DNA of 64,000 nt from the NCBI RefSeq assembly GCF_012844235.1, contig NZ_JABAGR010000001.1:310001-374000 (forward strand). Direction: 5' to 3'. Each line of letters starts with the position of its first letter. The first letter of the stretch is position 1. Under the pieces are notes generated by a model. That model was not told the DNA's origin, did not search any database, and saw nothing but the letters and a program-made list of their open reading frames with translations. Shown here piece by piece: positions 1 to 64,000 of the stretch. This DNA is from Parafannyhessea umbonata. GTDB lineage: Bacteria > Actinomycetota > Coriobacteriia > Coriobacteriales > Atopobiaceae. A program made the translations under genes and the position numbers.

Positions 1-410
1 CGACGTTCGTCACCAACTCGCTTCCGCATGCCCAGGCGCTGCTCGCAAAGGGTGCGAAGACCTACCTGCTTGGCGGGACGGTGAAGCCGGTCACGGAGGC
101 CGTCGTGGGTCCGGACGCCATCGCGACCCTGGGGCGCATGCACTTTACCGTGGGGTTCTGGGGAACGAACGGCATCTCGCCCGACGCGGGCTTCACCACG
201 CCGGAGCTCGAGGAGGCAAGGGTGAAGGAGGCCAGCCTGCGCCAGGCGCAAAGCGCGTACGTGCTGGCAGACGCAAGCAAGTTCGGCCAGGTCTCGCTCG
301 TGACGTTTGCGCAGTTCGACCAGGCGACCGTCATCACGGACCACGTCGACGCAGATGGCACCTACGGCAAAGCCCCCAACATCGTGGACCTAGAGGAGGA
401 GCACCAATGA
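1..410 (+). CDS. DeoR-family transcriptional regulator, C-terminal part (5' end outside window)
   Basis: The frame is open from base 3 and shows only the sugar-phosphate sensing half of a DeoR/GlpR-type repressor. A TFVTNS segment is followed by an LLGG segment and then the TVGFWGTNGISPDAGFTT segment typical of the DeoRC fold; the N-terminal helix-turn-helix lies upstream of the window. The family represses sugar catabolic genes and responds to a phosphorylated sugar. The stop overlaps the start of fruK (ATGA at 407-410), so the two genes are translationally coupled. The role is therefore probably a FruR-like local repressor of fruK-fruA, with fructose-1-phosphate as the likely effector (inferred from context). 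Confidence 0.85.
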   Translation, partial: TFVTNSLPHAQALLAKGAKTYLLGGTVKPVTEAVVGPDAIATLGRMHFTVGFWGTNGISPDAGFTTPELEEARVKEASLRQAQSAYVLADASKFGQVSLVTFAQFDQATVITDHVDADGTYGKAPNIVDLEEEHQ

Positions 411-1312
411 TCTACACCGTCACCTTCAACCCCTCGATCGACTACATCGTGAGGATACCCCGGCTTGAGCCCGGCGCCATCAATCGCGTGACGTACGAGG
501 ACATCCTGCCGGGTGGCAAGGGCATCAATGTGAGCATCGTGCTCTCGAACCTCGGGCACGAGTCGTGCGCCCTCGGCTTCGTCGCGGGCTTCACCGGCGC
601 AGAGATCGTCCGCCTCATGCAGACGTCCGGCGCCAAGAGCGACTTCATCCACGTCGCAGAGGGCATGTCCCGCATCAACATGAAGATCAAGGCCGCCGAG
701 GAGACCGAGATCAACGGCATCGGCCCCAAGATCCTCGAGTCCGACATCGACGCGCTCTATGCCAGGCTCGACGCCCTGCAGCGGGGCGACACCCTCGTGA
801 TCGCGGGCTCCGTCCCCTCGATGCTCCCGTCAGACATGTACGAGCGCATCATGGACAGGCTCGACGGGCGCGGCATCGACATCGTGGTCGACGCGGAGCG
901 CGACCTGCTCGCGAAGGTCCTGCGCTACCACCCGTTCCTCATCAAGCCCAACAACCACGAGCTGGGCGCCATCTTTGGCGTGGAGTTGTCCATGCGCGAC
1001 GAGGTCGTGCCCTACGCGCGCAAACTACAGGAGAAGGGCGCGCGCAACGTGCTCGTGTCCATGGCGGGGGAGGGGGCGGTCCTCGTGCCCGAGTCCGGGG
1101 ACGTCATCATGAGCGAGGCCCCCAAGGGCACGGTCGTCAACTCCGTGGGCGCGGGCGACTCCATGGTCGCCGGCTTCCTGGCAGGCTACCAGGAGAGCGA
1201 CGGCGATTGCGCCACCGCGTTCAAGATGGGCGTCGCGACTGGCTCCGCGAGCGCCTTCTCGGCAAAGCTTGCGACGCGTCCCGAGGTGGAGGCGCTGCTC
1301 AAGACCCTCTAG
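407..1312 (+). CDS. fruK: 1-phosphofructokinase
   Basis: PfkB-family sugar kinase of 301 residues, normal for FruK. It converts fructose-1-phosphate, made by the adjacent PTS, to fructose-1,6-bisphosphate in the cytoplasm. The PfkB signature GGKG is at residues 36-39 and the C-terminal anion-hole/catalytic motif GAGD at 248-251, with Asp251 the expected base. The NPSID start of the protein is characteristic of FruK/LacC enzymes. It overlaps the DeoR gene by 4 bases and lies about 100 bases before fruA. LacC (tagatose-6-phosphate kinase) is the nearest alternative, but the fructose PTS next door supports FruK. Confidence 0.95.
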   Translation: MIYTVTFNPSIDYIVRIPRLEPGAINRVTYEDILPGGKGINVSIVLSNLGHESCALGFVAGFTGAEIVRLMQTSGAKSDFIHVAEGMSRINMKIKAAEETEINGIGPKILESDIDALYARLDALQRGDTLVIAGSVPSMLPSDMYERIMDRLDGRGIDIVVDAERDLLAKVLRYHPFLIKPNNHELGAIFGVELSMRDEVVPYARKLQEKGARNVLVSMAGEGAVLVPESGDVIMSEAPKGTVVNSVGAGDSMVAGFLAGYQESDGDCATAFKMGVATGSASAFSAKLATRPEVEALLKTL

Positions 1313-1415
1313 CGTTTCTCGACCGCTTTCATTGGCATGGCACGCCGGTTCCACACGGGGGCCGGCTCCGTTGGGCGCACCGGGTGCGCCCGCACGTAAG
1401 AGAGGAGAGCCAGAC

Positions 1416-3377
1416 GTGAAGATCACGGACCTGCTCAAACCCGAGGGAATCAAGGTGGGCGCCACGGCCAAGAGCCAGGACGACGCCATCGACCAGCTGA
1501 TCGCCCTCCAGGACGCCTCGGGTAACATCGGCGACACCGTTGCGTACAAGAAGGCGATCCTGGCCCGAGAGACGGAGTTCTCCACCGCCGTCGGCGACGG
1601 CATCGCGATTCCGCACGCCAAGACCTCGGCCGTCAAGCGGCCGGGACTCGCGGCCATGACCGTGCCGGGCGGCGTGGAGTGGAACGCCCCCGACGACGCG
1701 CCCGCGGACCTCATGTTCATGATCGCTGCGCCTGAGGGCCAGAACAACACCCACCTCGAGATGCTCGCCCAGCTGTCGAAGCTCCTCATGCACCAGGAGT
1801 TCGCGGACGCCCTGCGCGCCGCCAAGACGCCGGAGGAGTTCTGCTCCGTCATCGACCGCGCCGAGGCGGAGCGCGAGGCCGCCGACGCCGCGAAGGCGGC
1901 GCCCGAGGCGGTCGCGGCCGCCGGCTACCCCGAGGTCCTCGCGATCACGGCCTGCCCCACCGGCATCGCGCACACCTACATGGCGGCCGAGAACCTGGAG
2001 AAGAAGGCCAAGGAGATGGGCGTCACGCTCAAGGCCGAGACCCAGGGCTCCGCGGGAGCGAAGAACGTCCTGACCGCGGACGAGATCGCCCATGCCAAGG
2101 GCATCATCATCGCGGCCGACAAGAACGTCGACCGCGCGCGCTTCGGCGGCAAGCAGGTGCTCTCCACCAACGTCTCCGCGGGCATCAACGAGCCCCAGAA
2201 GCTCATCCAGACCATCCTCGACGGCAAGGCGCCTGTCCAGGAGGGCGCCACGGTCACGGCAGCAGAGACCGCGGGCGAGAAGGACTCCGCCTGGCACGTG
2301 ATATACAAGCACCTCATGAACGGCGTCAGCCACATGCTGCCCTTCGTGATCGGCGGCGGCATCCTCACGGCAATCGCGTTTCTCGTCGACCAGCCGGGCC
2401 TCGGCACGGCGGCCTACGGCTCCTCGATTCCCGCGGCGGCCTTCTTCAAGACCATCGGCGGCGAGGCCTTTGGCATGATGCTCCCGATCCTGGCGGGCTT
2501 CATCGCCATGTCCATCGCGGACAGGCCCGGCCTCGCACCCGGCTTCGTAGGCGGCCTGTTCGCCAAGACCGGCTACAGCCTCACCTACCTCACGCTCATG
2601 AACTCAGACCCCAAGGCGGCAGCCGCGTCCTGCGTCTCGGGCGGCTTCATCGCGGCGCTGTTCGCGGGCTTCGCGGCGGGCTACATGGTCCTCGGGATCG
2701 AGAAGCTCTGCGACCACATGCCCGATTCCCTCGAGGGTATCAAGCCCATGCTCATCTACCCGCTTCTGGGCACCCTCGCCATCGGAGCCGTCATGTTCCT
2801 GCTCAACCCGCTGTTCGGCGCCATCAACACCGCGCTCAACAACGGCCTCAACAGCATGGGCACCACCAACGTCATCCTGCTCGGCGCCGTCGTCGGCGGC
2901 ATGATGTCCATCGACATGGGCGGCCCGTTCAACAAGGCGGCCTACGTCTTCGGCACCGGCGCCCTCACCGCGGGCACCACCTCCGGCCAGCTCGTCATGG
3001 CATCCGTCATGGTCGGCGGCATGGTTCCGCCCCTGGCCATCGCCCTCTCCACGACCCTCTTCAAGAGCAAGTGGTCCAAGGCAGATCGCGACGCCGGCAT
3101 CGTGAACTACATCATGGGCCTGTCGTTCATCACCGAGGGCGCCATCCCCTTCGCCGCGGCCGACCCCGGCCACGTCCTTCCGTCCTGCATCATCGGCTCC
3201 GCGCTCGCCGGCGCACTCTCGGCGGCTTTCGGCTGCACCAGCCCCGCCCCGCACGGCGGCGCCTGGGTAATCGCCGTCATCGGCAACCCCATCGGCTACC
3301 TTGCGGCCCTCGCCATCGGCTCTATCGTGGCGTGCCTGATCCTCTCGCTCTGGAAGAAGCCGTACCAGGAGGCCTAG
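1416..3377 (+). CDS. fruA: Fructose PTS, fused EIIA-EIIB-EIIC
   Basis: Fused fructose permease of about 653 residues. The GTG at 1416 is chosen because AGAGGAGAG lies just upstream and the protein then begins directly with the EIIA fold; the frame is open further upstream but without domain content. EIIA carries its phosphorylated His67 in IPHAKT, EIIB its Cys180 in TACPTGIAHT, followed by a multi-span EIIC with the GGPFNKAAY region. It imports fructose as fructose-1-phosphate, the substrate of FruK. The EIIB-EIIC linker contains one copy of the recurrent 13-mer GGGCGAGAAGGAC (2273-2285), read as GEKD. Confidence 0.95.
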   Translation: MKITDLLKPEGIKVGATAKSQDDAIDQLIALQDASGNIGDTVAYKKAILARETEFSTAVGDGIAIPHAKTSAVKRPGLAAMTVPGGVEWNAPDDAPADLMFMIAAPEGQNNTHLEMLAQLSKLLMHQEFADALRAAKTPEEFCSVIDRAEAEREAADAAKAAPEAVAAAGYPEVLAITACPTGIAHTYMAAENLEKKAKEMGVTLKAETQGSAGAKNVLTADEIAHAKGIIIAADKNVDRARFGGKQVLSTNVSAGINEPQKLIQTILDGKAPVQEGATVTAAETAGEKDSAWHVIYKHLMNGVSHMLPFVIGGGILTAIAFLVDQPGLGTAAYGSSIPAAAFFKTIGGEAFGMMLPILAGFIAMSIADRPGLAPGFVGGLFAKTGYSLTYLTLMNSDPKAAAASCVSGGFIAALFAGFAAGYMVLGIEKLCDHMPDSLEGIKPMLIYPLLGTLAIGAVMFLLNPLFGAINTALNNGLNSMGTTNVILLGAVVGGMMSIDMGGPFNKAAYVFGTGALTAGTTSGQLVMASVMVGGMVPPLAIALSTTLFKSKWSKADRDAGIVNYIMGLSFITEGAIPFAAADPGHVLPSCIIGSALAGALSAAFGCTSPAPHGGAWVIAVIGNPIGYLAALAIGSIVACLILSLWKKPYQEA

Positions 3378-3420
3378 TGCCAGGAGGCCAGCTCTTCCAC
3401 ACAACGTAGCGTCCCCCAAG

Positions 3421-3451
3421 AGGCGGCGGTCCATCGTGGCCGCCGCCTTTT
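3421..3451 (+). terminator. Rho-independent terminator of the fru operon
   Basis: A 9-bp perfect stem (AGGCGGCGG at 3421-3429 with CCGCCGCCT at 3440-3448) around a 10-base loop, followed by TTTT. It lies 44 bases after the fruA stop, on the plus strand. Confidence 0.85.
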
Positions 3452-3599
3452 CGCATGGCCGCGCGTTGCCATTCGTCTCCGCTTCTCCATTCGCCCACAT
3501 CCCACCGCACCGACTGCCACACCTCGGGGAATACTTTCCCCAAGACCAACGTGCGCCGTCGGCGCGACGTCAAAGCAATCCGGAAGGGGAAGGGGAGGC

Positions 3600-4001
3600 A
3601 TGGGTTTTCGCTGGCCGTGGAGGCGCAAGGCAACAGCGTCCGTGCCGGACGAGATGGCCGCCGCAAAGCATGCCGGCGCGCTCGCCCAGGACATCGCCCG
3701 CGCGGGAGGCGGTGCCCCCCAACGGCTTCGCCTGCGCTACGCGGGCAAGGTCCAGGCCGTGGGCTTCCGCTTCCAGGCGCAGATGCTTGCCAAGAGCGCG
3801 GGCTGCGTCGGCTGGGTCCAGAACCTCGACGACGGCGACGTGCTCGTCGAGGTCCAGGGCACGCCCTCCCAGCTCAAGGCGTTCCGGCGCGGCATCCAGG
3901 ACCTCTCTGACAGCCCCGACACCTGGATCTCCTGCCGCCTTGCGTCGCAAACCACGGTGCCGCTGGCGCAGGGCGAGAAGGACTTTCGCGTTCGGTATTA
4001 G
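3600..4001 (+). CDS. acyP: Acylphosphatase
   Basis: Cytoplasmic hydrolase of carboxyl-phosphate bonds, 133 residues. The acylphosphatase domain fills residues about 44-133 with the signature GKVQAVGFRF (catalytic Arg57) and the WVQN segment (catalytic Asn75). The first 43 residues form a basic, Ala-rich extension not needed for the fold, so a shorter protein is conceivable, but the ATG at 3600 is preceded by GGGGAGG. The final residues before the C-terminal FRVRY include GEKD, encoded by a copy of the recurrent 13-mer (3971-3983). It stands alone between the fru terminator and a convergent gene. Confidence 0.9.
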   Translation: MGFRWPWRRKATASVPDEMAAAKHAGALAQDIARAGGGAPQRLRLRYAGKVQAVGFRFQAQMLAKSAGCVGWVQNLDDGDVLVEVQGTPSQLKAFRRGIQDLSDSPDTWISCRLASQTTVPLAQGEKDFRVRY

Positions 4002-4039
4002 GGCGCGTCCTTAGACCAAGCCTGCTGCCTGCAGAAAGG

Positions 4040-4609
4040 TTACAGCTCGTGCCTCTCGACGCGCACGTCCTTACCGTCTATCACCATCGTCATGAACGTG
4101 CAGCGCCCCGATCCCGGCTTCGGCATGAGCGTGCCGGAGTTCACCACGAGCGCGTCCGCGGGTCCTCCCGCATCAACCTGCCAGCGGTGCGAGTGCCCGT
4201 AGATCACCACGTCCGCATCGAGTGCCGCCGCGCGCTGCCGCAGCCGTACCAGGCGAGGGGCGCGGTACGTGTGCCCGTGCGTCACCATGATGCGGTGCGT
4301 CACGTCACCTCCGCGCGCCGGTGCTCCCTGGTGGTAGCCAAGCGCCCGCACGCCTGCGATACCGTCCGCAGCAACGTCAATCACGAGCTCGTCCGCCGGA
4401 TGCGTGGGTTCAAGCGCGGCATCGTTGTTGCCGTGCACAAGATAGATGGGCTCGGGAAGGTTCAGCTCGTCAATGGCGGCCATCGGCATCTGGAGGTCGC
4501 CGGCAATCAGGATGGCGTCAACGGGGCCACCGGCCCGCGCGGCGACCACCGCGTCCTGAAAGTGCCCGACCTTCGTGTGTATGTCAGAGCAGACCATGAG
4601 CCTGACCAT
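4040..4609 (-). CDS. YfcE-like calcineurin-fold metallophosphoesterase
   Basis: Metal-dependent phosphoesterase of about 189 residues. All motifs of the calcineurin-like fold are present in order: SDIH near the start, GDLQ, GNND, THGH and GHSH. This matches the YfcE/MJ0936 group, usually phosphodiesterases of unknown natural substrate. The ATG at 4609 is preferred over one 24 bases upstream because GGAGG sits 4 bases before it. It converges on acyP and shares its orientation with the DUF1294 gene upstream. Confidence 0.85.
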   Translation of the reverse strand: MVRLMVCSDIHTKVGHFQDAVVAARAGGPVDAILIAGDLQMPMAAIDELNLPEPIYLVHGNNDAALEPTHPADELVIDVAADGIAGVRALGYHQGAPARGGDVTHRIMVTHGHTYRAPRLVRLRQRAAALDADVVIYGHSHRWQVDAGGPADALVVNSGTLMPKPGSGRCTFMTMVIDGKDVRVERHEL

Positions 4610-4741
4610 GCGGCCTCCAACCCTCAAACCCAAGCGTGGTTACAGTGTAGGCGCGGCAGGCCATATCAAGACGAGAAGAGCGACACGTCGTGGTCGATGG
4701 TCCTTCTCATCCAGAAGCTCTTGTACGTGTGACGTGCTGAC

Positions 4742-5029
4742 CTATCCCTGCGTCAGCCAAGCCAGAAGCGCGGCCTGAACAATGAGCATGGCGGGAACCC
4801 CAAGGTAGAACAGGGGCTTGCGTGTCTTGTGGTGCGCAACCCTCATACCCAGAAGACCTCCCGCAGCGCCGCCAACTGCGGAGCAGCCAAGCAAAACCTT
4901 CTCGGGGATGCGCCACGCACCTCTGACGGCTCTTGCCTTGTCCAGGCAGAAAAGCGCAAAGGTGATGGCGTTGATTGCGGCGAGGTATGCCAGAAGGGTG
5001 TCCGAGCCCCATGCGGTAAGCGTGTCCAT
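4742..5029 (-). CDS. DUF1294 small membrane protein
   Basis: A 95-residue inner-membrane protein of the DUF1294 family, function unknown. It shows an N-terminal hydrophobic helix with FCLDKARA, the conserved R-I-P-E-K segment, a Gly-rich GGAAGGLLGM helix, the HKTRKPLFY motif, and a last hydrophobic helix. On its strand a TACAAT (-10-like) hexamer ends 7 bases before the ATG at 5029, with no Shine-Dalgarno between them, so the message is probably leaderless. A TTG two codons further upstream would lie almost inside the -10 and is unlikely. Confidence 0.8.
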   Translation of the reverse strand: MDTLTAWGSDTLLAYLAAINAITFALFCLDKARAVRGAWRIPEKVLLGCSAVGGAAGGLLGMRVAHHKTRKPLFYLGVPAMLIVQAALLAWLTQG

Positions 5030-5205
5030 GCGCAAGATTGTATCGCACGCACCAGCTGTGGCCCATCACGCCCATCCCCTTATCGCTTGCCGTTTGTGGT
5101 CGCCGCCGTGCATGCGAAGATATTCAAGTTGGCAAAATGGTATCAATTAGAGTTATCTTGTATGTATCGACTTACAATGTCAGTCTCGGTTGATGGGAGG
5201 GACAC

Positions 5206-5706
5206 ATGTCGCTCTTTGGGAAGTCTGCCAAGCAACGCCTGGAACAGTCAGGCTTTACGATTACGAAGACTCTCTTCGAGGCACCGCGGCTTTCCATGGT
5301 GCCGTCTCTGTACATGGACGAGAATCACCGCAAATGGGCCATAGTGCTGCATGGCATGGAGCCCGCCATTCACGACTACGAGGATATTCTCGACTGCAAG
5401 GTGATAGAAAACGAGGAAGTCGACGTCCGAAAGGACATGAGCCGTCGCGACCTCTTTGAGAGCGTGCTCGAAAACCCTGCCGCGGTGGCGCGGGCGAACG
5501 CAAGCAGAGGAGGCAAGTACTGCACGCGCATGGACGTCGCACTGACGGTAAGGGGAACGCCTGGACAGGAGTCCACCATCGGCATACCCCTTATCGGCAG
5601 AGAGGTCCTGCGTAGTTCGAAGACCTATGTGCTTCTTCGTCAAGGGGCGGATAAACTGTGTGAGGACGTGCTGCGCATGAGGGATGCGAGCAAGGTTTCG
5701 TCGTAG
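5206..5706 (+). CDS. Conserved hypothetical protein
   Basis: A soluble protein of 166 residues starting MSLFGK, with GGGAGG before the ATG. I do not recognise a catalytic fold. The YEDILDCKVIENEE segment near residue 60 resembles the C-terminal part of small Firmicutes proteins in which a 'yddI..fel.edge' pattern follows a zinc ribbon (DUF4428-like), but the zinc ribbon is absent here. It lies immediately before the GntR pair (10 bases to the next start) and has the same AT-richer composition, so it may be cotranscribed with the accessory operon. Confidence 0.6.
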   Translation: MSLFGKSAKQRLEQSGFTITKTLFEAPRLSMVPSLYMDENHRKWAIVLHGMEPAIHDYEDILDCKVIENEEVDVRKDMSRRDLFESVLENPAAVARANASRGGKYCTRMDVALTVRGTPGQESTIGIPLIGREVLRSSKTYVLLRQGADKLCEDVLRMRDASKVSS

Positions 5707-5715
5707 GAGAGTACG

Positions 5716-6468
5716 TTGGTCCGCGGGAAGATTCCGCCGGCAGATGCTGCGGTCGAGAACATTCGAAACTACATTAATGTAAACGGCCTCTCTGAGGGAG
5801 AAAAGCTGCCCTCGGAACGAGACATGTGCGAGATGTGGGGGATATCGCGCTCTGCGTTGCGGAGTGCTATACGACACCTGACGACGATGCACGTTCTCGA
5901 GAGCCGTCAGGGATCGGGTACCTACGTCGCGCCCGCGCGCCCCATTTCATACTCGGGCGTCGGGAAGGTCATGGGCTTTAGTGACAACGTCCGTAGCAGT
6001 GGACATACGCCAAGCTCTCTGGTGGTGAGCCAGGGGACGTGCGATGCGGACGCCCACGTTGCGAAGAAGATGGGCATCGACGTCGACCATGCCGTCTTCA
6101 AGCTCGTCCGTCTGCGCCGTGTGGATGGTCTTCCATGCATGCTAGAAACCTCGATGGTTAACACTGACGTCTGTCCTGGTATTGCCTCGCATGACTTCTC
6201 AAGGGAATCTCTCTTTGACGTGATTCGGGATGGCTATTGTCTGGATATCGCCCATGGCTGGGACAGCCTCTCGATTTCTAGGCTAGACGAGTGGGAGGCG
6301 GACTTGCTAGGGGGAAAACCTGGTGCATCTGTGTTTTTTCAACAGGGTGTGAGCAGAGATAGTGACGGTAGATGCATCGAGTATTACAAGTCCGTCATTC
6401 GGCCAGATAGGTATACGTTCGTCAGTCTCTGCGGATGGCCCGTTGACTCTCAGAAGGCACTTTGGTGA
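5716..6468 (+). CDS. GntR/UTRA (HutC-type) transcriptional regulator 1
   Basis: A 250-residue regulator. The N-terminal winged helix (residues about 8-75) contains the GntR-typical EKLPSERDMCE and the ESRQGSGTYV wing; the UTRA effector domain follows to the C-terminus (HAVFKLVRLRRVDG then the LFDVIRDGY segment). Such proteins bind phosphorylated sugars or amines through UTRA. The start is TTG at 5716 with GGAGAG upstream. It is followed after one base by a second, different GntR/UTRA gene, and the pair precedes the deglycase-PTS genes that they probably control. Confidence 0.8.
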   Translation: MVRGKIPPADAAVENIRNYINVNGLSEGEKLPSERDMCEMWGISRSALRSAIRHLTTMHVLESRQGSGTYVAPARPISYSGVGKVMGFSDNVRSSGHTPSSLVVSQGTCDADAHVAKKMGIDVDHAVFKLVRLRRVDGLPCMLETSMVNTDVCPGIASHDFSRESLFDVIRDGYCLDIAHGWDSLSISRLDEWEADLLGGKPGASVFFQQGVSRDSDGRCIEYYKSVIRPDRYTFVSLCGWPVDSQKALW

Positions 6469-6469
6469 C

Positions 6470-7192
6470 ATGATGGAAAACTTGGACACGGATAAGCCAA
6501 AGTACATGCAGATTCGCGAAATCATACGTGATGAGATAGAAGATGGCCACTACGAGCCCGGTAGCGCCATTCCCTCGGAGAACAATCTCGCGGAGCGGTT
6601 TGGGACGACGCGACTGACGGTAAGAAATGCCATAGATGCACTCGTTGCCGGCGGACTGTTGCGCCGCGTCCAGGGCAAGGGCGTCTACGTCATGTCGGAG
6701 CGACTTGGTGAGGCCGATGCGCTAGAGCTTGTGGGCTTTCGTGAAAGCGTCAGGGAGAAGAACGCGGTGCCATCCGTCAAAATTCTCTCTAAGGCTCGGC
6801 GTCCTGCGGGGGGCTTCTTCTCGCATCTCTTTAAGATTGGCGAGAATGATGACATTCTCGCGATCAAGCGCGTGAATTACGTGGATGACGTGCCCCTGAT
6901 GATTGAGCGGACGTTTATTCCAATTTCCCTCTTTCCGAAAATCGAGTCCGTCGACGTTGGCGTTTTCTCTCTTTACCAGGTCTATGGCATGTTCGGCCAT
7001 ACTGTTGCATCGGCCGTTGAACACCTCGATATGGTCGAGCTGGGTACGCGTGATGCACACCTGCTGGGAATCGAGGAGGGCTCTGCCGTCATTTCCTACG
7101 AGTGCGTGAGCTATGACGAAGACGGCATCGCGTTGGAGTTCGCGTCCTCGTATCGTCGCGGAGACCTTGGCGGGTACTCAGTAACGTATTAA
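6470..7192 (+). CDS. GntR/UTRA transcriptional regulator 2 (FrlR-like position)
   Basis: About 240 residues. The winged helix (KYMQIREIIRDEI, then AIPSENNLAERF, then RRVQGKGVYV) is followed by a UTRA domain (DDILAIKRVNYVDDVPLMIE, then LFSLYQ-type and YECVSYDEDG-type segments). The start is one of two adjacent ATGs at 6470/6473, because the first GntR gene ends at 6468 and no earlier start carries domain sequence; the ribosome binding site is weak, suggesting coupling. It immediately precedes the AT-rich control region of the deglycase operon and is the best candidate for its repressor, as FrlR is in fructoselysine operons. Confidence 0.82.
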   Translation: MMENLDTDKPKYMQIREIIRDEIEDGHYEPGSAIPSENNLAERFGTTRLTVRNAIDALVAGGLLRRVQGKGVYVMSERLGEADALELVGFRESVREKNAVPSVKILSKARRPAGGFFSHLFKIGENDDILAIKRVNYVDDVPLMIERTFIPISLFPKIESVDVGVFSLYQVYGMFGHTVASAVEHLDMVELGTRDAHLLGIEEGSAVISYECVSYDEDGIALEFASSYRRGDLGGYSVTY

Positions 7193-7220
7193 CACGTTAG
7201 CTATACCACTTAACAATAAT

Positions 7221-7305
7221 TAAATACCATTCACCCTAAATGAGCGTAGTTAGCCCATAAATGGTTCTAAATTTCGCTAAGTTATCAATCAAATGGTTAC
7301 AAAAA
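7221..7305. promoter_or_regulatory. AT-rich control region with three AATGGT repeats
   Basis: The 170-base gap before the deglycase gene is markedly AT-rich for this genome. It holds AATGGT in inverse orientation at 7226-7231 (read ACCATT) and in direct orientation at 7260-7265 and 7292-7297. The two direct copies share the longer form AAATGGTTNYAAA. Centres are 34 and 32 bases apart, close to three helical turns, as expected for cooperative operator sites of a dimeric regulator. The assignment to a GntR protein is inference. Confidence 0.45.
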
Positions 7306-7363
7306 GTGCGCACATGTAATCAATCGATACCAAAGGTGAATGAGTGAGGGCGGAGGACAGCTT

Positions 7364-8425
7364 ATGAAGGAGACCGAGAAGGTCGAGATTGTTTACTTCG
7401 ACCAGGAGGGTTATCTCGAGGACGGCAAGGAGCTCTACGAAATCGGAAAGCAGACGAAGCAGTTCGCGGATGACGTTTGCGACGAGGGGTTTGACCACCT
7501 CTTCCTGTTGGGCGTCGGCGGCACTTGGGATGAGTTTCTGCGCATGCAGTATGTCATGAACAAGTATGCCGACGCAGACCATCAGGTAACGCTCCTCCAT
7601 GCTGCAGAGTTCAACGTGATGGGCAGCAAGTCCATGACGAGTAATTCCGTGGTGCTCACCTCGTCCGAGTCGGGAACCACCCCAGAGGTCCTGCAGGCGG
7701 TAAAGACGCTCAAGCAGATGGGCGTGAGGGTCTATGCGATGACAAAGGCAGACGGTCCCATCGGACAGGCGGTGGGAGCCAATCACTGTGTTGCCATGAA
7801 GAACGATCATGGTAGCGGCGGATGTGAGAAGGGCTACTATCTCGCGGATTGCTTCGGCCTGAGGATTCTCAACCGCCAGGGCTTCTTCCCGAAGTATGAC
7901 GAGTTCATTGAGCAGAGCAAGGGTTTCTGGCCGGCGCTTCTTGATATTCGCAAGCAGTTCGAGCCCGAGGCGGAGGAGTTTGCGAAGAAGTACGCACTTG
8001 CGCCTTATACGATGTTCATCGGGTCTGGCGCACTCTGGGGAGAGACCATCCTGTTTGCCATGTGCCTACTCGAGGAAATGCAGTGGAAGCACACCCGCTA
8101 CATCAGCTCTGCGGACTTCTTCCACGGAACGCTCGAACTCGTGGAGCCCGGCATTCCCGTTGTCCTCTTCAAGGGCGAGGATGAGTGTCGTGCGCTCGAC
8201 GACCGTGTCGACGCATTCCTCAAGAGCGGGCGCACCGGGGATACGGACGTGACCGTCATTGACACGAAAGAGTATGCAATTCCCGGGCTCGACAGCGACT
8301 TCCGCATGATTCTCTCTACCTACATCATCTCTGTGCTTACTACTGATCGCATGTCAAGGCACTACGAGCTCGTCACGAAGCACAACCTCAACTACCGTCG
8401 CTACTACCACCAGTTCGATTACTAA
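7364..8425 (+). CDS. SIS-domain sugar-amine-6-phosphate deglycase (FrlB/FraB/GfrE-like)
   Basis: A 353-residue two-SIS-domain protein similar to deglycases that split fructoselysine-6-P or fructose-asparagine-6-P into glucose-6-phosphate and the amino acid. SIS features include VLTSSESGTTPEV and the second-domain MFIGSGALWGETILFA. The pair Glu238 (in EEMQW) and His254 (in SADFFHG), 16 residues apart, matches the spacing of the catalytic Glu/His reported for FraB and FrlB. The start is ATG 7364, because GGCGGAGGA stands 7 bases before it; an ATG 24 bases upstream has a poorer site. It heads an operon with an epimerase and a mannose-type PTS. Exact substrate unknown; GlmS-like isomerase is less likely. 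Confidence 0.82.
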   Translation: MKETEKVEIVYFDQEGYLEDGKELYEIGKQTKQFADDVCDEGFDHLFLLGVGGTWDEFLRMQYVMNKYADADHQVTLLHAAEFNVMGSKSMTSNSVVLTSSESGTTPEVLQAVKTLKQMGVRVYAMTKADGPIGQAVGANHCVAMKNDHGSGGCEKGYYLADCFGLRILNRQGFFPKYDEFIEQSKGFWPALLDIRKQFEPEAEEFAKKYALAPYTMFIGSGALWGETILFAMCLLEEMQWKHTRYISSADFFHGTLELVEPGIPVVLFKGEDECRALDDRVDAFLKSGRTGDTDVTVIDTKEYAIPGLDSDFRMILSTYIISVLTTDRMSRHYELVTKHNLNYRRYYHQFDY

Positions 8426-8441
8426 GACGGGTCCTGATCGC

Positions 8442-9290
8442 ATGGCGTCGCATCAGAGGTTCCGGGTGGCTGCTACGAACTGTGCCTACAGGTTCTACTC
8501 GCTTGAGTACTTCTTCTCCTCCTCCCAAAGGGAGGGCTTCGATGCCGTCGAGCTCTGGTGCGGCCCCATGCACTTCTTTATGGACTATGCTGCAAACGAT
8601 TCCGTGAGTCGCATTGCCGCATTGTCAAAAGAGAGCGGTTTTCCCATCTGCGCCGTCTGCCCCGAGCAAAACAACCCCAAACCCTCGAACGTTGCCGCAC
8701 GTGGAGATGATGCGATTCGGAGAAGTCGGAAGTATTTCAAGCGGGCAATAGACGTGGCGGCGGACTTGGGTGCTGGAATGGTCTCCATTACGTCTGGCTG
8801 GGGATTCCTGGACGAGCCTCGAGAGATGGCATGGGATCGAAGCGTGCGAATGCTGTCGACACTGGGGTCTTATGCCGGCGAGAGGGGCGTGACGCTTGCG
8901 CTTGAGGCGCTTCAGCCGGAGGAGTCAAACCTTTGCAATTGCGTGCGGGACCTTCGGGCGATGCTCGAGGATGTGGGGAGTGCGCACCTCAAGGTGCTAC
9001 TCGACACGGGTGCGATGTGGCGTGCGGGGGAGAGCGTGCGAGACTACATGGACGCATTCGGTAAGGATGTCGTGCATTGTCATTTTACCGATGCGAGAGA
9101 GACGTCTCACCTCGCGTGGGGCGACGGAGTACGGGATATGAGGGGCGATCTTCTCGCCCTTGCGGAAGCCGGTTATTCGGGATGCCTGACGTTTGAAAGT
9201 GTTGACCCACGCTATTTTGTGGATCCAGCCGCTGCGGACCGACAGTCGCTGGCGGCACTAAAGAGGAATCTGGAGGAATTTGATACATGA
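8442..9290 (+). CDS. FrlC-like sugar epimerase/isomerase (TIM barrel)
   Basis: A 282-residue xylose-isomerase-like TIM barrel of the sugar phosphate isomerase/epimerase family, resembling FrlC (fructoselysine 3-epimerase). Metal ligands expected in this fold are visible: Glu in LALEALQPEE, Asp in KVLLDTGAM, His in VVHCHFTDA and Glu in CLTFESVD. It starts 16 bases after the deglycase and its stop overlaps the EIIA start (ATGA at 9287-9290). Because a PTS would deliver an already phosphorylated substrate, this homolog may act on the 6-phosphate form, unlike the E. coli enzyme; that is inference. Confidence 0.75.
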   Translation: MASHQRFRVAATNCAYRFYSLEYFFSSSQREGFDAVELWCGPMHFFMDYAANDSVSRIAALSKESGFPICAVCPEQNNPKPSNVAARGDDAIRRSRKYFKRAIDVAADLGAGMVSITSGWGFLDEPREMAWDRSVRMLSTLGSYAGERGVTLALEALQPEESNLCNCVRDLRAMLEDVGSAHLKVLLDTGAMWRAGESVRDYMDAFGKDVVHCHFTDARETSHLAWGDGVRDMRGDLLALAEAGYSGCLTFESVDPRYFVDPAAADRQSLAALKRNLEEFDT

Positions 9291-9706
9291 GCAGGCAGTA
9301 CATCATCGCTTCTCATGCGCACTTTGCGGAGGGCATCTTTGAGAGTGTGAAGCTCCTGGCGGGCGACCGGGATGACGTGAGGGTGCTGAATGCGTTCGTC
9401 GACGGGAACGACGACGTGGAGGCGGCGTCGAGGAGTCTTGTCGAGTCCATGCCCGACGACGTGGATGTCGTTGTGCTCACCGATCTCATGGGAGGGAGCG
9501 TGAACAACGAGTTCACAAAGCTCATGCTGGCGAGGCCGAATGTCTACCTCGTCACGAACATGAACCTGCCACTCCTGCTCACACTCTTTCTCTCCGATGA
9601 AGATGAGGACACGGAATCCTTGCTGAGGCGGCTTGTCTCGAATGACGAGGTAAGGCCGAGGTTCGTGAATGACGACTCAGCCATCGAAGAAGACGAGGAC
9701 TTCTAG
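9287..9706 (+). CDS. PTS mannose-family EIIA component (Amadori operon)
   Basis: A 139-residue cytoplasmic EIIA of the mannose/fructose/sorbose family. The phosphorylated residue is His10 in IIASHAHFAEG, and the VVVLTDLMGGSVNNEF segment matches the helix after the second strand of the fold. It receives phosphate from HPr and passes it to EIIB. It overlaps the epimerase gene by 4 bases. The C-terminus is a strongly acidic run, AIEEDEDF, outside the fold; similar tails occur on several other proteins of this window. Confidence 0.9.
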   Translation: MSRQYIIASHAHFAEGIFESVKLLAGDRDDVRVLNAFVDGNDDVEAASRSLVESMPDDVDVVVLTDLMGGSVNNEFTKLMLARPNVYLVTNMNLPLLLTLFLSDEDEDTESLLRRLVSNDEVRPRFVNDDSAIEEDEDF

Positions 9707-9735
9707 GCTCACAACTGAAACAAGGGGGTTCGAAC

Positions 9736-10206
9736 ATGATTCTGCTGACCAGGGTTGACCACAGGCTGTTACATGGCCAGGTCGCCGTCTCGTGGGTGCA
9801 GGGTTTGCAGGCAAATTGCATCTTCTGCGTGGGAGACCACGTGGCGAACGATCCCGTTTGGAAAATGACCCTCAAGATGGGCAAGCCAGCGGGATGCAAG
9901 CTCGTGATAAAGGATATGGCCCATGCAATCGAAGCCATCAATTCCGGAGTCACCGACAAGTATCGGATGCTCATCTGCGTGCAGACCATCGCGGAGGCGA
10001 AGCAGCTCATCGACGGATGCCCTCAGATAAAGAGCCTGAACCTCGGAAACACCAAAGGGAGTCCTACGACGCGTGAGGTGGCGCGCCAGGTCTTCCTTGA
10101 GCCAGAGGAGGAGAAGATTATTCGCGAGCTGCTGGACAAGGGGGTGGAGGTGGAGATTCGTCCTCTTGCGGACGATCCGAAGGTTGAAATCCAAGACGTA
10201 CTCTAG
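9736..10206 (+). CDS. PTS mannose-family EIIB component
   Basis: A 156-residue EIIB with phosphorylated His13 in VDHRLLHGQVAVSWV, followed by the ANCIFCVGDHVANDP strand-turn and the LNLGN segment before the C-terminal helix. It transfers phosphate from EIIA to the sugar during transport through EIIC/EIID. It has a GGGGG-type ribosome binding site and sits 30 bases after EIIA. Sequence alone does not fix the sugar; the deglycase and epimerase upstream suggest a sugar-amine. Confidence 0.92.
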   Translation: MILLTRVDHRLLHGQVAVSWVQGLQANCIFCVGDHVANDPVWKMTLKMGKPAGCKLVIKDMAHAIEAINSGVTDKYRMLICVQTIAEAKQLIDGCPQIKSLNLGNTKGSPTTREVARQVFLEPEEEKIIRELLDKGVEVEIRPLADDPKVEIQDVL

Positions 10207-10249
10207 CGGTCGTAAGAATCTCGCAGCAACATTTGATTAGGAGGAGAGC

Positions 10250-11029
10250 ATGCTTGTTAAGGCGATACTGATTTCGCTCGTGGCGGCATTCGCCATGTTT
10301 GATTATCAGCTCGGCACGCTCTACGCGTTCAGACCGATTGTGACCTGCCCGCTCGTAGGTCTCATCCTGGGTAATCTGCCGGCAGGTCTCGCCATTGGCG
10401 CGAGCTTGGAGCTTCTGTTCATGGGAAACATCTCCATTGGAGCCTACGTTCCGCCTGACGAGAAGGTGGGCAGTATCCTTGCGTGCGCCTTTGCCATAAC
10501 GTTGGGCAAGGGTACCGAGGCTGCCCTCGCGCTCGCCATGCCCATCGCAACCATCTCTCTTGCCATCAGCAACGTCATCAATGGCCTCATGCCCGTTATA
10601 GTCGACAAGGCAGACGTTGCGGCGGCGAAGGGCGACCTGAAGGGTGTGTATGCGGCACACTGGGCTATCGGACTCGTCGGGGTGGTAAAGGACGTCCTTC
10701 TCGTCGGATTTGCCTACTACCTGGGCGCCAATGCGGTTCAGGGCATCTTGGACTGGATTCCCTCCTTCATCATGGACGGCTTCGGAATCGCTGCCAACAT
10801 CCTTCCCGCAATGGGCTTCGCAATGCTCGGCCGGCTGGTGCTCAAGCGTGAGGTCATGCCGTTCTTCTTCCTCGGCTTCCTGCTTGCCTCTTACATGAAC
10901 GTGCCATCGCTCGGCGTCGCTCTCATTGCGATCATCATCGGAATCGAGAAGTTTGGCCTTTTGAATCCTCGGGCCAACACCGATAGTCCACAGCTTGCAG
11001 CGGAAGGAGATGATGACGATGACTTCTAA
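10250..11029 (+). CDS. PTS mannose-family EIIC component
   Basis: A 259-residue integral membrane subunit of the mannose/sorbose PTS family, with about seven hydrophobic segments, an early TCPLVGLILGNLPAGL region and the GASLELLFMGNISIGAY motif typical of EIIC-Man. GGAGGAGAG precedes the ATG. It forms the substrate channel with EIID. The C-terminus ends in an acidic tail (EGDDDDDF); the purine-rich codons of that tail also contain the ribosome binding site and start of EIID, so the two genes overlap by 11 bases. Confidence 0.92.
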   Translation: MLVKAILISLVAAFAMFDYQLGTLYAFRPIVTCPLVGLILGNLPAGLAIGASLELLFMGNISIGAYVPPDEKVGSILACAFAITLGKGTEAALALAMPIATISLAISNVINGLMPVIVDKADVAAAKGDLKGVYAAHWAIGLVGVVKDVLLVGFAYYLGANAVQGILDWIPSFIMDGFGIAANILPAMGFAMLGRLVLKREVMPFFFLGFLLASYMNVPSLGVALIAIIIGIEKFGLLNPRANTDSPQLAAEGDDDDDF

Positions 11030-11912
11030 TGAGGCCATGGTTTCGGGACAGGGCGTATCACAGGAGGAGAATCCCTACAAGATTACGAAGAAGGACCTAA
11101 TTAGGTCTTCCCTTAACTTAGGTGCTCTGGGCATGGAGTTCTCCTGGACCTACTACAAGCAGATGAACCTTGCATTCTGCCTGATGGTGGCGGGAATGCT
11201 CAAGAAGATCTATCACGGCAGACCTGATGACTATGCGGCGGCCCTGCATCGCCATGCGGCGTTCTTCAACATCACGGTACAGTTTGCGCCGTTCGTGGGT
11301 GGCATTGCGATGGCAATGGAGGAGCGTGTAGCCCGCGGAGAGATTGAGCCCGAGTCCGTCAACGACGTCAAGGCTGCTCTCATGGGACCGCTCTCCGGCA
11401 TCGGCGACGCAATCTTCCTCACCACGATTCGCGTTATCGCCGCTGCTGTCGGCATCTCGCTCTGTCAAGCGGGCAATGCCGCCGGCCCTATCGTCTTCCT
11501 GCTCATCTACAACATCCCCGCCTTCTGGCTTCGCGTTTGGGGTGTCCAGAAGGGCTATTCGATGGGTGTGAGCTTCCTCGAGAAAGCATCTGAGAACGGG
11601 CTCATGACCAAGGTGATGGCTGCCATTGGCATCGTTGGCGCCATGGTCATCGGTGGCATGACCAAAGATATGTTCTGGGCAACCATTCCCGTGCAGATCG
11701 GCGAGGCAGTAAAGGGCAAGGACCCGACCACCATCCAGAGCGTTCTGGACGGAATCATGCCCGGCATCGTCGGCATGTGCGCCTTCTGGATATACTACTG
11801 GCTTCTCTCCAAGAAGATCAACCCGATGTGGCTCATCCTTGGCACCATGGTGCTCGGTGTAGTCGGTGCGTTCTTCGGTTTCCTGGGATGGAAGTGTCGA
11901 CTCTGTCGCTAG
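11019..11912 (+). CDS. PTS mannose-family EIID component
   Basis: About 297 residues. The family motif ITKKDLIRSSLNLGALGMEFSW opens the protein, followed by HAAFFNITVQFAPFVGG, the AALMGPLSGIGDA loop and C-terminal membrane helices. Three in-frame ATGs lie close together (11010, 11013, 11019); 11019 is chosen for its 9-base spacing from AAGGAG. It completes the second half of the transporter. The last residues read FLGWKCRLCR, with two cysteines, somewhat unusual for the family. A strong terminator follows. Confidence 0.9.
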   Translation: MTSNEAMVSGQGVSQEENPYKITKKDLIRSSLNLGALGMEFSWTYYKQMNLAFCLMVAGMLKKIYHGRPDDYAAALHRHAAFFNITVQFAPFVGGIAMAMEERVARGEIEPESVNDVKAALMGPLSGIGDAIFLTTIRVIAAAVGISLCQAGNAAGPIVFLLIYNIPAFWLRVWGVQKGYSMGVSFLEKASENGLMTKVMAAIGIVGAMVIGGMTKDMFWATIPVQIGEAVKGKDPTTIQSVLDGIMPGIVGMCAFWIYYWLLSKKINPMWLILGTMVLGVVGAFFGFLGWKCRLCR

Positions 11913-11945
11913 CTAGTTGATTATCGTAGCGTATACATAGGACGA

Positions 11946-12001
11946 GAAGGGCTTCCCCGATTGCTGCGAGTGTTCGCGGTGACGGTGGGAAGCCCTTTCT
12001 T
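11946..12001 (+). terminator. Rho-independent terminator of the Amadori PTS operon
   Basis: An 11-bp perfect stem: AAGGGCTTCCC at 11947-11957 pairs with GGGAAGCCCTT at 11987-11997, with a 29-base loop, then TCTTTATAT. It lies 35 bases after the EIID stop. Confidence 0.85.
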
Positions 12002-12065
12002 TATATGCATTTTGAGATGCTGCCTCATGCCGAGGCGGATGGGGTGTCGAGATATTCTCTTCTTT

Positions 12066-13181
12066 CTAGAAGTCCTCTTCTTCGAGTTTCTCTAGGACGA
12101 AGTCGCGCCATCCCGGCAGCTCGAACCCAACCTTGCCGCGTCCGCGTTCCCCAATGACCCCCTTCTCAAGGAGACGCCTTCTGTACTGCGCCGCATAGCC
12201 CGTGCTCTTGCCCATGCGATTGGCGATGTCGGCGGTCAAGCTTACATTCTTGTCTGGAAGCATGGCTTTCACAAAGGCGAGGTCACCATCGGAAAGCTCC
12301 ATGTAGGTGGTCTCCAATATGTTGGACCGCATCTCAAACTGAGCCGCCTCGATGCCGCTCTTAGCGGCGTCGAGGTCAATGCGGCTGCCGTTGCTCTGTG
12401 TCCACATGCGGTATCCCACCAGCTGCATCATGAAGGGGAAGCCGTCGATTGCGCTTGTTGCGGCAAGCAGTGCCTCGTCGGTTATCTGCTTTCCTCCCGC
12501 TTCGATAGTTTCTTTTAGCGCGACGCGGATGTCGCTGTCGGGGATGCGCGTAAGCTGATGGCGAGCCGCTCTTCTGAGGAAGGATATCGACTTGTCGTTA
12601 AGCACACGTGACACCTGGTAGGGAAGACCAGCTGCAAGGAGTGAGATTCTTCTGCCCTCTGCAATGAGGTGCTGGTAGACGGAGGCGAGCTGCACCATCT
12701 CGTCAAATTCGGGCTGAAGTTCGTCGATTGTGATGAGAAGGCCGACGCCGTGTGGCTCCAGCTCGTCCAAAAGCGAGGTTAGGCGAGACCTCCAGTTCTT
12801 GCCCGCTTTATTGCTATCGTCGTACTCCCATCCCAGGGGCGCAACGCCACCGATGCCGATAGAGTTGATTCGTGCCTTCTGCCCCTGCGCAAGAAGGTGC
12901 GAACCTGATCTGGCGGCTTGCTGAAGTATATCTTCGAGCATGCCGGGGACCGATGAGACGCGCGCGGTAATCCACCCACGCTCTTCCGCCTCGTCTGCAA
13001 GAAGGGTAAGGAGCGTAGTCTTACCCGTACCCCTGGCACCGGTGAAGATGGTCGTCAGGTTCGGGTCTCCGGGGCCGTTTACGAACGCGTCTTCGATATT
13101 CTCAATTACGTAGCGACGTCCTGCCATAAAGGGCGGTACTTGTCCGAATCCGGGCGTGAATGGGTTATTGAGAGCGGCCAT
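12066..13181 (-). CDS. AAA ATPase with C-terminal winged helix
   Basis: A 371-residue P-loop ATPase. Walker A is GARGTGKTT near residue 50; Walker B is LLITIDE near residue 150, followed by an arginine-rich FLRRAARHQ region; the C-terminal 80 residues look like a winged helix (SLTADIANRMGKSTGYAAQYRRRLLEKGVI). The ATG at 13181 has GGAGG six bases upstream and is preferred over the start six codons earlier. The architecture resembles STAND/Orc-like ATPases of unknown role. It is transcribed alone, toward the PTS terminator. The last residues (KLEEEDF) form an acidic-hydrophobic tail. Confidence 0.75.
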   Translation of the reverse strand: MAALNNPFTPGFGQVPPFMAGRRYVIENIEDAFVNGPGDPNLTTIFTGARGTGKTTLLTLLADEAEERGWITARVSSVPGMLEDILQQAARSGSHLLAQGQKARINSIGIGGVAPLGWEYDDSNKAGKNWRSRLTSLLDELEPHGVGLLITIDELQPEFDEMVQLASVYQHLIAEGRRISLLAAGLPYQVSRVLNDKSISFLRRAARHQLTRIPDSDIRVALKETIEAGGKQITDEALLAATSAIDGFPFMMQLVGYRMWTQSNGSRIDLDAAKSGIEAAQFEMRSNILETTYMELSDGDLAFVKAMLPDKNVSLTADIANRMGKSTGYAAQYRRRLLEKGVIGERGRGKVGFELPGWRDFVLEKLEEEDF

Positions 13182-13450
13182 GTGTCCTCCCAATCGCAAA
13201 TCTCATAGTGTTTCGGTCTATCTCTATGGTATCCGGTTCCCTTGATTTCTTTTGTAACTTTTGGCAAATTTGGTATTTTTGGTAACGCGTTTACGCAGGT
13301 AGATATGCCTATTTGTCACACCGTTGGCAGTCTGTGGCACGCTGGCGGCCCATCTTGGCCGCTCGCGCGGTCGACGTGCCCCCTGGGGAAACGACGCCCG
13401 ACCTTGGGGTAAGAGGAGAAGTACGAACATCTCAAGGTTTGGAGTTCACC
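13182..13450. promoter_or_regulatory. Divergent AT-rich intergenic region
   Basis: The 269 bases between the ATPase and the PNPOx-fold gene hold an AT-rich core (about 13240-13290) with the repeated element TTTGGTA/TTTTGGTAA. It probably carries the divergent promoters. No binding protein can be named. Confidence 0.35.
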
Positions 13451-13858
13451 ATGGCAGACATCAACGACGTGTTCAGGTTCTTCAAGAGCGAGTCCCCCAC
13501 GTACTTCCTTGCGACGGACGACGGAGGGCAGCCGCGCGTTCGCCCGTTTGGCACGGTCGACCTCTTCGAAGGCAGGCTGTACATCCAGACCGGAAAGAAG
13601 AAGGATGTCTATCAGCAGCTGCTTGCCAACCCCAAGGCAGAGATCTGCGGCGTGAGCGGTGGGGACTGGTGGCGCGTCTCGGGCGAGCTCGTCCCGGACG
13701 ACCGCATGGAGGCGAAGCGCCACATGCTTGACGCCTACCCTTCGCTCCGCAAGATGTATGACGAAAACGATGACAACACCATCGTCCTGTACTTCAAGAA
13801 CGCAACGGCGCGCTTCTGCTCCATGTCGGGAAAGCCCGCCGTGACCGTGGAGTTCTAG
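13451..13858 (+). CDS. Pyridoxamine 5'-phosphate oxidase-fold (flavin-binding) protein
   Basis: A 135-residue split-barrel protein of the PNPOx-like family. The core SPTYFLATDDGGQPRVRPFG, then the LYIQTGKKKDVYQQLLANPKAEICG segment, matches small FMN- or F420-binding members common in anaerobes, where they reduce or store flavins. It is not a classical PdxH, being too short and lacking its C-terminal dimer segment. The start ATG at 13451 has GGAG upstream. It is monocistronic or read through into the next small membrane gene. Confidence 0.8.
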   Translation: MADINDVFRFFKSESPTYFLATDDGGQPRVRPFGTVDLFEGRLYIQTGKKKDVYQQLLANPKAEICGVSGGDWWRVSGELVPDDRMEAKRHMLDAYPSLRKMYDENDDNTIVLYFKNATARFCSMSGKPAVTVEF

Positions 13859-13914
13859 CAACGTTTGATGTGCTTAAGTGCGCTCGTTCTAGGACGATTG
13901 AGCTGGGAGGGAGC

Positions 13915-14289
13915 ATGAGCTCGAAGGGTTCAGACCCGATGGAGGTATTCGTTGGACTGGCGCTTCGCGTGCTGGTAGCGGCCGTGGTGCTCGGCGTGGC
14001 GTTCCAGGTGTGCGAAGCCATGGGTCCCGTTGCCCGGGCAATCGCGTGCGCGTGCGGCGTCGCGGTCATGGTGGCTCTTCCGCTCATGACCGCGCGCACG
14101 CTCCTTGGCAACAACGTGCGACTCGACGGCCGCGCAAGAACATCTCTGGCGGTGCTGTTCGTGACGCTTGCGGTTCCCCTCGTGGCGCTTGGCATGGGTG
14201 GAAACCTCAACGGCGGCAGCGCGGCGGTCATGGTGCTTGTGCCGGAGGTGGCGTTTCTCGCCTCGCTCGGCAACCGTCCCGGCACCTAG
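13915..14289 (+). CDS. Small four-helix membrane protein
   Basis: About 124 residues beginning MSSKGSDPMEVF, with GGGAGGGAGC before the ATG at 13915. Four hydrophobic segments alternate with short charged loops, so this is an integral membrane protein. I do not recognise a family; its size recalls DUF6198/permease-like small proteins of Actinobacteria, without proof. It lies 56 bases after the PNPOx-fold gene in the same direction. Confidence 0.6.
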   Translation: MSSKGSDPMEVFVGLALRVLVAAVVLGVAFQVCEAMGPVARAIACACGVAVMVALPLMTARTLLGNNVRLDGRARTSLAVLFVTLAVPLVALGMGGNLNGGSAAVMVLVPEVAFLASLGNRPGT

Positions 14290-14363
14290 CTCTCTTGCTT
14301 GTGCAGCAGCGGTATCTATTTGCATGCCATGAGCGGTATGGAGCCGAGCTTGTAAACCATGCC

Positions 14364-14664
14364 ATGCAAACGAAAGAGCCAATCCATCAGGCGCGTCGGG
14401 GCTACAAAAGCGTGGTGCTTCTAGATGCGGAGGCGGTCGAGAAACGTCTCCGCATCCTGCAGACATTCCCGGAGTTGGGATGTCCATTCGATTAGGAGTT
14501 TCCTTTCGCAGCGCCTGACCATGAGGCCTTGGTCACGGTTGCGGACCACAAGGGAATCTACTACACGGTCTTCCTTAGTCACGATGAAACACGTGGTTGC
14601 CATCGAGTGGATTCGAGACGTGTGCATGGATCCCATGGCAAAGGTTGTTTCTGGCGACAGCTGA
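14364..14664 (+). pseudogene. Decayed ParE/RelE-family toxin
   Basis: A broken toxin gene. The first frame reads MQTKEPIHQARRGYKSVVLL and then LRILQTFPELGCPFD, ending in TAG at 14493-14495. The same frame continues after the stop with EFPFAAPDHEALVTVADH and KGIYYTVFLSHDE, which matches the middle of ParE toxins. The usual C-terminal 'VFAIEDQRRDP' element is found in another frame as HVVAIEWIRDVCMDP, up to a stop at 14664. So at least one nonsense mutation and one frameshift (near 14585) have inactivated it. No antitoxin gene is visible upstream. Confidence 0.6.
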
Positions 14665-14732
14665 TTCCAGACATGACAAAGGTTCGCGCCCGGTGGGTGT
14701 GACGTGCTACGGTCATGGCTTCCTTATTGACA

Positions 14733-14761
14733 ATACTGTATATATACGATATATACAGTAT
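14733..14761. promoter_or_regulatory. YtrA-type GntR operator palindrome
   Basis: A perfect 13-bp inverted repeat, ATACTGTATATAT at 14733-14745 and ATATATACAGTAT at 14749-14761, with a 3-base spacer. A TTGACA hexamer at 14728-14733 abuts it, so it would cover a promoter. It lies 83 bases before the GntR gene and is probably its autoregulatory site. Confidence 0.75.
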
Positions 14762-14843
14762 ACCCGCATGAGCACAGCGGCCTCTGCCCTGATGGACCGC
14801 GTGGGAGCTCGGGCGGAAGCTTCGTGAAGGAGGGGAGGCGCGC

Positions 14844-15221
14844 GTGCAGATTGTCATATCGAACTCTTCGGACAAGCCGATCTACGAGCAGGTGGCGTCG
14901 CAGGTTCGCGCACTCATCATGTCTGGTGAGCTTGTGGCCGGCCAACAGCTGCCGTCAATCCGTGCGCTGGCGGCAGAGCTGCGCATAAGCGCAATCACCA
15001 CAAAGCGTGCGTACGCGGACCTTGAGGCCCAGGGGTTCATCTGCACCGTGCCTGGCAAGGGGAGTTACGTGGCGGGGGACAACCTTGAGCTGCTGCGCGA
15101 GGAACGCCTGCGGCAGGTTGAGGCGTCGCTCGCGAAGGCCGTGGAGGACGCGCGCCTGGCGGGCATCGGGAGGGAAGAGCTGCACGAGATGCTCGACCTC
15201 GAGCTGGAGGAGGAACGATGA
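14844..15221 (+). CDS. GntR-family regulator, YtrA subfamily
   Basis: A 125-residue regulator with the winged helix SDKPIYEQVASQVRALIMSG, then QLPSIRALAAELRIS and the FICTVPGKGSYV wing, followed only by a short helical dimerisation tail, as in YtrA proteins. The GTG start at 14844 has AAGGAGGGGAGG upstream. Its stop overlaps the ABC ATPase start (ATGA 15218-15221). YtrA-type regulators typically control the ABC exporter encoded with them, and the palindrome upstream fits autoregulation. Confidence 0.88.
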   Translation: MQIVISNSSDKPIYEQVASQVRALIMSGELVAGQQLPSIRALAAELRISAITTKRAYADLEAQGFICTVPGKGSYVAGDNLELLREERLRQVEASLAKAVEDARLAGIGREELHEMLDLELEEER

Positions 15222-16216
15222 GCGCGGTAACGAAGGAACGCGAGGCGACCATGGCGCGTCCGTATCGCACCATGGAGCCGTCCGACGAACCCACGGCGTT
15301 GGAGCTGCGCCACGTTGCAAAGAGCTTTGACGACTTTGCCGTGCGGGACGTCTGTCTCTCGGTTCCCTGCGGCTCTGTCGTGGGACTCGTGGGAAGAAAC
15401 GGTGCCGGCAAGACGACGCTCATGCGCCTGGCACTTGGCACGGCGAGGCCTGACAGGGGCTCTGTTGCGCTGTTTGGACAAGACGTCACCGCGGCTGGGC
15501 AGGAGGCGCACGCTCGGGCGCGCATGCGCACGGCAACGGTCGCGTCCGTATGCCCGTATCCCGGCTATCTTACGATTGGCGAAGTCGCGACCGTGTACGC
15601 GTTTTCGTACCCGACGTTCGACCACGCCGCGTTCGAGGCGCTTCTCGACCGCATGGACATCATGCACCAACCCGAGGGCGTGCATCGGCCGGTCTCGGCG
15701 GGGTTGCGCGTGGGCGACCTCTCGCGCGGGCAAGGCATGAAGCTGCAGCTTGCGGCATGTCTTGCCACGGGTGCGGACCTGCTGGTACTGGACGAGCCCA
15801 CGGCTGGCCTTGACCCCATCGTTCGCGACGAGCTGCTGCAGATGCTGCGCGAGCACATGGCCACGCACCCGGATTGCTCCGTGTTGGTGTCGTCTCACAT
15901 CACGGGCGATTTGGAGCGCCTGGCAGATTACATCGTGATTGTGGATGAGGGGCAGGTAATCCTTTCGGCCGAGAAGGACGAGCTTACCGACGTGATGGGC
16001 GTGGCGCGGCTGCTGCCCGCCCAACTGGAGCGCGTGCTGGACGAGGGGATTGTGCCGCGCGGGGAACTGCGCGTGTGCGAAGACGGGCTTGCCGGTGCGA
16101 GCGAGGTGCTGGTGCCCGACCGTGCTGCGTTCGTTCGCGCGTACCCCGACATGGTGTGCGACCGTGCTGCGATAGAGGACGTGATGCGGCTGGTCGTCCT
16201 GGGAAGGAGCCTGTGA
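15218..16216 (+). CDS. ABC transporter ATP-binding protein (YtrB/BcrA type)
   Basis: A 332-residue ATPase. Walker A is GRNGAGKTT near residue 60, the signature is the divergent LSRGQGMKLQLA, and Walker B is LLVLDEPTAGLDP with the VSSHI switch His. About 25 residues precede the ABC fold and a regulatory tail follows. It pairs with the permease at 16216 (stop-start overlap TGATG) and is under the YtrA-type regulator, a layout often linked to export of peptides or response to cell-wall stress. Substrate unknown. Confidence 0.85.
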   Translation: MSAVTKEREATMARPYRTMEPSDEPTALELRHVAKSFDDFAVRDVCLSVPCGSVVGLVGRNGAGKTTLMRLALGTARPDRGSVALFGQDVTAAGQEAHARARMRTATVASVCPYPGYLTIGEVATVYAFSYPTFDHAAFEALLDRMDIMHQPEGVHRPVSAGLRVGDLSRGQGMKLQLAACLATGADLLVLDEPTAGLDPIVRDELLQMLREHMATHPDCSVLVSSHITGDLERLADYIVIVDEGQVILSAEKDELTDVMGVARLLPAQLERVLDEGIVPRGELRVCEDGLAGASEVLVPDRAAFVRAYPDMVCDRAAIEDVMRLVVLGRSL

Positions 16217-16941
16217 TGAGCAAGGCGTATCTGTACTGTGACTGGTGCTACATGAGGTCAAACCTTCGCGCCAGCCTCAAGTCCATGTTGCTGGTGATGC
16301 TGATTGTGTCGGTACCGGTGGTCCTGGGATCCGCAGACGGCGTTCGTAACCTTGACGCCACCATGCTCGTGAACACGTTCGCGTGCATGGCGCCGGGAAG
16401 TCTGGCGGTAGGCGGCATGACGGGGCTCTTCTACGCGGATGAGGCCGACGGCTGGCAAGAGGCCCGGCTGTGCCTGCCCGCAACGCGGGCGCAGCTGGTG
16501 GGTTCGCGCTTTCTGCTGGCTGCGGTACTGGTGCCGGCAGCCACGCTTGCTGGTGCACTCGTAGGTGTGGCGGTTACGGCCCTCACGCGCCTTGCACCGC
16601 AGGCGTTTGGCACGTGGCGCCTGAGCTCGGACCTTGTGGTGGGCGTGTGCCTTGATGCGATGGTCATGCTTGTGGTAACGGGCTTCCAGATGGCGGTCTA
16701 CTTCGCCATGGGCGCGCGCCGTGGCCGTGTTATGGGGCTTGTGCCTGCGCTTATGGTGGTGGGCGCGCTAGTGGGGCTTACGGGATCCGGCGTCGCCATG
16801 ATGGATGCGAGCGGTGGCCCCGCCATGCCCAGCCCATTTGCCACGGCGCTGTTTGTACTGGCGTGGCTTGCGGGGAGCGTTGGTGCGTACCTGCTGGCGC
16901 TTGTGGTGGCGCGTCGCGCGTTCGCCCGTCGCGAACTGTAG
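16216..16941 (+). CDS. ABC-2 type membrane protein (exporter permease)
   Basis: A 241-residue protein with about six hydrophobic segments, no signal peptide, beginning MSKAYLYCDWCYMRSNL. It resembles the ABC-2 membrane proteins that partner YtrB-like ATPases, with no recognisable motif of a specific substrate. It overlaps the ATPase gene by one base and is the last gene of the three-gene unit. A hairpin lies at 16988-17012. Confidence 0.75.
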   Translation: MSKAYLYCDWCYMRSNLRASLKSMLLVMLIVSVPVVLGSADGVRNLDATMLVNTFACMAPGSLAVGGMTGLFYADEADGWQEARLCLPATRAQLVGSRFLLAAVLVPAATLAGALVGVAVTALTRLAPQAFGTWRLSSDLVVGVCLDAMVMLVVTGFQMAVYFAMGARRGRVMGLVPALMVVGALVGLTGSGVAMMDASGGPAMPSPFATALFVLAWLAGSVGAYLLALVVARRAFARREL

Positions 16942-16987
16942 GCGGGTCCAACTCCGCCTGACATTACCCTCGCGCGCATGCAAGAAA

Positions 16988-17012
16988 GGCGGGTCCCGTA
17001 CTGGGACCCGCC
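16988..17012 (-). terminator. Terminator for the minus-strand ABC operon
   Basis: A 10-bp perfect stem, GGCGGGTCCC at 16988-16997 with GGGACCCGCC at 17003-17012, loop of 5. The T-rich side (CTTTCTT) follows on the minus strand, so it mainly serves the ABC operon ending at 17083; it may also stop the convergent plus-strand unit. Confidence 0.8.
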
Positions 17013-17082
17013 AGAGGCGAACGCCGCATCAGCTGTAGTTTGCCGTGCGCGGAGACCTTTGCTCCTGCACCGCTGTCGTTTC

Positions 17083-17742
17083 CTAGGCGGCGATCAGCTT
17101 GCCATCCTCCATCCGGAAGACCCTGTCCACCAGGTCGAGCACGCGCTGGTCGTGCGTCACCATGACGGCGGCCTTGTTGCGCTGGTGCGTCTCTTGCCGG
17201 ATCATCTGCACCACCTGCCTGCCCCTTTCGGAGTCGAGGGAGGCCGTGGGCTCGTCTGCCAGAATGAGCCTCGCGTTGGTGGCGAAGGCGCGGGCGATTG
17301 CAACGCGCTGCCTTTCTCCACCAGATAGCTGCGCGGGGTGCTTGGCGGCGACGTTTGCGATGCCCAGCTCCCCAAAGAGCTCGCGTGTGGCGTTGCGGTC
17401 TGCCCCTAGCATCACGGTGAGCTGCTCCTCTGCCGTGAGGTAGGGTAGGAGCTGGTGGTTCTGGAAGATGAAGCCGATCTGCTCGCGGCGCAGCTTCGTC
17501 CACGCGCGCTGCGGCAGGTGCGAGACGGCGCGTCCGCAGATGGCGACGTCACCCTCGTCCGGGGAAAGCATCATGCCCGCGATGTTGAGCAGGGTGGACT
17601 TGCCGCTGCCCGAAGGCCCCACTATGGCCACGAGCTCGCCCGCGCCCACGCTCAGGTCAACGTGGTCCAGCACGCAGCGCCGCTCTTCTCCGTCGGCATA
17701 CGTCTTCACGATGCCGCTCATGCCCAGTATCGTCTCGCTCAC
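17083..17742 (-). CDS. ABC transporter ATP-binding protein (MacB/LolD type)
   Basis: A 219-residue ATPase of the lipoprotein/peptide exporter group. Walker A is GPSGSGKSTLLNI, the Q-loop segment is FIFQNHQLLPYLT, the signature is LSGGERQRVAIARA, and Walker B is LILADEPTASLD. It overlaps the FtsX-like permease gene by 4 bases (ATGA) and shares its operon. Such pairs act as mechanotransducing exporters or lipoprotein extractors; here only one permease is present, so it likely works as a homodimeric unit. Substrate unknown. Confidence 0.88.
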   Translation of the reverse strand: MSETILGMSGIVKTYADGEERRCVLDHVDLSVGAGELVAIVGPSGSGKSTLLNIAGMMLSPDEGDVAICGRAVSHLPQRAWTKLRREQIGFIFQNHQLLPYLTAEEQLTVMLGADRNATRELFGELGIANVAAKHPAQLSGGERQRVAIARAFATNARLILADEPTASLDSERGRQVVQMIRQETHQRNKAAVMVTHDQRVLDLVDRVFRMEDGKLIAA

Positions 17743-18821
17743 TGGAAATCACCCCCGATGACCTTGGCCGGGTCGATTCGCGCCACGCGGACGACGGACG
17801 CCAGGCTGCTTAGGATCGAAATCGCCACGAACGCCGCCAGCACCGCGGCCACTTGGACGGGCACCAGGTAGAACGGCATGGAGGCCGGCAGCGCCGCGCT
17901 CATGGCGGTGGCGAGGCCGCAGGCGATGGCCGCGCCGAGCGCTGCGATCAGGAACACCTGGCTCACGATGGTGCCAGATATCTTGGCGGTGCTGGTGCCG
18001 ATGGCCTTCATCACGCCAAACTCCTGCTCCTTCTGCATGTTGATTACGAAGAAGAACACGCCGATGATCACGGCGGTTATGGCCACGAGCAGCCATTCGA
18101 CCATGGTGATGGTCGTCTGCTCGGCCTTGTAGCCGGGGAGCGCCTCCACGATCTGCGCCTTGGTGTAGCTTTCGGTTCCCTTTACGTGGGCCGCGAGCCC
18201 GCCGCTTATCGCGACGGCGTGCACGGCCTTCTGGTACATGGGATTGCCCTTCTCGCCCATGGCGTCGAACGTGTCCACCGAGACGTATGCCACGGAGACG
18301 TGTCCATACATCTTGTCCTTCGTGAACCCGACGACCTTGAGCCTCACGCCCGAGGACGAGTCCTTGACGGTGTCGCCCAGGCTGATGCCCTTCTCCTGGA
18401 AGGCGTCGTCAAGAATGACCTCGCCCTTGCCCGCGGAGAGGCCCTTGCCCGCGTACGTCTTTGGTGCGAGGAACCCCGTGGGGTCGATGCCGAAGTACGT
18501 GACGTCGATCTTCTTTTCGCCGGACGCCTTCTGCAGGTAGGCGCGCTGGATGTCAAGCGGCGTCTGCCGACTTCCGTACTCGTCCTGCAGCTTCTTGTGC
18601 TGGGCGTCCGTAAGGCTCGACACGGTGATGAGCTTCTCGGAGTCCTTGCCCAGCACGAAGGCGCTGGCGTCCATGGTCTCGATGCCGGAGGACACCGCCC
18701 TTCCCAGGCCGCTCACGAGCCCCGACAGGAAGAGCACCATGAACATCATCAGGATCACGATGACCTCTACCAGCAGGTACTTCTTCCAGTTGTATGTCAG
18801 TTCCTTCCATGCAAGTCTCAC
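17739..18821 (-). CDS. FtsX-like ABC transporter permease
   Basis: A 360-residue permease. One membrane helix near residues 15-40 (VEVIVILMMFMVLFLSGL), a large extracytoplasmic domain (about 45-240), then three helices in the C-terminal FtsX domain (QKEQEFGVMKAIG region), as in MacB-type permeases. The start is GTG at 18821. It is upstream of and coupled to the ATPase at 17083-17742. No periplasmic adaptor or lipoprotein is encoded nearby. Confidence 0.85.
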   Translation of the reverse strand: MRLAWKELTYNWKKYLLVEVIVILMMFMVLFLSGLVSGLGRAVSSGIETMDASAFVLGKDSEKLITVSSLTDAQHKKLQDEYGSRQTPLDIQRAYLQKASGEKKIDVTYFGIDPTGFLAPKTYAGKGLSAGKGEVILDDAFQEKGISLGDTVKDSSSGVRLKVVGFTKDKMYGHVSVAYVSVDTFDAMGEKGNPMYQKAVHAVAISGGLAAHVKGTESYTKAQIVEALPGYKAEQTTITMVEWLLVAITAVIIGVFFFVINMQKEQEFGVMKAIGTSTAKISGTIVSQVFLIAALGAAIACGLATAMSAALPASMPFYLVPVQVAAVLAAFVAISILSSLASVVRVARIDPAKVIGGDFQ

Positions 18822-18863
18822 TGCATGCCTCGTTCCAGGTCGTTTATTGCCAAACCGCTTCCG

Positions 18864-19256
18864 CTACAGAAACTGCCGCGAGAACGCGTCCGCCATCTGC
18901 AGCTGCTCGTCGCCGGGGCGGCCGCGGAAGTAGAGGGTCCTCTGGTCCACGGCGATGCCCTTCTCGCCCAGCGCCCTCTTTATGAGCTCGATGGCGTGTT
19001 TGGACACCCACGAGGTCGAGAACACGACTGCCTTGCCCACGTTTGCGTCGTCAAGCGACGCGATGTACTCCCTAAGGTGGGAGTCGATGCCGTATGCGTA
19101 CAGCGCGCCGCCCACAAACAGGACGTCCACCGGCTCCGCAAGCGCCGCGTCTGCGTTGTCGACCGACACCGCCTGGGTTCCCATCGTCTTTGCGATCCGC
19201 TCCGCGACCGCCTTCGTGTTGCCCGTGCGCGAGAAGTACCTCACTGCTGCCTTCAT
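18864..19256 (-). CDS. Flavodoxin-like protein
   Basis: A 130-residue FMN-binding electron carrier or flavodoxin-domain protein. The phosphate-binding loop is YFSRTGNTKAVAERI near the N-terminus; VLFVGGALYAYGIDSHLREY and STSWVSKHAIELIK follow the flavodoxin order. The ATG at 19256 has GGAGA upstream and is preferred over a start four codons earlier. It lies 42 bases upstream of the ABC permease, possibly in the same operon. Confidence 0.82.
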   Translation of the reverse strand: MKAAVRYFSRTGNTKAVAERIAKTMGTQAVSVDNADAALAEPVDVLFVGGALYAYGIDSHLREYIASLDDANVGKAVVFSTSWVSKHAIELIKRALGEKGIAVDQRTLYFRGRPGDEQLQMADAFSRQFL

Positions 19257-19405
19257 GCGTCTCTCCAATTCGATCTGATCGTTGCGGCGGCCATGCGCCG
19301 CGCGTCATGAGTAGCGTACAATTAAATCGAGCGCAATTCAATACGAGAGATATTTCCGCACGAATGGGCACGGACGCTCCACAGATGCCATGATCCACGG
19401 CGCGT

Positions 19406-19420
19406 CGCCTATAATAGGCG
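19406..19420 (+). promoter_or_regulatory. TATAAT -10 box inside a palindrome
   Basis: CGCCTAT and ATAGGCG flank one base and form a near-perfect 15-base palindrome whose centre spells TATAAT (19410-19415), 34 bases before the start of the zinc-ribbon membrane gene. It reads as a -10 element within a potential operator; no convincing -35 is seen. Confidence 0.45.
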
Positions 19421-19448
19421 GCATCGCCAACACTACCCAGGAGGCCGC

Positions 19449-19886
19449 ATGCTCCCCGTCATCCTCATCGTGATCGCTGCCATCGTCACGCTCGTCGTGC
19501 TGTCCGCGCAGCTCGTGTGGGGCGTCCTGCTGGGGCTGGCCGCCTCCGCCGCGCTGGCGGTGCTCTCGCTCGTGGGATATCGCAAGGTGTGCGCCGCGAA
19601 GCCCACGGAACGCGTGTGTCCGGAGTGCGGCAGCAAGAACGTCCACCTGTGCGAGAAGGGCGCGGACCCCGCGGCCGCGAAGCCCGGCTTCTGGGACATC
19701 ACCGGCGCCATCGGCAACGTGGGCTACGACCAGCTGGCCAAGTGCCGCAAGTGTGGCCATGCCGAGCCGTACGTCACGCCAGAGGCTCTCGTGATGGCGC
19801 GCGAGGACTGCCGAAGGCGCCTCATGTTCTGGGCGGGCGTCACCGCGGTGTGCGCGCTCTTCTCGCTCTGGATGCTCCTGTTCTAG
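19449..19886 (+). CDS. Membrane protein with a four-cysteine zinc ribbon
   Basis: A 145-residue protein. Two hydrophobic helices (residues about 3-45) are followed by a cytoplasmic zinc-ribbon-like segment, CPECGSKNVHLC and later CRKCGH, and a last hydrophobic helix at the C-terminus. The family is not recognised. It has AGGAGG before the ATG. The stop is directly adjacent to the stop of the convergent AraC gene, with no terminator between them. Confidence 0.65.
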   Translation: MLPVILIVIAAIVTLVVLSAQLVWGVLLGLAASAALAVLSLVGYRKVCAAKPTERVCPECGSKNVHLCEKGADPAAAKPGFWDITGAIGNVGYDQLAKCRKCGHAEPYVTPEALVMAREDCRRRLMFWAGVTAVCALFSLWMLLF

Positions 19887-21167
19887 CTAGATGTCCTCCT
19901 CGTAGTCCGGGTTGCTTACGGCGATCCGGTACTGCTTTGGCGTGATGCCGGTCTCGTTCTTGAACGTGGTCGCGAAGTAGGGCTGGCTCGAGAACCCCAG
20001 AAGGTCGCTTATCTCGCTCAGCGAGTACTTGGTGTAGCGCAGCAGGCGCTTTGCCTCGTCCATGCGCCGGTAGCGCACGTACTGGTTGATGGTGAGGCCG
20101 GTCTCCCTCTTGAAGTGCTTCGTGAGGTAGGACGTGCTGCAGCCGATCCTGTGGCACATCTGCTCTATCGTGGGGACGTTTGCCAGGTCGTCCGCGATCA
20201 TCTTGATGCATTCGCGCACCTCGGGGCCGATGCCCGTGGGCGTGCGCACGTCGTTCACCACGGTCGCGACGTCCATGAGCATCGCGTTCAGGAGGGTGGC
20301 TACCTCTGCCTCGGACTGCGCGTCCTCGCACTTGGCGACGTAGGCGGACAGCATCTGCAGGCCGAGCTTCAGGCCGATCCCGCCGGGTATGGCACCATGG
20401 AGGAACGTCTCCGTCGCGTCGATGATGAACTCGTCCTTCGCCATGCGCAGGTTGCCGCTGCCCATGGTGGTTGAGAGCTCGTTCACGAGGTTGTCGAGGT
20501 ACGACTGGCTGCCGAGGCCCGTCCAGATCTCGTCCACGGCGCCCTCGCGCACGAGGCGCGTGATGTCGTTGCGGATGAGCATGCTCTGCTCGATGCTGAA
20601 GCTGTCGCGCTGCTGTGACGCCATGCGGTGCACCTCGTTTATGGCTTCGTAGTCGGTTGCACCCACGAGTGCCTCCGCCCCGGGTACCGTCGCGTTTGCC
20701 TGGAGGTACAGGAAGCCGCAAAGCGCGCAGAAGCGCTGGTACGTGTAGCGCGGAATCCTGGCCAGGATGGGCGCCACCTCCTCGCGGCGGCTGGTGGGGA
20801 TGTCCGACAAGTTCATGAAGTGGTCGAGCACGAGACCGCTTCGACCCAGGGGAAACGTCGGGCCGATGATGAACTCGATTCCCAGCGGTATGTCGTGCAC
20901 GTAGCCGTACATCGCATCGTCCGGGGTGGAGTACGTCGTGTACGGCCTGGACTGTGCCCGCGCGATCGGCAGGACGTGAGCGTCGGGCATCACGTCACTG
21001 GGGAGGCCGACGCAGCAGATGCGCTCCTCTCCGTACCAGCCGGCAATTGGAATTCCGTGAGAGCCATAGAAGAGCTGGCACAGGAAGGGTGCGATCTGGG
21101 CCACGGGTTGCTGGCTGTCCGGGGTGGGATCGAAAACGTTACCAGAAACGTTGTCATAAATATTCAT
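19887..21167 (-). CDS. AraC-family transcriptional regulator
   Basis: A 426-residue regulator. The C-terminal 100 residues hold the two helix-turn-helix units (TIEQMCHRIGCSTSYLTKHF and YSLSEISDLLGFSSQPYFAT) and the typical TGITPKQYR ending. The N-terminal 300 residues form a sensor region that I cannot assign to a cupin or PocR fold with confidence. The gene is divergent from the second mannose-family PTS (159 bases to the EIIA start), so it is probably its activator. It ends in an acidic tail, NPDYEEDI. Confidence 0.85.
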   Translation of the reverse strand: MNIYDNVSGNVFDPTPDSQQPVAQIAPFLCQLFYGSHGIPIAGWYGEERICCVGLPSDVMPDAHVLPIARAQSRPYTTYSTPDDAMYGYVHDIPLGIEFIIGPTFPLGRSGLVLDHFMNLSDIPTSRREEVAPILARIPRYTYQRFCALCGFLYLQANATVPGAEALVGATDYEAINEVHRMASQQRDSFSIEQSMLIRNDITRLVREGAVDEIWTGLGSQSYLDNLVNELSTTMGSGNLRMAKDEFIIDATETFLHGAIPGGIGLKLGLQMLSAYVAKCEDAQSEAEVATLLNAMLMDVATVVNDVRTPTGIGPEVRECIKMIADDLANVPTIEQMCHRIGCSTSYLTKHFKRETGLTINQYVRYRRMDEAKRLLRYTKYSLSEISDLLGFSSQPYFATTFKNETGITPKQYRIAVSNPDYEEDI

Positions 21168-21326
21168 ATTTTATCCGTCTAGTGCAATTTTGAGAATGAA
21201 CCAAAAATTACAAAACTATGGCAAAAACAGTATTACACAAAACGGGTCGACCGTGATAATCGAATGTGTCGAGCGGGCGGACCAACGTGCCATGAGGGCA
21301 CATCGCCCCAGTTGAGAGGGATAGCA
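21168..21326. promoter_or_regulatory. Divergent control region of araC-type regulator and PTS 2
   Basis: An AT-rich 159-base gap. ATTACA occurs at 21207-21212 and 21232-21237, each followed by an A-rich run (ACAAAAC and ACACAAAAC), 25 bases apart, which would suit the paired direct half-sites used by AraC proteins. The assignment is inference. Confidence 0.4.
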
Positions 21327-21752
21327 ATGAGGTATCTTGTTCTCGTCAGCCATGGTACGTTTGCACAGGGACTCCACTCCGTCCTCAAGATGCTCGCTGG
21401 CGATCGTGAAGAAGTGCTCAGCTGCTCCCTCAAGGATGGTGAAGGTGCGGACGAGTACGTCGCAGAGCTGAAGCAGACCATCTCGGTCATCGGCGACGGC
21501 GACTCCGTGTTCCTGTTCGGCGACATCATTGGTGGGTCGCCCCTCACCAATGCCATCAACACCATCACCGAGGCGGGGCTCCTGCCCAGGACCCGCATCT
21601 TCGGCGGCGTGAACCTGCCTGCCGTCCTCACGGCGGCGCTCAGCCCCGAGGCCGACGACGACTCCCTTGCCGTCGACGTCGTGAGCGAGGGCGTGGCTGC
21701 CCTGCAGGAGTTCAAGGTCGCCGTGGAGGACGACGACGAGGACGACCTCTAG
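21327..21752 (+). CDS. PTS mannose-family EIIA component (system 2)
   Basis: A 141-residue EIIA with phosphorylated His9 in LVLVSHGTFAQG and the FLFGDIIGGSPLTNA segment. The ATG at 21327 is chosen because it has GAGAGGG upstream and begins directly with the fold. It is followed by an unusually long 180-base gap with a stem-loop before EIIB. The C-terminus is an acidic tail, VEDDDEDDL. The sugar is unknown; mannose/glucose-type systems look like this. Confidence 0.92.
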   Translation: MRYLVLVSHGTFAQGLHSVLKMLAGDREEVLSCSLKDGEGADEYVAELKQTISVIGDGDSVFLFGDIIGGSPLTNAINTITEAGLLPRTRIFGGVNLPAVLTAALSPEADDDSLAVDVVSEGVAALQEFKVAVEDDDEDDL

Positions 21753-21870
21753 CCATTCAATCCAATTTCCACTTCCTAGGGGAGAAGTGCCCCTGCCATA
21801 GTCGCAGGTCCTTCTCGCCAGACATGCTGACGGCCTGACCGTCTGATTGCGCTTACCAAAGTGGCACGAC

Positions 21871-21892
21871 CAGACCCCCTTGCGGGGGCCTG
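21871..21892 (+). promoter_or_regulatory. Intercistronic stem-loop between EIIA and EIIB
   Basis: CAGACCCCC at 21871-21879 faces GGGGGCCTG at 21884-21892 with a TTGC loop; one A/C mismatch interrupts the stem. There is no U-run, so it is more likely an mRNA-processing or attenuation element than a terminator. It lies 40 bases before EIIB. Confidence 0.55.
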
Positions 21893-21932
21893 TGGGGGAA
21901 CTGTACGCAAGTTTTGAAAGGGGAGAGTAGGT

Positions 21933-22430
21933 ATGATTTCGTTCGTGCGCGTAGATGACCGTATGATCCATGGCCAGACGGTAACCAGGTGGTCCCTGGA
22001 GTATCCGTGCGACGGCATCATCGCCGTCAACGATGCAGCCGCGACCAACCCGGTGCTGAAGGCCGCCTACAGGGGCGCCGCACCCGAGAAGAAGATCTTC
22101 GTCTGGACGATGGAGCACTTCCTCGCCAAGGCCCAGAAGGTTCTCGATTCTGACTCCAAGTACTTCCTCATCACCAAGAACCCCATCGACATGAAGAAGA
22201 TCCTCGTCGACAACAAGTTCGTGCCCTCCGACGTCAAGCGCGTCATCATCGGGCCGTGCAACGACCGTCCCGGCGCCGTCAAGCTGGGCAACAACCAGTC
22301 CATCACCCAGGAGGAGGCACAGGCCCTGGAGGACATCACGAAGGCTGGTTACACCGTGGAGTTCGCGCTGATCAAGGAGAAGTCCATCGGCGAGTGGCCG
22401 AAGTTCCGCGATCAGTTCGACCTTAAGTAA
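21933..22430 (+). CDS. PTS mannose-family EIIB component (system 2)
   Basis: A 165-residue EIIB with phosphorylated His13 in VDDRMIHGQTVTRWS, followed by IIAVNDAAATNPVLK and the VKLGNNQSIT segment. GGGGAGAG precedes the ATG. It passes phosphate from EIIA to sugar bound by EIIC/EIID. The mRNA stretch before it contains a stem-loop and one copy of GTCCTTCTCGCC, a near match to the recurrent 13-mer. Confidence 0.92.
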   Translation: MISFVRVDDRMIHGQTVTRWSLEYPCDGIIAVNDAAATNPVLKAAYRGAAPEKKIFVWTMEHFLAKAQKVLDSDSKYFLITKNPIDMKKILVDNKFVPSDVKRVIIGPCNDRPGAVKLGNNQSITQEEAQALEDITKAGYTVEFALIKEKSIGEWPKFRDQFDLK

Positions 22431-22457
22431 GGGTTCATCCTAGACACGAAGGGCAGA

Positions 22458-23339
22458 GTGACACGCATGACCATTAACGTGTTCCAAGCCGCTTTGCTGG
22501 GCATCTTCGCCTGCCTGGCATCGCTTCCCGGCATGGGCGGCACCACGATCGGTAACTACACCCTCGGACGCCCCCTCGTCGGCGGTCTCGTCGTCGGCAT
22601 CATCCTCGGCAACGTCCAGCTGGGCATCATCGTCGGCGCGGCGATCCAGCTCGTCTACATCGCGCTCGTGACCCCGGGCGGAACGGTCTCCGCGGACGTT
22701 CGTGCCGTCACCTACATCGGCATCCCGCTGTCCATCCTCGCCATCCAGGCCCAGGGCCTCGACCCCAACTCCGCCGCCGCCGCAGGCCTCGCTGCTTCGC
22801 TCGGTGCCGCAGTCGGCACCCTCGGAACCGTCCTCTTCTATGGCACCGCGACCATCAACCTGGTTTGGCAGGGCATTGGCTGGAAGGCCATGGAGTCCGG
22901 CAACTGGGAAAAGATCAAGAAGACCATCCCGATGGTCGACTTCGTCCTGCCCTGGATCGGTCACATCCTGTTCTCGTTCCTCCCGACGTTCGTGATCTGC
23001 CTCGCCGGCGCCCCCATGGTCCAGGCCATGAAGGAGTTCCTGCCCATGGACGGCATCGCGATGAAGACGCTGTTCACCGTCGGCTCGCTCCTTCCCGCCG
23101 TCGGTGTCGCGATCCTGTGCAAGCAGGTCATCAACAAGCCGCTCGACTGGGTCGTCTTCGGCTTCGGCTTCACGCTCGCTGCCGTCATGAAGTGCAACCT
23201 GATCGCGTCCGCGCTGATCGCGGTGTTCTTCGCGCTTATCAACTATGAGATCCAGCAGGCAAAGACCGCCAGGCCCGCGATCGCTGGGGGCTCCGCTGCT
23301 GCCGCTGCCGATGACGACGAGGAAGATGAGGACATCTAA
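22458..23339 (+). CDS. PTS mannose-family EIIC component (system 2)
   Basis: A 293-residue membrane subunit with about eight hydrophobic segments, an early GMGGTTIGNYTLGRPLVGGL loop and the IVGAAIQLVYIA motif of EIIC-Man/Sor proteins. The C-terminal tail, after the last helix, is Ala-rich and then strongly acidic (DDDEEDEDI). The purine-rich tail codons also act as the ribosome binding site of EIID, whose ATG overlaps the stop codon by one base. Confidence 0.92.
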   Translation: MTRMTINVFQAALLGIFACLASLPGMGGTTIGNYTLGRPLVGGLVVGIILGNVQLGIIVGAAIQLVYIALVTPGGTVSADVRAVTYIGIPLSILAIQAQGLDPNSAAAAGLAASLGAAVGTLGTVLFYGTATINLVWQGIGWKAMESGNWEKIKKTIPMVDFVLPWIGHILFSFLPTFVICLAGAPMVQAMKEFLPMDGIAMKTLFTVGSLLPAVGVAILCKQVINKPLDWVVFGFGFTLAAVMKCNLIASALIAVFFALINYEIQQAKTARPAIAGGSAAAAADDDEEDEDI

Positions 23340-24172
23340 TGGCTGAGAAGAAGAAGATTTCCCAAGCGACGCTCAAGAAGAGCTTCCGCAACTGGGCATA
23401 CGGCAACCTTACCTGCTTCTCGCAGGAGCACATGCAGACGTTCGGCTACCTCGCCGCAATGCTTCCCGTGGTCGACGAGCTGTATGACAATGACGAGGAC
23501 AAGGTGAACTCCCTCAGGACCTACACCACGTTCTTCAACACCGAGCCCCAGATCGGCACGCTGGTCGTCGGTCTGACCGCAGGCCTCGAGGAGGCGCGCG
23601 CCAACGGCGAGCCCCTGGACGACGAGACCATCAACGGCATCCGCGCCGGCCTCATGGGACCGCTTGCCGGCCTTGGCGACTCCATCATCGTCGGTACGTT
23701 CATCCCCATCCTCCTGGGCATCGCCCTCGGTCTCTCCACCGGTGGCTCCGTGCTCGGCCCCCTGTTCTACATCGTCGCCTGGAACGTCGCGATGTACTTT
23801 GGCATGAAGTATGCGTACAACCAGGGCTACACCATGGGCGGCGCCGCCGTCGAGGCGCTCGTCGGTCCGCAGTCCGCGGCGCTCCGCAGCTCCATCGTCA
23901 TGGTCGGCACCATGGTCATCGGCGCCGTCGCGGCGACGTGGATCAACATCACGACCGCGCTCCAGGTCACGTTCACGAAGGACAGCGCGTTTGTCCTGCA
24001 GGACACGCTCGACGGCATCTTCCCGAAGGCACTGAACTTCTTCTTCGTGTGGCTGTGCTGGTGGCTCATGACCAAGAAGAAGATCAGCCCGACCGTCGTC
24101 ATGCTCATCCTCGTTGGCATCGCGTTCGTGGGCGTGCTCGTGGGCTTCTTCGACCCGAAGCTGAAGTACTAG
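23339..24172 (+). CDS. PTS mannose-family EIID component (system 2)
   Basis: A 277-residue EIID with ISQATLKKSFRNWAYGNLTC at the start, the TFFNTEPQIGTLVVGLTAGLEEARANG segment, the LMGPLAGLGDS loop and C-terminal membrane helices. It ends the second PTS operon, followed by a strong hairpin at 24248-24281. Compared with system 1 the sequence is clearly different, so the two systems are not recent duplicates. Confidence 0.92.
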   Translation: MAEKKKISQATLKKSFRNWAYGNLTCFSQEHMQTFGYLAAMLPVVDELYDNDEDKVNSLRTYTTFFNTEPQIGTLVVGLTAGLEEARANGEPLDDETINGIRAGLMGPLAGLGDSIIVGTFIPILLGIALGLSTGGSVLGPLFYIVAWNVAMYFGMKYAYNQGYTMGGAAVEALVGPQSAALRSSIVMVGTMVIGAVAATWINITTALQVTFTKDSAFVLQDTLDGIFPKALNFFFVWLCWWLMTKKKISPTVVMLILVGIAFVGVLVGFFDPKLKY

Positions 24173-24247
24173 AAACCAGGACCTGCCGTCCTGGGGACGC
24201 GCGCCTTGGGATGGAGCGCGCGGCCTAGGGCGAAATCCCCCACAGGC

Positions 24248-24285
24248 GGCCGGCCTCTCGCATGGTTGCGGGAGGCCGGCCTTGT
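24248..24285 (+). terminator. Rho-independent terminator of PTS operon 2
   Basis: GGCCGGCCTC at 24248-24257 pairs with GAGGCCGGCC at 24272-24281; the inner bases (TCGCA/TGCGG) extend the stem with one wobble. TTGTC follows. It is 75 bases after the EIID stop. Confidence 0.8.
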
Positions 24286-24377
24286 CATGTGGTGCGAAAG
24301 ATCGGCGAAGCCCCTCGCGGGCGGACAAAGCGGGTGTGGGCTATGCTTCCCATATCCGGTGTCTTCAGGGAGGATAT

Positions 24378-24839
24378 ATGAGCAAGAGCGGTAAGAAGAC
24401 GCAGCGTCCCTCCTCGTCGGCGGACGCGCCTGAGCCAACCTATGCCGCGCCCCCGATGAGCGACGAGAAGCGTCATGCCCTCATACAGGAGGCGGACAGG
24501 CAGACGCAGGCGATCATGAGGCTAGAGGTGTACAAGCGCATAGGGTACTCAGTCGTGGCGGTGGGGGCGCTTATGGTGTACGCTTACGTCTGGCAGAGCG
24601 CGGCGATGTGGGTGCTCGTGCTCGGCGTCGCGCTCATGGTGCTGGGCGGGCTCTTCTCGGCCGTTCTCTACAAGGGGATAAAGAACGGAAAGAAGAACGT
24701 TCGCCACATTCTTGAGGCTGCGGGCGTCGATCCCGATGCGGTGAGGACTAGAAAGTACGCGAAGGCCGAGGCCGACGCCGGCGGCGACGCCGAGAAGGAC
24801 GAAGCGGGCGAGGAGGACGACGGCACGGACGGGCGATAG
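24378..24839 (+). CDS. Small membrane protein with charged tails
   Basis: About 153 residues, starting MSKSGKKTQRPSS at an ATG preceded by AGGGAGG. A basic, Pro/Ser-rich head is followed by a helical segment, two hydrophobic helices (residues about 58-105, separated by a short loop), and a long acidic Glu/Asp/Ala tail. No family recognised; the pattern resembles DUF-type 'two-helix' proteins of Actinobacteria. It is separated from the PTS operon by its terminator. Confidence 0.55.
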   Translation: MSKSGKKTQRPSSSADAPEPTYAAPPMSDEKRHALIQEADRQTQAIMRLEVYKRIGYSVVAVGALMVYAYVWQSAAMWVLVLGVALMVLGGLFSAVLYKGIKNGKKNVRHILEAAGVDPDAVRTRKYAKAEADAGGDAEKDEAGEEDDGTDGR

Positions 24840-24900
24840 GCGGGGCGCTGCCCGCACATGACGTTGTCGGTCTCCGACGCGATCGAATGGAGGATGGGCC

Positions 24901-25269
24901 ATGACCAACAAGGAGCTTGTGCTCGAGTTTTACGACAAGGTGTTCAACGGGCACGACCTGAGCGACCTAGGACGCTACATGCGCGAGGACTACAGGCAGC
25001 ACAGCCCCGAGGTCGCCGATGGACGAGAGGGGTTCCGTGCGTTTGCCGAGGGCTTCTTCCGACTCGACCCGCACATGACCATCATGTCCGTGGCACAGGA
25101 CGGCGACAGGGTCTTCGTGTTCTTCCGCTGCGACTTCCGCGCAAACGGCGGCGCGGCGAAGGTGTGCGACATCTATCGTGTGGAGGACGGGATGCTCGCG
25201 GAGCACTGGGACGTGATTCAGCCGATCTCTGCGGACGACGTCTTCAACAACGGAAACGGCCACTTCTAG
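24901..25269 (+). CDS. SnoaL/NTF2-like polyketide-cyclase-fold protein
   Basis: A 122-residue cone-shaped NTF2-fold protein of the SnoaL-like group. The typical pattern VLEFYDKVFNGHDLSDLGRY, then YRQHSPEVADGREGFRAF, VFVFFRCDF and DIYRVEDGMLAEHWDVIQ is complete. Related proteins are small cyclases or have unknown substrate. GGAGGATGGG precedes the ATG. It faces the minus-strand gene at 25312. Confidence 0.85.
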   Translation: MTNKELVLEFYDKVFNGHDLSDLGRYMREDYRQHSPEVADGREGFRAFAEGFFRLDPHMTIMSVAQDGDRVFVFFRCDFRANGGAAKVCDIYRVEDGMLAEHWDVIQPISADDVFNNGNGHF

Positions 25270-25311
25270 GCTTTGTCGCGATGTCGGTCACCGCTCTGTG
25301 CGTGGACTGAC

Positions 25312-26249
25312 CTAGCTGCTGGAGCTGTCGTCGGACTTTATGGCATCCGGTATCTGAGTGCTCAGGAGCTGGATCTTCGAGCTTACGGTCGAGTCGGCCT
25401 CCTCGAACTTCTGGGTGTAGGTCGTGTAGCTCCCGGAAGGGTCGGTCGCGAGGCTGGCAAACGACTGGTACTCGGGGTAGAGGTCCTGCAGCGTATCGTA
25501 GGCGCTCTCGCAGTCGCTCGGCGGGTCGGTGAGTTCGCGCATGATGTCGTCGATCTTGTCGTTGCTGTCCTCGATGCTGCTCACGTACCCCTGATACTTC
25601 TCGCTCTCGTACAGCTTCTTGAGCGCGTCGTTGAAGTCGCTTGCCTGGTAGGGGCTCGTCTCGTCGTCCCACCCGCCGAAGATGGCGTCGTGCCACACGC
25701 CCGAGGTGAGGTTACACGCGGTCTCCGAGGTCACGGCACCGCCCATCATGTACCCGTACACCTTGTTGAGGTTCGAGACGTACTCGTCGTGCACGCGTAT
25801 CGCCTTCGCCTGCTCCTCTTGGCTCCTCTTCTTTGCGGCCTCCTTGCGCGCGACGGCTTCCTCGTGAGCGACCTGCTGGTTGTGCGATGCGACGGCGTAC
25901 CTGGCCCCAAGCAGGGCGACCACGGCCACGGCGACGGCCGCGATGAGATCCTGGTGCGGCGACGGCGCTTCCGCTCTTCCTCGGGGAGTGGCTCTCTCCC
26001 CGTGGACGCTGCCGCGGGCGCATCCCTGCCAGGGAAGGGCGGGGCGCCGGCGGAAGCCTTCGGATCTTCTCGCGCGTCGCCGGACGATGCACCTGCCTGG
26101 GCGGCAGCGGAGCCTGCCTGCGCTGCGTCTACCTGCGCGGCGTCGCGCGCGTGCGGCACGTAACCCACCTCGAAGACGTGGCCCGCGCTGGTCGTTGGCT
26201 TGGCGTCCCGGCTGCCAGAGGTGTGGTCGTTTTCCGTGTTAGAGCCCAT
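25312..26249 (-). pseudogene. Single-pass membrane protein interrupted by a frameshift
   Basis: The protein starts at 26249 (MGSNTENDHTS, with GGAGGA upstream) with an Ala-rich polar region ending in EEERKRRRR. Its hydrophobic helix (DLIAAVAVAVVALLGARYA) and the extracytoplasmic coiled-coil region down to DAIKSDDSSSS lie in a different frame. The switch falls between about 25948 and 25965. The two halves fit perfectly as one membrane-anchored protein of about 310 residues, so a one-base indel, real or a sequencing error, is likely. Function unknown; the ectodomain has regularly spaced charged helices. Confidence 0.65.
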
Positions 26250-26536
26250 GATTTCCTCCGTTCGTCTGGAAACGTGCAAGCACGAATGTCACTATTAGAG
26301 GTATAGCGACCGCAGTGGACATTAATTCGCCGTCCCGACGGTCGCGTCGCATGTTTTTTGATGACGAAGCACCGCCGTGGTGGCGCCGCGCGCAAGGACG
26401 TCGCTGCTTGGGCGGCATGCGCAGGGCCGCGCCGTGCACGGATGTGTGCTTTGGGAGAAAATGGTGCGTGACCACGCGGGGCGAAGGGTGCCAAGGTGCA
26501 TCGGCCGCGCGCCTGGCGCATCGAAAGGACGAGGCA

Positions 26537-28090
26537 ATGGCTCGAAAGATGACGGGACAGGAACGAGACGACGCGGAGGCGCTGCGCGGTGTCCTGGTGC
26601 AGGAGCTTGAGCCTGCGGACAGGGGCTATGCCCCCGGTATCGCGAGCGCGCTCGTTCGGCTTCCCGACGGGAGGGCTACGGCGAAGGACGTGGAGCGCAT
26701 CCTGGGCAAGTACAAGGTGAGCGCAAACGCCCTGAAGAAGATGATGCGCGCCGGCGTGCTGGTGCCATGCGCGGACGAGGACGGTGCGTATGACGTGTGC
26801 GTCCCTGCGCCCGCGGAGACGGATGCCGGCGAGTCCGGCGCGGAGGTGTCGGACGCCTCGTCGGATGACGCGGGCGCTTTGGCCGCGCAGGCGGACGACC
26901 CCGCGCCCGGGGCGGCGGGCGACGCAAGCGGGTCGCGCGAGGACGGGGCGCCCGATGCCGCGCCTTCGGACGGGCCCGCGGAAGGCGAGGCGGAAGGCGA
27001 CGCGGGGGAGGCCGCCTGCGCCGCGGACGCGCCCATGCCAGATGCGCCGGACGCAGGCGCCGAGCCTGCCTCCCCGATAGCCGCGCAGGCAGATGCCGCC
27101 GCGGGCGAGAAGGACGCGTCCGTCCAGCCCGAGGCCGAAGGCGAGGCCGATGCCGCGCCTTCCCCCGAGCCCGCGGACGGCGCGCGTTCCGGCAGGGCCG
27201 CCCGGCGCGGCGGCGCACGCCGTCGCGAGGCGTCGCGGCGCGACCTGAAGAAGGTACCGTACGTGCGCCGCGGCAACGAGTCCGACGCACAGGCGCGCCA
27301 GAGGATCGTGGCGCTTGACCCGCGCTTCTGGATGAACGGCTGGCTGCTGAGCCACCCCGGAGCCTTCACGATGTACGAGCGCGAGCTCACGGCCATAAAC
27401 GACGTGCTGACGGACGGCATGCTGCCCGGCGACATCACGCGGCGCCAGCTGGCGTACCAGATGGGCGGGGACGAGAAGTTCTTCGAGTACGGCAGCGACG
27501 GATTTCGCCTGCTGCGCGCCATGGGCATGGAGGACGTGGTGCGCCACAGGCCCATGCCGAAGCCGGACCTGGTGTACCACGCGCCGCGCCGCCGCAAGCA
27601 CATGCGCGTGCTGGTGACGGAGAACCTGGACCCCTACCTGGACGTGCACGACCTCATGTACGAGGACGGCCGCACGCAGATCCTGGGCGAGCGCGTGCAT
27701 GCCGTGGTGCTGGGCGGCGGCACGCCCGTGCTGGAGCACAACCGGCTGTCGCTTCTGCTGGACACGCTGGGCGCGGACTCCGTGGAGGTGCTGTACTGGG
27801 GCGACATCGACCGCGCGGGAGTGGACCTCATGATGAAGCTGCGCGCCGAGCTGGGCGAGAAGTACAAGTTCTCGTCCTTCTCGCCCGCGTATGGGCTCAT
27901 GGTACGGCGCGCGATGGAGCGCTTCCCGGACCCGACGGACAACGAGTCGACCGGCCAGGCGAACATAGACGTGCCGGACATGTCGCTGGTGTGCGAGGGG
28001 ATGAGCGCCGAGGAGGCGGACTACGCGCGCGCCGTGGTGGAGTCGTGCGGGCTCATTCCGCAGGAGATCCTGACGAAGCGCGACCTTTAG
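26537..28090 (+). CDS. Orphan JetD-like (DUF2220/Wadjet) Toprim protein with long Ala/Asp/Glu linker
   Basis: 517 residues from the ATG at 26537 (GGACGAGG upstream). An N-terminal winged-helix-like part (about 1-75) is joined by a 150-residue Ala/Asp/Glu/Pro low-complexity linker to a C-terminal DUF2220 domain (about 240-517). Toprim motifs of JetD are present: Glu in LVTENLDPYLD, the GGGTP turn near 390, and DxD in EVLYWGDIDRAG near 420. In Wadjet, JetD cleaves plasmid DNA with JetABC; none of JetA, JetB or JetC is in this window. Its role may be a stand-alone nuclease or topoisomerase-like function. The recurrent 13-mer occurs twice in it (27103-27115, 27874-27886). Confidence 0.8.
   Translation: MARKMTGQERDDAEALRGVLVQELEPADRGYAPGIASALVRLPDGRATAKDVERILGKYKVSANALKKMMRAGVLVPCADEDGAYDVCVPAPAETDAGESGAEVSDASSDDAGALAAQADDPAPGAAGDASGSREDGAPDAAPSDGPAEGEAEGDAGEAACAADAPMPDAPDAGAEPASPIAAQADAAAGEKDASVQPEAEGEADAAPSPEPADGARSGRAARRGGARRREASRRDLKKVPYVRRGNESDAQARQRIVALDPRFWMNGWLLSHPGAFTMYERELTAINDVLTDGMLPGDITRRQLAYQMGGDEKFFEYGSDGFRLLRAMGMEDVVRHRPMPKPDLVYHAPRRRKHMRVLVTENLDPYLDVHDLMYEDGRTQILGERVHAVVLGGGTPVLEHNRLSLLLDTLGADSVEVLYWGDIDRAGVDLMMKLRAELGEKYKFSSFSPAYGLMVRRAMERFPDPTDNESTGQANIDVPDMSLVCEGMSAEEADYARAVVESCGLIPQEILTKRDL
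27853..27886. repeat. Inverted pair of the GGGCGAGAAG motif inside the JetD-like gene
   Basis: GGGCGAGAAG at 27853-27862 and CTTCTCGCCC at 27877-27886 are perfect inverse copies separated by 14 bases. The right copy is part of the full 13-mer GTCCTTCTCGCCC (27874-27886). The pair lies in coding sequence and is read in different frames. Confidence 0.7.
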
Positions 28091-28116
28091 GCGCGGACGC
28101 TCGCGCGCCGCGGAGG

Positions 28117-28737
28117 CTAGCGCACCGCGGAGACGCGGTACTGCTGGTGGTCGTTTCCTGCGAGCCAGCGCTCCATTTGGTCGTCCGTGTAGCGCACGTT
28201 GTTGCAGAGCTGGCTGGGGCCAAGGGGGTCCTTCACCAGGAACGCGCCGTCCTCGTAGGCCCAGACGCACACGATGTGACCGTGCGGGTGCTGGATGCCA
28301 CACGGGTCCAGCGGCTGCATGGAGCCGTCCGCGTAGTGCCACGGGTGCGTGCCCTGGCGGTCGGAGCTCGACGCCCAGATGACGTCACCCTGCGCGAGCG
28401 CCTGCCTGAACGCGCCCACGCTGCGCTCGATGGGGAAGGAGCGTATGCCAAACGTGCGCGCGTTGTACTCGTTCAGGAGCGTGCTCATGTTGCGTCCGCC
28501 CACCTTGCTCGCGCCCGCGTCGTCCATACCGTCCTTGCGGTAGCGCGCGAGCACGTCGCGGGGCGTGAGGTCCCGGTTTGTGACGAGGTCGATGCACATG
28601 GCCGCGGAGCACAGCCCGCAGCCGGAAAGCTCGACGTCCTGCCACCAGTACGAGAGGCGCGACCACTGCGCACCCTCGCCGCCCGCGTACGCCTGCGGGA
28701 AGAAGAGCCTGCGCGCGCTCTCCTGCGGCATCAGCAT
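28117..28737 (-). CDS. C39-like cysteine peptidase family protein
   Basis: About 206 residues; the start MLMPQESARR at 28737 has GGGAGG seven bases upstream. The papain-like C39_2 pattern is visible: active Cys in ELSGCGLCSAAM, and the His-containing HGHIVCVWAYEDGAFLVKDP late in the protein. No signal peptide is seen, so it probably acts in the cytoplasm or is exported by an unusual route. It converges with the JetD-like gene (26 bases apart) and is divergent from the HAD gene. Confidence 0.72.
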   Translation of the reverse strand: MLMPQESARRLFFPQAYAGGEGAQWSRLSYWWQDVELSGCGLCSAAMCIDLVTNRDLTPRDVLARYRKDGMDDAGASKVGGRNMSTLLNEYNARTFGIRSFPIERSVGAFRQALAQGDVIWASSSDRQGTHPWHYADGSMQPLDPCGIQHPHGHIVCVWAYEDGAFLVKDPLGPSQLCNNVRYTDDQMERWLAGNDHQQYRVSAVR

Positions 28738-28962
28738 GTGGAACCTCCCGGCGCTTGGTGTCATGGCGGCAGCGGCGCACGCCGTCGCATGACGCGAAAT
28801 CCTGCACACAACAGGGTAGCCATTTATGCGCCGGCATCCATGGCAAAGCGAAAACTTTCGGAAGTGTTGATGTTTGCGCCCCGGGCGATGCTATCTTCTT
28901 GGGCGGCGGCACTTCTCGCCCGGCGCCCGTGCGGTCGTCGCAACCCAAGCGAAAGGCAAGGC

Positions 28963-29805
28963 ATGATCAAGCTGGTCCTGACGGACATGGACAACACCCT
29001 CATCCCGTTTGGCGCGGAGCGCGTGAGCCCGCGCGCGATGGACGCCATTCGCGAGCTGCGCTCCGCCGGCGTGGAGTTTGGCCCCGCGACCGGCCGCGAC
29101 ACGCAGGAGCTGATGCGCTTCTTTGGCGGCGACGACTCCGCGTTCCAGACGGGCATACTCTCGAACGGCAAGAAGATCTACGTGGACGGCGAGCTGCGCC
29201 GCAAGAGCCTGATAGACAACGCCGCGCTGCAGCGCCTGAGCGACTACGTGCGCGGCTTCGACCACTGCTTCGTGACCGCGTACCCGCTGGTAAACGACGC
29301 GACGAACCCGGCGTGGTGCGTCGCGACCACGGAGGCGGACGCGGCGCCGTACGCGGAGCGCTTCAAGTTTACGTGCACGCTGGCAGACTTTGTGCCGCAG
29401 GACGAGCTGATCGCGGCGACCATCGCGTGCCCGCTGGGTCAGGACGTGCTGGAGAAGATCAAGGCCGGCGGCATGGAGGCGTGTCCCGAGTTCGACATAG
29501 TGCAGCCCGTGGACGCATGGTGCGACGTGGTGCCGCGCGGCCTGAACAAGGGCACGGCGCTGCCGATGCTGCTTGACGCGATGGGGATCCGCCAGGACGA
29601 GGTGGTGTTCTTTGGCGACGCGGAGAACGACCTGGCCCTGATGGGCGCGCTCAAGAACTCCGCGGCCGTGGCGAACGCGACGCCTGCCGCAGCCGCGGCG
29701 GCCCGCTACCACATTGGCCGCTGCGACGAGGACAGCGTGGCCGCGGCCCTGGAGGAGATCGCCTGCGCCACGCGCGAGGGCCGCACGCCCCGCTTCATGC
29801 TATAG
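28963..29805 (+). CDS. HAD-superfamily (Cof-type) phosphatase
   Basis: A 280-residue IIB-type HAD hydrolase. Motif I is LTDMDNTLIP with nucleophile Asp, motif II is ATGRD-like (FGPATGRDT), and motif III/IV is GLNKGTAL and FFGDAENDLALM. The cap domain is in the middle. Such enzymes dephosphorylate sugar phosphates or FMN-type substrates; the physiological one is not predictable. The ATG at 28963 has AAAGGCAAGG upstream. Confidence 0.88.
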   Translation: MIKLVLTDMDNTLIPFGAERVSPRAMDAIRELRSAGVEFGPATGRDTQELMRFFGGDDSAFQTGILSNGKKIYVDGELRRKSLIDNAALQRLSDYVRGFDHCFVTAYPLVNDATNPAWCVATTEADAAPYAERFKFTCTLADFVPQDELIAATIACPLGQDVLEKIKAGGMEACPEFDIVQPVDAWCDVVPRGLNKGTALPMLLDAMGIRQDEVVFFGDAENDLALMGALKNSAAVANATPAAAAAARYHIGRCDEDSVAAALEEIACATREGRTPRFML

Positions 29806-29927
29806 GGCCTGCCGTGGCGCCGCCGCGCCCCGCAGCGCGCCGCGTCCGGCGCGGGTGATAAGATAGCCTAACGAGCGGGTGCCGGCACGCGGCGCCCCGC
29901 ACAGTCATCTGTCACGTGGAGGCGAGC

Positions 29928-30629
29928 ATGGCCAAGCACCTCACCAAGTTGGGCCTGGGGCGCGACGAGATTCCGCCGCAGGAGCCCCGCCCCGCCGCGG
30001 ACCAGACGCGCCGCCGGCGCAAGCAGGCGATCCTGCTGGTGGTGCTTGCGCTGCTGGTTGCGTACCTGTTTGCGCTCGGTCGCAGCTACCTTGCCATACA
30101 GGACGGCATGATGGACGTGAACCAGAGCTACGACGCCCTGACGGCCGCCGCGCGCAAGGCGGACTACCCGGCCGCCATCAAGGCGTCCAAGAGCCTGACC
30201 GCCGCGATGGACAAGATCCAGGAGCAGACGCAGCTGTGGGTGTGGGGCATACCCGCGCGGCTTCCCGTGGTTGGCGACGACGTGCGCATGGGTCGCACGC
30301 TGGCCGCCGTGGGCAAGCGCTCCTGCGACGACGCCCTGATGCCCGTGTGCGACGGGCTCCAGAAGGTGGTGCCCGCGGACGGGTCGGGCATAGGATCGGC
30401 GAAGGACCTGTCGAAGCTGCTCAAGAAGGTGGACAAGGCGCAGAAGATCACGAAGGACTGCGAAAAGCAGGTGCGCGCCGCGGGCGACGCCCACATATCG
30501 AGCCTGAACCGCACGCGTGACCGGCTGCTGAGCATACTTTCCGGCACGAACGACACGTACGAGAGCCTGCACGACGAGCTGACGCTGCTCAAGGGCGCAA
30601 GCGACATCGTGTCGATCATCACAAGCTAG
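29928..30629 (+). CDS. Membrane-anchored protein, first gene of Sel1-ABC operon
   Basis: A 233-residue protein starting MAKHLTKLGL (ATG 29928; GGAGG upstream). It has a basic head (RRRRKQ) and one hydrophobic helix (residues about 36-55), then an extracytoplasmic, mostly helical region to the C-terminus. No recognised domain. It ends 9 bases before the Sel1-ABC ATPase gene, so it is probably an accessory subunit of that transporter. Confidence 0.65.
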   Translation: MAKHLTKLGLGRDEIPPQEPRPAADQTRRRRKQAILLVVLALLVAYLFALGRSYLAIQDGMMDVNQSYDALTAAARKADYPAAIKASKSLTAAMDKIQEQTQLWVWGIPARLPVVGDDVRMGRTLAAVGKRSCDDALMPVCDGLQKVVPADGSGIGSAKDLSKLLKKVDKAQKITKDCEKQVRAAGDAHISSLNRTRDRLLSILSGTNDTYESLHDELTLLKGASDIVSIITS

Positions 30630-30638
30630 CGGTGGGCC

Positions 30639-32567
30639 ATGGGCAAGAAGAAGCTTGAGAGCGACGCCGAGGTCTACTGGGGCAAGCCAGAGCCGGAGCG
30701 AAAGCGGAAGAAGCACAAGAAGAAGGACAAGAAGGGCAAGGCCGCCAAGGGCGAGAAGCATGCGCGCCCGGGCGGGGACGCGACGCCTGAGGCCGACGCC
30801 GCCGCGGCGGCATGCCCCGAGGGCGCGGAGGGCGGCGCCGCGGGACGCGATGGGTCCGGCAAGGCGGGCAAAGCCGGCAAGCGCGGCAAGAGGCTGCGCG
30901 TGTACATAGACTACTCCACGCTGGCGAAGCCCCGCGAGGCGGACGTCCCCGCGGAGCCCGGCGACGTGACGGTCGCGCTCCCGAAGGCCCGCGCGGCATC
31001 GGACGCGGCGGGTGCGACGGCGGACGCCACGGCCACGGACGAGCCAAAGGTCACGGTGGAGGCCCAACCGGGGGACGAGGTCCTTCTCGCCCAGGGCGAG
31101 AAGGACGCGCCGCAGCCGGCCGAAACCGACGCGGGGGAAGACGCGCCCTCCGAGGGCGAGCGCGGCGACGAGGAGCCAAGCGACGTCGATCGGTCGTCTG
31201 GCGCCGAGGCCTCTGCGGCGGCAGACGAGCCGGCAGGCCACGCTCCGGCGGCAGACGCCCCGGCGGCAGACGCGGTGGCGGCCGGCAGTGCTAAGCGGCC
31301 GAGCTACCACGACGCGCTTTCCGCGCCGGGACGCGACGAGGACGACACCGAGCTTGAGGAGGGAGAGATCGTCCAGCTCAAGGCACGTGCCGCGGCGGGG
31401 GACCGCGCGGCGATGCGCTCCTTGGGCAATCGCTACCAGGCGGGAAACGGCGTGCCGCAGAGCTACGACCTCATGCGTGAGTGGTGGGAGCGCGCCGCCC
31501 AGGCGGGCAACACCACGGCCATGTGGGACCTTGGCTACTACTACCTCATCGGCAAGTATCTGGACCAGGACGTGGACCGCGGCCTGGCGTGGTTCAGCCT
31601 CGCGATAGAGAACGGCAACGCGGACGCCGCGTTCCAGCTTGCGCTGTACTACGGCACGGGCATGTTCGTGGAGCAGGACTACGACCTTGCCCGGAAGCTC
31701 TTCGCCCGCGCGCTGGAGCTTGGCCGCGAGGACGCCCGCGAGGAGATGGCGGAGTGCGAGCGCGCGCTCGCCGAGGGCTCGGAGTCGGAGGACGCCGGCT
31801 CCGTGCGCGGCGGCAACATCGTGCTCGACCACGTGAGCCGCAGCTTCGGGCGCAAGGTGGTGCTGGACGACATCACCCTCACCATCAAGGGCGGCGAGCT
31901 CGTGGCCATCGTGGGCAGCTCCGGCGGCGGCAAGTCCACGCTGGGCAGCATCATCCTGGGCACGCTCAAGCCCACGCGCGGCCGCGTGGTGTTTGGCGGC
32001 CGCCTGGGCTTCGTGCCGCAGCGCAACCTCGTGCACGAGAACCTGACCGTGGCCCAGCAGCTGGACTTCTACGCGCGCGCCGTGAAGCACCTTCCCCGGC
32101 AGAAGGCGCGCGAGCGGGTGGACCGCGTCGTGCGCGAGCTTGGCCTGCAGAAGGTGCGCCGCACCCTCATACGCAAGTGCTCGGGCGGCGAGAAGCGCCG
32201 CGTGTCCGTGGCGTGCGAGCTCCTCTCGTTCCCGGACGGCCTCGTGCTGGACGAGCCGACGTCCGGCCTGGACCCCGGGGACTCCGGCAACCTGGTTGCG
32301 GTGCTGCACAGCCTGGTCCACAACCGGCGCATGACGGCGCTCGTGATCAACCACGACTACGAGAACATCCAGCTGTTCGACAAGATCTGCTTCCTCGCGC
32401 ACGGCAAGGTCTGCTTCTATGGCACGCCGGACAAGCTGTTCGAGTACTTCGACACCCGCTCCACGCGCGAGATATACACCCTCATGGACAAGGACCCGTA
32501 CCCGTTCATCAGGCGCTTCGAGGAGTGGCGTCGGGACCATCCGGACGAGCTGGGAGGCATCTGCTGA
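30639..32567 (+). CDS. ABC ATPase fused to Sel1 repeats and a charged low-complexity head
   Basis: 642 residues. The order is a Lys-rich head (1-40), a low-complexity Ala/Asp/Glu/Pro linker (about 45-240), three Sel1-like repeats (about 250-377, e.g. MRSLGNRYQAGNGVPQSYDL), and an ABC domain (about 385-600) of the ABCG/EPP type: Walker A GSSGGGKST near 425, signature CSGGEKRRVSVA near 513, Walker B GLVLDEPTSGLDP, and a late switch His in INHDYENIQL. Sel1 repeats in one chain with an ABC ATPase are unusual. It overlaps the permease start by one base (TGATG). The linker holds the palindrome of the recurrent 13-mer (31080-31106). Confidence 0.85.
   Translation: MGKKKLESDAEVYWGKPEPERKRKKHKKKDKKGKAAKGEKHARPGGDATPEADAAAAACPEGAEGGAAGRDGSGKAGKAGKRGKRLRVYIDYSTLAKPREADVPAEPGDVTVALPKARAASDAAGATADATATDEPKVTVEAQPGDEVLLAQGEKDAPQPAETDAGEDAPSEGERGDEEPSDVDRSSGAEASAAADEPAGHAPAADAPAADAVAAGSAKRPSYHDALSAPGRDEDDTELEEGEIVQLKARAAAGDRAAMRSLGNRYQAGNGVPQSYDLMREWWERAAQAGNTTAMWDLGYYYLIGKYLDQDVDRGLAWFSLAIENGNADAAFQLALYYGTGMFVEQDYDLARKLFARALELGREDAREEMAECERALAEGSESEDAGSVRGGNIVLDHVSRSFGRKVVLDDITLTIKGGELVAIVGSSGGGKSTLGSIILGTLKPTRGRVVFGGRLGFVPQRNLVHENLTVAQQLDFYARAVKHLPRQKARERVDRVVRELGLQKVRRTLIRKCSGGEKRRVSVACELLSFPDGLVLDEPTSGLDPGDSGNLVAVLHSLVHNRRMTALVINHDYENIQLFDKICFLAHGKVCFYGTPDKLFEYFDTRSTREIYTLMDKDPYPFIRRFEEWRRDHPDELGGIC
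31080..31106. repeat. Perfect palindrome made of two inverted copies of the 13-mer
   Basis: GTCCTTCTCGCCC at 31080-31092, one central A, then GGGCGAGAAGGAC at 31094-31106. The 27-base element is a perfect inverted repeat within the linker of the Sel1-ABC protein, read as VLLAQGEKD. Confidence 0.85.
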
Positions 32568-33535
32568 TGAGCCTGAGCTTCTTTAGGCAGGTCGCCATGC
32601 TTGCCAGGGAGTCGTTCAACAAGAGGTCCGAGCTGATGATGGGCGCGTCCGCCCTCATCATCAGCTCGCTTGCGGCGTGGGTCATACGCTACCGCATGTT
32701 CGACTACTACGAGAACGCGAAGGTGGGCTTCTTCATAGTGGTGTGCTGCTGCCTGTGGATGGGCCTGTTCGACTCCATCCTGTGCATCTGCGACGCACGC
32801 GACGTGCTTGAGCGCGACAAGTTCTCGGGCCTCAACTCGTTCAGCTTCGTGTTCGCGAACGTGGTGTGGCAGGCCGTGCACGCATTTCTCCAAACGTGCG
32901 TCCTGTATTGGATGACGACGTCGATAATCGAGTTTCCCGCGCAGACGAAGGCGCTGCTTGCGCCCGCGATGCCGGAGTACCTGGTCACGCTCTTCCTGAT
33001 CACGTTTGCGGCGCAGATGCTGGGGCTGGGGGTCTCGGCCATCGTGCGCACGTCGCAGCAGGCCCTGACCGTGGCGCCGTTCATCCTGATATACGAGCTC
33101 ATCATGTCCGAGACGCTGTTTGGCCTGCCCGATGCGGTGCGACCGCTGCGCGAGACGACCATCGTGCGATGGGGCCTTTCCGGCCTGGGCACGATCTTCG
33201 ACATCGACGCGCTGCCGTGGAAGGCGGAGACCTCGGTCAAGAAGATCATGCGGCAGGTGTCGCTGCAGGTGACGGGACAGGTGAACGGCGAGGTGAGCTC
33301 TTCTCCCGCGGGCGGGCTCCCCATACCGTTCTTCGACAAGCTCATAGCGCGCCTGCAGGACTACATAACCAACTTCCCGCTGAACCCCGGCGTGCTTGGC
33401 GTGAGCCACAACCTGCCCGAGTACACGGCGACCGCCGCGTACCTGGGGCACGTGTGGGCGGTGCTGGGCGTGCTGGCGCTGGCGGGGATCGTCCTTGCGC
33501 TGGTGGGCTTCCGCCGGACGGTGGAGATTCGCTAG
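32567..33535 (+). CDS. ABC-2 type permease partner of the Sel1-ABC ATPase
   Basis: A 322-residue membrane protein of the ABC-2/ABCG-half-transporter type, with six hydrophobic segments, including WMGLFDSILCICDARDVLERDKFSGL, typical of ABCG permease domains between the second and third helix, and a long extracytoplasmic loop before the last helix. It starts one base into the ATPase stop codon. With the Sel1-ABC protein it forms a bipartite ABCG-like transporter; the cargo is unknown. Confidence 0.82.
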   Translation: MSLSFFRQVAMLARESFNKRSELMMGASALIISSLAAWVIRYRMFDYYENAKVGFFIVVCCCLWMGLFDSILCICDARDVLERDKFSGLNSFSFVFANVVWQAVHAFLQTCVLYWMTTSIIEFPAQTKALLAPAMPEYLVTLFLITFAAQMLGLGVSAIVRTSQQALTVAPFILIYELIMSETLFGLPDAVRPLRETTIVRWGLSGLGTIFDIDALPWKAETSVKKIMRQVSLQVTGQVNGEVSSSPAGGLPIPFFDKLIARLQDYITNFPLNPGVLGVSHNLPEYTATAAYLGHVWAVLGVLALAGIVLALVGFRRTVEIR

Positions 33536-33595
33536 CCTGGCCCGCGCCGGCGCCCGGCGGGGCGCGGCCGCGGCAGGAAGATAGGAGACGCAAGC

Positions 33596-34528
33596 ATGTT
33601 CTGGTCACTCGTGAGCCTCCTGGCGCTCGCCCTCGTGGTGAGGGGGATCGTGTTCGCGGTCAGGTGGTTTGTGGCCTGGCTTGGCCGCGGCAAGCCCATC
33701 CAGCGCGCGGCGGAGGACCGCGAGCTGCCCCGGGAGGTTCGCGACGCGGCGCGGGAGCTGGACTACTACTACCGCCTGAAGGGCTACCGCGAGCTCATAG
33801 GCAAGCCGCTGAAGCTGTCCAGGGCCCAGCTGCACCTGCTTGCGCAGCGCGAGCGGGTCGTTCGCGACGACCGCGTGGACCACATGCGCATTGGCTGGTA
33901 CCAAGTGGTCATCCTGTTCGTCGTCGGCTCCGTGGGCGGGCTCTTGCTCGAGCAGCTGTGGATGTTCGCGACGCTTGGGCTCACGGAGGGGCGCTACGGC
34001 CTGGTATGGGGGCCCTTCTCGCCGCTCTACGGCGTGGGCGCCGTGCTGCTGACGCTGATATCGCTCAAGCTGCGCCGCAAGAAGGCGAAGTGGTGGATGA
34101 TCTTTTTGGTGTCCATGGTCGTGGGCGGCCTGCTTGAGCAGCTGACCGGCTGGGGCATGGAGACGTTCATGGGCGCGGTGTCGTGGGACTACACGACCGT
34201 CCCCGGCTGCATCACGAAGTGGGTGGCGTGGCCGTTCCTGTTCTTCTGGGGCGCGCTGGGGCTTGTCTGGGCAAACGTGATCACGCCGTGGCTTCTGGGG
34301 CTCATTGGCGAGCCCACCACGCGCCGCCAGGTGATCTTCGTGCTGATACTTGCGGCGTACCTGTCGCTGGACGTGTTCATGACGCTGGCATGCTTCACGA
34401 GGCGCGCGGAGCGGGACCAGGGCATTCCGCCGAAGAACCAGTTCGAGGCGTGGGTGGACAAGAACTTCTCGAACCAGTTCATGTCTCACCGCTTCGAGAA
34501 CATGGTGATCGAGGGGCACGGCAAGTAG
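33596..34528 (+). CDS. ABC_trans_CmpB-family membrane protein
   Basis: A 310-residue membrane protein resembling the 'putative ABC transporter permease' family (CmpB type). One N-terminal helix is followed by a basic cytoplasmic segment, then about five helices carrying the family pattern GGLLLEQLW, YGLVWGPFSPLYGVGAVLL, GGLLEQLTGW and the W-D-Y segment VSWDYTTVPGCI. The function is unknown; it is the last gene of the operon that starts at 29928 and may modify or tether the ABC complex. Confidence 0.75.
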   Translation: MFWSLVSLLALALVVRGIVFAVRWFVAWLGRGKPIQRAAEDRELPREVRDAARELDYYYRLKGYRELIGKPLKLSRAQLHLLAQRERVVRDDRVDHMRIGWYQVVILFVVGSVGGLLLEQLWMFATLGLTEGRYGLVWGPFSPLYGVGAVLLTLISLKLRRKKAKWWMIFLVSMVVGGLLEQLTGWGMETFMGAVSWDYTTVPGCITKWVAWPFLFFWGALGLVWANVITPWLLGLIGEPTTRRQVIFVLILAAYLSLDVFMTLACFTRRAERDQGIPPKNQFEAWVDKNFSNQFMSHRFENMVIEGHGK

Positions 34529-34777
34529 GCCCGCGACGGCCGGCGGCATGGGTGCGTTGCGGGGGTGGCGTGGGGCCGGATGCGCCAAGACATGCCAAGC
34601 AGGCTGTTTCAGCGGGCGTACAGCTATGTGCGTCCGCGTTTCATACGTGGGCATCGGCGAGCGGGCGCGCGGCGGCCCGCACGCGCTTATGGGTACCATA
34701 GCCATGCGGGTGGCGTCCACGCGGACGCCCTGCCCTCCGCGATGCGGCGGGGCCACCCGCGCGACGAAGGGATTGTC

Positions 34778-35449
34778 ATGCGTGTACTGCTTGCGGAGGA
34801 CAACGTGCGGCTGGCCCGTGCGACCGAGGTGATCCTGGAGAAGAACGGCCTTGCCGTGGAGGTGGCCCACGACGGCCTGGAGGCGCTCGACGCGCTCGAC
34901 CGCGGGTACTTTGACGTCGCCGTGCTGGACATCATGATGCCGGGGCTGGACGGCCTCGAGGTGCTGCGACGCGTCCGTGCGGAGGGCAACGACGTTCCCG
35001 TGATACTGCTGACCGCGAAGACGCAGGTGGACGACAAGGTCGCCGGCCTGGCTGAAGGCGCGGACGACTACATCACGAAGCCGTACGACAGCCGCGAGCT
35101 CGTGGCGCGCATACGCGCCGCCGCTCGGCACAGGTCCGGGGCGTCGTCGAAGGTGCGCTTTGGCGACCTGGTGATAGAGGAGGACTCCTCCACGCTGACC
35201 ACGCGGACGGCCTCCCTGGGCGTGAACCAGCGCGAGGCCCAGATGGCTGCGCTTCTGGCGCACGCGGGCGGGAAGGCCGTGGACACGGACTGGCTGAGGG
35301 AGCGCGTATGGGACGGCGAGGCGCTCGATGGCGAGGTGGAGCTGTACGCGAGCTACCTGAACGGCAAGCTCGACGCGCTGGGCTCGTGCGTGAAGGTGGA
35401 GGGCTCGGACCGCGACGGCTGGAGGATGGTCGAGACCGTTGGAGCGTAG
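34778..35449 (+). CDS. OmpR-like response regulator
   Basis: A 223-residue response regulator. The receiver domain has Asp in VAVLDIMMPGLDG, conserved LLTAKTQ and KPYDSREL. The DNA-binding domain is a winged helix, but with a modified core (LGVNQREAQMAALLAHAGGKAVD) and a short wing. The ATG at 34778 begins the receiver directly. It overlaps the kinase gene (TTG at 35439), so both are made in one operon. Confidence 0.88.
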   Translation: MRVLLAEDNVRLARATEVILEKNGLAVEVAHDGLEALDALDRGYFDVAVLDIMMPGLDGLEVLRRVRAEGNDVPVILLTAKTQVDDKVAGLAEGADDYITKPYDSRELVARIRAAARHRSGASSKVRFGDLVIEEDSSTLTTRTASLGVNQREAQMAALLAHAGGKAVDTDWLRERVWDGEALDGEVELYASYLNGKLDALGSCVKVEGSDRDGWRMVETVGA

Positions 35450-36710
35450 GCTGCGCATACAGCTGACGCTGAGCGTGCTCGCCTCTCTTGTGGTGCTGCT
35501 GGGCGTCATGTTCCTGGGGACGTACATGACGCGCCGCGCCCAGGTGGACGCGGACGCGGACAAGTCGATCGACACCATCGTCGAGGAGGGGGGAGAGCTC
35601 CCGAAGGACCCCTCCAGGTATTCGAACAGCACGATCGAGGGCTTCTACGAGATGCGCTACCTGGTGGCGCGCGTGGCGTCCGACGGGACGCTGGTGGAGA
35701 CGAACCTCGACCACGTAGCGACCATCGACGAGGACGAGGCGCGGGCCATGGTGGGGCGCGCGCTCGCGCATGGCACCGACCGGGGCTATGTGGGGAGGTT
35801 CCGCTACGGCGTGAGGGCCGAGAAGGACGGGACAAAGGTCGTGGTCCTTCTCGACCGCACGAGGCAGCTGGAGACCCTGAGCGCGAGCATCGCGTCCGAG
35901 CTGCGGATCTATGGCGCGGGCGTCGTGGTGGTGACCGTGATCTTTTTGCTGCTGTCGAAGCGGATCGTGCAGCCCATCGTGCGCGCGCACGAGAGCCAGC
36001 GGCAGTTTGTGATAGACGCGGGGCACGACCTGCGCACGCCGCTCTCCATCATCAGCGCGGACGCGGACGTCCTGGCGATGGACGTGGGTAAGAGCGAGTG
36101 GATCGACGACATCAAGAGCCAGGTGGACGTCATGAGTGGGCTGACGGAGAGCCTGATCGTGCTCTCGCGCGCGTCGACCGAGAACGAGCGCGGCGCCGGC
36201 GTGGTGAACCTTTCCGACGTGGTGTCCCGGGAGGCGCGCGGCTTCAAGTCGAGGACGCTGACGGAGGACCACCCGCTGGCAAGCGACGTGTGCGGCGGCA
36301 TCTACGTGCGGGGCAACGAGCAGTACCTGCAGCGCATGGTCGGTGCGCTCATCGACAACGCGCTGAAGTACTCCGTGGACGGCGGCGCCATCGAGGTGCG
36401 GCTCGAGCGGCGCCTGCACCAGGCGGAGCTGAGCGTGAGGAACGCCACCGAGGGGGTGGACCCGAAGGAGGTTGGCCGCTGGTTTGGGAGGTTCTACCAG
36501 TCCGACAGGGCCAGGACCCACGAGGCGGGCGGCTATGGGATCGGGCTCTCGATGGTGGAGGCCGTGGCCCGGGCGCACGGCGGCAAGGTGCACGCGGAGG
36601 CCGAGGCGGACGGAGGCTCCGTCACGATGACCGTGACGCTGCCGACGACGCGAGACCCCACGCAGCGCGCGTGGAGGCACGAGACCGAGGGAGGTAGCGA
36701 TGAGCGCTGA
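35439..36710 (+). CDS. Sensor histidine kinase
   Basis: 423 residues from a TTG start at 35439. Two membrane helices (about 10-30 and 155-175) enclose a 120-residue extracytoplasmic sensor. The H-box is IDAGHDLRTPLSIISA, the N-box LIDNALKYSVDG, and the G box GYGIGLSMVEAVARAHGG. It pairs with the response regulator upstream. The stimulus is unknown. Near 35817-35853 inverse GAGAAGGAC/GTCCTTCTC copies flank 15 bases, as another partial pair of the recurrent motif. Confidence 0.88.
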   Translation: MERRLRIQLTLSVLASLVVLLGVMFLGTYMTRRAQVDADADKSIDTIVEEGGELPKDPSRYSNSTIEGFYEMRYLVARVASDGTLVETNLDHVATIDEDEARAMVGRALAHGTDRGYVGRFRYGVRAEKDGTKVVVLLDRTRQLETLSASIASELRIYGAGVVVVTVIFLLLSKRIVQPIVRAHESQRQFVIDAGHDLRTPLSIISADADVLAMDVGKSEWIDDIKSQVDVMSGLTESLIVLSRASTENERGAGVVNLSDVVSREARGFKSRTLTEDHPLASDVCGGIYVRGNEQYLQRMVGALIDNALKYSVDGGAIEVRLERRLHQAELSVRNATEGVDPKEVGRWFGRFYQSDRARTHEAGGYGIGLSMVEAVARAHGGKVHAEAEADGGSVTMTVTLPTTRDPTQRAWRHETEGGSDER

Positions 36711-37371
36711 CGAGAAGGGCGCCGCCGGCCGCGTGCTGGCGGGCAGGTGCCATGCGGAGAGCGAGGCCGAGCTGGAGAGCTTCTATGGGAAGGACCTGCC
36801 GCGGCTGCGGGAGGGGCTCGAGCAGCTGAACGACCTGGCCGAGGGCTTTGCCTGCACGGAGGGCAACTCCGACGACCTGAAGCCCGTGGTGTACTACACC
36901 TCTCGCATCAAGTCGCCGGAGAGCCTGGTGGATAAGGTGCGGCGCAAGGGTGGCGACGGATCGTCGCTTGCCGCGGCGATCGACGCGGGCGTGCAGGACA
37001 TCCTGGGCCTGAGGATCATCTGCGCGTTTGAGGACGACGTGTATGCCGCGGTGCGCTGGATCGAGAGCCAGCCCGAGGTCGAGGTGCTGCGCACGAAGGA
37101 CTACATAAAGAACCCGAAGCCGAACGGCTACCGGAGCTATCACATGAACGTGAGGTTTACGAGCGGGGCTGCGGCGTTTCTCCCCTCGTGCGAGATCCAG
37201 ATCCGCACCGTCGCCACGGACTTCTGGGCGACGCTCGAGCACAAGATGAAGTACAAGAAGTCCGTGAAGAACCAGGCGCTGCTCACGCAGGAGCTGAAGC
37301 GCTGTGCGGACGAGATCGCGAGCGTGGACCTGGACATGCAGACGCTGCGCGACGCCATAAGGCGGGCGTAG
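36700..37371 (+). CDS. Small alarmone synthetase (RelA/SpoT nucleotidyltransferase domain)
   Basis: A 223-residue (p)ppGpp synthetase of the RelQ/YjbM class, containing only the synthetase domain. Motifs: YYTSRIKSPESLVDKV, the DILGLRIICAFEDD metal-binding strand, KDYIKNPKPNGYRSYH, and CEIQIRTVATDFW with EHKMKYKK. It transfers pyrophosphate from ATP to GDP/GTP. Its start overlaps the histidine kinase end by 11 bases, so alarmone synthesis is coupled to this two-component system. It has no hydrolase domain, TGS or ACT domain. Confidence 0.9.
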   Translation: MSADEKGAAGRVLAGRCHAESEAELESFYGKDLPRLREGLEQLNDLAEGFACTEGNSDDLKPVVYYTSRIKSPESLVDKVRRKGGDGSSLAAAIDAGVQDILGLRIICAFEDDVYAAVRWIESQPEVEVLRTKDYIKNPKPNGYRSYHMNVRFTSGAAAFLPSCEIQIRTVATDFWATLEHKMKYKKSVKNQALLTQELKRCADEIASVDLDMQTLRDAIRRA

Positions 37372-37390
37372 GGGCGGGGCGTCTGGCGGC

Positions 37391-39439
37391 CTACCGACCC
37401 TGGCGCCTGCCGGGATGACGACCGCGGGAGGCGTACGTGCCGTTGCCATGCGGCGTGGGGGTGCCGCCGCGGGTGCCTTTGCCGTGCCCGCCGCCTGGCG
37501 TGCTGCCTGCGTGGGCCGAGGGACGTCCCTTGCCCTTGCCGCCTCCCTGTGCGCCACCCCTGCCGGCGGCCTTGCCGCCGCGCCCGCCGGACCCACTGCC
37601 CTTGCCGTGGCGCCTGCCGCCGGGGGCGTCGTCCTTGCTGTGCCACGGGCCGTCCGGGCGCACCAGGCACTTGGGGCCGTAGCCAATGAGGTCCTCGCGG
37701 TGGGCCTTGTGCAGGGCCTCCACCACCAGGTCGTAGTTCTTGGGGTTGCGGTACTGGATCAGCGCGCGCTGCATGGCCTTCTCGTGCGGGTTGGTGGGAC
37801 AGTAGACCGGCTCCATGGTGCGCGGGTCCACGCCGGTATAGAAGATGCAGGTGGACACCGTGGACGGCGTGGGATAGAAGTCGCTTACCTGCTCGGGGTT
37901 GTAGCCGAGGTCTCGGCAGAACTCCGCGAGCCTCACGGCCTCGCGCATGGTGGAGCCCGGGTGGCTGCTCATGAGGTAGGGCAGCACGTACTGCTCCTTC
38001 CCGGCCTGGCGGCTGTACTTCTCGAACTCCTTGCAGAAGTCCTCGTACATGTGGTTGTGGGGCTTGCCCATGATCTCGAGCACCTGGTCCGAGATGTGCT
38101 CGGGGGCAAGGCGCAGCTGGCCGGAGGTGTGGTACTCCGCAAGCTCCTTGATGAAGGTGTGGTCGGGGTCGAGCATGGCGTAATCGAAGCGGATGCCGCT
38201 GCGGATGAAGACCTTCTTGACGCCGGGGACGGCGCGCAGCTCTCGCAGGAGCTGGACCAGGTCCTCGTGGGTGACGCGGAGGTTGGGGCAGGGCTCGGGC
38301 GCAAGGCAGCGCCGGTTGGGGCAGGCGCCGTGCCTCAGCTGCTTCTGGCACGCGGGGATGCGGAAGTCAGCCGTGGGGCCCGATAGGTCGTTGATGTAGC
38401 CCTTGAAGTCCGGGTCCTGGGTCATTAGGCGCGCCTCGCGCAGGATGGACTCGTGGCTGCGGCTCTGGATGATGCGGCCCTCGTGGAAGTTGAGCGCGCA
38501 GAAGCTGCACTGTCCCAGGCAGCCGCGGTTGTTCGCGATGGAGAACTTGACCTCCTTGATGGCGGGGACGCCGCCGGCGGCCTCGTACATGGGGTGGTAG
38601 GTCCGCTCGTACGGGAGCTCGTACGTCTCGTCCATCTGCTGGGTGGTGAGCGGCATGGTCGGCGGGTTCTGCACCACGTATACGTTGTGGGGGTACTCCT
38701 CCACCAGGGTGCGCGCGCTGAACGGGTCCAGGTTCTTGCCCTGCGTGCCAAAGCTGCGCGCGTACGCCAGCCTGTCCGCCTGCATCTGGTCCCAGGTGGG
38801 AAGCATGAGCGGCCGGTCCACGTCCTTGATGCTGCGCGTCCGGTACACGGTGCCGTGGATCCACGTGACCTGGCTCACGGGCAGGCCGGAGTCGAGCGCG
38901 TCTGCCACCTCGACCACTGACAGCTCGCCCATGCCGTAGATCAGCAGGTCGGCGCCGCTGTCGAGCAGGATGGAGCGCTTGAGCGAGTCGCTCCAGTAGT
39001 CGTAGTGGGCAAGGCGCCGAAGCGACGCCTCGATGCCGCCCAGCACGATGGGCACGTGGCGGTACACGCGCCTGATGAGGTTGGAGTACACCACGGTGGC
39101 GTGGTCCGGGCGCAGGCCCATCTTGCCGCCGGGGGAGTAGAAGTCCGTGGAGCGCCGCCGCTTTGCCACGGTGTAGTGGTTGACCATGGAGTCCATGTTG
39201 CCGGAGGACACCAGAAACGCCAGGCGCGGCTGGCCCAGTGCCTGCACGCTCGCGGGGTCGCGCCAGTCCGGCTGGCAGATGACGCCCACCTTGTAGCCGT
39301 GCGCCTCCAGCGTGCGCGTGATGATGGCCATGCCAAACGACGAGTGGTCCACGTAGGCGTCGCCGCACACGAACACGAAGTCGCACTGGTCCCAGCCGCG
39401 CTCGGCCATGTCCTGCTTGTTTACGGGAAGAAAGCTCAT
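37391..39439 (-). CDS. YgiQ-family radical SAM protein
   Basis: 682 residues from the ATG at 39439 (AAGGAG upstream). It starts with the B12-binding-like N-terminal region, then the radical SAM cluster motif RGCLGQCSFCALNFHEGR near residue 340, and the DUF3362-type C-terminal region (NPQVSDFYPTPSTVSTC-like segment). The last 100 residues form a long Gly/Arg/Lys/Ser tail (GSGGRGGKAAGRGG), probably disordered and nucleic acid-binding. YgiQ proteins are widespread in anaerobes; their reaction is unknown. It is transcribed away from the copper cluster. Confidence 0.9.
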   Translation of the reverse strand: MSFLPVNKQDMAERGWDQCDFVFVCGDAYVDHSSFGMAIITRTLEAHGYKVGVICQPDWRDPASVQALGQPRLAFLVSSGNMDSMVNHYTVAKRRRSTDFYSPGGKMGLRPDHATVVYSNLIRRVYRHVPIVLGGIEASLRRLAHYDYWSDSLKRSILLDSGADLLIYGMGELSVVEVADALDSGLPVSQVTWIHGTVYRTRSIKDVDRPLMLPTWDQMQADRLAYARSFGTQGKNLDPFSARTLVEEYPHNVYVVQNPPTMPLTTQQMDETYELPYERTYHPMYEAAGGVPAIKEVKFSIANNRGCLGQCSFCALNFHEGRIIQSRSHESILREARLMTQDPDFKGYINDLSGPTADFRIPACQKQLRHGACPNRRCLAPEPCPNLRVTHEDLVQLLRELRAVPGVKKVFIRSGIRFDYAMLDPDHTFIKELAEYHTSGQLRLAPEHISDQVLEIMGKPHNHMYEDFCKEFEKYSRQAGKEQYVLPYLMSSHPGSTMREAVRLAEFCRDLGYNPEQVSDFYPTPSTVSTCIFYTGVDPRTMEPVYCPTNPHEKAMQRALIQYRNPKNYDLVVEALHKAHREDLIGYGPKCLVRPDGPWHSKDDAPGGRRHGKGSGSGGRGGKAAGRGGAQGGGKGKGRPSAHAGSTPGGGHGKGTRGGTPTPHGNGTYASRGRHPGRRQGR

Positions 39440-39611
39440 GCGTCGCTCCTTTTGCGTGCCGGTGCTTGCGGTGCTGGTGCGTGTGCGCAGGCCACCGCGC
39501 GGCAGACTGCTGCAACAGATTATACGGTTCGCCGCGCCCGGCCCTGCGCGACGGCATGCGGTCGATGTGTGCGGCGTGTGTGGGCAGAGGGCCTCCCGTC
39601 CCTCTCTCCCA

Positions 39612-39671
39612 TTGACAGGTACCCCATGGGGGTATAGGCTCACTGCAGTGAGAGGAACCCCCTGGGGGTAT
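39612..39671. promoter_or_regulatory. CsoR operator region: two copper boxes around a palindrome
   Basis: TTGACA at 39612-39617 is followed by the box TACCCCATGGGGGTA (39620-39634) and, 37 bases on, by ACCCCCTGGGGGTA (39657-39670). Both match the CsoR consensus (A-C-rich half facing G-T-rich half). The perfect 14-base palindrome CTCACTGCAGTGAG (39639-39652) lies midway between them. It controls csoR-copA. Confidence 0.75.
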
Positions 39672-39700
39672 GTGGCCCTGGGGCCGGAAGGGAGGCCGCC

Positions 39701-40108
39701 ATGGCACGGGACAAGGGGAGCGCGCGGGCAAGGTGCGACGCGCATGGTGCGCCGGGCGAGAAGGACGCGCCCGCCACGGCCGCGGCCGCGCCGTGCGGCT
39801 GCTGCGCGTCTGGCGCCGCGACGCCGGCCCACAAGCACACGCCGCGCTCGGAAGAGCTGAAGAAGAGCGTGACCTGCAGGCTGAACCGCGCGATCGGCCA
39901 GCTGAACGGGGTCAAGGCCATGATCGAGGACGACAGGTACTGCGGCGACGTGCTGACGCAGCTTGCGGCGGCGGAGAGCGCCGTCAAGGCCGTGAGCCGC
40001 ATGGTCATGCGCGACCACCTTGAGACCTGCGTGGTCGAGAGGATCCAACAGGGCGACACGGAGGTCGTCGACGAGGTAATGGACCTGCTGAGGAAGTTTG
40101 GGGCGTAG
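39701..40108 (+). CDS. csoR: CsoR-family copper-sensing repressor
   Basis: 135 residues. The DUF156 domain starts near residue 50 and has the CsoR copper-binding pattern Cys81, His106 and Cys110 (spacings 25 and 4, as in CsoR), so copper sensing is well supported. Without copper it would repress csoR-copA through the boxes upstream. The N-terminal 50 residues hold an unusual Cys/His-rich part (CGCC and HKH) and one copy of the recurrent 13-mer (39754-39766). ATG 39701 has GGAAGGGAGG upstream. Confidence 0.92.
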   Translation: MARDKGSARARCDAHGAPGEKDAPATAAAAPCGCCASGAATPAHKHTPRSEELKKSVTCRLNRAIGQLNGVKAMIEDDRYCGDVLTQLAAAESAVKAVSRMVMRDHLETCVVERIQQGDTEVVDEVMDLLRKFGA

Positions 40109-40141
40109 GCGCAGGCGCGCCGGCGCCCGGGGAGGTGCAAG

Positions 40142-42760
40142 ATGACAAGCCGGGAGGCCCGCGAGACGTTTGACGTCACGGGCATGACGTGCGCCGCATG
40201 CGAGGCGCGCGTGCAGAAGTCGGCGGCAGGCGTGAGGGGCGTGAGCGAGGCGAGCGTCAACCTGCTGAAGAACTCGATGGAGATCGCGTACGACGGGCGG
40301 CCGCAGACGCTGGACGCCGTGGTGGCGGCCGTGAAGAAGGCCGGCTACGGCGCCGAGCCCCGAAGCCGTGCCGCCGCCGCGGACGGGCGTCCCGCGGCGT
40401 TTGTGGACCCGCAGGTGAGCGCCAGAAAGGCGATCGAGGCGAAGCGGCGCCAGCTCCTGTGGTCGCTCGCGTTTGGGGTGCCGCTGTTCTACCTGGCCAT
40501 GGGCCCCATGCTCGGCTGGCCGGAGGTGCCGGCGCTCGCGGGCATGCGCGGCATGATGGCGTCCGCGGTGACGCAGCTCATGCTGGCCATGTGCGTCATG
40601 TTCGCGAACCGCGGCTACTTCGTGCGCGGGTTCAGGACGCTGGCGCACCTCTCGCCCAACATGGACTCGCTCATCGCCATAGGCTCGGCCGCGAGCTTTG
40701 GCTACAGCGTCGTGGGCGTGTACCAGATGGCGCTCGCGCTTGGCCGCATGGACATGGCCGCGGCGCACCACGCCATGATGGGCAGCCTGTACTTTGACTC
40801 CGCGGGCACGATCCTGGTGCTCATCACGCTGGGCAAGTACTTCGAGGCGCGCGCGAAGGGCAAGACCACGAGCTCCATATCCGCGCTCATGAACCTCGCC
40901 CCGAAGACGGCGACCGTGCTGCGCGACGGCCGCGAGCAGAGCGTCTCAACCGACGAGGTGCGCGTGGGCGACGTGCTGGTGGTGCGGGCCGGCGAGTCCG
41001 TGCCGGTGGACGGCGTGGTGCGCGAGGGCTCGGCCTCCGTGGACGAGTCCGCGATCACGGGCGAGCCCGTTCCCGCCGAGAAGGGCGTGGGCGACCGCGT
41101 GACGGGCGCCACGGTGTCGCGGCGCGGCTGGTTCACGATGGAGGCCACGGCCGTCGGCGCCGACACGACGCTCGCGAACATCATCCGCCTCGTGGACGAG
41201 GCCACCAGCTCCAAGGCGCCCATCGAGCGCCAGGCGGACCGCATCGCGGGCGTGTTCGTGCCCGTGGTCATCGCGATCGCGGCCGTGACGCTGGTGGGGT
41301 GGCTCGCGTTTCTCGCCCCGGGCGACTTCGCCGTCGCGTTCAACCACGCGGTGTCCGTGCTGGTGATCAGCTGCCCGTGCGCGCTTGGCCTGGCCACGCC
41401 CACGGCCATCATGGTCGGCACGGAGCGCGGCGCGAGGGAGGGCGTCCTCATCAAGAGCGCGGAGGCGCTGGAGGTCGCGGGCTCGCTCGACACCGTGGTG
41501 CTGGACAAGACCGGCACCGTGACGGAGGGCGCACCCAAGGTGACGGACGTCGTGCCCGTGGCGCCGGCGGGCGAGAAGGACCTGCTCCGCCTGGCCGCGG
41601 CGCTGGAGCGCAAGAGCGAGCACCCGCTGGCCCAGGCGGTGTGCGACTACGTGGACGAGGCGGCGCCGGGTGTGGACGCCTCGGCGCGCGTGGACGGCTT
41701 CACGCAGGTGGCCGGCGGCGGCATCAAGGCCACGGTCGACGGCAGGCCCGCGCTTGCGGGCAACGCCCGCCTCATGGCGGCGGAGGGCGTGGACCTGGGC
41801 GACCTTGCGGCGCAGGCGCAGGAGCTTGCGGCCGCGGCGAAGACGCCGCTGTTCTTTGCGGCGGGCGGTCGCGTGCTGGGCATGGTAGCCGTGGCGGACG
41901 TGGTGAAGCCCACCTCCGCGGCCGCGGTCGCACGCCTGCGCGCCATGGGCGTGCGCACCGTGATGCTCACGGGCGACCAGGAGGCCACGGCCCGCGCGGT
42001 GGCGTCCCAGGTGGGCGTGGACGAGGTCATAGCCGGCGTCCTGCCCGACCAGAAGGAGCGCCACGTGCACGACCTGCAGCGCGACGGCCACAAGGTCGCG
42101 ATGGTGGGCGACGGCATCAACGACGCGCCGGCGCTTGCCCGCGCGGACGTGGGCATCGCCATCGGCGCCGGCACGGACGTGGCCATTGGCTCGGCGGACG
42201 TGGTGCTCATGCGCTCTGACCCGGCGGACGTGGCCACGGCCATAGAGCTCAGCCGCGCCACGATGCGCGACATCAGGCAGAACCTGTTCTGGGCGCTGTT
42301 CTACAACGCCGTGTGCATCCCCGTGGCGATGGGTGCGCTCACGCCCGTGGGCGTCACGCTCAACCCCATGGTGGGCGCCGCCGCCATGGGCTTCAGCTCC
42401 GTGTTCGTGGTGTCGAACGCGCTCAGGCTCTTTGCGTGGAAGCCCCGCGGACGTGCCGCCGCGGCCTCCGCGAAGGATGGCGTGAAGGTTCGAAAGGAAG
42501 GGTCCCCGGCACAAGGCGCCGGGGCAGACAAGAAGGGAAGTGCCCCCATGGCAAGCAAGACGCTCGATATCGAAGGCATGATGTGCGACCACTGCGTCGC
42601 GCATGTGACGCAGGCGCTCGAGGGCGTGCGTGGCGTGAAGAACGTGCACGTGTCGCTGGACGAGAAGAGCGCCACCCTGGACGCAGGCCCGCTCGTGAGC
42701 GACAAGAAGCTCTCGAAGGCCGTTGAGGAGGCCGGGTACAAGGTGGTCGGCATCCGCTAG
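40142..42760 (+). CDS. copA: Copper-exporting P-type ATPase with N- and C-terminal HMA domains
   Basis: 872 residues. The N-terminal metal-binding domain has GMTCAAC (14-20); the membrane CPC motif is [11 protein letters not shown], the phosphorylation loop [11 protein letters not shown]-type EHPLAQAV and the hinge [12 protein letters not shown]. After the last helix, a 35-residue linker joins a second HMA domain (GMMCDHC) at the C-terminus, resembling a CopZ chaperone. This second domain has an internal ATG at 42548 with GAAGGGA 9 bases upstream, so it might also be made alone. The ATPase contains one 13-mer copy (41569-41581). It is tail-to-tail with fbp, overlapping by CTAG. Confidence 0.93.
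42548..42760 (+). CDS. Possible CopZ-like copper chaperone from an internal start (nested in copA)
   Basis: The last 70 residues of CopA, beginning [16 protein letters not shown], form one complete HMA (CopZ-like) domain. An in-frame ATG at 42548 is preceded by GAAGGGA at a 9-base spacing. It could be made independently as a chaperone that feeds copper to CopA; E. coli makes CopA(Z) by a frameshift instead. Independent translation is inferred. Confidence 0.4.
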
Positions 42761-44688
42761 GCGCGCTCCGGGATGGTGCCGTCCTGATAGGCGCGGACGA
42801 GCGCGTCCAGGTCTTGGATCTGGGCGCGCAGCTCCGCGCCGCGGTCCGTCTCTTGCACCAGCACCTGGTGGTCGTAGCGGCGCAGCACGTCGCTCTCGCT
42901 CATGATGTCCGCGTTGTCGTCCAGGGCGGCTTCGATGCCCAGAAACGGCCGGTGCGCCTTGATGCGCAGGTCGTGCGAGCCGGACACCAGCGTGTAGCCC
43001 GCGATGCCCGTCTTGTCGTGGTAGGCGCGGCAGAAGCCGCCGTCGATCACGAGCTTGCGCCCGTTCGCGCGCACGGGGCTCTCTCCGCGCACGGTGCGCA
43101 CGGGCGTGTGGCCGTTGATGATGCGGCACTCCGGGCCGCACAGGCCAAACTCCTCGAGTATGCGCACGCAGACGTCCTCGCGGTCCGTCAGGTCGTAGTA
43201 CGGGTCGCGCGGCTCCTCCCACGCCGCCCTGTCGCTCACGAACGCGCGCTCGAACGTCTTCACGACGCGGCCGGAAAGCGGGGAGTGGGCGCCGCACCAC
43301 AGGTAGTACATCCAGTCCAGCGCGGACTGGTCGCCCCGCGTCCACGCGCGGCGCGCCACGGAGTCGCAGAAGTCAAGGTAGTCGCGGCCGCGCCGCCACG
43401 TGCCCTCGCAGCTGACGCTGCAGAACGAGCCGTCGGACGCAAGCGGTATGCACCCGTGGAACAGCAGGTTGCCGTCGCACACGCGGTAGATGGAGCCCTT
43501 CTCGTACAGGAACGCGACGTGGCGGCGCAGGCGGTCCGCATCGCGGAACGCGGCCTGCAGCCCCTGGAGCACGTCCTTCTCGCCCGGCGAGAGGCGGAAG
43601 GGGTCGCTTGGGTCGATCGTGGGGAAGTCGCAGGTCTTGAGCGGCCAGTCGCGGTCCCCAATGCGCACGGTGCCGCGCGCGAGGTCCAGCTTGTCAAGCA
43701 GCAGGCGCTCGCTCGCGCGGCGCCAGTCCGGGTGGCGGCGGTACGTCTGGCCCTCCACCTTGAACAGCAGCACGTCTATGGCCTTCTGGAACGGCGATAC
43801 CACGTCGCCGGCGCGGTAGGTGCGGTTTGCGAAGAGTGCAAGCTCGCGCAGGCTTATGCCATATCCGCTCTCGATGGAGGACAGCGTGCCGTAGCGCACG
43901 CACGTGCGCACGACGGAGCAGATGCACGCCGCGGACCCGCACGCCGCGCCCATCCACGCGATGTCGTGGTTGCCCCACTGCACGTCGACGGACGGGTGGT
44001 GCTCGATCACGTGCATGACCTTGTCCGCGTGCTCCCCGCGGTCGAACACGTCGCCCACCACGTGCAGGCGGTCGACAGCCAGGCGCTTGATGAGGCCGGC
44101 GAGCGCCACGATGAAGTCGTCCGCGGCGCCGGCGGCCACAACGGACTCCAGGATGGAGCGGTGGTAGGCATGGCGGACCTTCTCCTCGTCGCGCGTGGCG
44201 TGCATGAGCTCGTCCATGATGTAGGCGTACTCCGGTGGCATGGACTTGCGCACCTTCGAGCGCGTGTACTTGCCGGCGACCCAACGCGCCAGGCGCACCA
44301 TCCTATAGAGGTTCTGCAGGTACCAGGCCTCGTCCACGAGGCCCTCGCCGCGCAGGCGCTCGATTTTCTCGCGCGGGTAGTACACCAGGGTGCGCAGCTC
44401 CGCCTGCTCGCGCTCGTCCAGCTCCGACGAGAAGATCACGCGGATCTGCTCGCGGATGACGCCGGAGCAGTTGTTGAGTATGTGCTCGAAGGCCTCGTAC
44501 TCGCCGTGGATGTCGCTGATGAAGTGGTCCGTGCCGCGCGGCAGCGTGAGGATGGCGCGGAGGTTGATGATCTCGCTCATGGCGGCGCGCCGGCTGGGGA
44601 AGCGCTGCGAAAGCAGGCGCAGGTACCTGAGCTGGGATACGGTGTCCGTGGGAGTTTCCGGCGGATCTTGCTGCGGGCTCTGGGTCAT
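42757..44688 (-). CDS. fbp: Fructose-1,6-bisphosphatase, class III (Firmicutes type)
   Basis: 643 residues from the ATG at 44688 (AAGGAG upstream). It is the large FBPase of the calcineurin-like class III. Metal-binding motifs are [39 protein letters not shown] and the later INGHTPV. It hydrolyses fructose-1,6-bisphosphate to fructose-6-phosphate in gluconeogenesis. The gene is convergent to copA and overlaps it by CTAG. A copy of the 13-mer lies at 43573-43585, read as GEKD in [11 protein letters not shown]. Confidence 0.93.
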
Positions 44689-44757
44689 GGGGCTCCTTTG
44701 CGGTGGTGGAAGGCCTTTTGGGATTCGTATTCGATAATAGCCCCGAAACACACAAGA

Positions 44758-44791
44758 CCGCTCCCCCGGGGGCAGGACGCCGGGGGAGCGG
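44758..44791 (-). terminator. Hairpin downstream of the 45-residue membrane protein
   Basis: CCGCTCCCCCGG (44758-44769) pairs perfectly with CCGGGGGAGCGG (44780-44791), loop of 10. On the minus strand it follows the small membrane gene by 54 bases and leads into a GT-rich tract (CTTGTGTGTTT), so it probably terminates that gene. Confidence 0.65.
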
Positions 44792-44844
44792 AAGGTGGTG
44801 CCGCGCGACCGGTCGGATGCGGTCGGCAGGCGATGTGGGTCTTG

Positions 44845-44982
44845 CTAGAACAGCTGGGTGATGCCCGTAAGGAGCAGGATTGTGAGCGCTGCGACGATGA
44901 TCCCCGCGACCTCGACGGCGGCAACCATGCCGAACCCGCGCAGGAAGCCCTCGGTCTGGCGGTTAAAAGTGGTGGACGACAT
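44845..44982 (-). CDS. 45-residue single-helix membrane protein
   Basis: An unannotated small frame: MSSTTFNRQTEGFLRGFGMV followed by a hydrophobic helix of about 25 residues ending in ITQLF, stop TAG at 44847. GGGAGG stands 5 bases before the ATG at 44982. It is flanked by its own hairpin and a clear intergenic gap, so it looks like a real gene. The single transmembrane segment with a polar N-terminus suggests a small membrane peptide, for instance an accessory subunit. No family recognised. Confidence 0.6.
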   Translation of the reverse strand: MSSTTFNRQTEGFLRGFGMVAAVEVAGIIVAALTILLLTGITQLF

Positions 44983-45206
44983 GATGACCTCCCAACCTCT
45001 GAGAATTGTCTTCTATTGGTATCTTTCCACGCGCGAGAGCCGGCACTGCCCTTGTGAGCTGGGGCTTACCGAAGCCTGCGACAAGCTGACGGTTGCGTTA
45101 CAAATGTGTGGCCGTGCGCTGACGCGCCGTGTGGCCGCGTGCGCGCGGACGCCGCAAGTGCTACCGTAGCCAGATGCTCTGCGGGCGGTCGGGGGTCGGA
45201 GGTGAC

Positions 45207-46433
45207 ATGCGGGCCAGACGGGCGGTGCTGCACGCGGCGGGGGCGCTCCTTGTGGCGACCCTGTGCCTTGGCGCGTATGGACTTGTGGCCCCTCGCAGCG
45301 CGGGCCTGCCGTCAAGTGCGGATGGCACGAACGCGGACGCCGTGTTTTCCGACGCGGACGTGAGGCGCGTGCTGCGCGACTACGGCATGGGCACGTACTG
45401 CGACGTGGACCGCGTGATGCGCGACTCCTACGTGATGCCGGGACTGAAGATGACGCGCACGCTGGACGCGGACGGAAACCTGTGCACGTGCACGACGATG
45501 ACGCCGCAGGGCGTGTGCGTGGCGGGAAGGTACCTGCTGGTATCGGCGTACTGCCACGACCGCGTGCACGACTCCGTGATCTATCGCATCGGGCTGAGGA
45601 GCCACCGGCTGGAGGGCGTGATCGTGCTGGACGGTACGCCGCACGTGGGCGGACTTGCGTACGACGCGAGGCACGACCGCGTGTGGATGTGCGGGTACCG
45701 AGAGGGCAAGAACGGCGGCGCCACCGTGAGCTCGCTGAAGGCGAGCGCGTGGCAGTACTACGACGCGTCGCGCGCGGACGGCCCGTGCACGGTGGAGCGA
45801 ACGTACTACATACCGACGCTTGCGCACGCGTCGTTTCTTACGGTGAAGGGCGACAGGCTGTACGTGGGCGACTTCAGCGACACGCGGAGGTCGCGCACGA
45901 CGATCCAGGCGTTCGACATCGAGAAGGGCGGCACCCTGAGGCAGGCGGACCGCGACGAGACGATGGCGGACCTCCAGAAGGTGCGGAGCGACGGCTACCT
46001 CGAGAGCGAGGAGGGACAGGAGCCGCAGGACGACGCCGTTGACGTGCGCAACACCCGCGTGATGCGGCACGTGGTGAAGGACGCGGCGCGCTCGCACGGG
46101 GACATGCCCGTGCCCGTGGACGGTGCGCTCATCAACGGCCAGGCGCAGGGGATGGCTCTCGTGCGCGACCTGTGCCTGCTGTCGCAGTCGTACGGCCTGC
46201 GCGACAGCAGGCTGAGGGTGATGGCGTGGGACGGCGGGGCCTGGAACAACGACCTGAGGAACGCCCAGGCCTGGGCCACGTTCATACTGCCGCCGATGAT
46301 GGAGGAGACCGAGGTGTCGGGTGGCAGGCTGTACCTGTGCTTCGAGTCTGGTGCCGAGGCCTACCGCTGGCAGGACTGCGCGCGGGTGGACCGCGTGCTG
46401 GTGCTGCGCCTGAGCGACGTGGTGGGGAGCTAG
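45207..46433 (+). CDS. Secreted or anchored beta-propeller-like protein
   Basis: About 408 residues from the ATG at 45207 (GGAGG upstream). The first 30 residues (MRARRAVLHAAGALLVATLC) look like a signal peptide or anchor. The rest carries repeated strand patterns such as VCVAGRYLLVSAYCH, VGGLAYDARHDRVWMCG, SFLTVKGDRLYVGDF and MALVRDLCLLSQSYG, like the blades of a beta-propeller. I find no catalytic motif. It is monocistronic, convergent to engB. Confidence 0.6.
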   Translation: MRARRAVLHAAGALLVATLCLGAYGLVAPRSAGLPSSADGTNADAVFSDADVRRVLRDYGMGTYCDVDRVMRDSYVMPGLKMTRTLDADGNLCTCTTMTPQGVCVAGRYLLVSAYCHDRVHDSVIYRIGLRSHRLEGVIVLDGTPHVGGLAYDARHDRVWMCGYREGKNGGATVSSLKASAWQYYDASRADGPCTVERTYYIPTLAHASFLTVKGDRLYVGDFSDTRRSRTTIQAFDIEKGGTLRQADRDETMADLQKVRSDGYLESEEGQEPQDDAVDVRNTRVMRHVVKDAARSHGDMPVPVDGALINGQAQGMALVRDLCLLSQSYGLRDSRLRVMAWDGGAWNNDLRNAQAWATFILPPMMEETEVSGGRLYLCFESGAEAYRWQDCARVDRVLVLRLSDVVGS

Positions 46434-46449
46434 GCCGCGGGCAAGATCT

Positions 46450-47037
46450 TTAGAGGCAGGCGTCCTCGATCATGGTGCGGAGCTCTTGGATGCCCTGGCC
46501 CGTCTGGGACGACGTCACGAGCATGCGGGACGCGTCGAGCCCAAACTGCCTGGCGAGCGCCTGGCGCTGCTGCGCCTGCTTGCTGCGGCTGAGCTTGTCC
46601 GCCTTCGTGAGCGCCACGACGAACGGCAGGCCCTCCTGCTCGAGGTAGCCCAGCATGTCGCGGTCGAGCTGCTGCGCGTCGTGGCGGATGTCCACGAGCG
46701 AGACGACGAGGTTGAAGCTGCGCTCCTGCTCGAAGTAGCCGCTGATGAGGTTTGCCCAGCGCTGCTTTTCTGCCTGCGACACCTTCGCGAAGCCGTAGCC
46801 CGGCAGGTCGACGAAGCGCACGCCGTCCACGTCGAAGAAGTTGACGTTTGCGGTCTTGCCCGGCTGGCTGGAGACCTTCGCGAGCGACTTGCGGCCGATG
46901 AGCTTGTTTAGGAGCGACGACTTGCCCACGTTGGAGCGGCCGACGAACGAGACTTCCGGCGTGGTGGGCTCGGGCAACTGCGCGATGGTTCCGTACGACG
47001 CCTCGAAGCGCGCCGTCTCGTACTTGAGCCTGCCCAT
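46450..47037 (-). CDS. engB: Ribosome biogenesis GTP-binding protein
   Basis: A 195-residue YihA/YsxC GTPase. G1 is GRSNVGKSSLLNKLIG, then the PGKTANVNFFDVD switch segment, G3 is VDLPGYGFAKVS, G4 is ALTKADKLSR and G5 SSQTGQGI. It helps late assembly of the large ribosomal subunit. GGAGGAGG precedes the ATG. It is divergent from proA across a 332-base gap with 23-bp repeats. Confidence 0.95.
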   Translation of the reverse strand: MGRLKYETARFEASYGTIAQLPEPTTPEVSFVGRSNVGKSSLLNKLIGRKSLAKVSSQPGKTANVNFFDVDGVRFVDLPGYGFAKVSQAEKQRWANLISGYFEQERSFNLVVSLVDIRHDAQQLDRDMLGYLEQEGLPFVVALTKADKLSRSKQAQQRQALARQFGLDASRMLVTSSQTGQGIQELRTMIEDACL

Positions 47038-47369
47038 GGTTCCTCCTCCGTGCGGGCGTCGCCCGCCGCCAGACGCGTGCCGCGGCTGTGCCGCGCACGC
47101 CCGTTGCCGCCTTGTGCTGCGTAGATTCTACCCGAGGTTGCGCCCGCGTCAGAAAGCCCCCACAAGTGCGGCGCTCCCGCGGCCCCGGTGCGCGGCGTGC
47201 CCGCGAGCGCCACCGCGCCGCACCCGCGAGTGGCACCGCGCCGCACCCGCGAGTGGCACCATGTTGTTAACGCGCGGGGCGCGCGCGGGCAGACGGGGTA
47301 CACTCTGCAGTACGACTCAGAGGACAGCGGCACCGCGGCGGCACGTCCCGCCCCGCACGAGGAGGCCAC
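47038..47369. other. Intergenic region engB-proA, holds a short tandem repeat
   Basis: The 332 bases contain no supportable gene on either strand. The noteworthy content is the 23-bp tandem repeat at 47191-47259 and, downstream of it, GGTACACTC as a possible -10 for proA (about 47297). The rest is GC-rich. Confidence 0.6.
47191..47259. repeat. Three tandem 23-bp repeats
   Basis: CGCGCCGCACCCGCGAGTGG plus CAC occurs exactly at 47214-47236 and 47237-47259; a diverged copy precedes it at 47191-47213. The units are contiguous. They lie between the divergent engB and proA genes, about 110 bases before proA. Confidence 0.8.
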
Positions 47370-48671
47370 ATGGACATGAGGGAAAGCATCCACCAGATGA
47401 AGCTCGAGGCACCTGCGATGGCGGCGTCCCCGCTGGAGCAGCGCAACCACGCGCTCGAGCTCATCGCGCAGGCGCTGGAGGCAAACGCCCAGAGCATCTT
47501 CTCGGCAAACGAGAAGGACATGGCGTCCGCGGCCGAGGCAGGCGTGGCGCAGACCGTCCAGAAGAGGCTGCGCTACGACGAGGCCAAGCTCCGCGACGGC
47601 GTGGAGGGCCTTCGGCAGCTGCAGGAGCTTCCCGACCCGGTGGGCAGGGTCCTTCTCGACCGCGAGCTTGACCAGGGGCTGGAGCTGAGGCGCGTGACGT
47701 GCCCCATCGGCGTGATCGGCGTGATCTTCGAGGCGCGGCCGGACGCGCTGGTGCAGATCAGCTCGCTGTGCATCAAGAGCGGCAACTGCGCCGTGCTGAA
47801 GGGCGGGCGCGAGACCGCGAACACCAACCGCGTGCTGTTTGACGTGATACACGCGGCCGTGGTTAAGGCGGGGCTTCCCGCGGGCTGCCTCTTGCAGGCG
47901 GAGCTCCACAGCGAGATAGACGAGCTGCTGCGCTGCGACGAGGACGTCGACCTGCTGATTCCGCGCGGGTCCAACAAGTTCGTGCGCTACATCATGGACC
48001 ACACGAAGATCCCCGTGATGGGCCACTCCGCCGGCGTGTGCCACGTGTACGTGGACCGCGACGCGGACCAGGACATGGCCGTGAGCGTGCTGGTGGACGC
48101 GAAGACGCAGTATCCCGCCGTGTGCAACGCCGCGGAGACCCTGCTTGTGGACCGTGCCATCGCGGCGGAGTTCCTGCCGAAGGCCGCGCTCGGCCTGGCG
48201 GGGCGCGGCGCGCGCCTGCGCGGCACGCAGGAGGTCGTGGACCTGCTTGCCGGCGTGGAGGGCATCCCCGCCGTTGAGCTTATGGCAGACGACGAGTTCT
48301 GTACGGAGTACGGCGACTACGTGATGAGCTGCAAGGTGGTGGACGGCGTGCGCGAGGCCGTCAACCACATCAACCGCTACGGATCGCACCACACGGACGC
48401 CATCGTGACGGCAAACGACGCCACGGCGGAGTACTTCATGCAGATGGTGGACTCCGCCGGCGTGTACCGCAACTGCTCCACCCGCTTTGCGGACGGCTTC
48501 CGCTACGGCTTTGGCGCCGAGGTGGGCATCAGCACGGGCAAGCTGCACGCGCGCGGCCCGGTTGGCCTGGACGGCCTGGTGACGTACAAGTACCGCCTGG
48601 TGGGCCATGGCGACATCGTGGCGCCGTACGCCTCGGGCGAGAAGAGCTTTCACTACCGCGAGCTGGGGTAG
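47370..48671 (+). CDS. proA: Glutamate-5-semialdehyde dehydrogenase (gamma-glutamyl phosphate reductase)
   Basis: 433 residues, NADPH-dependent reduction of gamma-glutamyl phosphate in proline synthesis. Family motifs: CPIGVIGVIFEARPDAL, SGNCAVLKGGRETA, PVMGHSAGVCHVYVD, PAVCNAAETLLVD and the active Cys in VYRNCSTRFADGFRYGFGAEVG. The ATG at 47370 is preceded by GAGGAGG. No proB is adjacent in this window. One GTCCTTCTCGACC variant of the recurrent motif occurs at 47649-47661. Confidence 0.95.
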   Translation: MDMRESIHQMKLEAPAMAASPLEQRNHALELIAQALEANAQSIFSANEKDMASAAEAGVAQTVQKRLRYDEAKLRDGVEGLRQLQELPDPVGRVLLDRELDQGLELRRVTCPIGVIGVIFEARPDALVQISSLCIKSGNCAVLKGGRETANTNRVLFDVIHAAVVKAGLPAGCLLQAELHSEIDELLRCDEDVDLLIPRGSNKFVRYIMDHTKIPVMGHSAGVCHVYVDRDADQDMAVSVLVDAKTQYPAVCNAAETLLVDRAIAAEFLPKAALGLAGRGARLRGTQEVVDLLAGVEGIPAVELMADDEFCTEYGDYVMSCKVVDGVREAVNHINRYGSHHTDAIVTANDATAEYFMQMVDSAGVYRNCSTRFADGFRYGFGAEVGISTGKLHARGPVGLDGLVTYKYRLVGHGDIVAPYASGEKSFHYRELG

Positions 48672-48719
48672 GGCAGGGCGAGTGTCGGCTCCGGCCTCGA
48701 GGTCTAGGGTCTATATGAG

Positions 48720-48755
48720 AGCGCCCGGATTCCGCGACGAGGAATTCCGGGCGCT
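48720..48755. terminator. Hairpin between convergent proA and the 48803 gene
   Basis: AGCGCCCGGATTCC (48720-48733) pairs with GGAATTCCGGGCGCT (48741-48755) with one bulged base and a 7-base loop. No strong U-run, so it is probably a bidirectional barrier rather than a classic terminator. Confidence 0.6.
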
Positions 48756-48802
48756 GTTGTAAAGTAGTTGCAAGGAGTGAGTTCTTCTCGCGTGTGGGTT
48801 CG

Positions 48803-49276
48803 TTACACGTCCCCGAGGGGAACCTCCGACTGCCTTGACATGAGGGTCTCGCCCTCGTTCGTCGCGAGCGTGACGGTCCGCGTCGCGCGCGTGGTGACGC
48901 CAGGCTGGTAGAAAAGGTATCCGATGGGGCTTCCCGCCTTCGAGTAGAGCCTGAACACGTTTGGTGCCGACGTCCTCTTGACGGTGCCGCTAAGCGTTGG
49001 CTTGGAATCCGTCTGGCCGATGTTGTTGCCGAACACGAACTTTGCGCTGCCATTCCTTGTGAGCCCGATGGAAAGCTGCGTAGGGTTTGCGGGGCCATCG
49101 ACCGTGGTGCCAAAGGAGTAGAAGCCCGCGATTTGATCGATTGAGGCGCCGGACGTTGCGGCGTTGTTTGCGTTTGCGATGCCGATGACGCAGATTACGA
49201 GCGCGACGGTGGCGGCGACGGACCAGATGACGAGTGCGACGAGGGGAGCCTTGCGCCTGCGGGGAACGTCCTCCAT
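48803..49276 (-). CDS. Membrane-anchored hypothetical protein
   Basis: 157 residues from the ATG at 49276 (AGGAGG upstream). A basic head (PRRRKAP) precedes one hydrophobic helix (about 10-35), then a secreted, beta-rich domain of about 110 residues (GASIDQIAGFYSFGTTVDG, then SKAGSPIGYLFYQPG). No family recognised. It is the last gene of a minus-strand pair and is probably cotranscribed with the 49305 gene. Confidence 0.6.
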   Translation of the reverse strand: MEDVPRRRKAPLVALVIWSVAATVALVICVIGIANANNAATSGASIDQIAGFYSFGTTVDGPANPTQLSIGLTRNGSAKFVFGNNIGQTDSKPTLSGTVKRTSAPNVFRLYSKAGSPIGYLFYQPGVTTRATRTVTLATNEGETLMSRQSEVPLGDV

Positions 49277-49304
49277 GAATGCCTCCTGTTGACGGACTGA
49301 GGAG

Positions 49305-49565
49305 CTACTTCGTGTCACAGCCCTCGAAGTCGCGCATCTCCTGGCGGACGACTTCCTGTAGGTGGCGCTCGGCGGCGGCGATGGCGTCCTTGTCGCCCGA
49401 GGCCTTCGCCTTGCGGAAGGCGTTCATGGCCGAGAGGAAGTCCACCTCGGAATCCTCGTTCTTCTCGCCCGCTGCGGGCGCGTCCTCCGTGAAGGCGGTC
49501 TTCATGCCCTGCTGTGCGAGCTCTCCCTTGAGCTTATCTACGAGTGCCTGGTCGTTCTGGTCCAT
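49305..49565 (-). CDS. Small acidic soluble protein
   Basis: 86 residues, MDQNDQALVDKLKGELAQQG, ATG 49565 with GGAGG upstream. It is predicted to be helical, rich in Glu, Asp, Ala and Lys (ASGDKDAIAAAERHLQEV). No domain is recognised; it may be a small cytoplasmic binding protein. It is 28 bases upstream of the membrane-anchored gene. Confidence 0.55.
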   Translation of the reverse strand: MDQNDQALVDKLKGELAQQGMKTAFTEDAPAAGEKNEDSEVDFLSAMNAFRKAKASGDKDAIAAAERHLQEVVRQEMRDFEGCDTK

Positions 49566-49777
49566 TGGTCCTCCGAGCGTTGTGGTTTGCACCATGCTAG
49601 CGCAAGCGTGGGGAGGCGGTGGCCGGGGCGCGAGACCGGCACGAGATGGGGGACTTGGCGATGTGGCGGATTCGTCGTGTGCCACCCTTGAACGGGATTG
49701 GCCTCTGATATGTTGGGGTATCAGGTATTCATCGGGCGGCATGGGGCCGCTCGTCTGTGCTTTTGGAGAGTGCATTC

Positions 49778-49990
49778 ATGGTTGGGTTGATGACCGGCAT
49801 CGCCACGATCGGGTTTTTGTGGCTGGCGTTCAAGCTGGTGGCGCTGGGATTTCGCGTCCTTGGCTGGCTGCTGCGCATCGCGTTGGTGCTGGGCCTTATC
49901 TGGCTGGGGCTCTTTACGCTGCCCGTGCTCCTGATCGTGGGGGCGGCTGCCGTGTGGGAGCTGCTGCGAACGGTTGGCATCGTGCACTAG
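49778..49990 (+). CDS. Two-helix small membrane protein
   Basis: About 70 residues starting MVGLMTGIATIG at ATG 49778 (GGAGAG upstream). Nearly the whole chain is hydrophobic, with three membrane segments and one Arg/Gly-rich turn (FRVLGWLLRIA). No family recognised. A strong hairpin with TTTT follows (50034-50062). Confidence 0.55.
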   Translation: MVGLMTGIATIGFLWLAFKLVALGFRVLGWLLRIALVLGLIWLGLFTLPVLLIVGAAAVWELLRTVGIVH

Positions 49991-50033
49991 GTGCAGCGGT
50001 GCGCGTTGGCGTCGCGCGTAAATGAGACTGTGG

Positions 50034-50062
50034 GGCGGGTGTCCGAGTGGCACCCGCCTTTT
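50034..50062 (+). terminator. Rho-independent terminator after the small membrane gene
   Basis: GGCGGGTG (50034-50041) pairs with CACCCGCC (50051-50058), loop of 9, followed by TTTT. Confidence 0.8.
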
Positions 50063-50109
50063 GTGTGGACGCGGGCGGTGGCGTGCGGCGCGGCCGGTGC
50101 CAGCCGCCG

Positions 50110-50921
50110 GTACACGTGAGCCCCGAGTCGACACGCCCGTACACGTCGAGGCCGAGTTTCACGGGTCCGTGCAAGCTCGCGGCAGACGTGTACCGGGCCG
50201 GGTACACTTCGAAGCCCAGTTTGCAGGGGCCCTGCAAGCTCGCGGCCCATGTGTACCGGCCCGGTACACATGGGCGCGCTTTTGGCAAGAAGCCACAAAC
50301 TCGGGCCAGACGAGTACCATCACTAGTTGAACCATGTCAGGAACTCTTAGATGTGTACCGGGTCGTTCGTTAAGACTTTGATCGCGCAGCTCATCTACCT
50401 CATGCTATGTGGAATTAGACTAATTCCTCATGGTACACGTCTGGCCCGAGTTTGCATTTTCCGGTACACATGGGCGAGTTCCTGCCATGGTTTGATTTCT
50501 TATGGCACACGTCGGCCGCAAGTTTGCGGGATCCCGTACGCTACGGCCCCACGTGTACCGGCGGGACGTGCCTCCCGCACACATGAGGGGCGAGTTTGAG
50601 AGACCCATGCAAACTGGGGTCAGACGTGTACCGCCAAGGCGCCCCCCGGTACTCGTCTGACCCGAGTTTCGTGCGGGCGTGCAAACTCGGGTCAGGAGTG
50701 TACCGGCGCAAAGCATTGCCCGTACTCGTGAGGGCCGAGCTTGCGAGACCCCTGCAAACTCGCGGCCGACGTGTACCGGCACGCAGCGTCGCCCGTACTC
50801 GTGAGGCCCGAGTTTACGGAGCGCCTGCAAACTCGGCGCAGGTGTGTACCGGCGCCTATCGCCAGCGTACTCGTAAGGGCCGAGTTTACGCCGCCCCTGC
50901 AAACTCGCGGCAGAAGTGTAC
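50110..50921. repeat. Array of about ten palindromic repeat units (non-coding)
   Basis: Each unit is an inverted repeat: a left arm like GTACWCGTSWGRCCCGAG followed by TTT, a loop of 12 bases (such as ACGGAGCGCCTG), and a right arm CAAACTCGGGTCAGACG followed by TGTACCGG. Units are spaced by 15-20 bases. Right-arm GTGTAC ends occur at 50188, 50251, 50353 (degenerate), 50553, 50626, 50698, 50771, 50844 and 50916, so the last five units have a 72-73-bp period. Units at the left are more decayed; 50340-50430 is AT-richer and degenerate. No plausible ORF is present. Confidence 0.85.
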
Positions 50922-50964
50922 CCCCGGCCCACCTTCGCGCCCGGGTCGCACGCAGAACCCTTCG

Positions 50965-53607
50965 CTACGCCCGGTGCTCGCTCTCCAGAAGGTCCTCCAC
51001 GAAGCCCACCTGGTACCTGCAGAAGACGACCCCGCCCTCCTCTTGCGTCGCGTCCAGGTCGACGTCGCCCGATATGCCAAAGTCGCGGTCGTCGTCTGGG
51101 TCGCGGAACATCTGCCGCACGTGCCAGACGTGGCGACCGGCGCCGTCGCCCTTCTCGTCCGACTCGTCTATCGCAAGGTAGGCGGAGGAGCGGGCGTCCG
51201 CATCCAGCAGGATGTCGTCGTGGGACTCGCGGTACGCGTCCAGCGCCTGAGCCCAGCGCGGCTGACGCCAGCCCCAGTCCGCGTCGAGCGCGCCCAGGCG
51301 CTCCGTGTCGCCCACGGCGGCAAGGCGCACACGCGCGAACAGGGCGTTGCGCACCAGGAGCGTGAGGCCGCGGCGGTCGTGCACGACCTCGTCGGCGTCC
51401 GTGGGGGCGGCGCCCGCCTCCGGCGCGGCGGTGCCGGCGGCGGACCACTCGTCCACTAGGCTCGAGTCGACGGTCCTCACCACAAGGCCCAGCCACGCCA
51501 CGATGTCGCGCAGCCGGTCGTCCAGCTTGTCCTCGGGCACGGTGCGCGCGAGCACGCGGTACGCGTCGGAAAGGTAGCGCAGCAGCGACCCCTCGGAGCG
51601 CGCGATGCCGCAACGCTGCACGTAGCCCTTGAAGTCCGACGCCGTCTCCACCATGTCGCGCAGGATGGACTTCGGGCTCAGGCTGAAGTCGCGCGCCCAC
51701 GGCACCTTCTCGCAGTAGCGCTCGAACGCCGCGTCCAGAAGCTCCTCCAGGGGCTTGGGGTACGTGACCTCCTGGATGCGCTCGATCCTCTCGTCGTACT
51801 CGACGCCATCGGCCTTCATCTGGGCCATTGCCTGGTCGCGCGCCTGGCGCTCCAGCGCGCGCAGGATCTGCGGCGGGTCCTCCAGCGTGGACTCCACCAT
51901 CGATATCAGGTCGAGCGCGTACGTGTCGCTCTCAGGGTCAAGCAGCTCCAGCGCCGCAAGCAGGAACGGAGAGAGCGGCTGGTCAAGCGCGAAATCCTCC
52001 GGAAGGTCGACGGTCGTCACGTACGAGAAGGACCCGTCCTCCTCCTCGTGGCGCTCCACCACGCCCGCGTCTATCAGGGTCGCGAAGATTTCGTCCGCGC
52101 GCATGTTCAGGCGGAGCTTCTCGTCCTTTGGCTGGGCGGAGTCCGCTATCAGCTGGTGGACGCGGGAGTACGTGTCGCCGCCCTGCTCCACCTCGGCCAG
52201 CACCATGGAGTGGCTCACGCGCATGCGTGGCTTCAGCTTCTCGGGCTCCGCGGCGATGAGCTTCTGGAACGTGGCCTCCTTCCAGCCCACGAACCCCTTC
52301 GGCGGCTGCTTCGTCTTTATCTTGCGCGCCTTCTTCGGGTCGCCGCCGGCCTTCGCCAGTGCGCGCGCGTTCTCGATGTCGTACTCCGTCGCCTCAGCGA
52401 TCACCATGCCCTCGGTGTCGAAGCCCGCGCGGCCGGCGCGGCCCGCGATCTGGTGGAACTCGCGCGCGTTCAGGTGGCGCATGCGGCGCCCGTCGAACTT
52501 GGAGAGCGCCGTCAGCAGCACGGTGTGGATGGGCACGTTTATGCCCACGCCCAGCGTGTCCGTGCCGCAGATCACGGGAAGCAGACCCTGCTGGGCCAGC
52601 CTCTCTACCAGCAGCCGGTAGCGCGGCAGCATGCCGGCATGGTGCACGCCCACGCCCGTCAGCAGCAGGCGCCGCAGCGTCTTGCCAAACGTGGTGGTGA
52701 AGCGGGTGCCTGCGATGGCCTCCTTGATCTGTGCGCGCTGCTCCTTTGTCGAAACGCCAAAGCTCGCGAGGCCAGAGGCGCTCTTCACGGCCGCCTCCTG
52801 CGAGAAGTGCACTATGTAGAGCGGCGCGTCGCCCGCGTCCAGCGCCATCTTCACGGTCTGCTCCAGCGCGGTGTCCACGAACTTGTATTCCAGCGGCACC
52901 GGGCGCGGCGCGTCCGCGACGGTGTCCACGGAGCGCTCCGTCATCAGCTCCAACGACGCCGCGATGTCGGACGTGTCGCCCAGCGTGGCGCTCATAAGCA
53001 GGAACTGCGTGTGCGGAAGCGTGAGCAGGGGCACCTGCCACGCCCAGCCGCGGTCACGGTCGCCATAGTAGTGGAACTCGTCCATGGCGACGCAGCCCAC
53101 GTCTGCGGCCTCGCCCTCGCGTAGCGCCTGGTTCGCCAGGATCTCCGCCGTGCAGCAGATGATGGGCGCGTCCGGGTTAAGCGTGACGTCGCCGGTGATC
53201 ATGCCCACGTTCTCGCGGCCAAAGAGCTCCACAAGGTCGAAGAACTTCTCGCTCACCAGCGCCTTGATGGGGGCCGTGTAGTACGCGCGCCGGTCGGTGC
53301 AGATGGATATGAAGCACATGCCCAGCGCCACCATGGACTTGCCGGAGCCGGTGGGCGTGCCCAGGATCACGTGGTCGCCGGAAGCAAGGTCGAGAAGAGC
53401 CTCCTCCTGGTGGTCCCACAGCTCGATGCCGCGCGAGTCTACCCATCCCAAAAAGAGGTCGAGCGCCTCCTCGGGGTCGATGTTCGCGAACGTTTCGTCG
53501 TCGGGCCACGGCACGAGCCTGCCCAGCGACCCCTGGCCGTTCGGCCCCTCGTCCACCACGGCGTCCTCGTCGGCGGCCGCCTTATCCAATGCTGCGTCTT
53601 GCTGCAT
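50965..53607 (-). CDS. DEAD/DEAH-box helicase with DUF3516 domain
   Basis: 880 residues. N-terminal helicase core: Walker A GTPTGSGKSMVALG, DEXH box AMDEFHYYGD, SATLGDTSD motif III, and motif VI QIAGRAGRAGFDTEG; the C-terminal half is the actinobacterial DUF3516 region. It resembles Ski2-like HelY proteins that unwind RNA (or DNA), with no known partner here. The ATG at 53607 is supported by AAGG upstream. Its end is 44 bases from the repeat array. Confidence 0.88.
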   Translation of the reverse strand: MQQDAALDKAAADEDAVVDEGPNGQGSLGRLVPWPDDETFANIDPEEALDLFLGWVDSRGIELWDHQEEALLDLASGDHVILGTPTGSGKSMVALGMCFISICTDRRAYYTAPIKALVSEKFFDLVELFGRENVGMITGDVTLNPDAPIICCTAEILANQALREGEAADVGCVAMDEFHYYGDRDRGWAWQVPLLTLPHTQFLLMSATLGDTSDIAASLELMTERSVDTVADAPRPVPLEYKFVDTALEQTVKMALDAGDAPLYIVHFSQEAAVKSASGLASFGVSTKEQRAQIKEAIAGTRFTTTFGKTLRRLLLTGVGVHHAGMLPRYRLLVERLAQQGLLPVICGTDTLGVGINVPIHTVLLTALSKFDGRRMRHLNAREFHQIAGRAGRAGFDTEGMVIAEATEYDIENARALAKAGGDPKKARKIKTKQPPKGFVGWKEATFQKLIAAEPEKLKPRMRVSHSMVLAEVEQGGDTYSRVHQLIADSAQPKDEKLRLNMRADEIFATLIDAGVVERHEEEDGSFSYVTTVDLPEDFALDQPLSPFLLAALELLDPESDTYALDLISMVESTLEDPPQILRALERQARDQAMAQMKADGVEYDERIERIQEVTYPKPLEELLDAAFERYCEKVPWARDFSLSPKSILRDMVETASDFKGYVQRCGIARSEGSLLRYLSDAYRVLARTVPEDKLDDRLRDIVAWLGLVVRTVDSSLVDEWSAAGTAAPEAGAAPTDADEVVHDRRGLTLLVRNALFARVRLAAVGDTERLGALDADWGWRQPRWAQALDAYRESHDDILLDADARSSAYLAIDESDEKGDGAGRHVWHVRQMFRDPDDDRDFGISGDVDLDATQEEGGVVFCRYQVGFVEDLLESEHRA

Positions 53608-53714
53608 GTGCTTGCCTTCTGTATGCGGCTGCGTCGCAACCGTCTTGCGGCACCTTGTGCGCCGCCTCTCGAACTATTCAATAGTAGCGGTTCGGTGACC
53701 CATCGCCTTGCGTG

Positions 53715-54722
53715 CTATGCGTGCAAGAGGTTCTTCGCCGCCCAGCGCTCGTTGTTCAGGATCGGCCGCCCTATGCCTACCAGGTCGCATGCGCCCTCAT
53801 CCAACAGCGCCTGCGCGTCGCGCATGCTGCGGATGCCGCCGGTAAGCATCACGGGCACGAGGCGCCCTGACGCGGCAATGGCCTCGCGCACGGGCCCGGA
53901 CACGCCCTTGAACCAGCCAGGTTCCAGTGTGTCGCGGCGCGTGTAGTAGTTCATCCCGCCCGATACAGATATCATGTCCGCGCCGTGCCGGGCGAGAAGG
54001 ACCGCCGCCTCGCACGCGTCTTCAACGGTGGTGCCACCGGGCATGTAGTCGCAGCCGCCCAGCCGCACCGATACCGTCATGCCGCCTGCCTCCGCGCGCA
54101 CGGCGTCGAGCGCCTCGAGCGTGATGCGCAGGCGTCCCTCGAGCGAGCCGCCATACTCGTCCTGGCGCAGGTTCGTGAGGGGAGAGAGGAACTGGTCCAG
54201 AAGGTAGCCGTGCGCCGCGTGCAGCTCAACGCCATCGAAGCCCGCGAGGCGGGCCCTTCTCGCCGCGCGGCCAAACGCGTCCACCACGCGGGCTATGTCC
54301 GCGTGCGTCATGGCACGCGGCTGCGGCTGTCCCACCTTCGCGCCCGGGCAGTTCACGCCGCTGGGCGAGAGCGCCACCTGGCGTATCACCTGCGGCCGCG
54401 CCGCGCTTCCGGCATGGCTGAGCTGCACAAACACCGGGGTGTCGCACTCGTGCAACGCGCGGGCCTCCAGCCTAAGGCCGCAGAGGTCGTCGTCGCGGCT
54501 GATGGACGCCTGCCGGGGCGTGGCCTGGCCGTCTGCCGTCACAAAGTGGTGGCCGCACTCAACAAGGCCAAGCAGCCCGCCCTCCGCGCGCTCGCGATAG
54601 TGGTCAAGCAGCCGCTGGCTTATGCTGCCGTCCGGGTTCGCGCGACCGCTTGCCATAGGCGCCATCACCACGCGGTTGCGCAGTTCCACGCGCCCCACCC
54701 GCACGGGGTCGAACGGCGTCAT
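53715..54722 (-). CDS. Old yellow enzyme-family NADH:flavin oxidoreductase
   Basis: 335 residues, FMN-dependent (alpha/beta)8 barrel. Motifs: VVMAPMASGRANPDG, VQLSHAGSAARP, FDGVELHAAHGYLLDQFLSP (active His/His pair) and YGGSLEGRLR. It reduces enones or similar electrophiles. It overlaps the LysR gene (ATGA at 54719-54722) and is transcribed after it, so LysR probably regulates it. The 13-mer copy at 53990-54002 is on the plus strand, so it is read here as VLLA in AAVLLARHGAD. Confidence 0.9.
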   Translation of the reverse strand: MTPFDPVRVGRVELRNRVVMAPMASGRANPDGSISQRLLDHYRERAEGGLLGLVECGHHFVTADGQATPRQASISRDDDLCGLRLEARALHECDTPVFVQLSHAGSAARPQVIRQVALSPSGVNCPGAKVGQPQPRAMTHADIARVVDAFGRAARRARLAGFDGVELHAAHGYLLDQFLSPLTNLRQDEYGGSLEGRLRITLEALDAVRAEAGGMTVSVRLGGCDYMPGGTTVEDACEAAVLLARHGADMISVSGGMNYYTRRDTLEPGWFKGVSGPVREAIAASGRLVPVMLTGGIRSMRDAQALLDEGACDLVGIGRPILNNERWAAKNLLHA

Positions 54723-55705
54723 GCCTCCGTCCCCGCGTTGCCTGCGGCCGGCGCGGCGACGCTCTTGAGCGCCGCCTTCGAGGGCACGATCTCCTCCGGC
54801 TGGTCAAAGCTCACGATGAGCCGCTCGAGCTCGCGGATGTAGTCGCGGGCAAGGCCGCTCAGGCGGCGCTGGCTGTGGGTGACGTAGCCCACGTTCATGA
54901 CCTCGTCCGTCTTGATGGGGATGGACGCGATGCCGTTGAACATCTCGTCGGAGCGTACGCCGGTGGATATGAGGTAGCCGTCGCAGTGGCTGAGGATTCC
55001 CGTCATGGTGGCGCGGTCGCTCACGGTGATGTGGCGCGCGTGCGGCAGGTCGCCTAGCGGCTCCTCGGAAAGATAGAGCGAGGCCTCCGCACCCTGCTCG
55101 AAGTCGTAGCGCTCGAACGGCGCAAGGTCCTCGGCCGTGACCGTGCGCTTCGACGCGAGGGGATGCCCTTCTCGCACGAAGACGTGCGGTCGCGCGTGGA
55201 AGAGCGACGTGAAGACGAGGGAGCCGTCCCCCAGGCGCTTGCGGATGACGGTCTCGTTGTAGTGGCTCAGGAAGAGGATGCCGATGTCGCTCCGGAACGT
55301 GCGCACGTCGTCGATGATCTCGCCCGTGCGCGTCTCGCGCAGGCTGAAGTCGCACGAAGAGCCGCCGTGCGCCTGCAGAAAGTTGATGAACGCGCGCACG
55401 GCGAACGCGTAGTGCTGCGTGCTCACGGACATGCGCCCCTGGGACGTGCCGCGCCGCGTGTAGTGGTCGGTCAGGAGGTCCGCCTGCTCCACCACCTGGC
55501 GCGCGTAGCCCAGGAACTCCACGCCGTCGCTCGTGAGGCTGATGCCCTTGCTGGAGCGGTTGAAGATCCTGATGCCAAGCTCCGCCTCCAGCTCCTTCAC
55601 GGCGACGGAGAGGCTGGACTGCGATATGAAGAGCTTGCGCGCCACGGAGTTCATGGAGCCGCTCTGGGCTATGGCGATAACGTAACGGAGCTGCTGCAGC
55701 TGCAT
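54719..55705 (-). CDS. LysR-family transcriptional regulator
   Basis: 328 residues. N-terminal winged helix: MQLQQLRYVIAIAQSGSMNS, then ISQSSLSVAVKELEAELGIRIF, followed by a periplasmic-binding-like effector domain to the C-terminus. It overlaps the OYE gene and forms a two-gene unit with it, so local regulation is likely. The effector is unknown. Confidence 0.88.
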   Translation of the reverse strand: MQLQQLRYVIAIAQSGSMNSVARKLFISQSSLSVAVKELEAELGIRIFNRSSKGISLTSDGVEFLGYARQVVEQADLLTDHYTRRGTSQGRMSVSTQHYAFAVRAFINFLQAHGGSSCDFSLRETRTGEIIDDVRTFRSDIGILFLSHYNETVIRKRLGDGSLVFTSLFHARPHVFVREGHPLASKRTVTAEDLAPFERYDFEQGAEASLYLSEEPLGDLPHARHITVSDRATMTGILSHCDGYLISTGVRSDEMFNGIASIPIKTDEVMNVGYVTHSQRRLSGLARDYIRELERLIVSFDQPEEIVPSKAALKSVAAPAAGNAGTEA

Positions 55706-55846
55706 TTGGGGCCTCCCGCATTGGTCTGCTATGCAGTAAAGCTATACCACGCGAAGGCCGATTTGCGCAACGCGGCATGGCGTCCGCACGCAGGCGCGCG
55801 GGCGCGGCGAGAAGGGCGCGGCGTGCCGATGGGACGGCGGCCTGGG

Positions 55847-56041
55847 CTACAGCTCCGTCACGATGGCGGCCGCAGCGTACTCCTCGAGGATGGCCTCGAG
55901 CTCGCCCTCCGTCCGCGGCGCGTCGCCGCACATATCGAGCAGTTGCTCATACGTCACGACCTCGCCCGTGGTCTGCAGGAGGAACTTGTCCGTTGGCCTG
56001 GGCTCGACGAAGGCGGGACGGTCGCTGGTGGCGTCGCTCAT
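55847..56041 (-). CDS. 64-residue hypothetical protein
   Basis: MSDATSDRPAFVEPRPTDKF, start ATG 56041 with GGAGGA upstream. It is short, acidic and helical in its second half (EGELEAILEEYAAAAIV). It is not recognised. It lies 141 bases upstream of the LysR gene on the same strand but separated by a promoter-length gap. Confidence 0.6.
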   Translation of the reverse strand: MSDATSDRPAFVEPRPTDKFLLQTTGEVVTYEQLLDMCGDAPRTEGELEAILEEYAAAAIVTEL

Positions 56042-56301
56042 GGGGTGTCCTCCGAATGCGCTTGGGGTACGGACGCTTGTACTTCTCGTCCGGCTATCCA
56101 ACTGTCTAGCAAGACTAGATTCTACGGCGTTTTGGCATGCGTGCCTAGTGGCGCTAGACATGCCGCGTGGGAACTCTCCTATGAATAGAGAAGAGCATTC
56201 TTTGTATCTGAAGTGCTTTTGCTTGCGTTTGGCGGCGCCGAGCGGGAAGAATCGCTTGCGTTGCGCGGAGCCGGAGCGGTCGAGGGGAGGCGTTTGCGCC
56301 C

Positions 56302-56652
56302 ATGGGCGCCAGGAAGTCGGACGTGCGACATCGGAACAACCTGAGGGCCTGCAGGGAGGCCGCCGGCAAGAGCCAGCGGCAGCTTGCGGCGATCATGGGC
56401 GTGAGCGAGAAGTCCGTGAGCGCATGGGAGACCGGCCGCGTGGAGATGAAGGCGGACCACTTGCTGGCACTGGCGAACTGCCTGGGTTGCACCCCCAACG
56501 ACCTGCTGGGATACGAGGGAGACGTCCGCGTTGTGCGCGTGCGCGCGTACGAGGAGCGCTATGCGGAGATCTATGCGCGGCTGGCGCCGAACGTGCGCGA
56601 CGCCCTCGAGACAATCCTGGACGCGACGTCGAAGTCGAGGCGCCCGAAGTAG
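56302..56652 (+). CDS. XRE-family helix-turn-helix regulator
   Basis: 116 residues. The Cro/C1-type HTH (residues about 11-66) reads NNLRACREAAGKSQRQLAAI, then MGVSEKSVSAWETGRVEMKA and HLLALANCLGCTPNDLL, followed by a helical tail (YEERYAEIYARLAPNVRDAL). The ATG at 56302 follows GAGGGGAGG. No neighbouring toxin gene is visible, so it is an isolated regulator. Confidence 0.85.
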   Translation: MGARKSDVRHRNNLRACREAAGKSQRQLAAIMGVSEKSVSAWETGRVEMKADHLLALANCLGCTPNDLLGYEGDVRVVRVRAYEERYAEIYARLAPNVRDALETILDATSKSRRPK

Positions 56653-56682
56653 GCGGTGGCGGGGCGCCTTGGCCTAGGCGCG

Positions 56683-57174
56683 CTAGAGTATGGTCTCCAT
56701 ACCGATCTTCTGCGGCTTCATGCCCATGGCCTCGTAGAACTTGAGGGCGCCGGGGTTGCACGACCACACGTTGAGCGTGACGTTGTGGAAGCCCTCGCCG
56801 CGCGCGAAGTCGATCACGTGGTTATACAGGGCCGTGCCCACGTGCTTGCCGCGTGCGGACTCGTCCACGCAGATGTCGTCCACGTAGAGCGTCTGGATGC
56901 CAGTGGCGTTGTTTCCGTTCCAGTCCTGGTATATGCAGAACGCGTAGCCCAGCACGCGCTCGCCCGTGTCCGGGTTGGCCGCGTCCGCCGGCTCCACCGC
57001 CACGAAGACGGGGGTCCTGTCGTCGCGGAAGATCTGGCTCAGCTCGTCCGCGGTGTACTTGGTGGTGTCCCTCACGAAGAGGTCCGGCCTTCCGTCTGCG
57101 TGCACGTTGCACACCTGGACGAGCAGGTCCAGAACCTGTGGGATGTCTGCGTCCGTTGCGCGCCTGATGTTCAT
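56683..57174 (-). CDS. GNAT-family N-acetyltransferase
   Basis: 163 residues. The GNAT fold is complete: RRATDADIPQVLDL, VFVAVEPAD, ERVLGYAFCIYQDW, the acetyl-CoA loop VDESARGKHVGTALYNHV, and the C-terminal VWSCNPGALKFYEAMGMKPQ. The acceptor substrate is unknown. GGAGAAGAGC precedes the ATG. Confidence 0.88.
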   Translation of the reverse strand: MNIRRATDADIPQVLDLLVQVCNVHADGRPDLFVRDTTKYTADELSQIFRDDRTPVFVAVEPADAANPDTGERVLGYAFCIYQDWNGNNATGIQTLYVDDICVDESARGKHVGTALYNHVIDFARGEGFHNVTLNVWSCNPGALKFYEAMGMKPQKIGMETIL

Positions 57175-57256
57175 GCTCTTCTCCTATCTTGCGTTTGCGT
57201 TTGCGTTGCGCCTGTCTGCGTCGCGCCGCCCGCCTGCCGCGTGTGGGGCCGGCGCG

Positions 57257-58459
57257 TCAGTCCGCGCGCTCCTGCACGTAGCGAATGAACTCGTCGCGCT
57301 CCCGCGCGCCGTCCAGCCGGGCGGTGTACATCTGGTTGCCCATGTCATTGGAGAGCGCATCCGGCATGCGCTCGCACATGACGATGGAGTCGCCAAAGCG
57401 CGCGATCACCTCCTCGTGGGAGTGGGCGTACGCGTGCGAGTCGCGCCTGCCCGCGTACACGCAGAAGTGGTTGTCGCGCGAGGGCGGCAGCGTGCTGCGG
57501 TCCAGCGCCACCATGTCCGCCCAGATCTGATACACGTCCGTGGAGTGGGCGAAGTTCATCATGTCGGGGGAGTAGCCCCCGGGCGGGCGCACGTTGACCT
57601 CGAGGCCCACGTAGTCGCCCCGCTGGCCAAGGCCCGGCTTGTCGTGGGCGAGCCTGAAGAACTCCATGTGGACGAAGCGGCGCGCAAGGCCAAGGCTCCA
57701 GGCGCACGCGCGGCCCAGCTGCCGCAGGATGGGGTCGACCGTGGGAAGCGAGCAGTACCAGAGGCCGAGCCCCTCCGTCGCGACCCTGGCCATCGAGGGC
57801 GGGAACTCCTCCATGTTTTCGAACAGCGGCTGGCAGTGCGAGTCCAGGATGGCGTCGTAGCTGAAGATCTGGCCCTCCACGTACTCTTCCAGCACGTACG
57901 GCGTCTGGCCCTTCTCGCCCATCAGGCGCTCCAGGTCCGCGCGGCCGTCGACTTTGGCGACGCCGACCGAGCCCACGCCGCGCTCCGGCTTGGCAAACGC
58001 CGGCCAGCCGATGCCGCCCTCGCCCTCCACGAAGTCGAGCGCCGCCTGCAGCGTGGTCAGGCGTATCTGCCGCGCGGTCGCGACGCCGGCGCGGTGGTAG
58101 CCCAGCTTCATGTCGACCTTGCTCTGGAGCGAGCGGATCTGTTGCGCGTTGGGGCCGGTCGTGACGTTGAAGTCCGTGCGCAGCGCGGCGTCCTGTGCGA
58201 GCCAGTACTCGTTGTTCGACTCTATCCAGTCGATCTTTCCGTACTTGTACGAGAAGAACGCGACCGCCTTGAACACGCTGGGGTAGTCCGAAAGGCTCGG
58301 GACCCAGTAGTACTCCGCGAGCGCGTCTTTAAGGCGGCCGTCGAGCTGGTCGTACGGGGTGTCGCCTATGCCGAGCACGTTGACGCCGCGCCGGCGCAGC
58401 CGGTCGCAGAACTGCCAGTACGTGTGGGGAAACTGCGGCGATACGAAGACGAAGTTCAA
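57257..58459 (-). CDS. ATP-grasp family ligase
   Basis: About 400 residues. A TTG at 58459 preceded by GGAG is chosen because the family starts with NFVFVSPQFPHTYWQF; a longer frame to 58522 adds 21 residues without similarity. ATP-grasp features: IGWPAFAKPERGVGSVGV for ATP binding, YVEGQIFSYDAILDSHC, and GLEVNVRPPGG with metal-binding residues. It resembles carbamoyl-phosphate-synthase-like ATP-grasp ligases that join an acid and an amine. Substrate unknown. Confidence 0.8.
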   Translation of the reverse strand: MNFVFVSPQFPHTYWQFCDRLRRRGVNVLGIGDTPYDQLDGRLKDALAEYYWVPSLSDYPSVFKAVAFFSYKYGKIDWIESNNEYWLAQDAALRTDFNVTTGPNAQQIRSLQSKVDMKLGYHRAGVATARQIRLTTLQAALDFVEGEGGIGWPAFAKPERGVGSVGVAKVDGRADLERLMGEKGQTPYVLEEYVEGQIFSYDAILDSHCQPLFENMEEFPPSMARVATEGLGLWYCSLPTVDPILRQLGRACAWSLGLARRFVHMEFFRLAHDKPGLGQRGDYVGLEVNVRPPGGYSPDMMNFAHSTDVYQIWADMVALDRSTLPPSRDNHFCVYAGRRDSHAYAHSHEEVIARFGDSIVMCERMPDALSNDMGNQMYTARLDGARERDEFIRYVQERAD

Positions 58460-58651
58460 GGTGCTCCAATCCGGAGGGTTCGGCGCCGTGTGCGGCGCGT
58501 GCCAGCGATGATACCAGCGCAAGGTTGCGTGCGTGTGAAGCGTCGACGCGTCCCGGCGCAGGGCGGGGGAGAAGTGCGGCGCTAACGAGAAGACCCCGCG
58601 CTCCGTGGTGTTAGGGGCGTGGGGCCTTCGAGGCTGTCTTTCGTGCGGCGA

Positions 58652-60082
58652 CTAGCGCTTCTTGCGGGCCGTCCTGGTGGTGGCAGCCTTCCTGGCCGTG
58701 GACTTTGCGGCTGGCTTCTTGGCTGCCGCGGGCTTTGCGGCGGAAGCGGCCTTCTTCACGGCCGGCTTAGCGGCTGGTTTGGCCTCGGGCTTCGGCTCGG
58801 CCTTCTTCACGGCCGGCTTTGCTGCGGCAGGCTTGGGCTCCGCCTTCGCGGCCGGCTTAGCCGCGGTCTTCTCCGCGACCTTTGTGGCTGCCTTCGGCTC
58901 CGCCTTCGCAGCGACCTTCTTCACGGCAGGCTTCGCTGCGGCAGGCTTCGGCTCGGCCTTGGCCGGGGTCGCCTTGGCGGCCGGCTTTGCCTCGGGCTTC
59001 GGCTCGGCCTTCTTCGCGGCCGGCTTTGCCTCGGGCTTGGGCTCTGCCTTCGCAGCGGCCTTGGGAGCGACCTTCTTCGCGGCCGGCTTAGCGGCTGCCT
59101 TGGGCTCAGACTTCGCGGCAGGCTTGGCTGCGGTCTTCTCCGCGACCTTTGCCGCTGCCTTGGGCTCAGACTTCGTGGCGGGCTTGGCAGCTGCCTTTGC
59201 GGCAGCCGGCTTCGCCTTTGCCTTCGGCGCGGCAGGCTTTGCCTCGGCGTTCTTCGCGGCGGGCTTGGCAGCGGGCTTCTTCGCGGGCTCCTGCGCCTTC
59301 GCGACCCACGGCGCCACGGGCTCCTTCTCTACCTCCTTGGCGACGTCCTCCAGCACAAAGGGCAGGAAGTAGGCCATCTGCTTCTTCCACCAGTACCAGT
59401 CGTGCGTGACGTCTGCTCCCCAGTAGTCGCACCAGTGGTCCACGCCCAGGCGGTTGAGCTCTGCGTCCATGCGGCGCTCGTCGTCCGCGAACTGCGCGTC
59501 CTCGCCCTGGCCGCAGCAGAACAGCAGCGAGCGGTTGCGGTACAGGCCCACGTACGGGTGGTCAAGCGGCATGTTGGGAAGGAATGCCAGGACGTCGTTG
59601 TCGTACAGCGTGGAGTTCATCCAGTCGCCAAAGAAGTAGCCGGAGTGGTAGATGCCGGAAAGCGCCATGCAGCCCTGGAAGAGGTCCGGGCGACGGAACA
59701 GCGCGATGGCCGCGTGCACGGCGCCCATGGAGCAGCCAAATGCGATCGGGCGCAGGTTGGAGGCGTTCAGCTCGTGCACGCGGGGGATGAGCTCGTCCGT
59801 CACGAAGCGGAAGTAGTCCTCCTGGCGGGCGGCGCGGGCCTCGTTGTCGCCGTTCAGGAGCGACCAGCTCTGCTCGTCAAAGTTATCAACCGAGAAGAGC
59901 TGGATCTGCTTGCCGTCGATGAACTCGGCAAGCGCGTCCACCATGCCCTCGTCCTCGAGCTCGCTCGCCTTCTGGTCCTGGGTCTGGAACGCGACGACGG
60001 GGTAGCCGCCCTCGCCGTAGACGATCAGGTTGGCCTCCTGGCCGAGGGACTTGCTCTTAAGCTTGTAGACGGAACGCTTCAT
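58652..60082 (-). CDS. Esterase with histone-H1-like Ala/Lys/Pro tail
   Basis: 476 residues from the ATG at 60082 (AGGAGGA upstream). The first 240 residues are an alpha/beta-hydrolase of the esterase (Esterase D-like) family: nucleophile Ser118 in FGCSMGAVHA, late His in THDWYWWKK. From about residue 250 to the end the chain is a low-complexity region of repeats like AAKPAAKSEPKAA and KKAEPKPEAKPAAKP, ending RKAATTRTARKKR. Such tails occur in bacterial histone-like proteins. The combination with an esterase is unusual. It may bind DNA or polyanions, or anchor the enzyme. Confidence 0.8.
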   Translation of the reverse strand: MKRSVYKLKSKSLGQEANLIVYGEGGYPVVAFQTQDQKASELEDEGMVDALAEFIDGKQIQLFSVDNFDEQSWSLLNGDNEARAARQEDYFRFVTDELIPRVHELNASNLRPIAFGCSMGAVHAAIALFRRPDLFQGCMALSGIYHSGYFFGDWMNSTLYDNDVLAFLPNMPLDHPYVGLYRNRSLLFCCGQGEDAQFADDERRMDAELNRLGVDHWCDYWGADVTHDWYWWKKQMAYFLPFVLEDVAKEVEKEPVAPWVAKAQEPAKKPAAKPAAKNAEAKPAAPKAKAKPAAAKAAAKPATKSEPKAAAKVAEKTAAKPAAKSEPKAAAKPAAKKVAPKAAAKAEPKPEAKPAAKKAEPKPEAKPAAKATPAKAEPKPAAAKPAVKKVAAKAEPKAATKVAEKTAAKPAAKAEPKPAAAKPAVKKAEPKPEAKPAAKPAVKKAASAAKPAAAKKPAAKSTARKAATTRTARKKR

Positions 60083-60405
60083 ATTGGAATGTCCTCCTAT
60101 CGAGTCCATGTATTCGCTTTGACGCGTCGGCAGAAGGTACGAAATTGTCCGCCGGCGGGTCTTTGCCCGCGTGAATTGTAGCATTACGTGCGAAATCGTG
60201 CATTTTGGGGCCGTTTTTGCCACATGGCTGCAACGTAGGGGGCGTTGGTGTCGCTTCGGGTGTCCTTGGTTCTGCATGGGGGAGACGGCACGGCTTTATT
60301 GCCGCGCAGGGTTTAAGGTGTGGCAACATATATGTTCATGGGCATGTAGGTCTGCGGTCCCGTCGGCCATGGCGTCGGGGGCCGCCAGCGAGCAGGGAGA
60401 CGTTT
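60083..60405. other. Divergent 323-base intergenic region
   Basis: No supportable gene on either strand. It contains a small hairpin (GCGGG/CCCGC type near 60150-60165) and AT-richer patches with CGAAATTGT, TGAATTGT and CGAAATCGT variants (60138-60200), which may be operators of the esterase promoter. I see no SAM riboswitch pattern before the sulfhydrylase gene. Confidence 0.5.
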
Positions 60406-61683
60406 ATGGGCACCATCGAGACCACGTGCGTGCAGGGCGGCTACGTTCCCGGGGACGGCGAGCCCCGGCAGCTGCCCATCGTGCAGTCCACCACCTTCAA
60501 GTACGACACTTCGGAGCACATGGGGCGCCTGTTCGACCTGGAGGAGGACGGCTACTTCTACACCCGCCTGCAGAACCCCACCAACGACGCGGTCGCGAAG
60601 AAGATCTGCCAGCTGGAGGGCGGCTCGGCGGCCATGCTGACGTCCTCGGGCCAGGCGGCCACGTTCTTCTCGCTCTTCAACATATGCGAGTGCGGTGACC
60701 ACGTGGTGGCGAGCTCCGCCATCTATGGCGGGTCGTACAACCTCCTGGCGCACACCATGCGCAAGATGGGGGTGGAGGCAACGTTCGTTTCTCCCACGTG
60801 CACGCGCGAGGAGCTGGACGCCGCGTTTAGGCCCAACACCAAGTGCGTGTTTGGCGAGACCATTGCAAACCCCGCGCTCGCGGTGCTCGACATCGAGCTG
60901 TTTGCCTCCGCCGCGCATGACCACGGCGTGCCGCTCATCGTGGACAACACGTTCCCCACGCCCGTGAACTGTCGCCCCATCGAGTGGGGCGCGGACATCG
61001 TGACCCACTCCACCACCAAGTACATGGACGGCCACGCCTCGTGCGTCGGCGGCGCGATCGTGGACTCCGGAAACTTCGACTGGATGGCGCACGCGGACAA
61101 GTTCCCGGGCCTCACGCAGCCGGACGAGTCGTATCACGGCATCGTGTACGCCAAGCGCTTTGGCAACGCGGGCGCGTTCATCACCAAGGCGACGTCGCAA
61201 CTCATGCGCGACTTTGGCTCCATCCAGAGCCCGCAGAACGCCTACCTGCTGAACATCGGCCTCGAGAGCCTGCACGTGCGCATGCCGCAGCACTGCAGAA
61301 ACGGGCAGGCCGCGGCGGAGTTTCTGAGCGCGCATCCCAAGGTCGCGTCCGTCCGCTATCCCGGGCTTCCGGGCGACCGCTACCACGGGCTCGCGCAGAA
61401 GTACATGCCGCACGGCACCTGCGGCGTGGTCTCGTTTGACGTGGCCGGCGGGCGCGCGGCGGCCGAGCGCTTCATGCGCGCGCTCAGGCTGTGCACCATC
61501 GAGACCCACGTGGCGGACTCCCGCACGTGCTGCCTGCACCCGGCGAGCTCCACCCACCGCCAGATGACGGACGAGGAGCTTGTTGCCGCCGGCATCAGCC
61601 CGTCCATGGTGCGGCTTTCCTGCGGGCTCGAGGGCACGCAGGACATCCTGGACGACCTTGCCCAGGCGCTGGAGCAGGCATAG
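60406..61683 (+). CDS. PLP-dependent O-acetylhomoserine sulfhydrylase-type enzyme
   Basis: 425 residues from the ATG at 60406 (GGGAGA upstream). The Cys/Met-metabolism PLP fold is complete: YTRLQNPTNDAVAKKICQLE, SSGQAATFFSLF, AIYGGSYNLL, VDNTFPTPVNC, and PLP Lys in THSTTKYMDGH. The long C-terminal domain with HPASSTHRQ and RLSCGLEG fits MetY (O-acetylhomoserine + sulfide to homocysteine); methionine gamma-lyase is the alternative. It is followed by a membrane protein and an FMN reductase gene. Confidence 0.88.
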   Translation: MGTIETTCVQGGYVPGDGEPRQLPIVQSTTFKYDTSEHMGRLFDLEEDGYFYTRLQNPTNDAVAKKICQLEGGSAAMLTSSGQAATFFSLFNICECGDHVVASSAIYGGSYNLLAHTMRKMGVEATFVSPTCTREELDAAFRPNTKCVFGETIANPALAVLDIELFASAAHDHGVPLIVDNTFPTPVNCRPIEWGADIVTHSTTKYMDGHASCVGGAIVDSGNFDWMAHADKFPGLTQPDESYHGIVYAKRFGNAGAFITKATSQLMRDFGSIQSPQNAYLLNIGLESLHVRMPQHCRNGQAAAEFLSAHPKVASVRYPGLPGDRYHGLAQKYMPHGTCGVVSFDVAGGRAAAERFMRALRLCTIETHVADSRTCCLHPASSTHRQMTDEELVAAGISPSMVRLSCGLEGTQDILDDLAQALEQA

Positions 61684-61736
61684 CCGTGGCGGCCGCATCG
61701 CAGGGCGCCGACCCGCGCGGGCGAGAAGAGCGGGAC

Positions 61737-62216
61737 ATGCGGCCTGACGCCGTTCCGGAGGGCTTCACGGCCGCGCTCGCGGCGCTCGACGCCGTGCCGG
61801 TCGTGCTGTTCTGCCTCAGCTCCATCGTGCTTGGCCGGCGCATCGCGAGCCCGCTCTTCGTGGTGGGCTCGGTTGTGGCGTTCGCGGGCGGCGCCGGCAA
61901 GGTTGCCTGGAAGGCGCTGCTGGCGCTTGCCCGCCGCGACGTTCCCTTCCTCGCGCGACAGATGCGCTACGTCATGCCGCTGGGCTTTGCCCTGATGGCT
62001 GCCGGTGCCGTCATGCGCCTGGACGCGCTTGCGGGCGTGCTCGCCTCGCTGGTGCGGCCGCCGGCCGTGGTGGCGCTCGCGGGATGGGCTGGCTGCATGG
62101 TCGCCATGAGCTACATGGCCGCCCACAACCGTCAGGACGTTGCGCGCGACAACTGGGCCGAGGAGGTCGTGAACACCGTGGGCCAGGCGGCGCTCCTGCT
62201 TGCGCTCCTGCTGTAG
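61737..62216 (+). CDS. Membrane protein, four-helix
   Basis: 159 residues from the ATG at 61737. Four hydrophobic segments (about 17-37, 40-60, 72-97, 104-130) alternate with short charged loops (RRIASP, LARRDVPFLARQMR, AAHNRQDVARDNW). No family recognised. It lies between the sulfhydrylase and FMN reductase genes, in the same direction, and could be part of their operon. One GGGCGAGAAG core motif is just upstream (61719-61728). Confidence 0.6.
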   Translation: MRPDAVPEGFTAALAALDAVPVVLFCLSSIVLGRRIASPLFVVGSVVAFAGGAGKVAWKALLALARRDVPFLARQMRYVMPLGFALMAAGAVMRLDALAGVLASLVRPPAVVALAGWAGCMVAMSYMAAHNRQDVARDNWAEEVVNTVGQAALLLALLL

Positions 62217-62243
62217 CCCATCTGTGGAAAAAGGAGGAACCCC

Positions 62244-62789
62244 ATGGCAAGCATCCTCGTGCTGAACGGCTCGTCCCGCGCAAGGGGCTTCACCGCGGCC
62301 ATGATCCGCTCGTTTGCGCAGGGCGCGCGGCAGGCGGGCAACACGGTGCAGGTGCTTGACCTGCGCACGCTCGACATACACTGCTGCGTGGGCTGCCTCC
62401 ACGGCGGTGCGGACCCGGCCCATCCCTGCACGCAGCGCGACGACATGGCGCGGGTGTATGCGGCGTATCGCGCGTGCGACGTGGTGGTGCTTGCGACGCC
62501 GCTCTTCTTCTGGTCGTACAGCGGGCTGCTGAAGAACGCGTTCGACCGGCTCTGGGCCCTTGCGGAGTGCCAGCCGGACGAGCTTCATGGCAACGGCCGC
62601 TCGGGGGCGCTCCTGGTTGCGGCCGGCGGCGCGCACCCCGCGCAGCTCCTGGCGCACTTCGACTACCTCATGCTGCGCATGGGCTGGAAGAACCTTGGCT
62701 CTGCCGTGCTGCTCCACACGGATGACCTGGACGCGTCGGCCGTCACCGACGTTCCCCAGGCACGTGAGCTGGGGGCCTCGATCGCGTAG
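62244..62789 (+). CDS. NADPH-dependent FMN reductase-like flavoprotein
   Basis: 181 residues of the flavodoxin-fold NAD(P)H:FMN oxidoreductase family: ASILVLNGSSRARGFTAAMI phosphate loop, the CCVGCLHGG segment with conserved cysteines, VVVLATPLFFWSYSGLLKNAFDR, and GGAHPAQLL. AAGGAGG precedes the ATG. It probably reduces flavin or quinone-like substrates; it is typical of anaerobes. Confidence 0.85.
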   Translation: MASILVLNGSSRARGFTAAMIRSFAQGARQAGNTVQVLDLRTLDIHCCVGCLHGGADPAHPCTQRDDMARVYAAYRACDVVVLATPLFFWSYSGLLKNAFDRLWALAECQPDELHGNGRSGALLVAAGGAHPAQLLAHFDYLMLRMGWKNLGSAVLLHTDDLDASAVTDVPQARELGASIA

Positions 62790-62861
62790 CGCCGGGCACG
62801 GGCGGGCCGGCCCCGGATGGCCACTGCCGATTCCAACGTCCTCGCCGGCGCGTCCGCGTGC

Positions 62862-63431
62862 CTACTCGCCCAGGCCCTTGCCATCGCTCCACGCCTGGCC
62901 GACCTTCTCGCCCAGCGCGTAGTAGCCGTTGTGGAACGTGTCGAACGTCAGGGGGCGCAGCTTGGCGATGTCGGGCTTGCCGTCGGCGTCCAGCACGGAG
63001 TCGTCAGCCAGCACGCCAACGATCTTCCCGACCACGCGATGCCCGCTCACGGCCTCGTCGTCCTCGATAACCTCGCACTCCAGCGTCAGCGGGAACTCCT
63101 CTATCACGGGCGCGTCCACGCGGGAGCTCTTCTTTGCCGTGAGCCCGCTGCGCTCGAACTTATCCGCCACGGTGTTGCCCGAGGCGATGCCAAAGTAGTC
63201 CGCCTCGCGCATGTGTGCCTCGTCGGCCACGGAGATCGTGAACGCCTTGCGGGCCGCGATGTTCTTGGACGTCTTGTGCCGCGCGCCAATGTTGAGCGCC
63301 ACCTTGTCCGTGTCGCAGATGCCGCCCCACGCCATGTTCATGACGTCGACGCTGCCGTCGTCGTTGTACGTTGCGATCATCAGCACCGGCATCGGTGCCA
63401 GGTAGGGTCCGACCTTCAGTTCCTTGAGCAT
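62862..63431 (-). CDS. Flavin reductase-domain protein
   Basis: 189 residues, split-barrel flavin reductase (FMN-binding) family: PYLAPMPVLMIATYNDDGSVDVMNMAWGG, KTSKNIAARKAFTISVADEAHMREADYFGI, and ECEVIEDDEAVSGHRVVGKIVG. It reduces FMN/FAD with NAD(P)H or is a flavin carrier in anaerobes. AGGAGGAGC precedes the ATG. It is convergent to the FMN-reductase gene. Confidence 0.88.
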   Translation of the reverse strand: MLKELKVGPYLAPMPVLMIATYNDDGSVDVMNMAWGGICDTDKVALNIGARHKTSKNIAARKAFTISVADEAHMREADYFGIASGNTVADKFERSGLTAKKSSRVDAPVIEEFPLTLECEVIEDDEAVSGHRVVGKIVGVLADDSVLDADGKPDIAKLRPLTFDTFHNGYYALGEKVGQAWSDGKGLGE

Positions 63432-63583
63432 GGCTCCTCCTCACTCGCCGCCGCGACGGTGGCCGTTGTCACCTACCTGCCTTGTACCCACTTGCGGTTG
63501 CGCGTCCAAGCCAGACCGCCGCAACGCGCGGGGCCGCGGCGCCGGCGCGCTATACTCGTTCCAACCACGAAGATAGGAGGACC

Positions 63584-64000
63584 ATGTCCCAGGCAAAGCG
63601 CATTCTTGTTGGACAGTCGGGCGGCCCCACCTCCGCCATCAACGCCAGTCTCGCCGGGGTCATTGCCGGCGCACGGGAGAAGGGCGCCCATGCCATCGGC
63701 ATGCGCTACGGGATCCAGGGCTTCCTCGACGGGCGCACGGTGGACCTGGACCAGGCGGTCCCGGACGATGACGCGCTTTCGCTCCTGCGTGACACCCCCG
63801 CCAGCTGGCTCGGCAGCTGCCGCTTCAAGCTGCCGGAGCCCGAGGCCGACCCGGAGTTCTTCGCACGCGCGCTCGAGCGCATCGACGCGGCGGGCGTCTC
63901 CGCCGTGCTCTACATCGGCGGAAACGACTCCATGGACACCATCGCAAAGCTCGCGCGCTACGGTGCGCAGGTGGGAAGCGACGTCCGCTTCGTCGGCGTT
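63584..64000 (+). CDS. pfkA: 6-phosphofructokinase, PPi-type motif (3' end outside window)
   Basis: The first 139 residues are in the window. The ATP/PPi loop GQSGGPTSAINASLAGV and the GGND motif at residues 112-115 are present. At the position where ATP-dependent PfkA enzymes have Gly (GGDG), this one has Asp115, as in pyrophosphate-dependent PFKs, so PPi use is likely. It phosphorylates fructose-6-phosphate in glycolysis, possibly reversibly. ATG 63584 has TAGGAGGAC upstream. Confidence 0.88.
   Translation, partial: MSQAKRILVGQSGGPTSAINASLAGVIAGAREKGAHAIGMRYGIQGFLDGRTVDLDQAVPDDDALSLLRDTPASWLGSCRFKLPEPEADPEFFARALERIDAAGVSAVLYIGGNDSMDTIAKLARYGAQVGSDVRFVGV

What the first reader, a model, noticed from the sequence alone, without database searches (positions are those of the whole stretch)
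26537..28090. Orphan JetD-like Toprim protein without JetABC
JetD is the nuclease subunit of the Wadjet anti-plasmid SMC system. This protein keeps the JetD Toprim pattern (TEN, GGGTP, YWGDID) but stands alone, with an N-terminal winged-helix-like part and a 150-residue acidic linker. Neighbours are unrelated. It could be a solitary nuclease, a repurposed regulator or a new defence effector with its own partner domain.
Basis: partly seen in the sequence, partly recalled or inferred. Interest (0 to 1): 0.65.

Follow-up and report, generated by a model that had tools for sequence, protein, structure and literature searches.

The report
Stand-alone JetD nuclease in Coriobacteriales
This gut-bacterium gene encodes a DNA-cutting enzyme of the kind that normally works inside the four-part Wadjet anti-plasmid machine, but here and in many related genera it exists alone, without the other three parts and with its active site intact, so these bacteria seem to have kept the blade and lost the motor.

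Summary
Window 26537-28090 (+) encodes a 517-aa protein: N-terminal winged helix (aa 1-90), disordered acidic linker (about 91-230) and a JetD-type CAP+Toprim core (232-517). The closest known kind is type III Wadjet JetD (PADLOC JetD3, E 3e-29). Catalytic positions E362, D423, D425 and P508-Q509-E510 are invariant in a 64-protein alignment; E362 and D423 correspond to MksG E236 and D279, needed for cleavage. The own genome (99.9% complete) has no JetA or JetB, and its JetC-like hit is housekeeping SMC. The wider picture is new: orphan copies occur across Atopobiaceae and in most sampled Collinsella. JetA was absent from 37 of 37 tested genomes with only orphan copies, and present in the three with a JetDABC operon. 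Neighbours differ between genera, but the place is stable within genera; phage records lack it, and both folded domains are under purifying selection (dN/dS 0.05 and 0.14; linker 0.70). Best reading: a vertically inherited, catalytically competent stand-alone JetD, targeted by its own tethered winged helix or an unlinked partner, probably for DNA maintenance rather than as a mobile defence module. Nuclease activity, dimerisation and role are inferred, not shown.

The parts
26537..28090 (+). Orphan JetD-like protein, 517 aa, stop TAG 28088-28090
26537..26806 (+). N-terminal winged helix with two preceding helices (aa 1-90); invariant M1, E9, A36, S37, L39, R41 in 22 orthologues
   Evidence: AF2 pLDDT about 95; Foldseek to DpnI, STK19 and CodY winged helices; hhalign to type III JetD N-termini prob 78
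26807..27226 (+). Disordered, Ala/Asp/Glu-rich linker (about aa 91-230)
   Evidence: AF2 pLDDT below 50; net charge -23; dN/dS 0.70
27230..27571 (+). CAP-like helical region (about aa 232-345), with conserved E313/K314
   Evidence: Foldseek of the core to topoisomerase VI-A
27599..28087 (+). Toprim domain (about aa 355-517)
   Evidence: Pfam JetD_C
27620..27622 (+). Catalytic Glu E362 (TEN); aligns with MksG E236
   Evidence: PMC10123090
27803..27811 (+). D423-I-D425 (DxD); D423 aligns with MksG D279
   Evidence: PMC10123090
28058..28066 (+). Invariant P508-Q509-E510 C-terminal motif

Best explanation
A stand-alone descendant of the type III Wadjet nuclease JetD, uncoupled from JetABC and now inherited as a chromosomal gene in Coriobacteriales. 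Proposed mechanism: a homodimer through the Toprim domain cuts double-stranded DNA with Mg2+ or Mn2+ bound by E362, D423 and D425 (and perhaps E510). The CAP region guards the DNA cleft, as in JetD and MksG. The N-terminal winged helix, tethered by a long disordered linker, replaces the SMC loop extruder as the targeting part, by binding DNA or an unlinked partner. Most likely role: chromosome or DNA maintenance, meaning cutting bent, aberrant or extrachromosomal DNA. Shown: domain layout by sequence and confident model, intact active-site residues, absence of JetABC, purifying selection, wide and stable distribution. Inferred: nuclease activity, dimer, autoinhibition, targeting and biological role.
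For: JetD3/JetD_C profile matches. AF2 winged helix + disordered linker + CAP-Toprim core; topoisomerase VI-A is the top PDB fold match of the core. E/DxD/PQE invariant in 64 proteins including divergent Collinsella copies. Own genome without JetA, JetB or JetC. JetA profile hits only the 3 genomes with canonical JetDABC operons and none of 37 with orphan copies only. Orphan or canonical copies in 92 of 333 Coriobacteriia genomes of at least 90% completeness. A 35-member clade holding the window is made only of orphans, SH-aLRT 100. Collinsella synteny (cstA, jetD, peptidoglycan-binding gene) conserved. Not in phages; the only 'plasmid' match is a 0.9-Mb Collinsella record with housekeeping genes. 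dN/dS 0.05 winged helix, 0.14 core, 0.70 linker. MksG alone is a divalent-cation-dependent nuclease (PMC10123090).
Against: No experiment. JetD alone is reported to cut only at artificially high concentration and is thought to be autoinhibited (PMC10586767), so an unaided copy might be inactive in vivo. Foldseek E-values are weak (best 0.0099). The orphan/canonical split is not firmly rooted. The maintenance role rests on distribution alone. Presence is patchy outside the main genera.
Confidence: 0.6

Rival explanations
1. A one-protein (or unlinked-partner) anti-plasmid or anti-phage nuclease: the JetD blade still clears foreign DNA, triggered by its own winged helix.
For: Origin in a defence system; DpnI winged helix among the best fold matches of the N-terminus; a protein-kinase gene with PD-T4-6-type hits near the Thermophilibacter copies.
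Against: Frequent and syntenic within Collinsella and other genera, unlike typical patchy defence genes; no defence hits among the window neighbours tested; no phage copies. The winged-helix and kinase matches are generic.
Confidence: 0.22
2. It works in trans with the resident Smc-ScpAB (or another coiled-coil ATPase), re-creating a Wadjet-like loop-extruding nuclease from housekeeping parts.
For: JetD normally works on an SMC motor; a housekeeping SMC is present; the long linker could tether to a foreign complex (inference).
Against: No direct evidence. SbcC, one candidate, is absent from many genomes with the orphan. SMC is too universal to be informative.
Confidence: 0.13
3. A remnant or non-catalytic regulator left after loss of JetABC.
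For: It is an orphan; the linker evolves fast.
Against: Strong purifying selection on both folded domains, catalytic residues invariant over large divergence, no internal stop in any matched copy.
Confidence: 0.04
4. A complete JetABC lies elsewhere in the genome.
For: 27-contig draft, so a gap is possible.
Against: 99.94% complete; negative with two Pfam JetA families, the JetB family, a JetA profile and the JetC3 profile; positive controls detected in three relatives.
Confidence: 0.01

Closest known systems
Wadjet type III JetD (PADLOC JetD3; Pfam JetD_C PF09983)
   Same: CAP+Toprim core, catalytic E/DxD/PQE, N-terminal winged helix
   Different: No JetA/B/C in the genome, not in a JetDABC operon, extended winged helix, 30-460-aa disordered linker inserted in most members
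MksG of Corynebacterium glutamicum MksBEFG
   Same: Toprim nuclease; E236 and D279 align with E362 and D423; MksG cuts DNA alone in vitro
   Different: MksG is encoded and acts with MksBEF; only short local sequence similarity to this protein
Topoisomerase VI-A / Spo11
   Same: CAP-Toprim fold (top PDB fold match of the core)
   Different: By analogy with JetD/MksG the catalytic Tyr is expected to be missing from the CAP domain (not tested by superposition); no ATPase B subunit seen
OLD-family / GajA Toprim nucleases
   Same: Toprim endonuclease used in defence
   Different: No fused ABC ATPase domain here; CAP-type architecture

Membership tests
JetD protein family (JetD_C / JetD3) | Significant JetD profile match | tested here: met
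   27.2 bits against cut-off 22; E 3.3e-29
JetD protein family (JetD_C / JetD3) | Toprim catalytic Glu and DxD | tested here: met
   E362, D423, D425 invariant in 64 proteins; mapped to MksG E236/D279
JetD protein family (JetD_C / JetD3) | N-terminal winged helix homologous to JetD3 | tested here: inconclusive
   hhalign prob 78, E 1.8e-5 in a single comparison over 44 columns
JetD protein family (JetD_C / JetD3) | Homodimer and metal-dependent DNA cleavage | not testable with these tools
   needs biochemistry
Wadjet system (JetABCD) | JetA, JetB and JetC encoded with JetD | tested here: not met
   absent from locus and genome
Wadjet system (JetABCD) | Restricts plasmids | not testable with these tools
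   needs a transformation assay
Topoisomerase VI-A / Spo11 | CAP-Toprim fold | tested here: inconclusive
   best PDB match 9o7o, E 0.0099, prob 0.89, low TM-score 0.34; suggestive only
Topoisomerase VI-A / Spo11 | Catalytic Tyr in CAP domain | tested here: inconclusive
   No invariant Tyr in the CAP region of the 64-protein alignment; the only invariant Tyr are Y420 and Y452 in Toprim. No structural superposition was made.

The most novel reading that the evidence does not exclude
Coriobacteriales have domesticated a Wadjet nuclease: a JetD freed from its SMC motor has become a core, vertically inherited chromosomal enzyme with its own targeting domain (winged helix on a flexible tether), serving DNA maintenance either alone or with the housekeeping SMC complex.
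Probability: 0.45. Interest if true: 0.75.

Novelty: new variant of a known kind. Interest (0 to 1): 0.52.

Why it matters
JetD is treated as the strictly controlled blade of Wadjet, harmless until the SMC motor finishes extruding a plasmid. The literature consulted mentions the reverse loss (MksBEF without JetD, PMC10586767), but no lasting JetD without JetABC turned up in the searched papers. Much of a bacterial order keeping the nuclease without the motor raises a direct question, how such a nuclease is restrained and aimed, and offers a natural single-protein system for studying JetD. It also affects annotation: PADLOC JetD hits in these genomes do not mean Wadjet, and the C. aerofaciens copy is labelled 'hypothetical protein'. 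Collinsella and Olsenella are common gut bacteria.

Tried and rejected
SbcC as obligate partner: rejected, absent from many genomes carrying the orphan. JetC3 hit in the own genome: turned out to be housekeeping SMC. Bacillota relatives looked like further orphans at first because no large ORF lay nearby; nearly all are JetD-JetA-JetB operons with JetC presumably running off the locus. The 137-aa gene after jetD in Tractidigestivibacter looked like a partner but is an ArsC/Spx-like gene (my reading of the sequence) lying several kb away in Thermophilibacter. The 'plasmid' hit is a 0.9-Mb Collinsella record with housekeeping genes. phmmer to PDB gave nothing useful, and the profile search gave only a weak MksG hit. 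NCBIfam: no family. A sigma-70-type promoter scan found none. An AU test does not reject a single orphaning event (p 0.15), so the number of events is unresolved.

Full report
OBSERVATION. Window 26537-28090 (+) is an intact 517-aa gene. Its first residues (MARKMT) are conserved in orthologues, fixing the start. Pfam JetD_C scores 27.2 bits, above its cut-off of 22. PADLOC JetD3, the type III Wadjet nuclease, matches aa 250-517 with E 3.3e-29. NCBIfam has no family for it.

ANATOMY. AlphaFold2 on a 64-protein alignment gives a winged helix at aa 1-90 (pLDDT about 95), a disordered segment at about 91-230 (below 50), and a core at 232-517 that is mostly above 90. The winged helix resembles those of DpnI, STK19 and CodY. 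That is a generic fold match and not a functional assignment. It is weakly alignable with the N-terminus of canonical type III JetD (hhalign prob 78) and better with the Collinsella orphan N-terminus (prob 92). Canonical type III JetD has essentially no linker; the orphans mostly have 30-460 residues there. The core model's best PDB match is topoisomerase VI-A (E 0.0099, prob 0.89), as expected for a CAP-Toprim protein, though the score is moderate.

ACTIVE SITE. Across 64 JetD-like proteins, orphan and canonical, the invariant columns include K314, E362, N363, G422, D423, D425, P508, Q509 and E510. The profile alignment to the MksG structure 8b7f places E362 and D423 on MksG E236 and D279, using one constant offset for the SUMO fusion (offset worked out by me). 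Alanine at either MksG position drastically impairs cleavage, and MksG cuts DNA without MksBEF (PMC10123090). So catalytic competence is likely, but activity here is not shown.

NO JetABC. In the own genome (99.94% complete) there is no Pfam JetA, DUF3375 or DUF4194/JetB, and no JetA by protein or profile. The weak JetC3 hit (21.9 bits) lies in the housekeeping SMC, and the SbcC_Walker_B hit is SbcC. The JetA profile finds JetA in 3 of 40 relatives, exactly those with a JetDABC operon, and in none of the 37 with orphan copies only. G063 carries both a canonical operon (L031) and an orphan copy (L036).

DISTRIBUTION. With E at most 1e-6, 92 of 333 Coriobacteriia genomes of at least 90% completeness have a match. 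These include all three members of the window's genus searched, all eight of genus g34 (Tractidigestivibacter/Olsenella by contig match) and 32 Collinsella genomes. Genus g38 is taken as Collinsella because a contig of G204 has the length of C. aerofaciens record NZ_OY725717. Relatives outside Coriobacteriia found in the genome-contig scan are nearly all canonical Bacillota JetD-JetA-JetB operons. In the tree, the window falls in a 35-member clade of orphans only (SH-aLRT 100). Collinsella orphans form a second group, and g30/g35 orphans a third. A single orphaning event is not rejected (p-AU 0.15), and rooting is unresolved.

CONTEXT AND SELECTION. Neighbours change between genera. In the window, the flanking genes are divergent and convergent, so the gene is alone in its transcription unit by layout. 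Within genera the place is stable: cstA, jetD, peptidoglycan-binding gene in Collinsella, and the same flanks in G000 and G055. Phage records have no match. The single plasmid record with a match is 0.9 Mb and carries tsaD and other housekeeping genes. Between G000 and G055, dN/dS is 0.05 (winged helix), 0.14 (core) and 0.70 (linker): two constrained domains joined by a nearly free tether.

MECHANISM. From JetD/MksG biochemistry, the protein most likely dimerises through Toprim and makes metal-dependent breaks. In Wadjet, JetABC supplies targeting and is thought to relieve autoinhibition, and JetD alone cuts only at artificially high concentration (PMC10586767). Here targeting must come from elsewhere; the tethered winged helix is the obvious candidate (inference). 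Core-like distribution argues for chromosome or DNA maintenance, but does not exclude a resident barrier to foreign DNA. SbcC is ruled out as an obligate partner. Housekeeping SMC is possible but untested.

NOVELTY. It is a member of the JetD protein family but not of the Wadjet system: a defining feature (JetABC) was tested and not met. Searches of the open-access library found no description of lasting JetD orphans; most subscription papers and all preprints are outside that library, so priority cannot be claimed. I rate it a new variant of a known kind.

Noticed in passing
window 25312-26249 (-): The divergent gene upstream is frameshifted relative to an intact 299-aa homologue in the same genus (L041 10525-11424); either a recent frameshift or an assembly error.
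   Followed up: partly
L051 10832-13537, L052 6727-9302, L060 6961-9151 and similar Thermophilibacter loci: A protein-kinase-like gene (PADLOC PD-T4-6-type hits, E about 1e-33) and a small 142-aa companion gene lie next to the orphan jetD in this genus only.
   Followed up: partly
L032, L033, L040: Another orphan JetD lineage, without linker, lies just downstream of a PcrA/UvrD helicase gene with conserved surroundings in three genomes; the pairing recalls Gabija GajA-GajB and was not followed up.
   Followed up: no
NZ_OY725717.1 (C. aerofaciens, 899,693 bp): Record labelled 'plasmid 6' carries tsaD and other housekeeping genes, so it may be a piece of the chromosome; the orphan JetD on it is annotated 'hypothetical protein' (WP_195568736.1).
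   Followed up: partly
G063 (L031 and L036): One genome holds both a canonical type III Wadjet operon and an orphan JetD, a natural test for separate functions.
   Followed up: no
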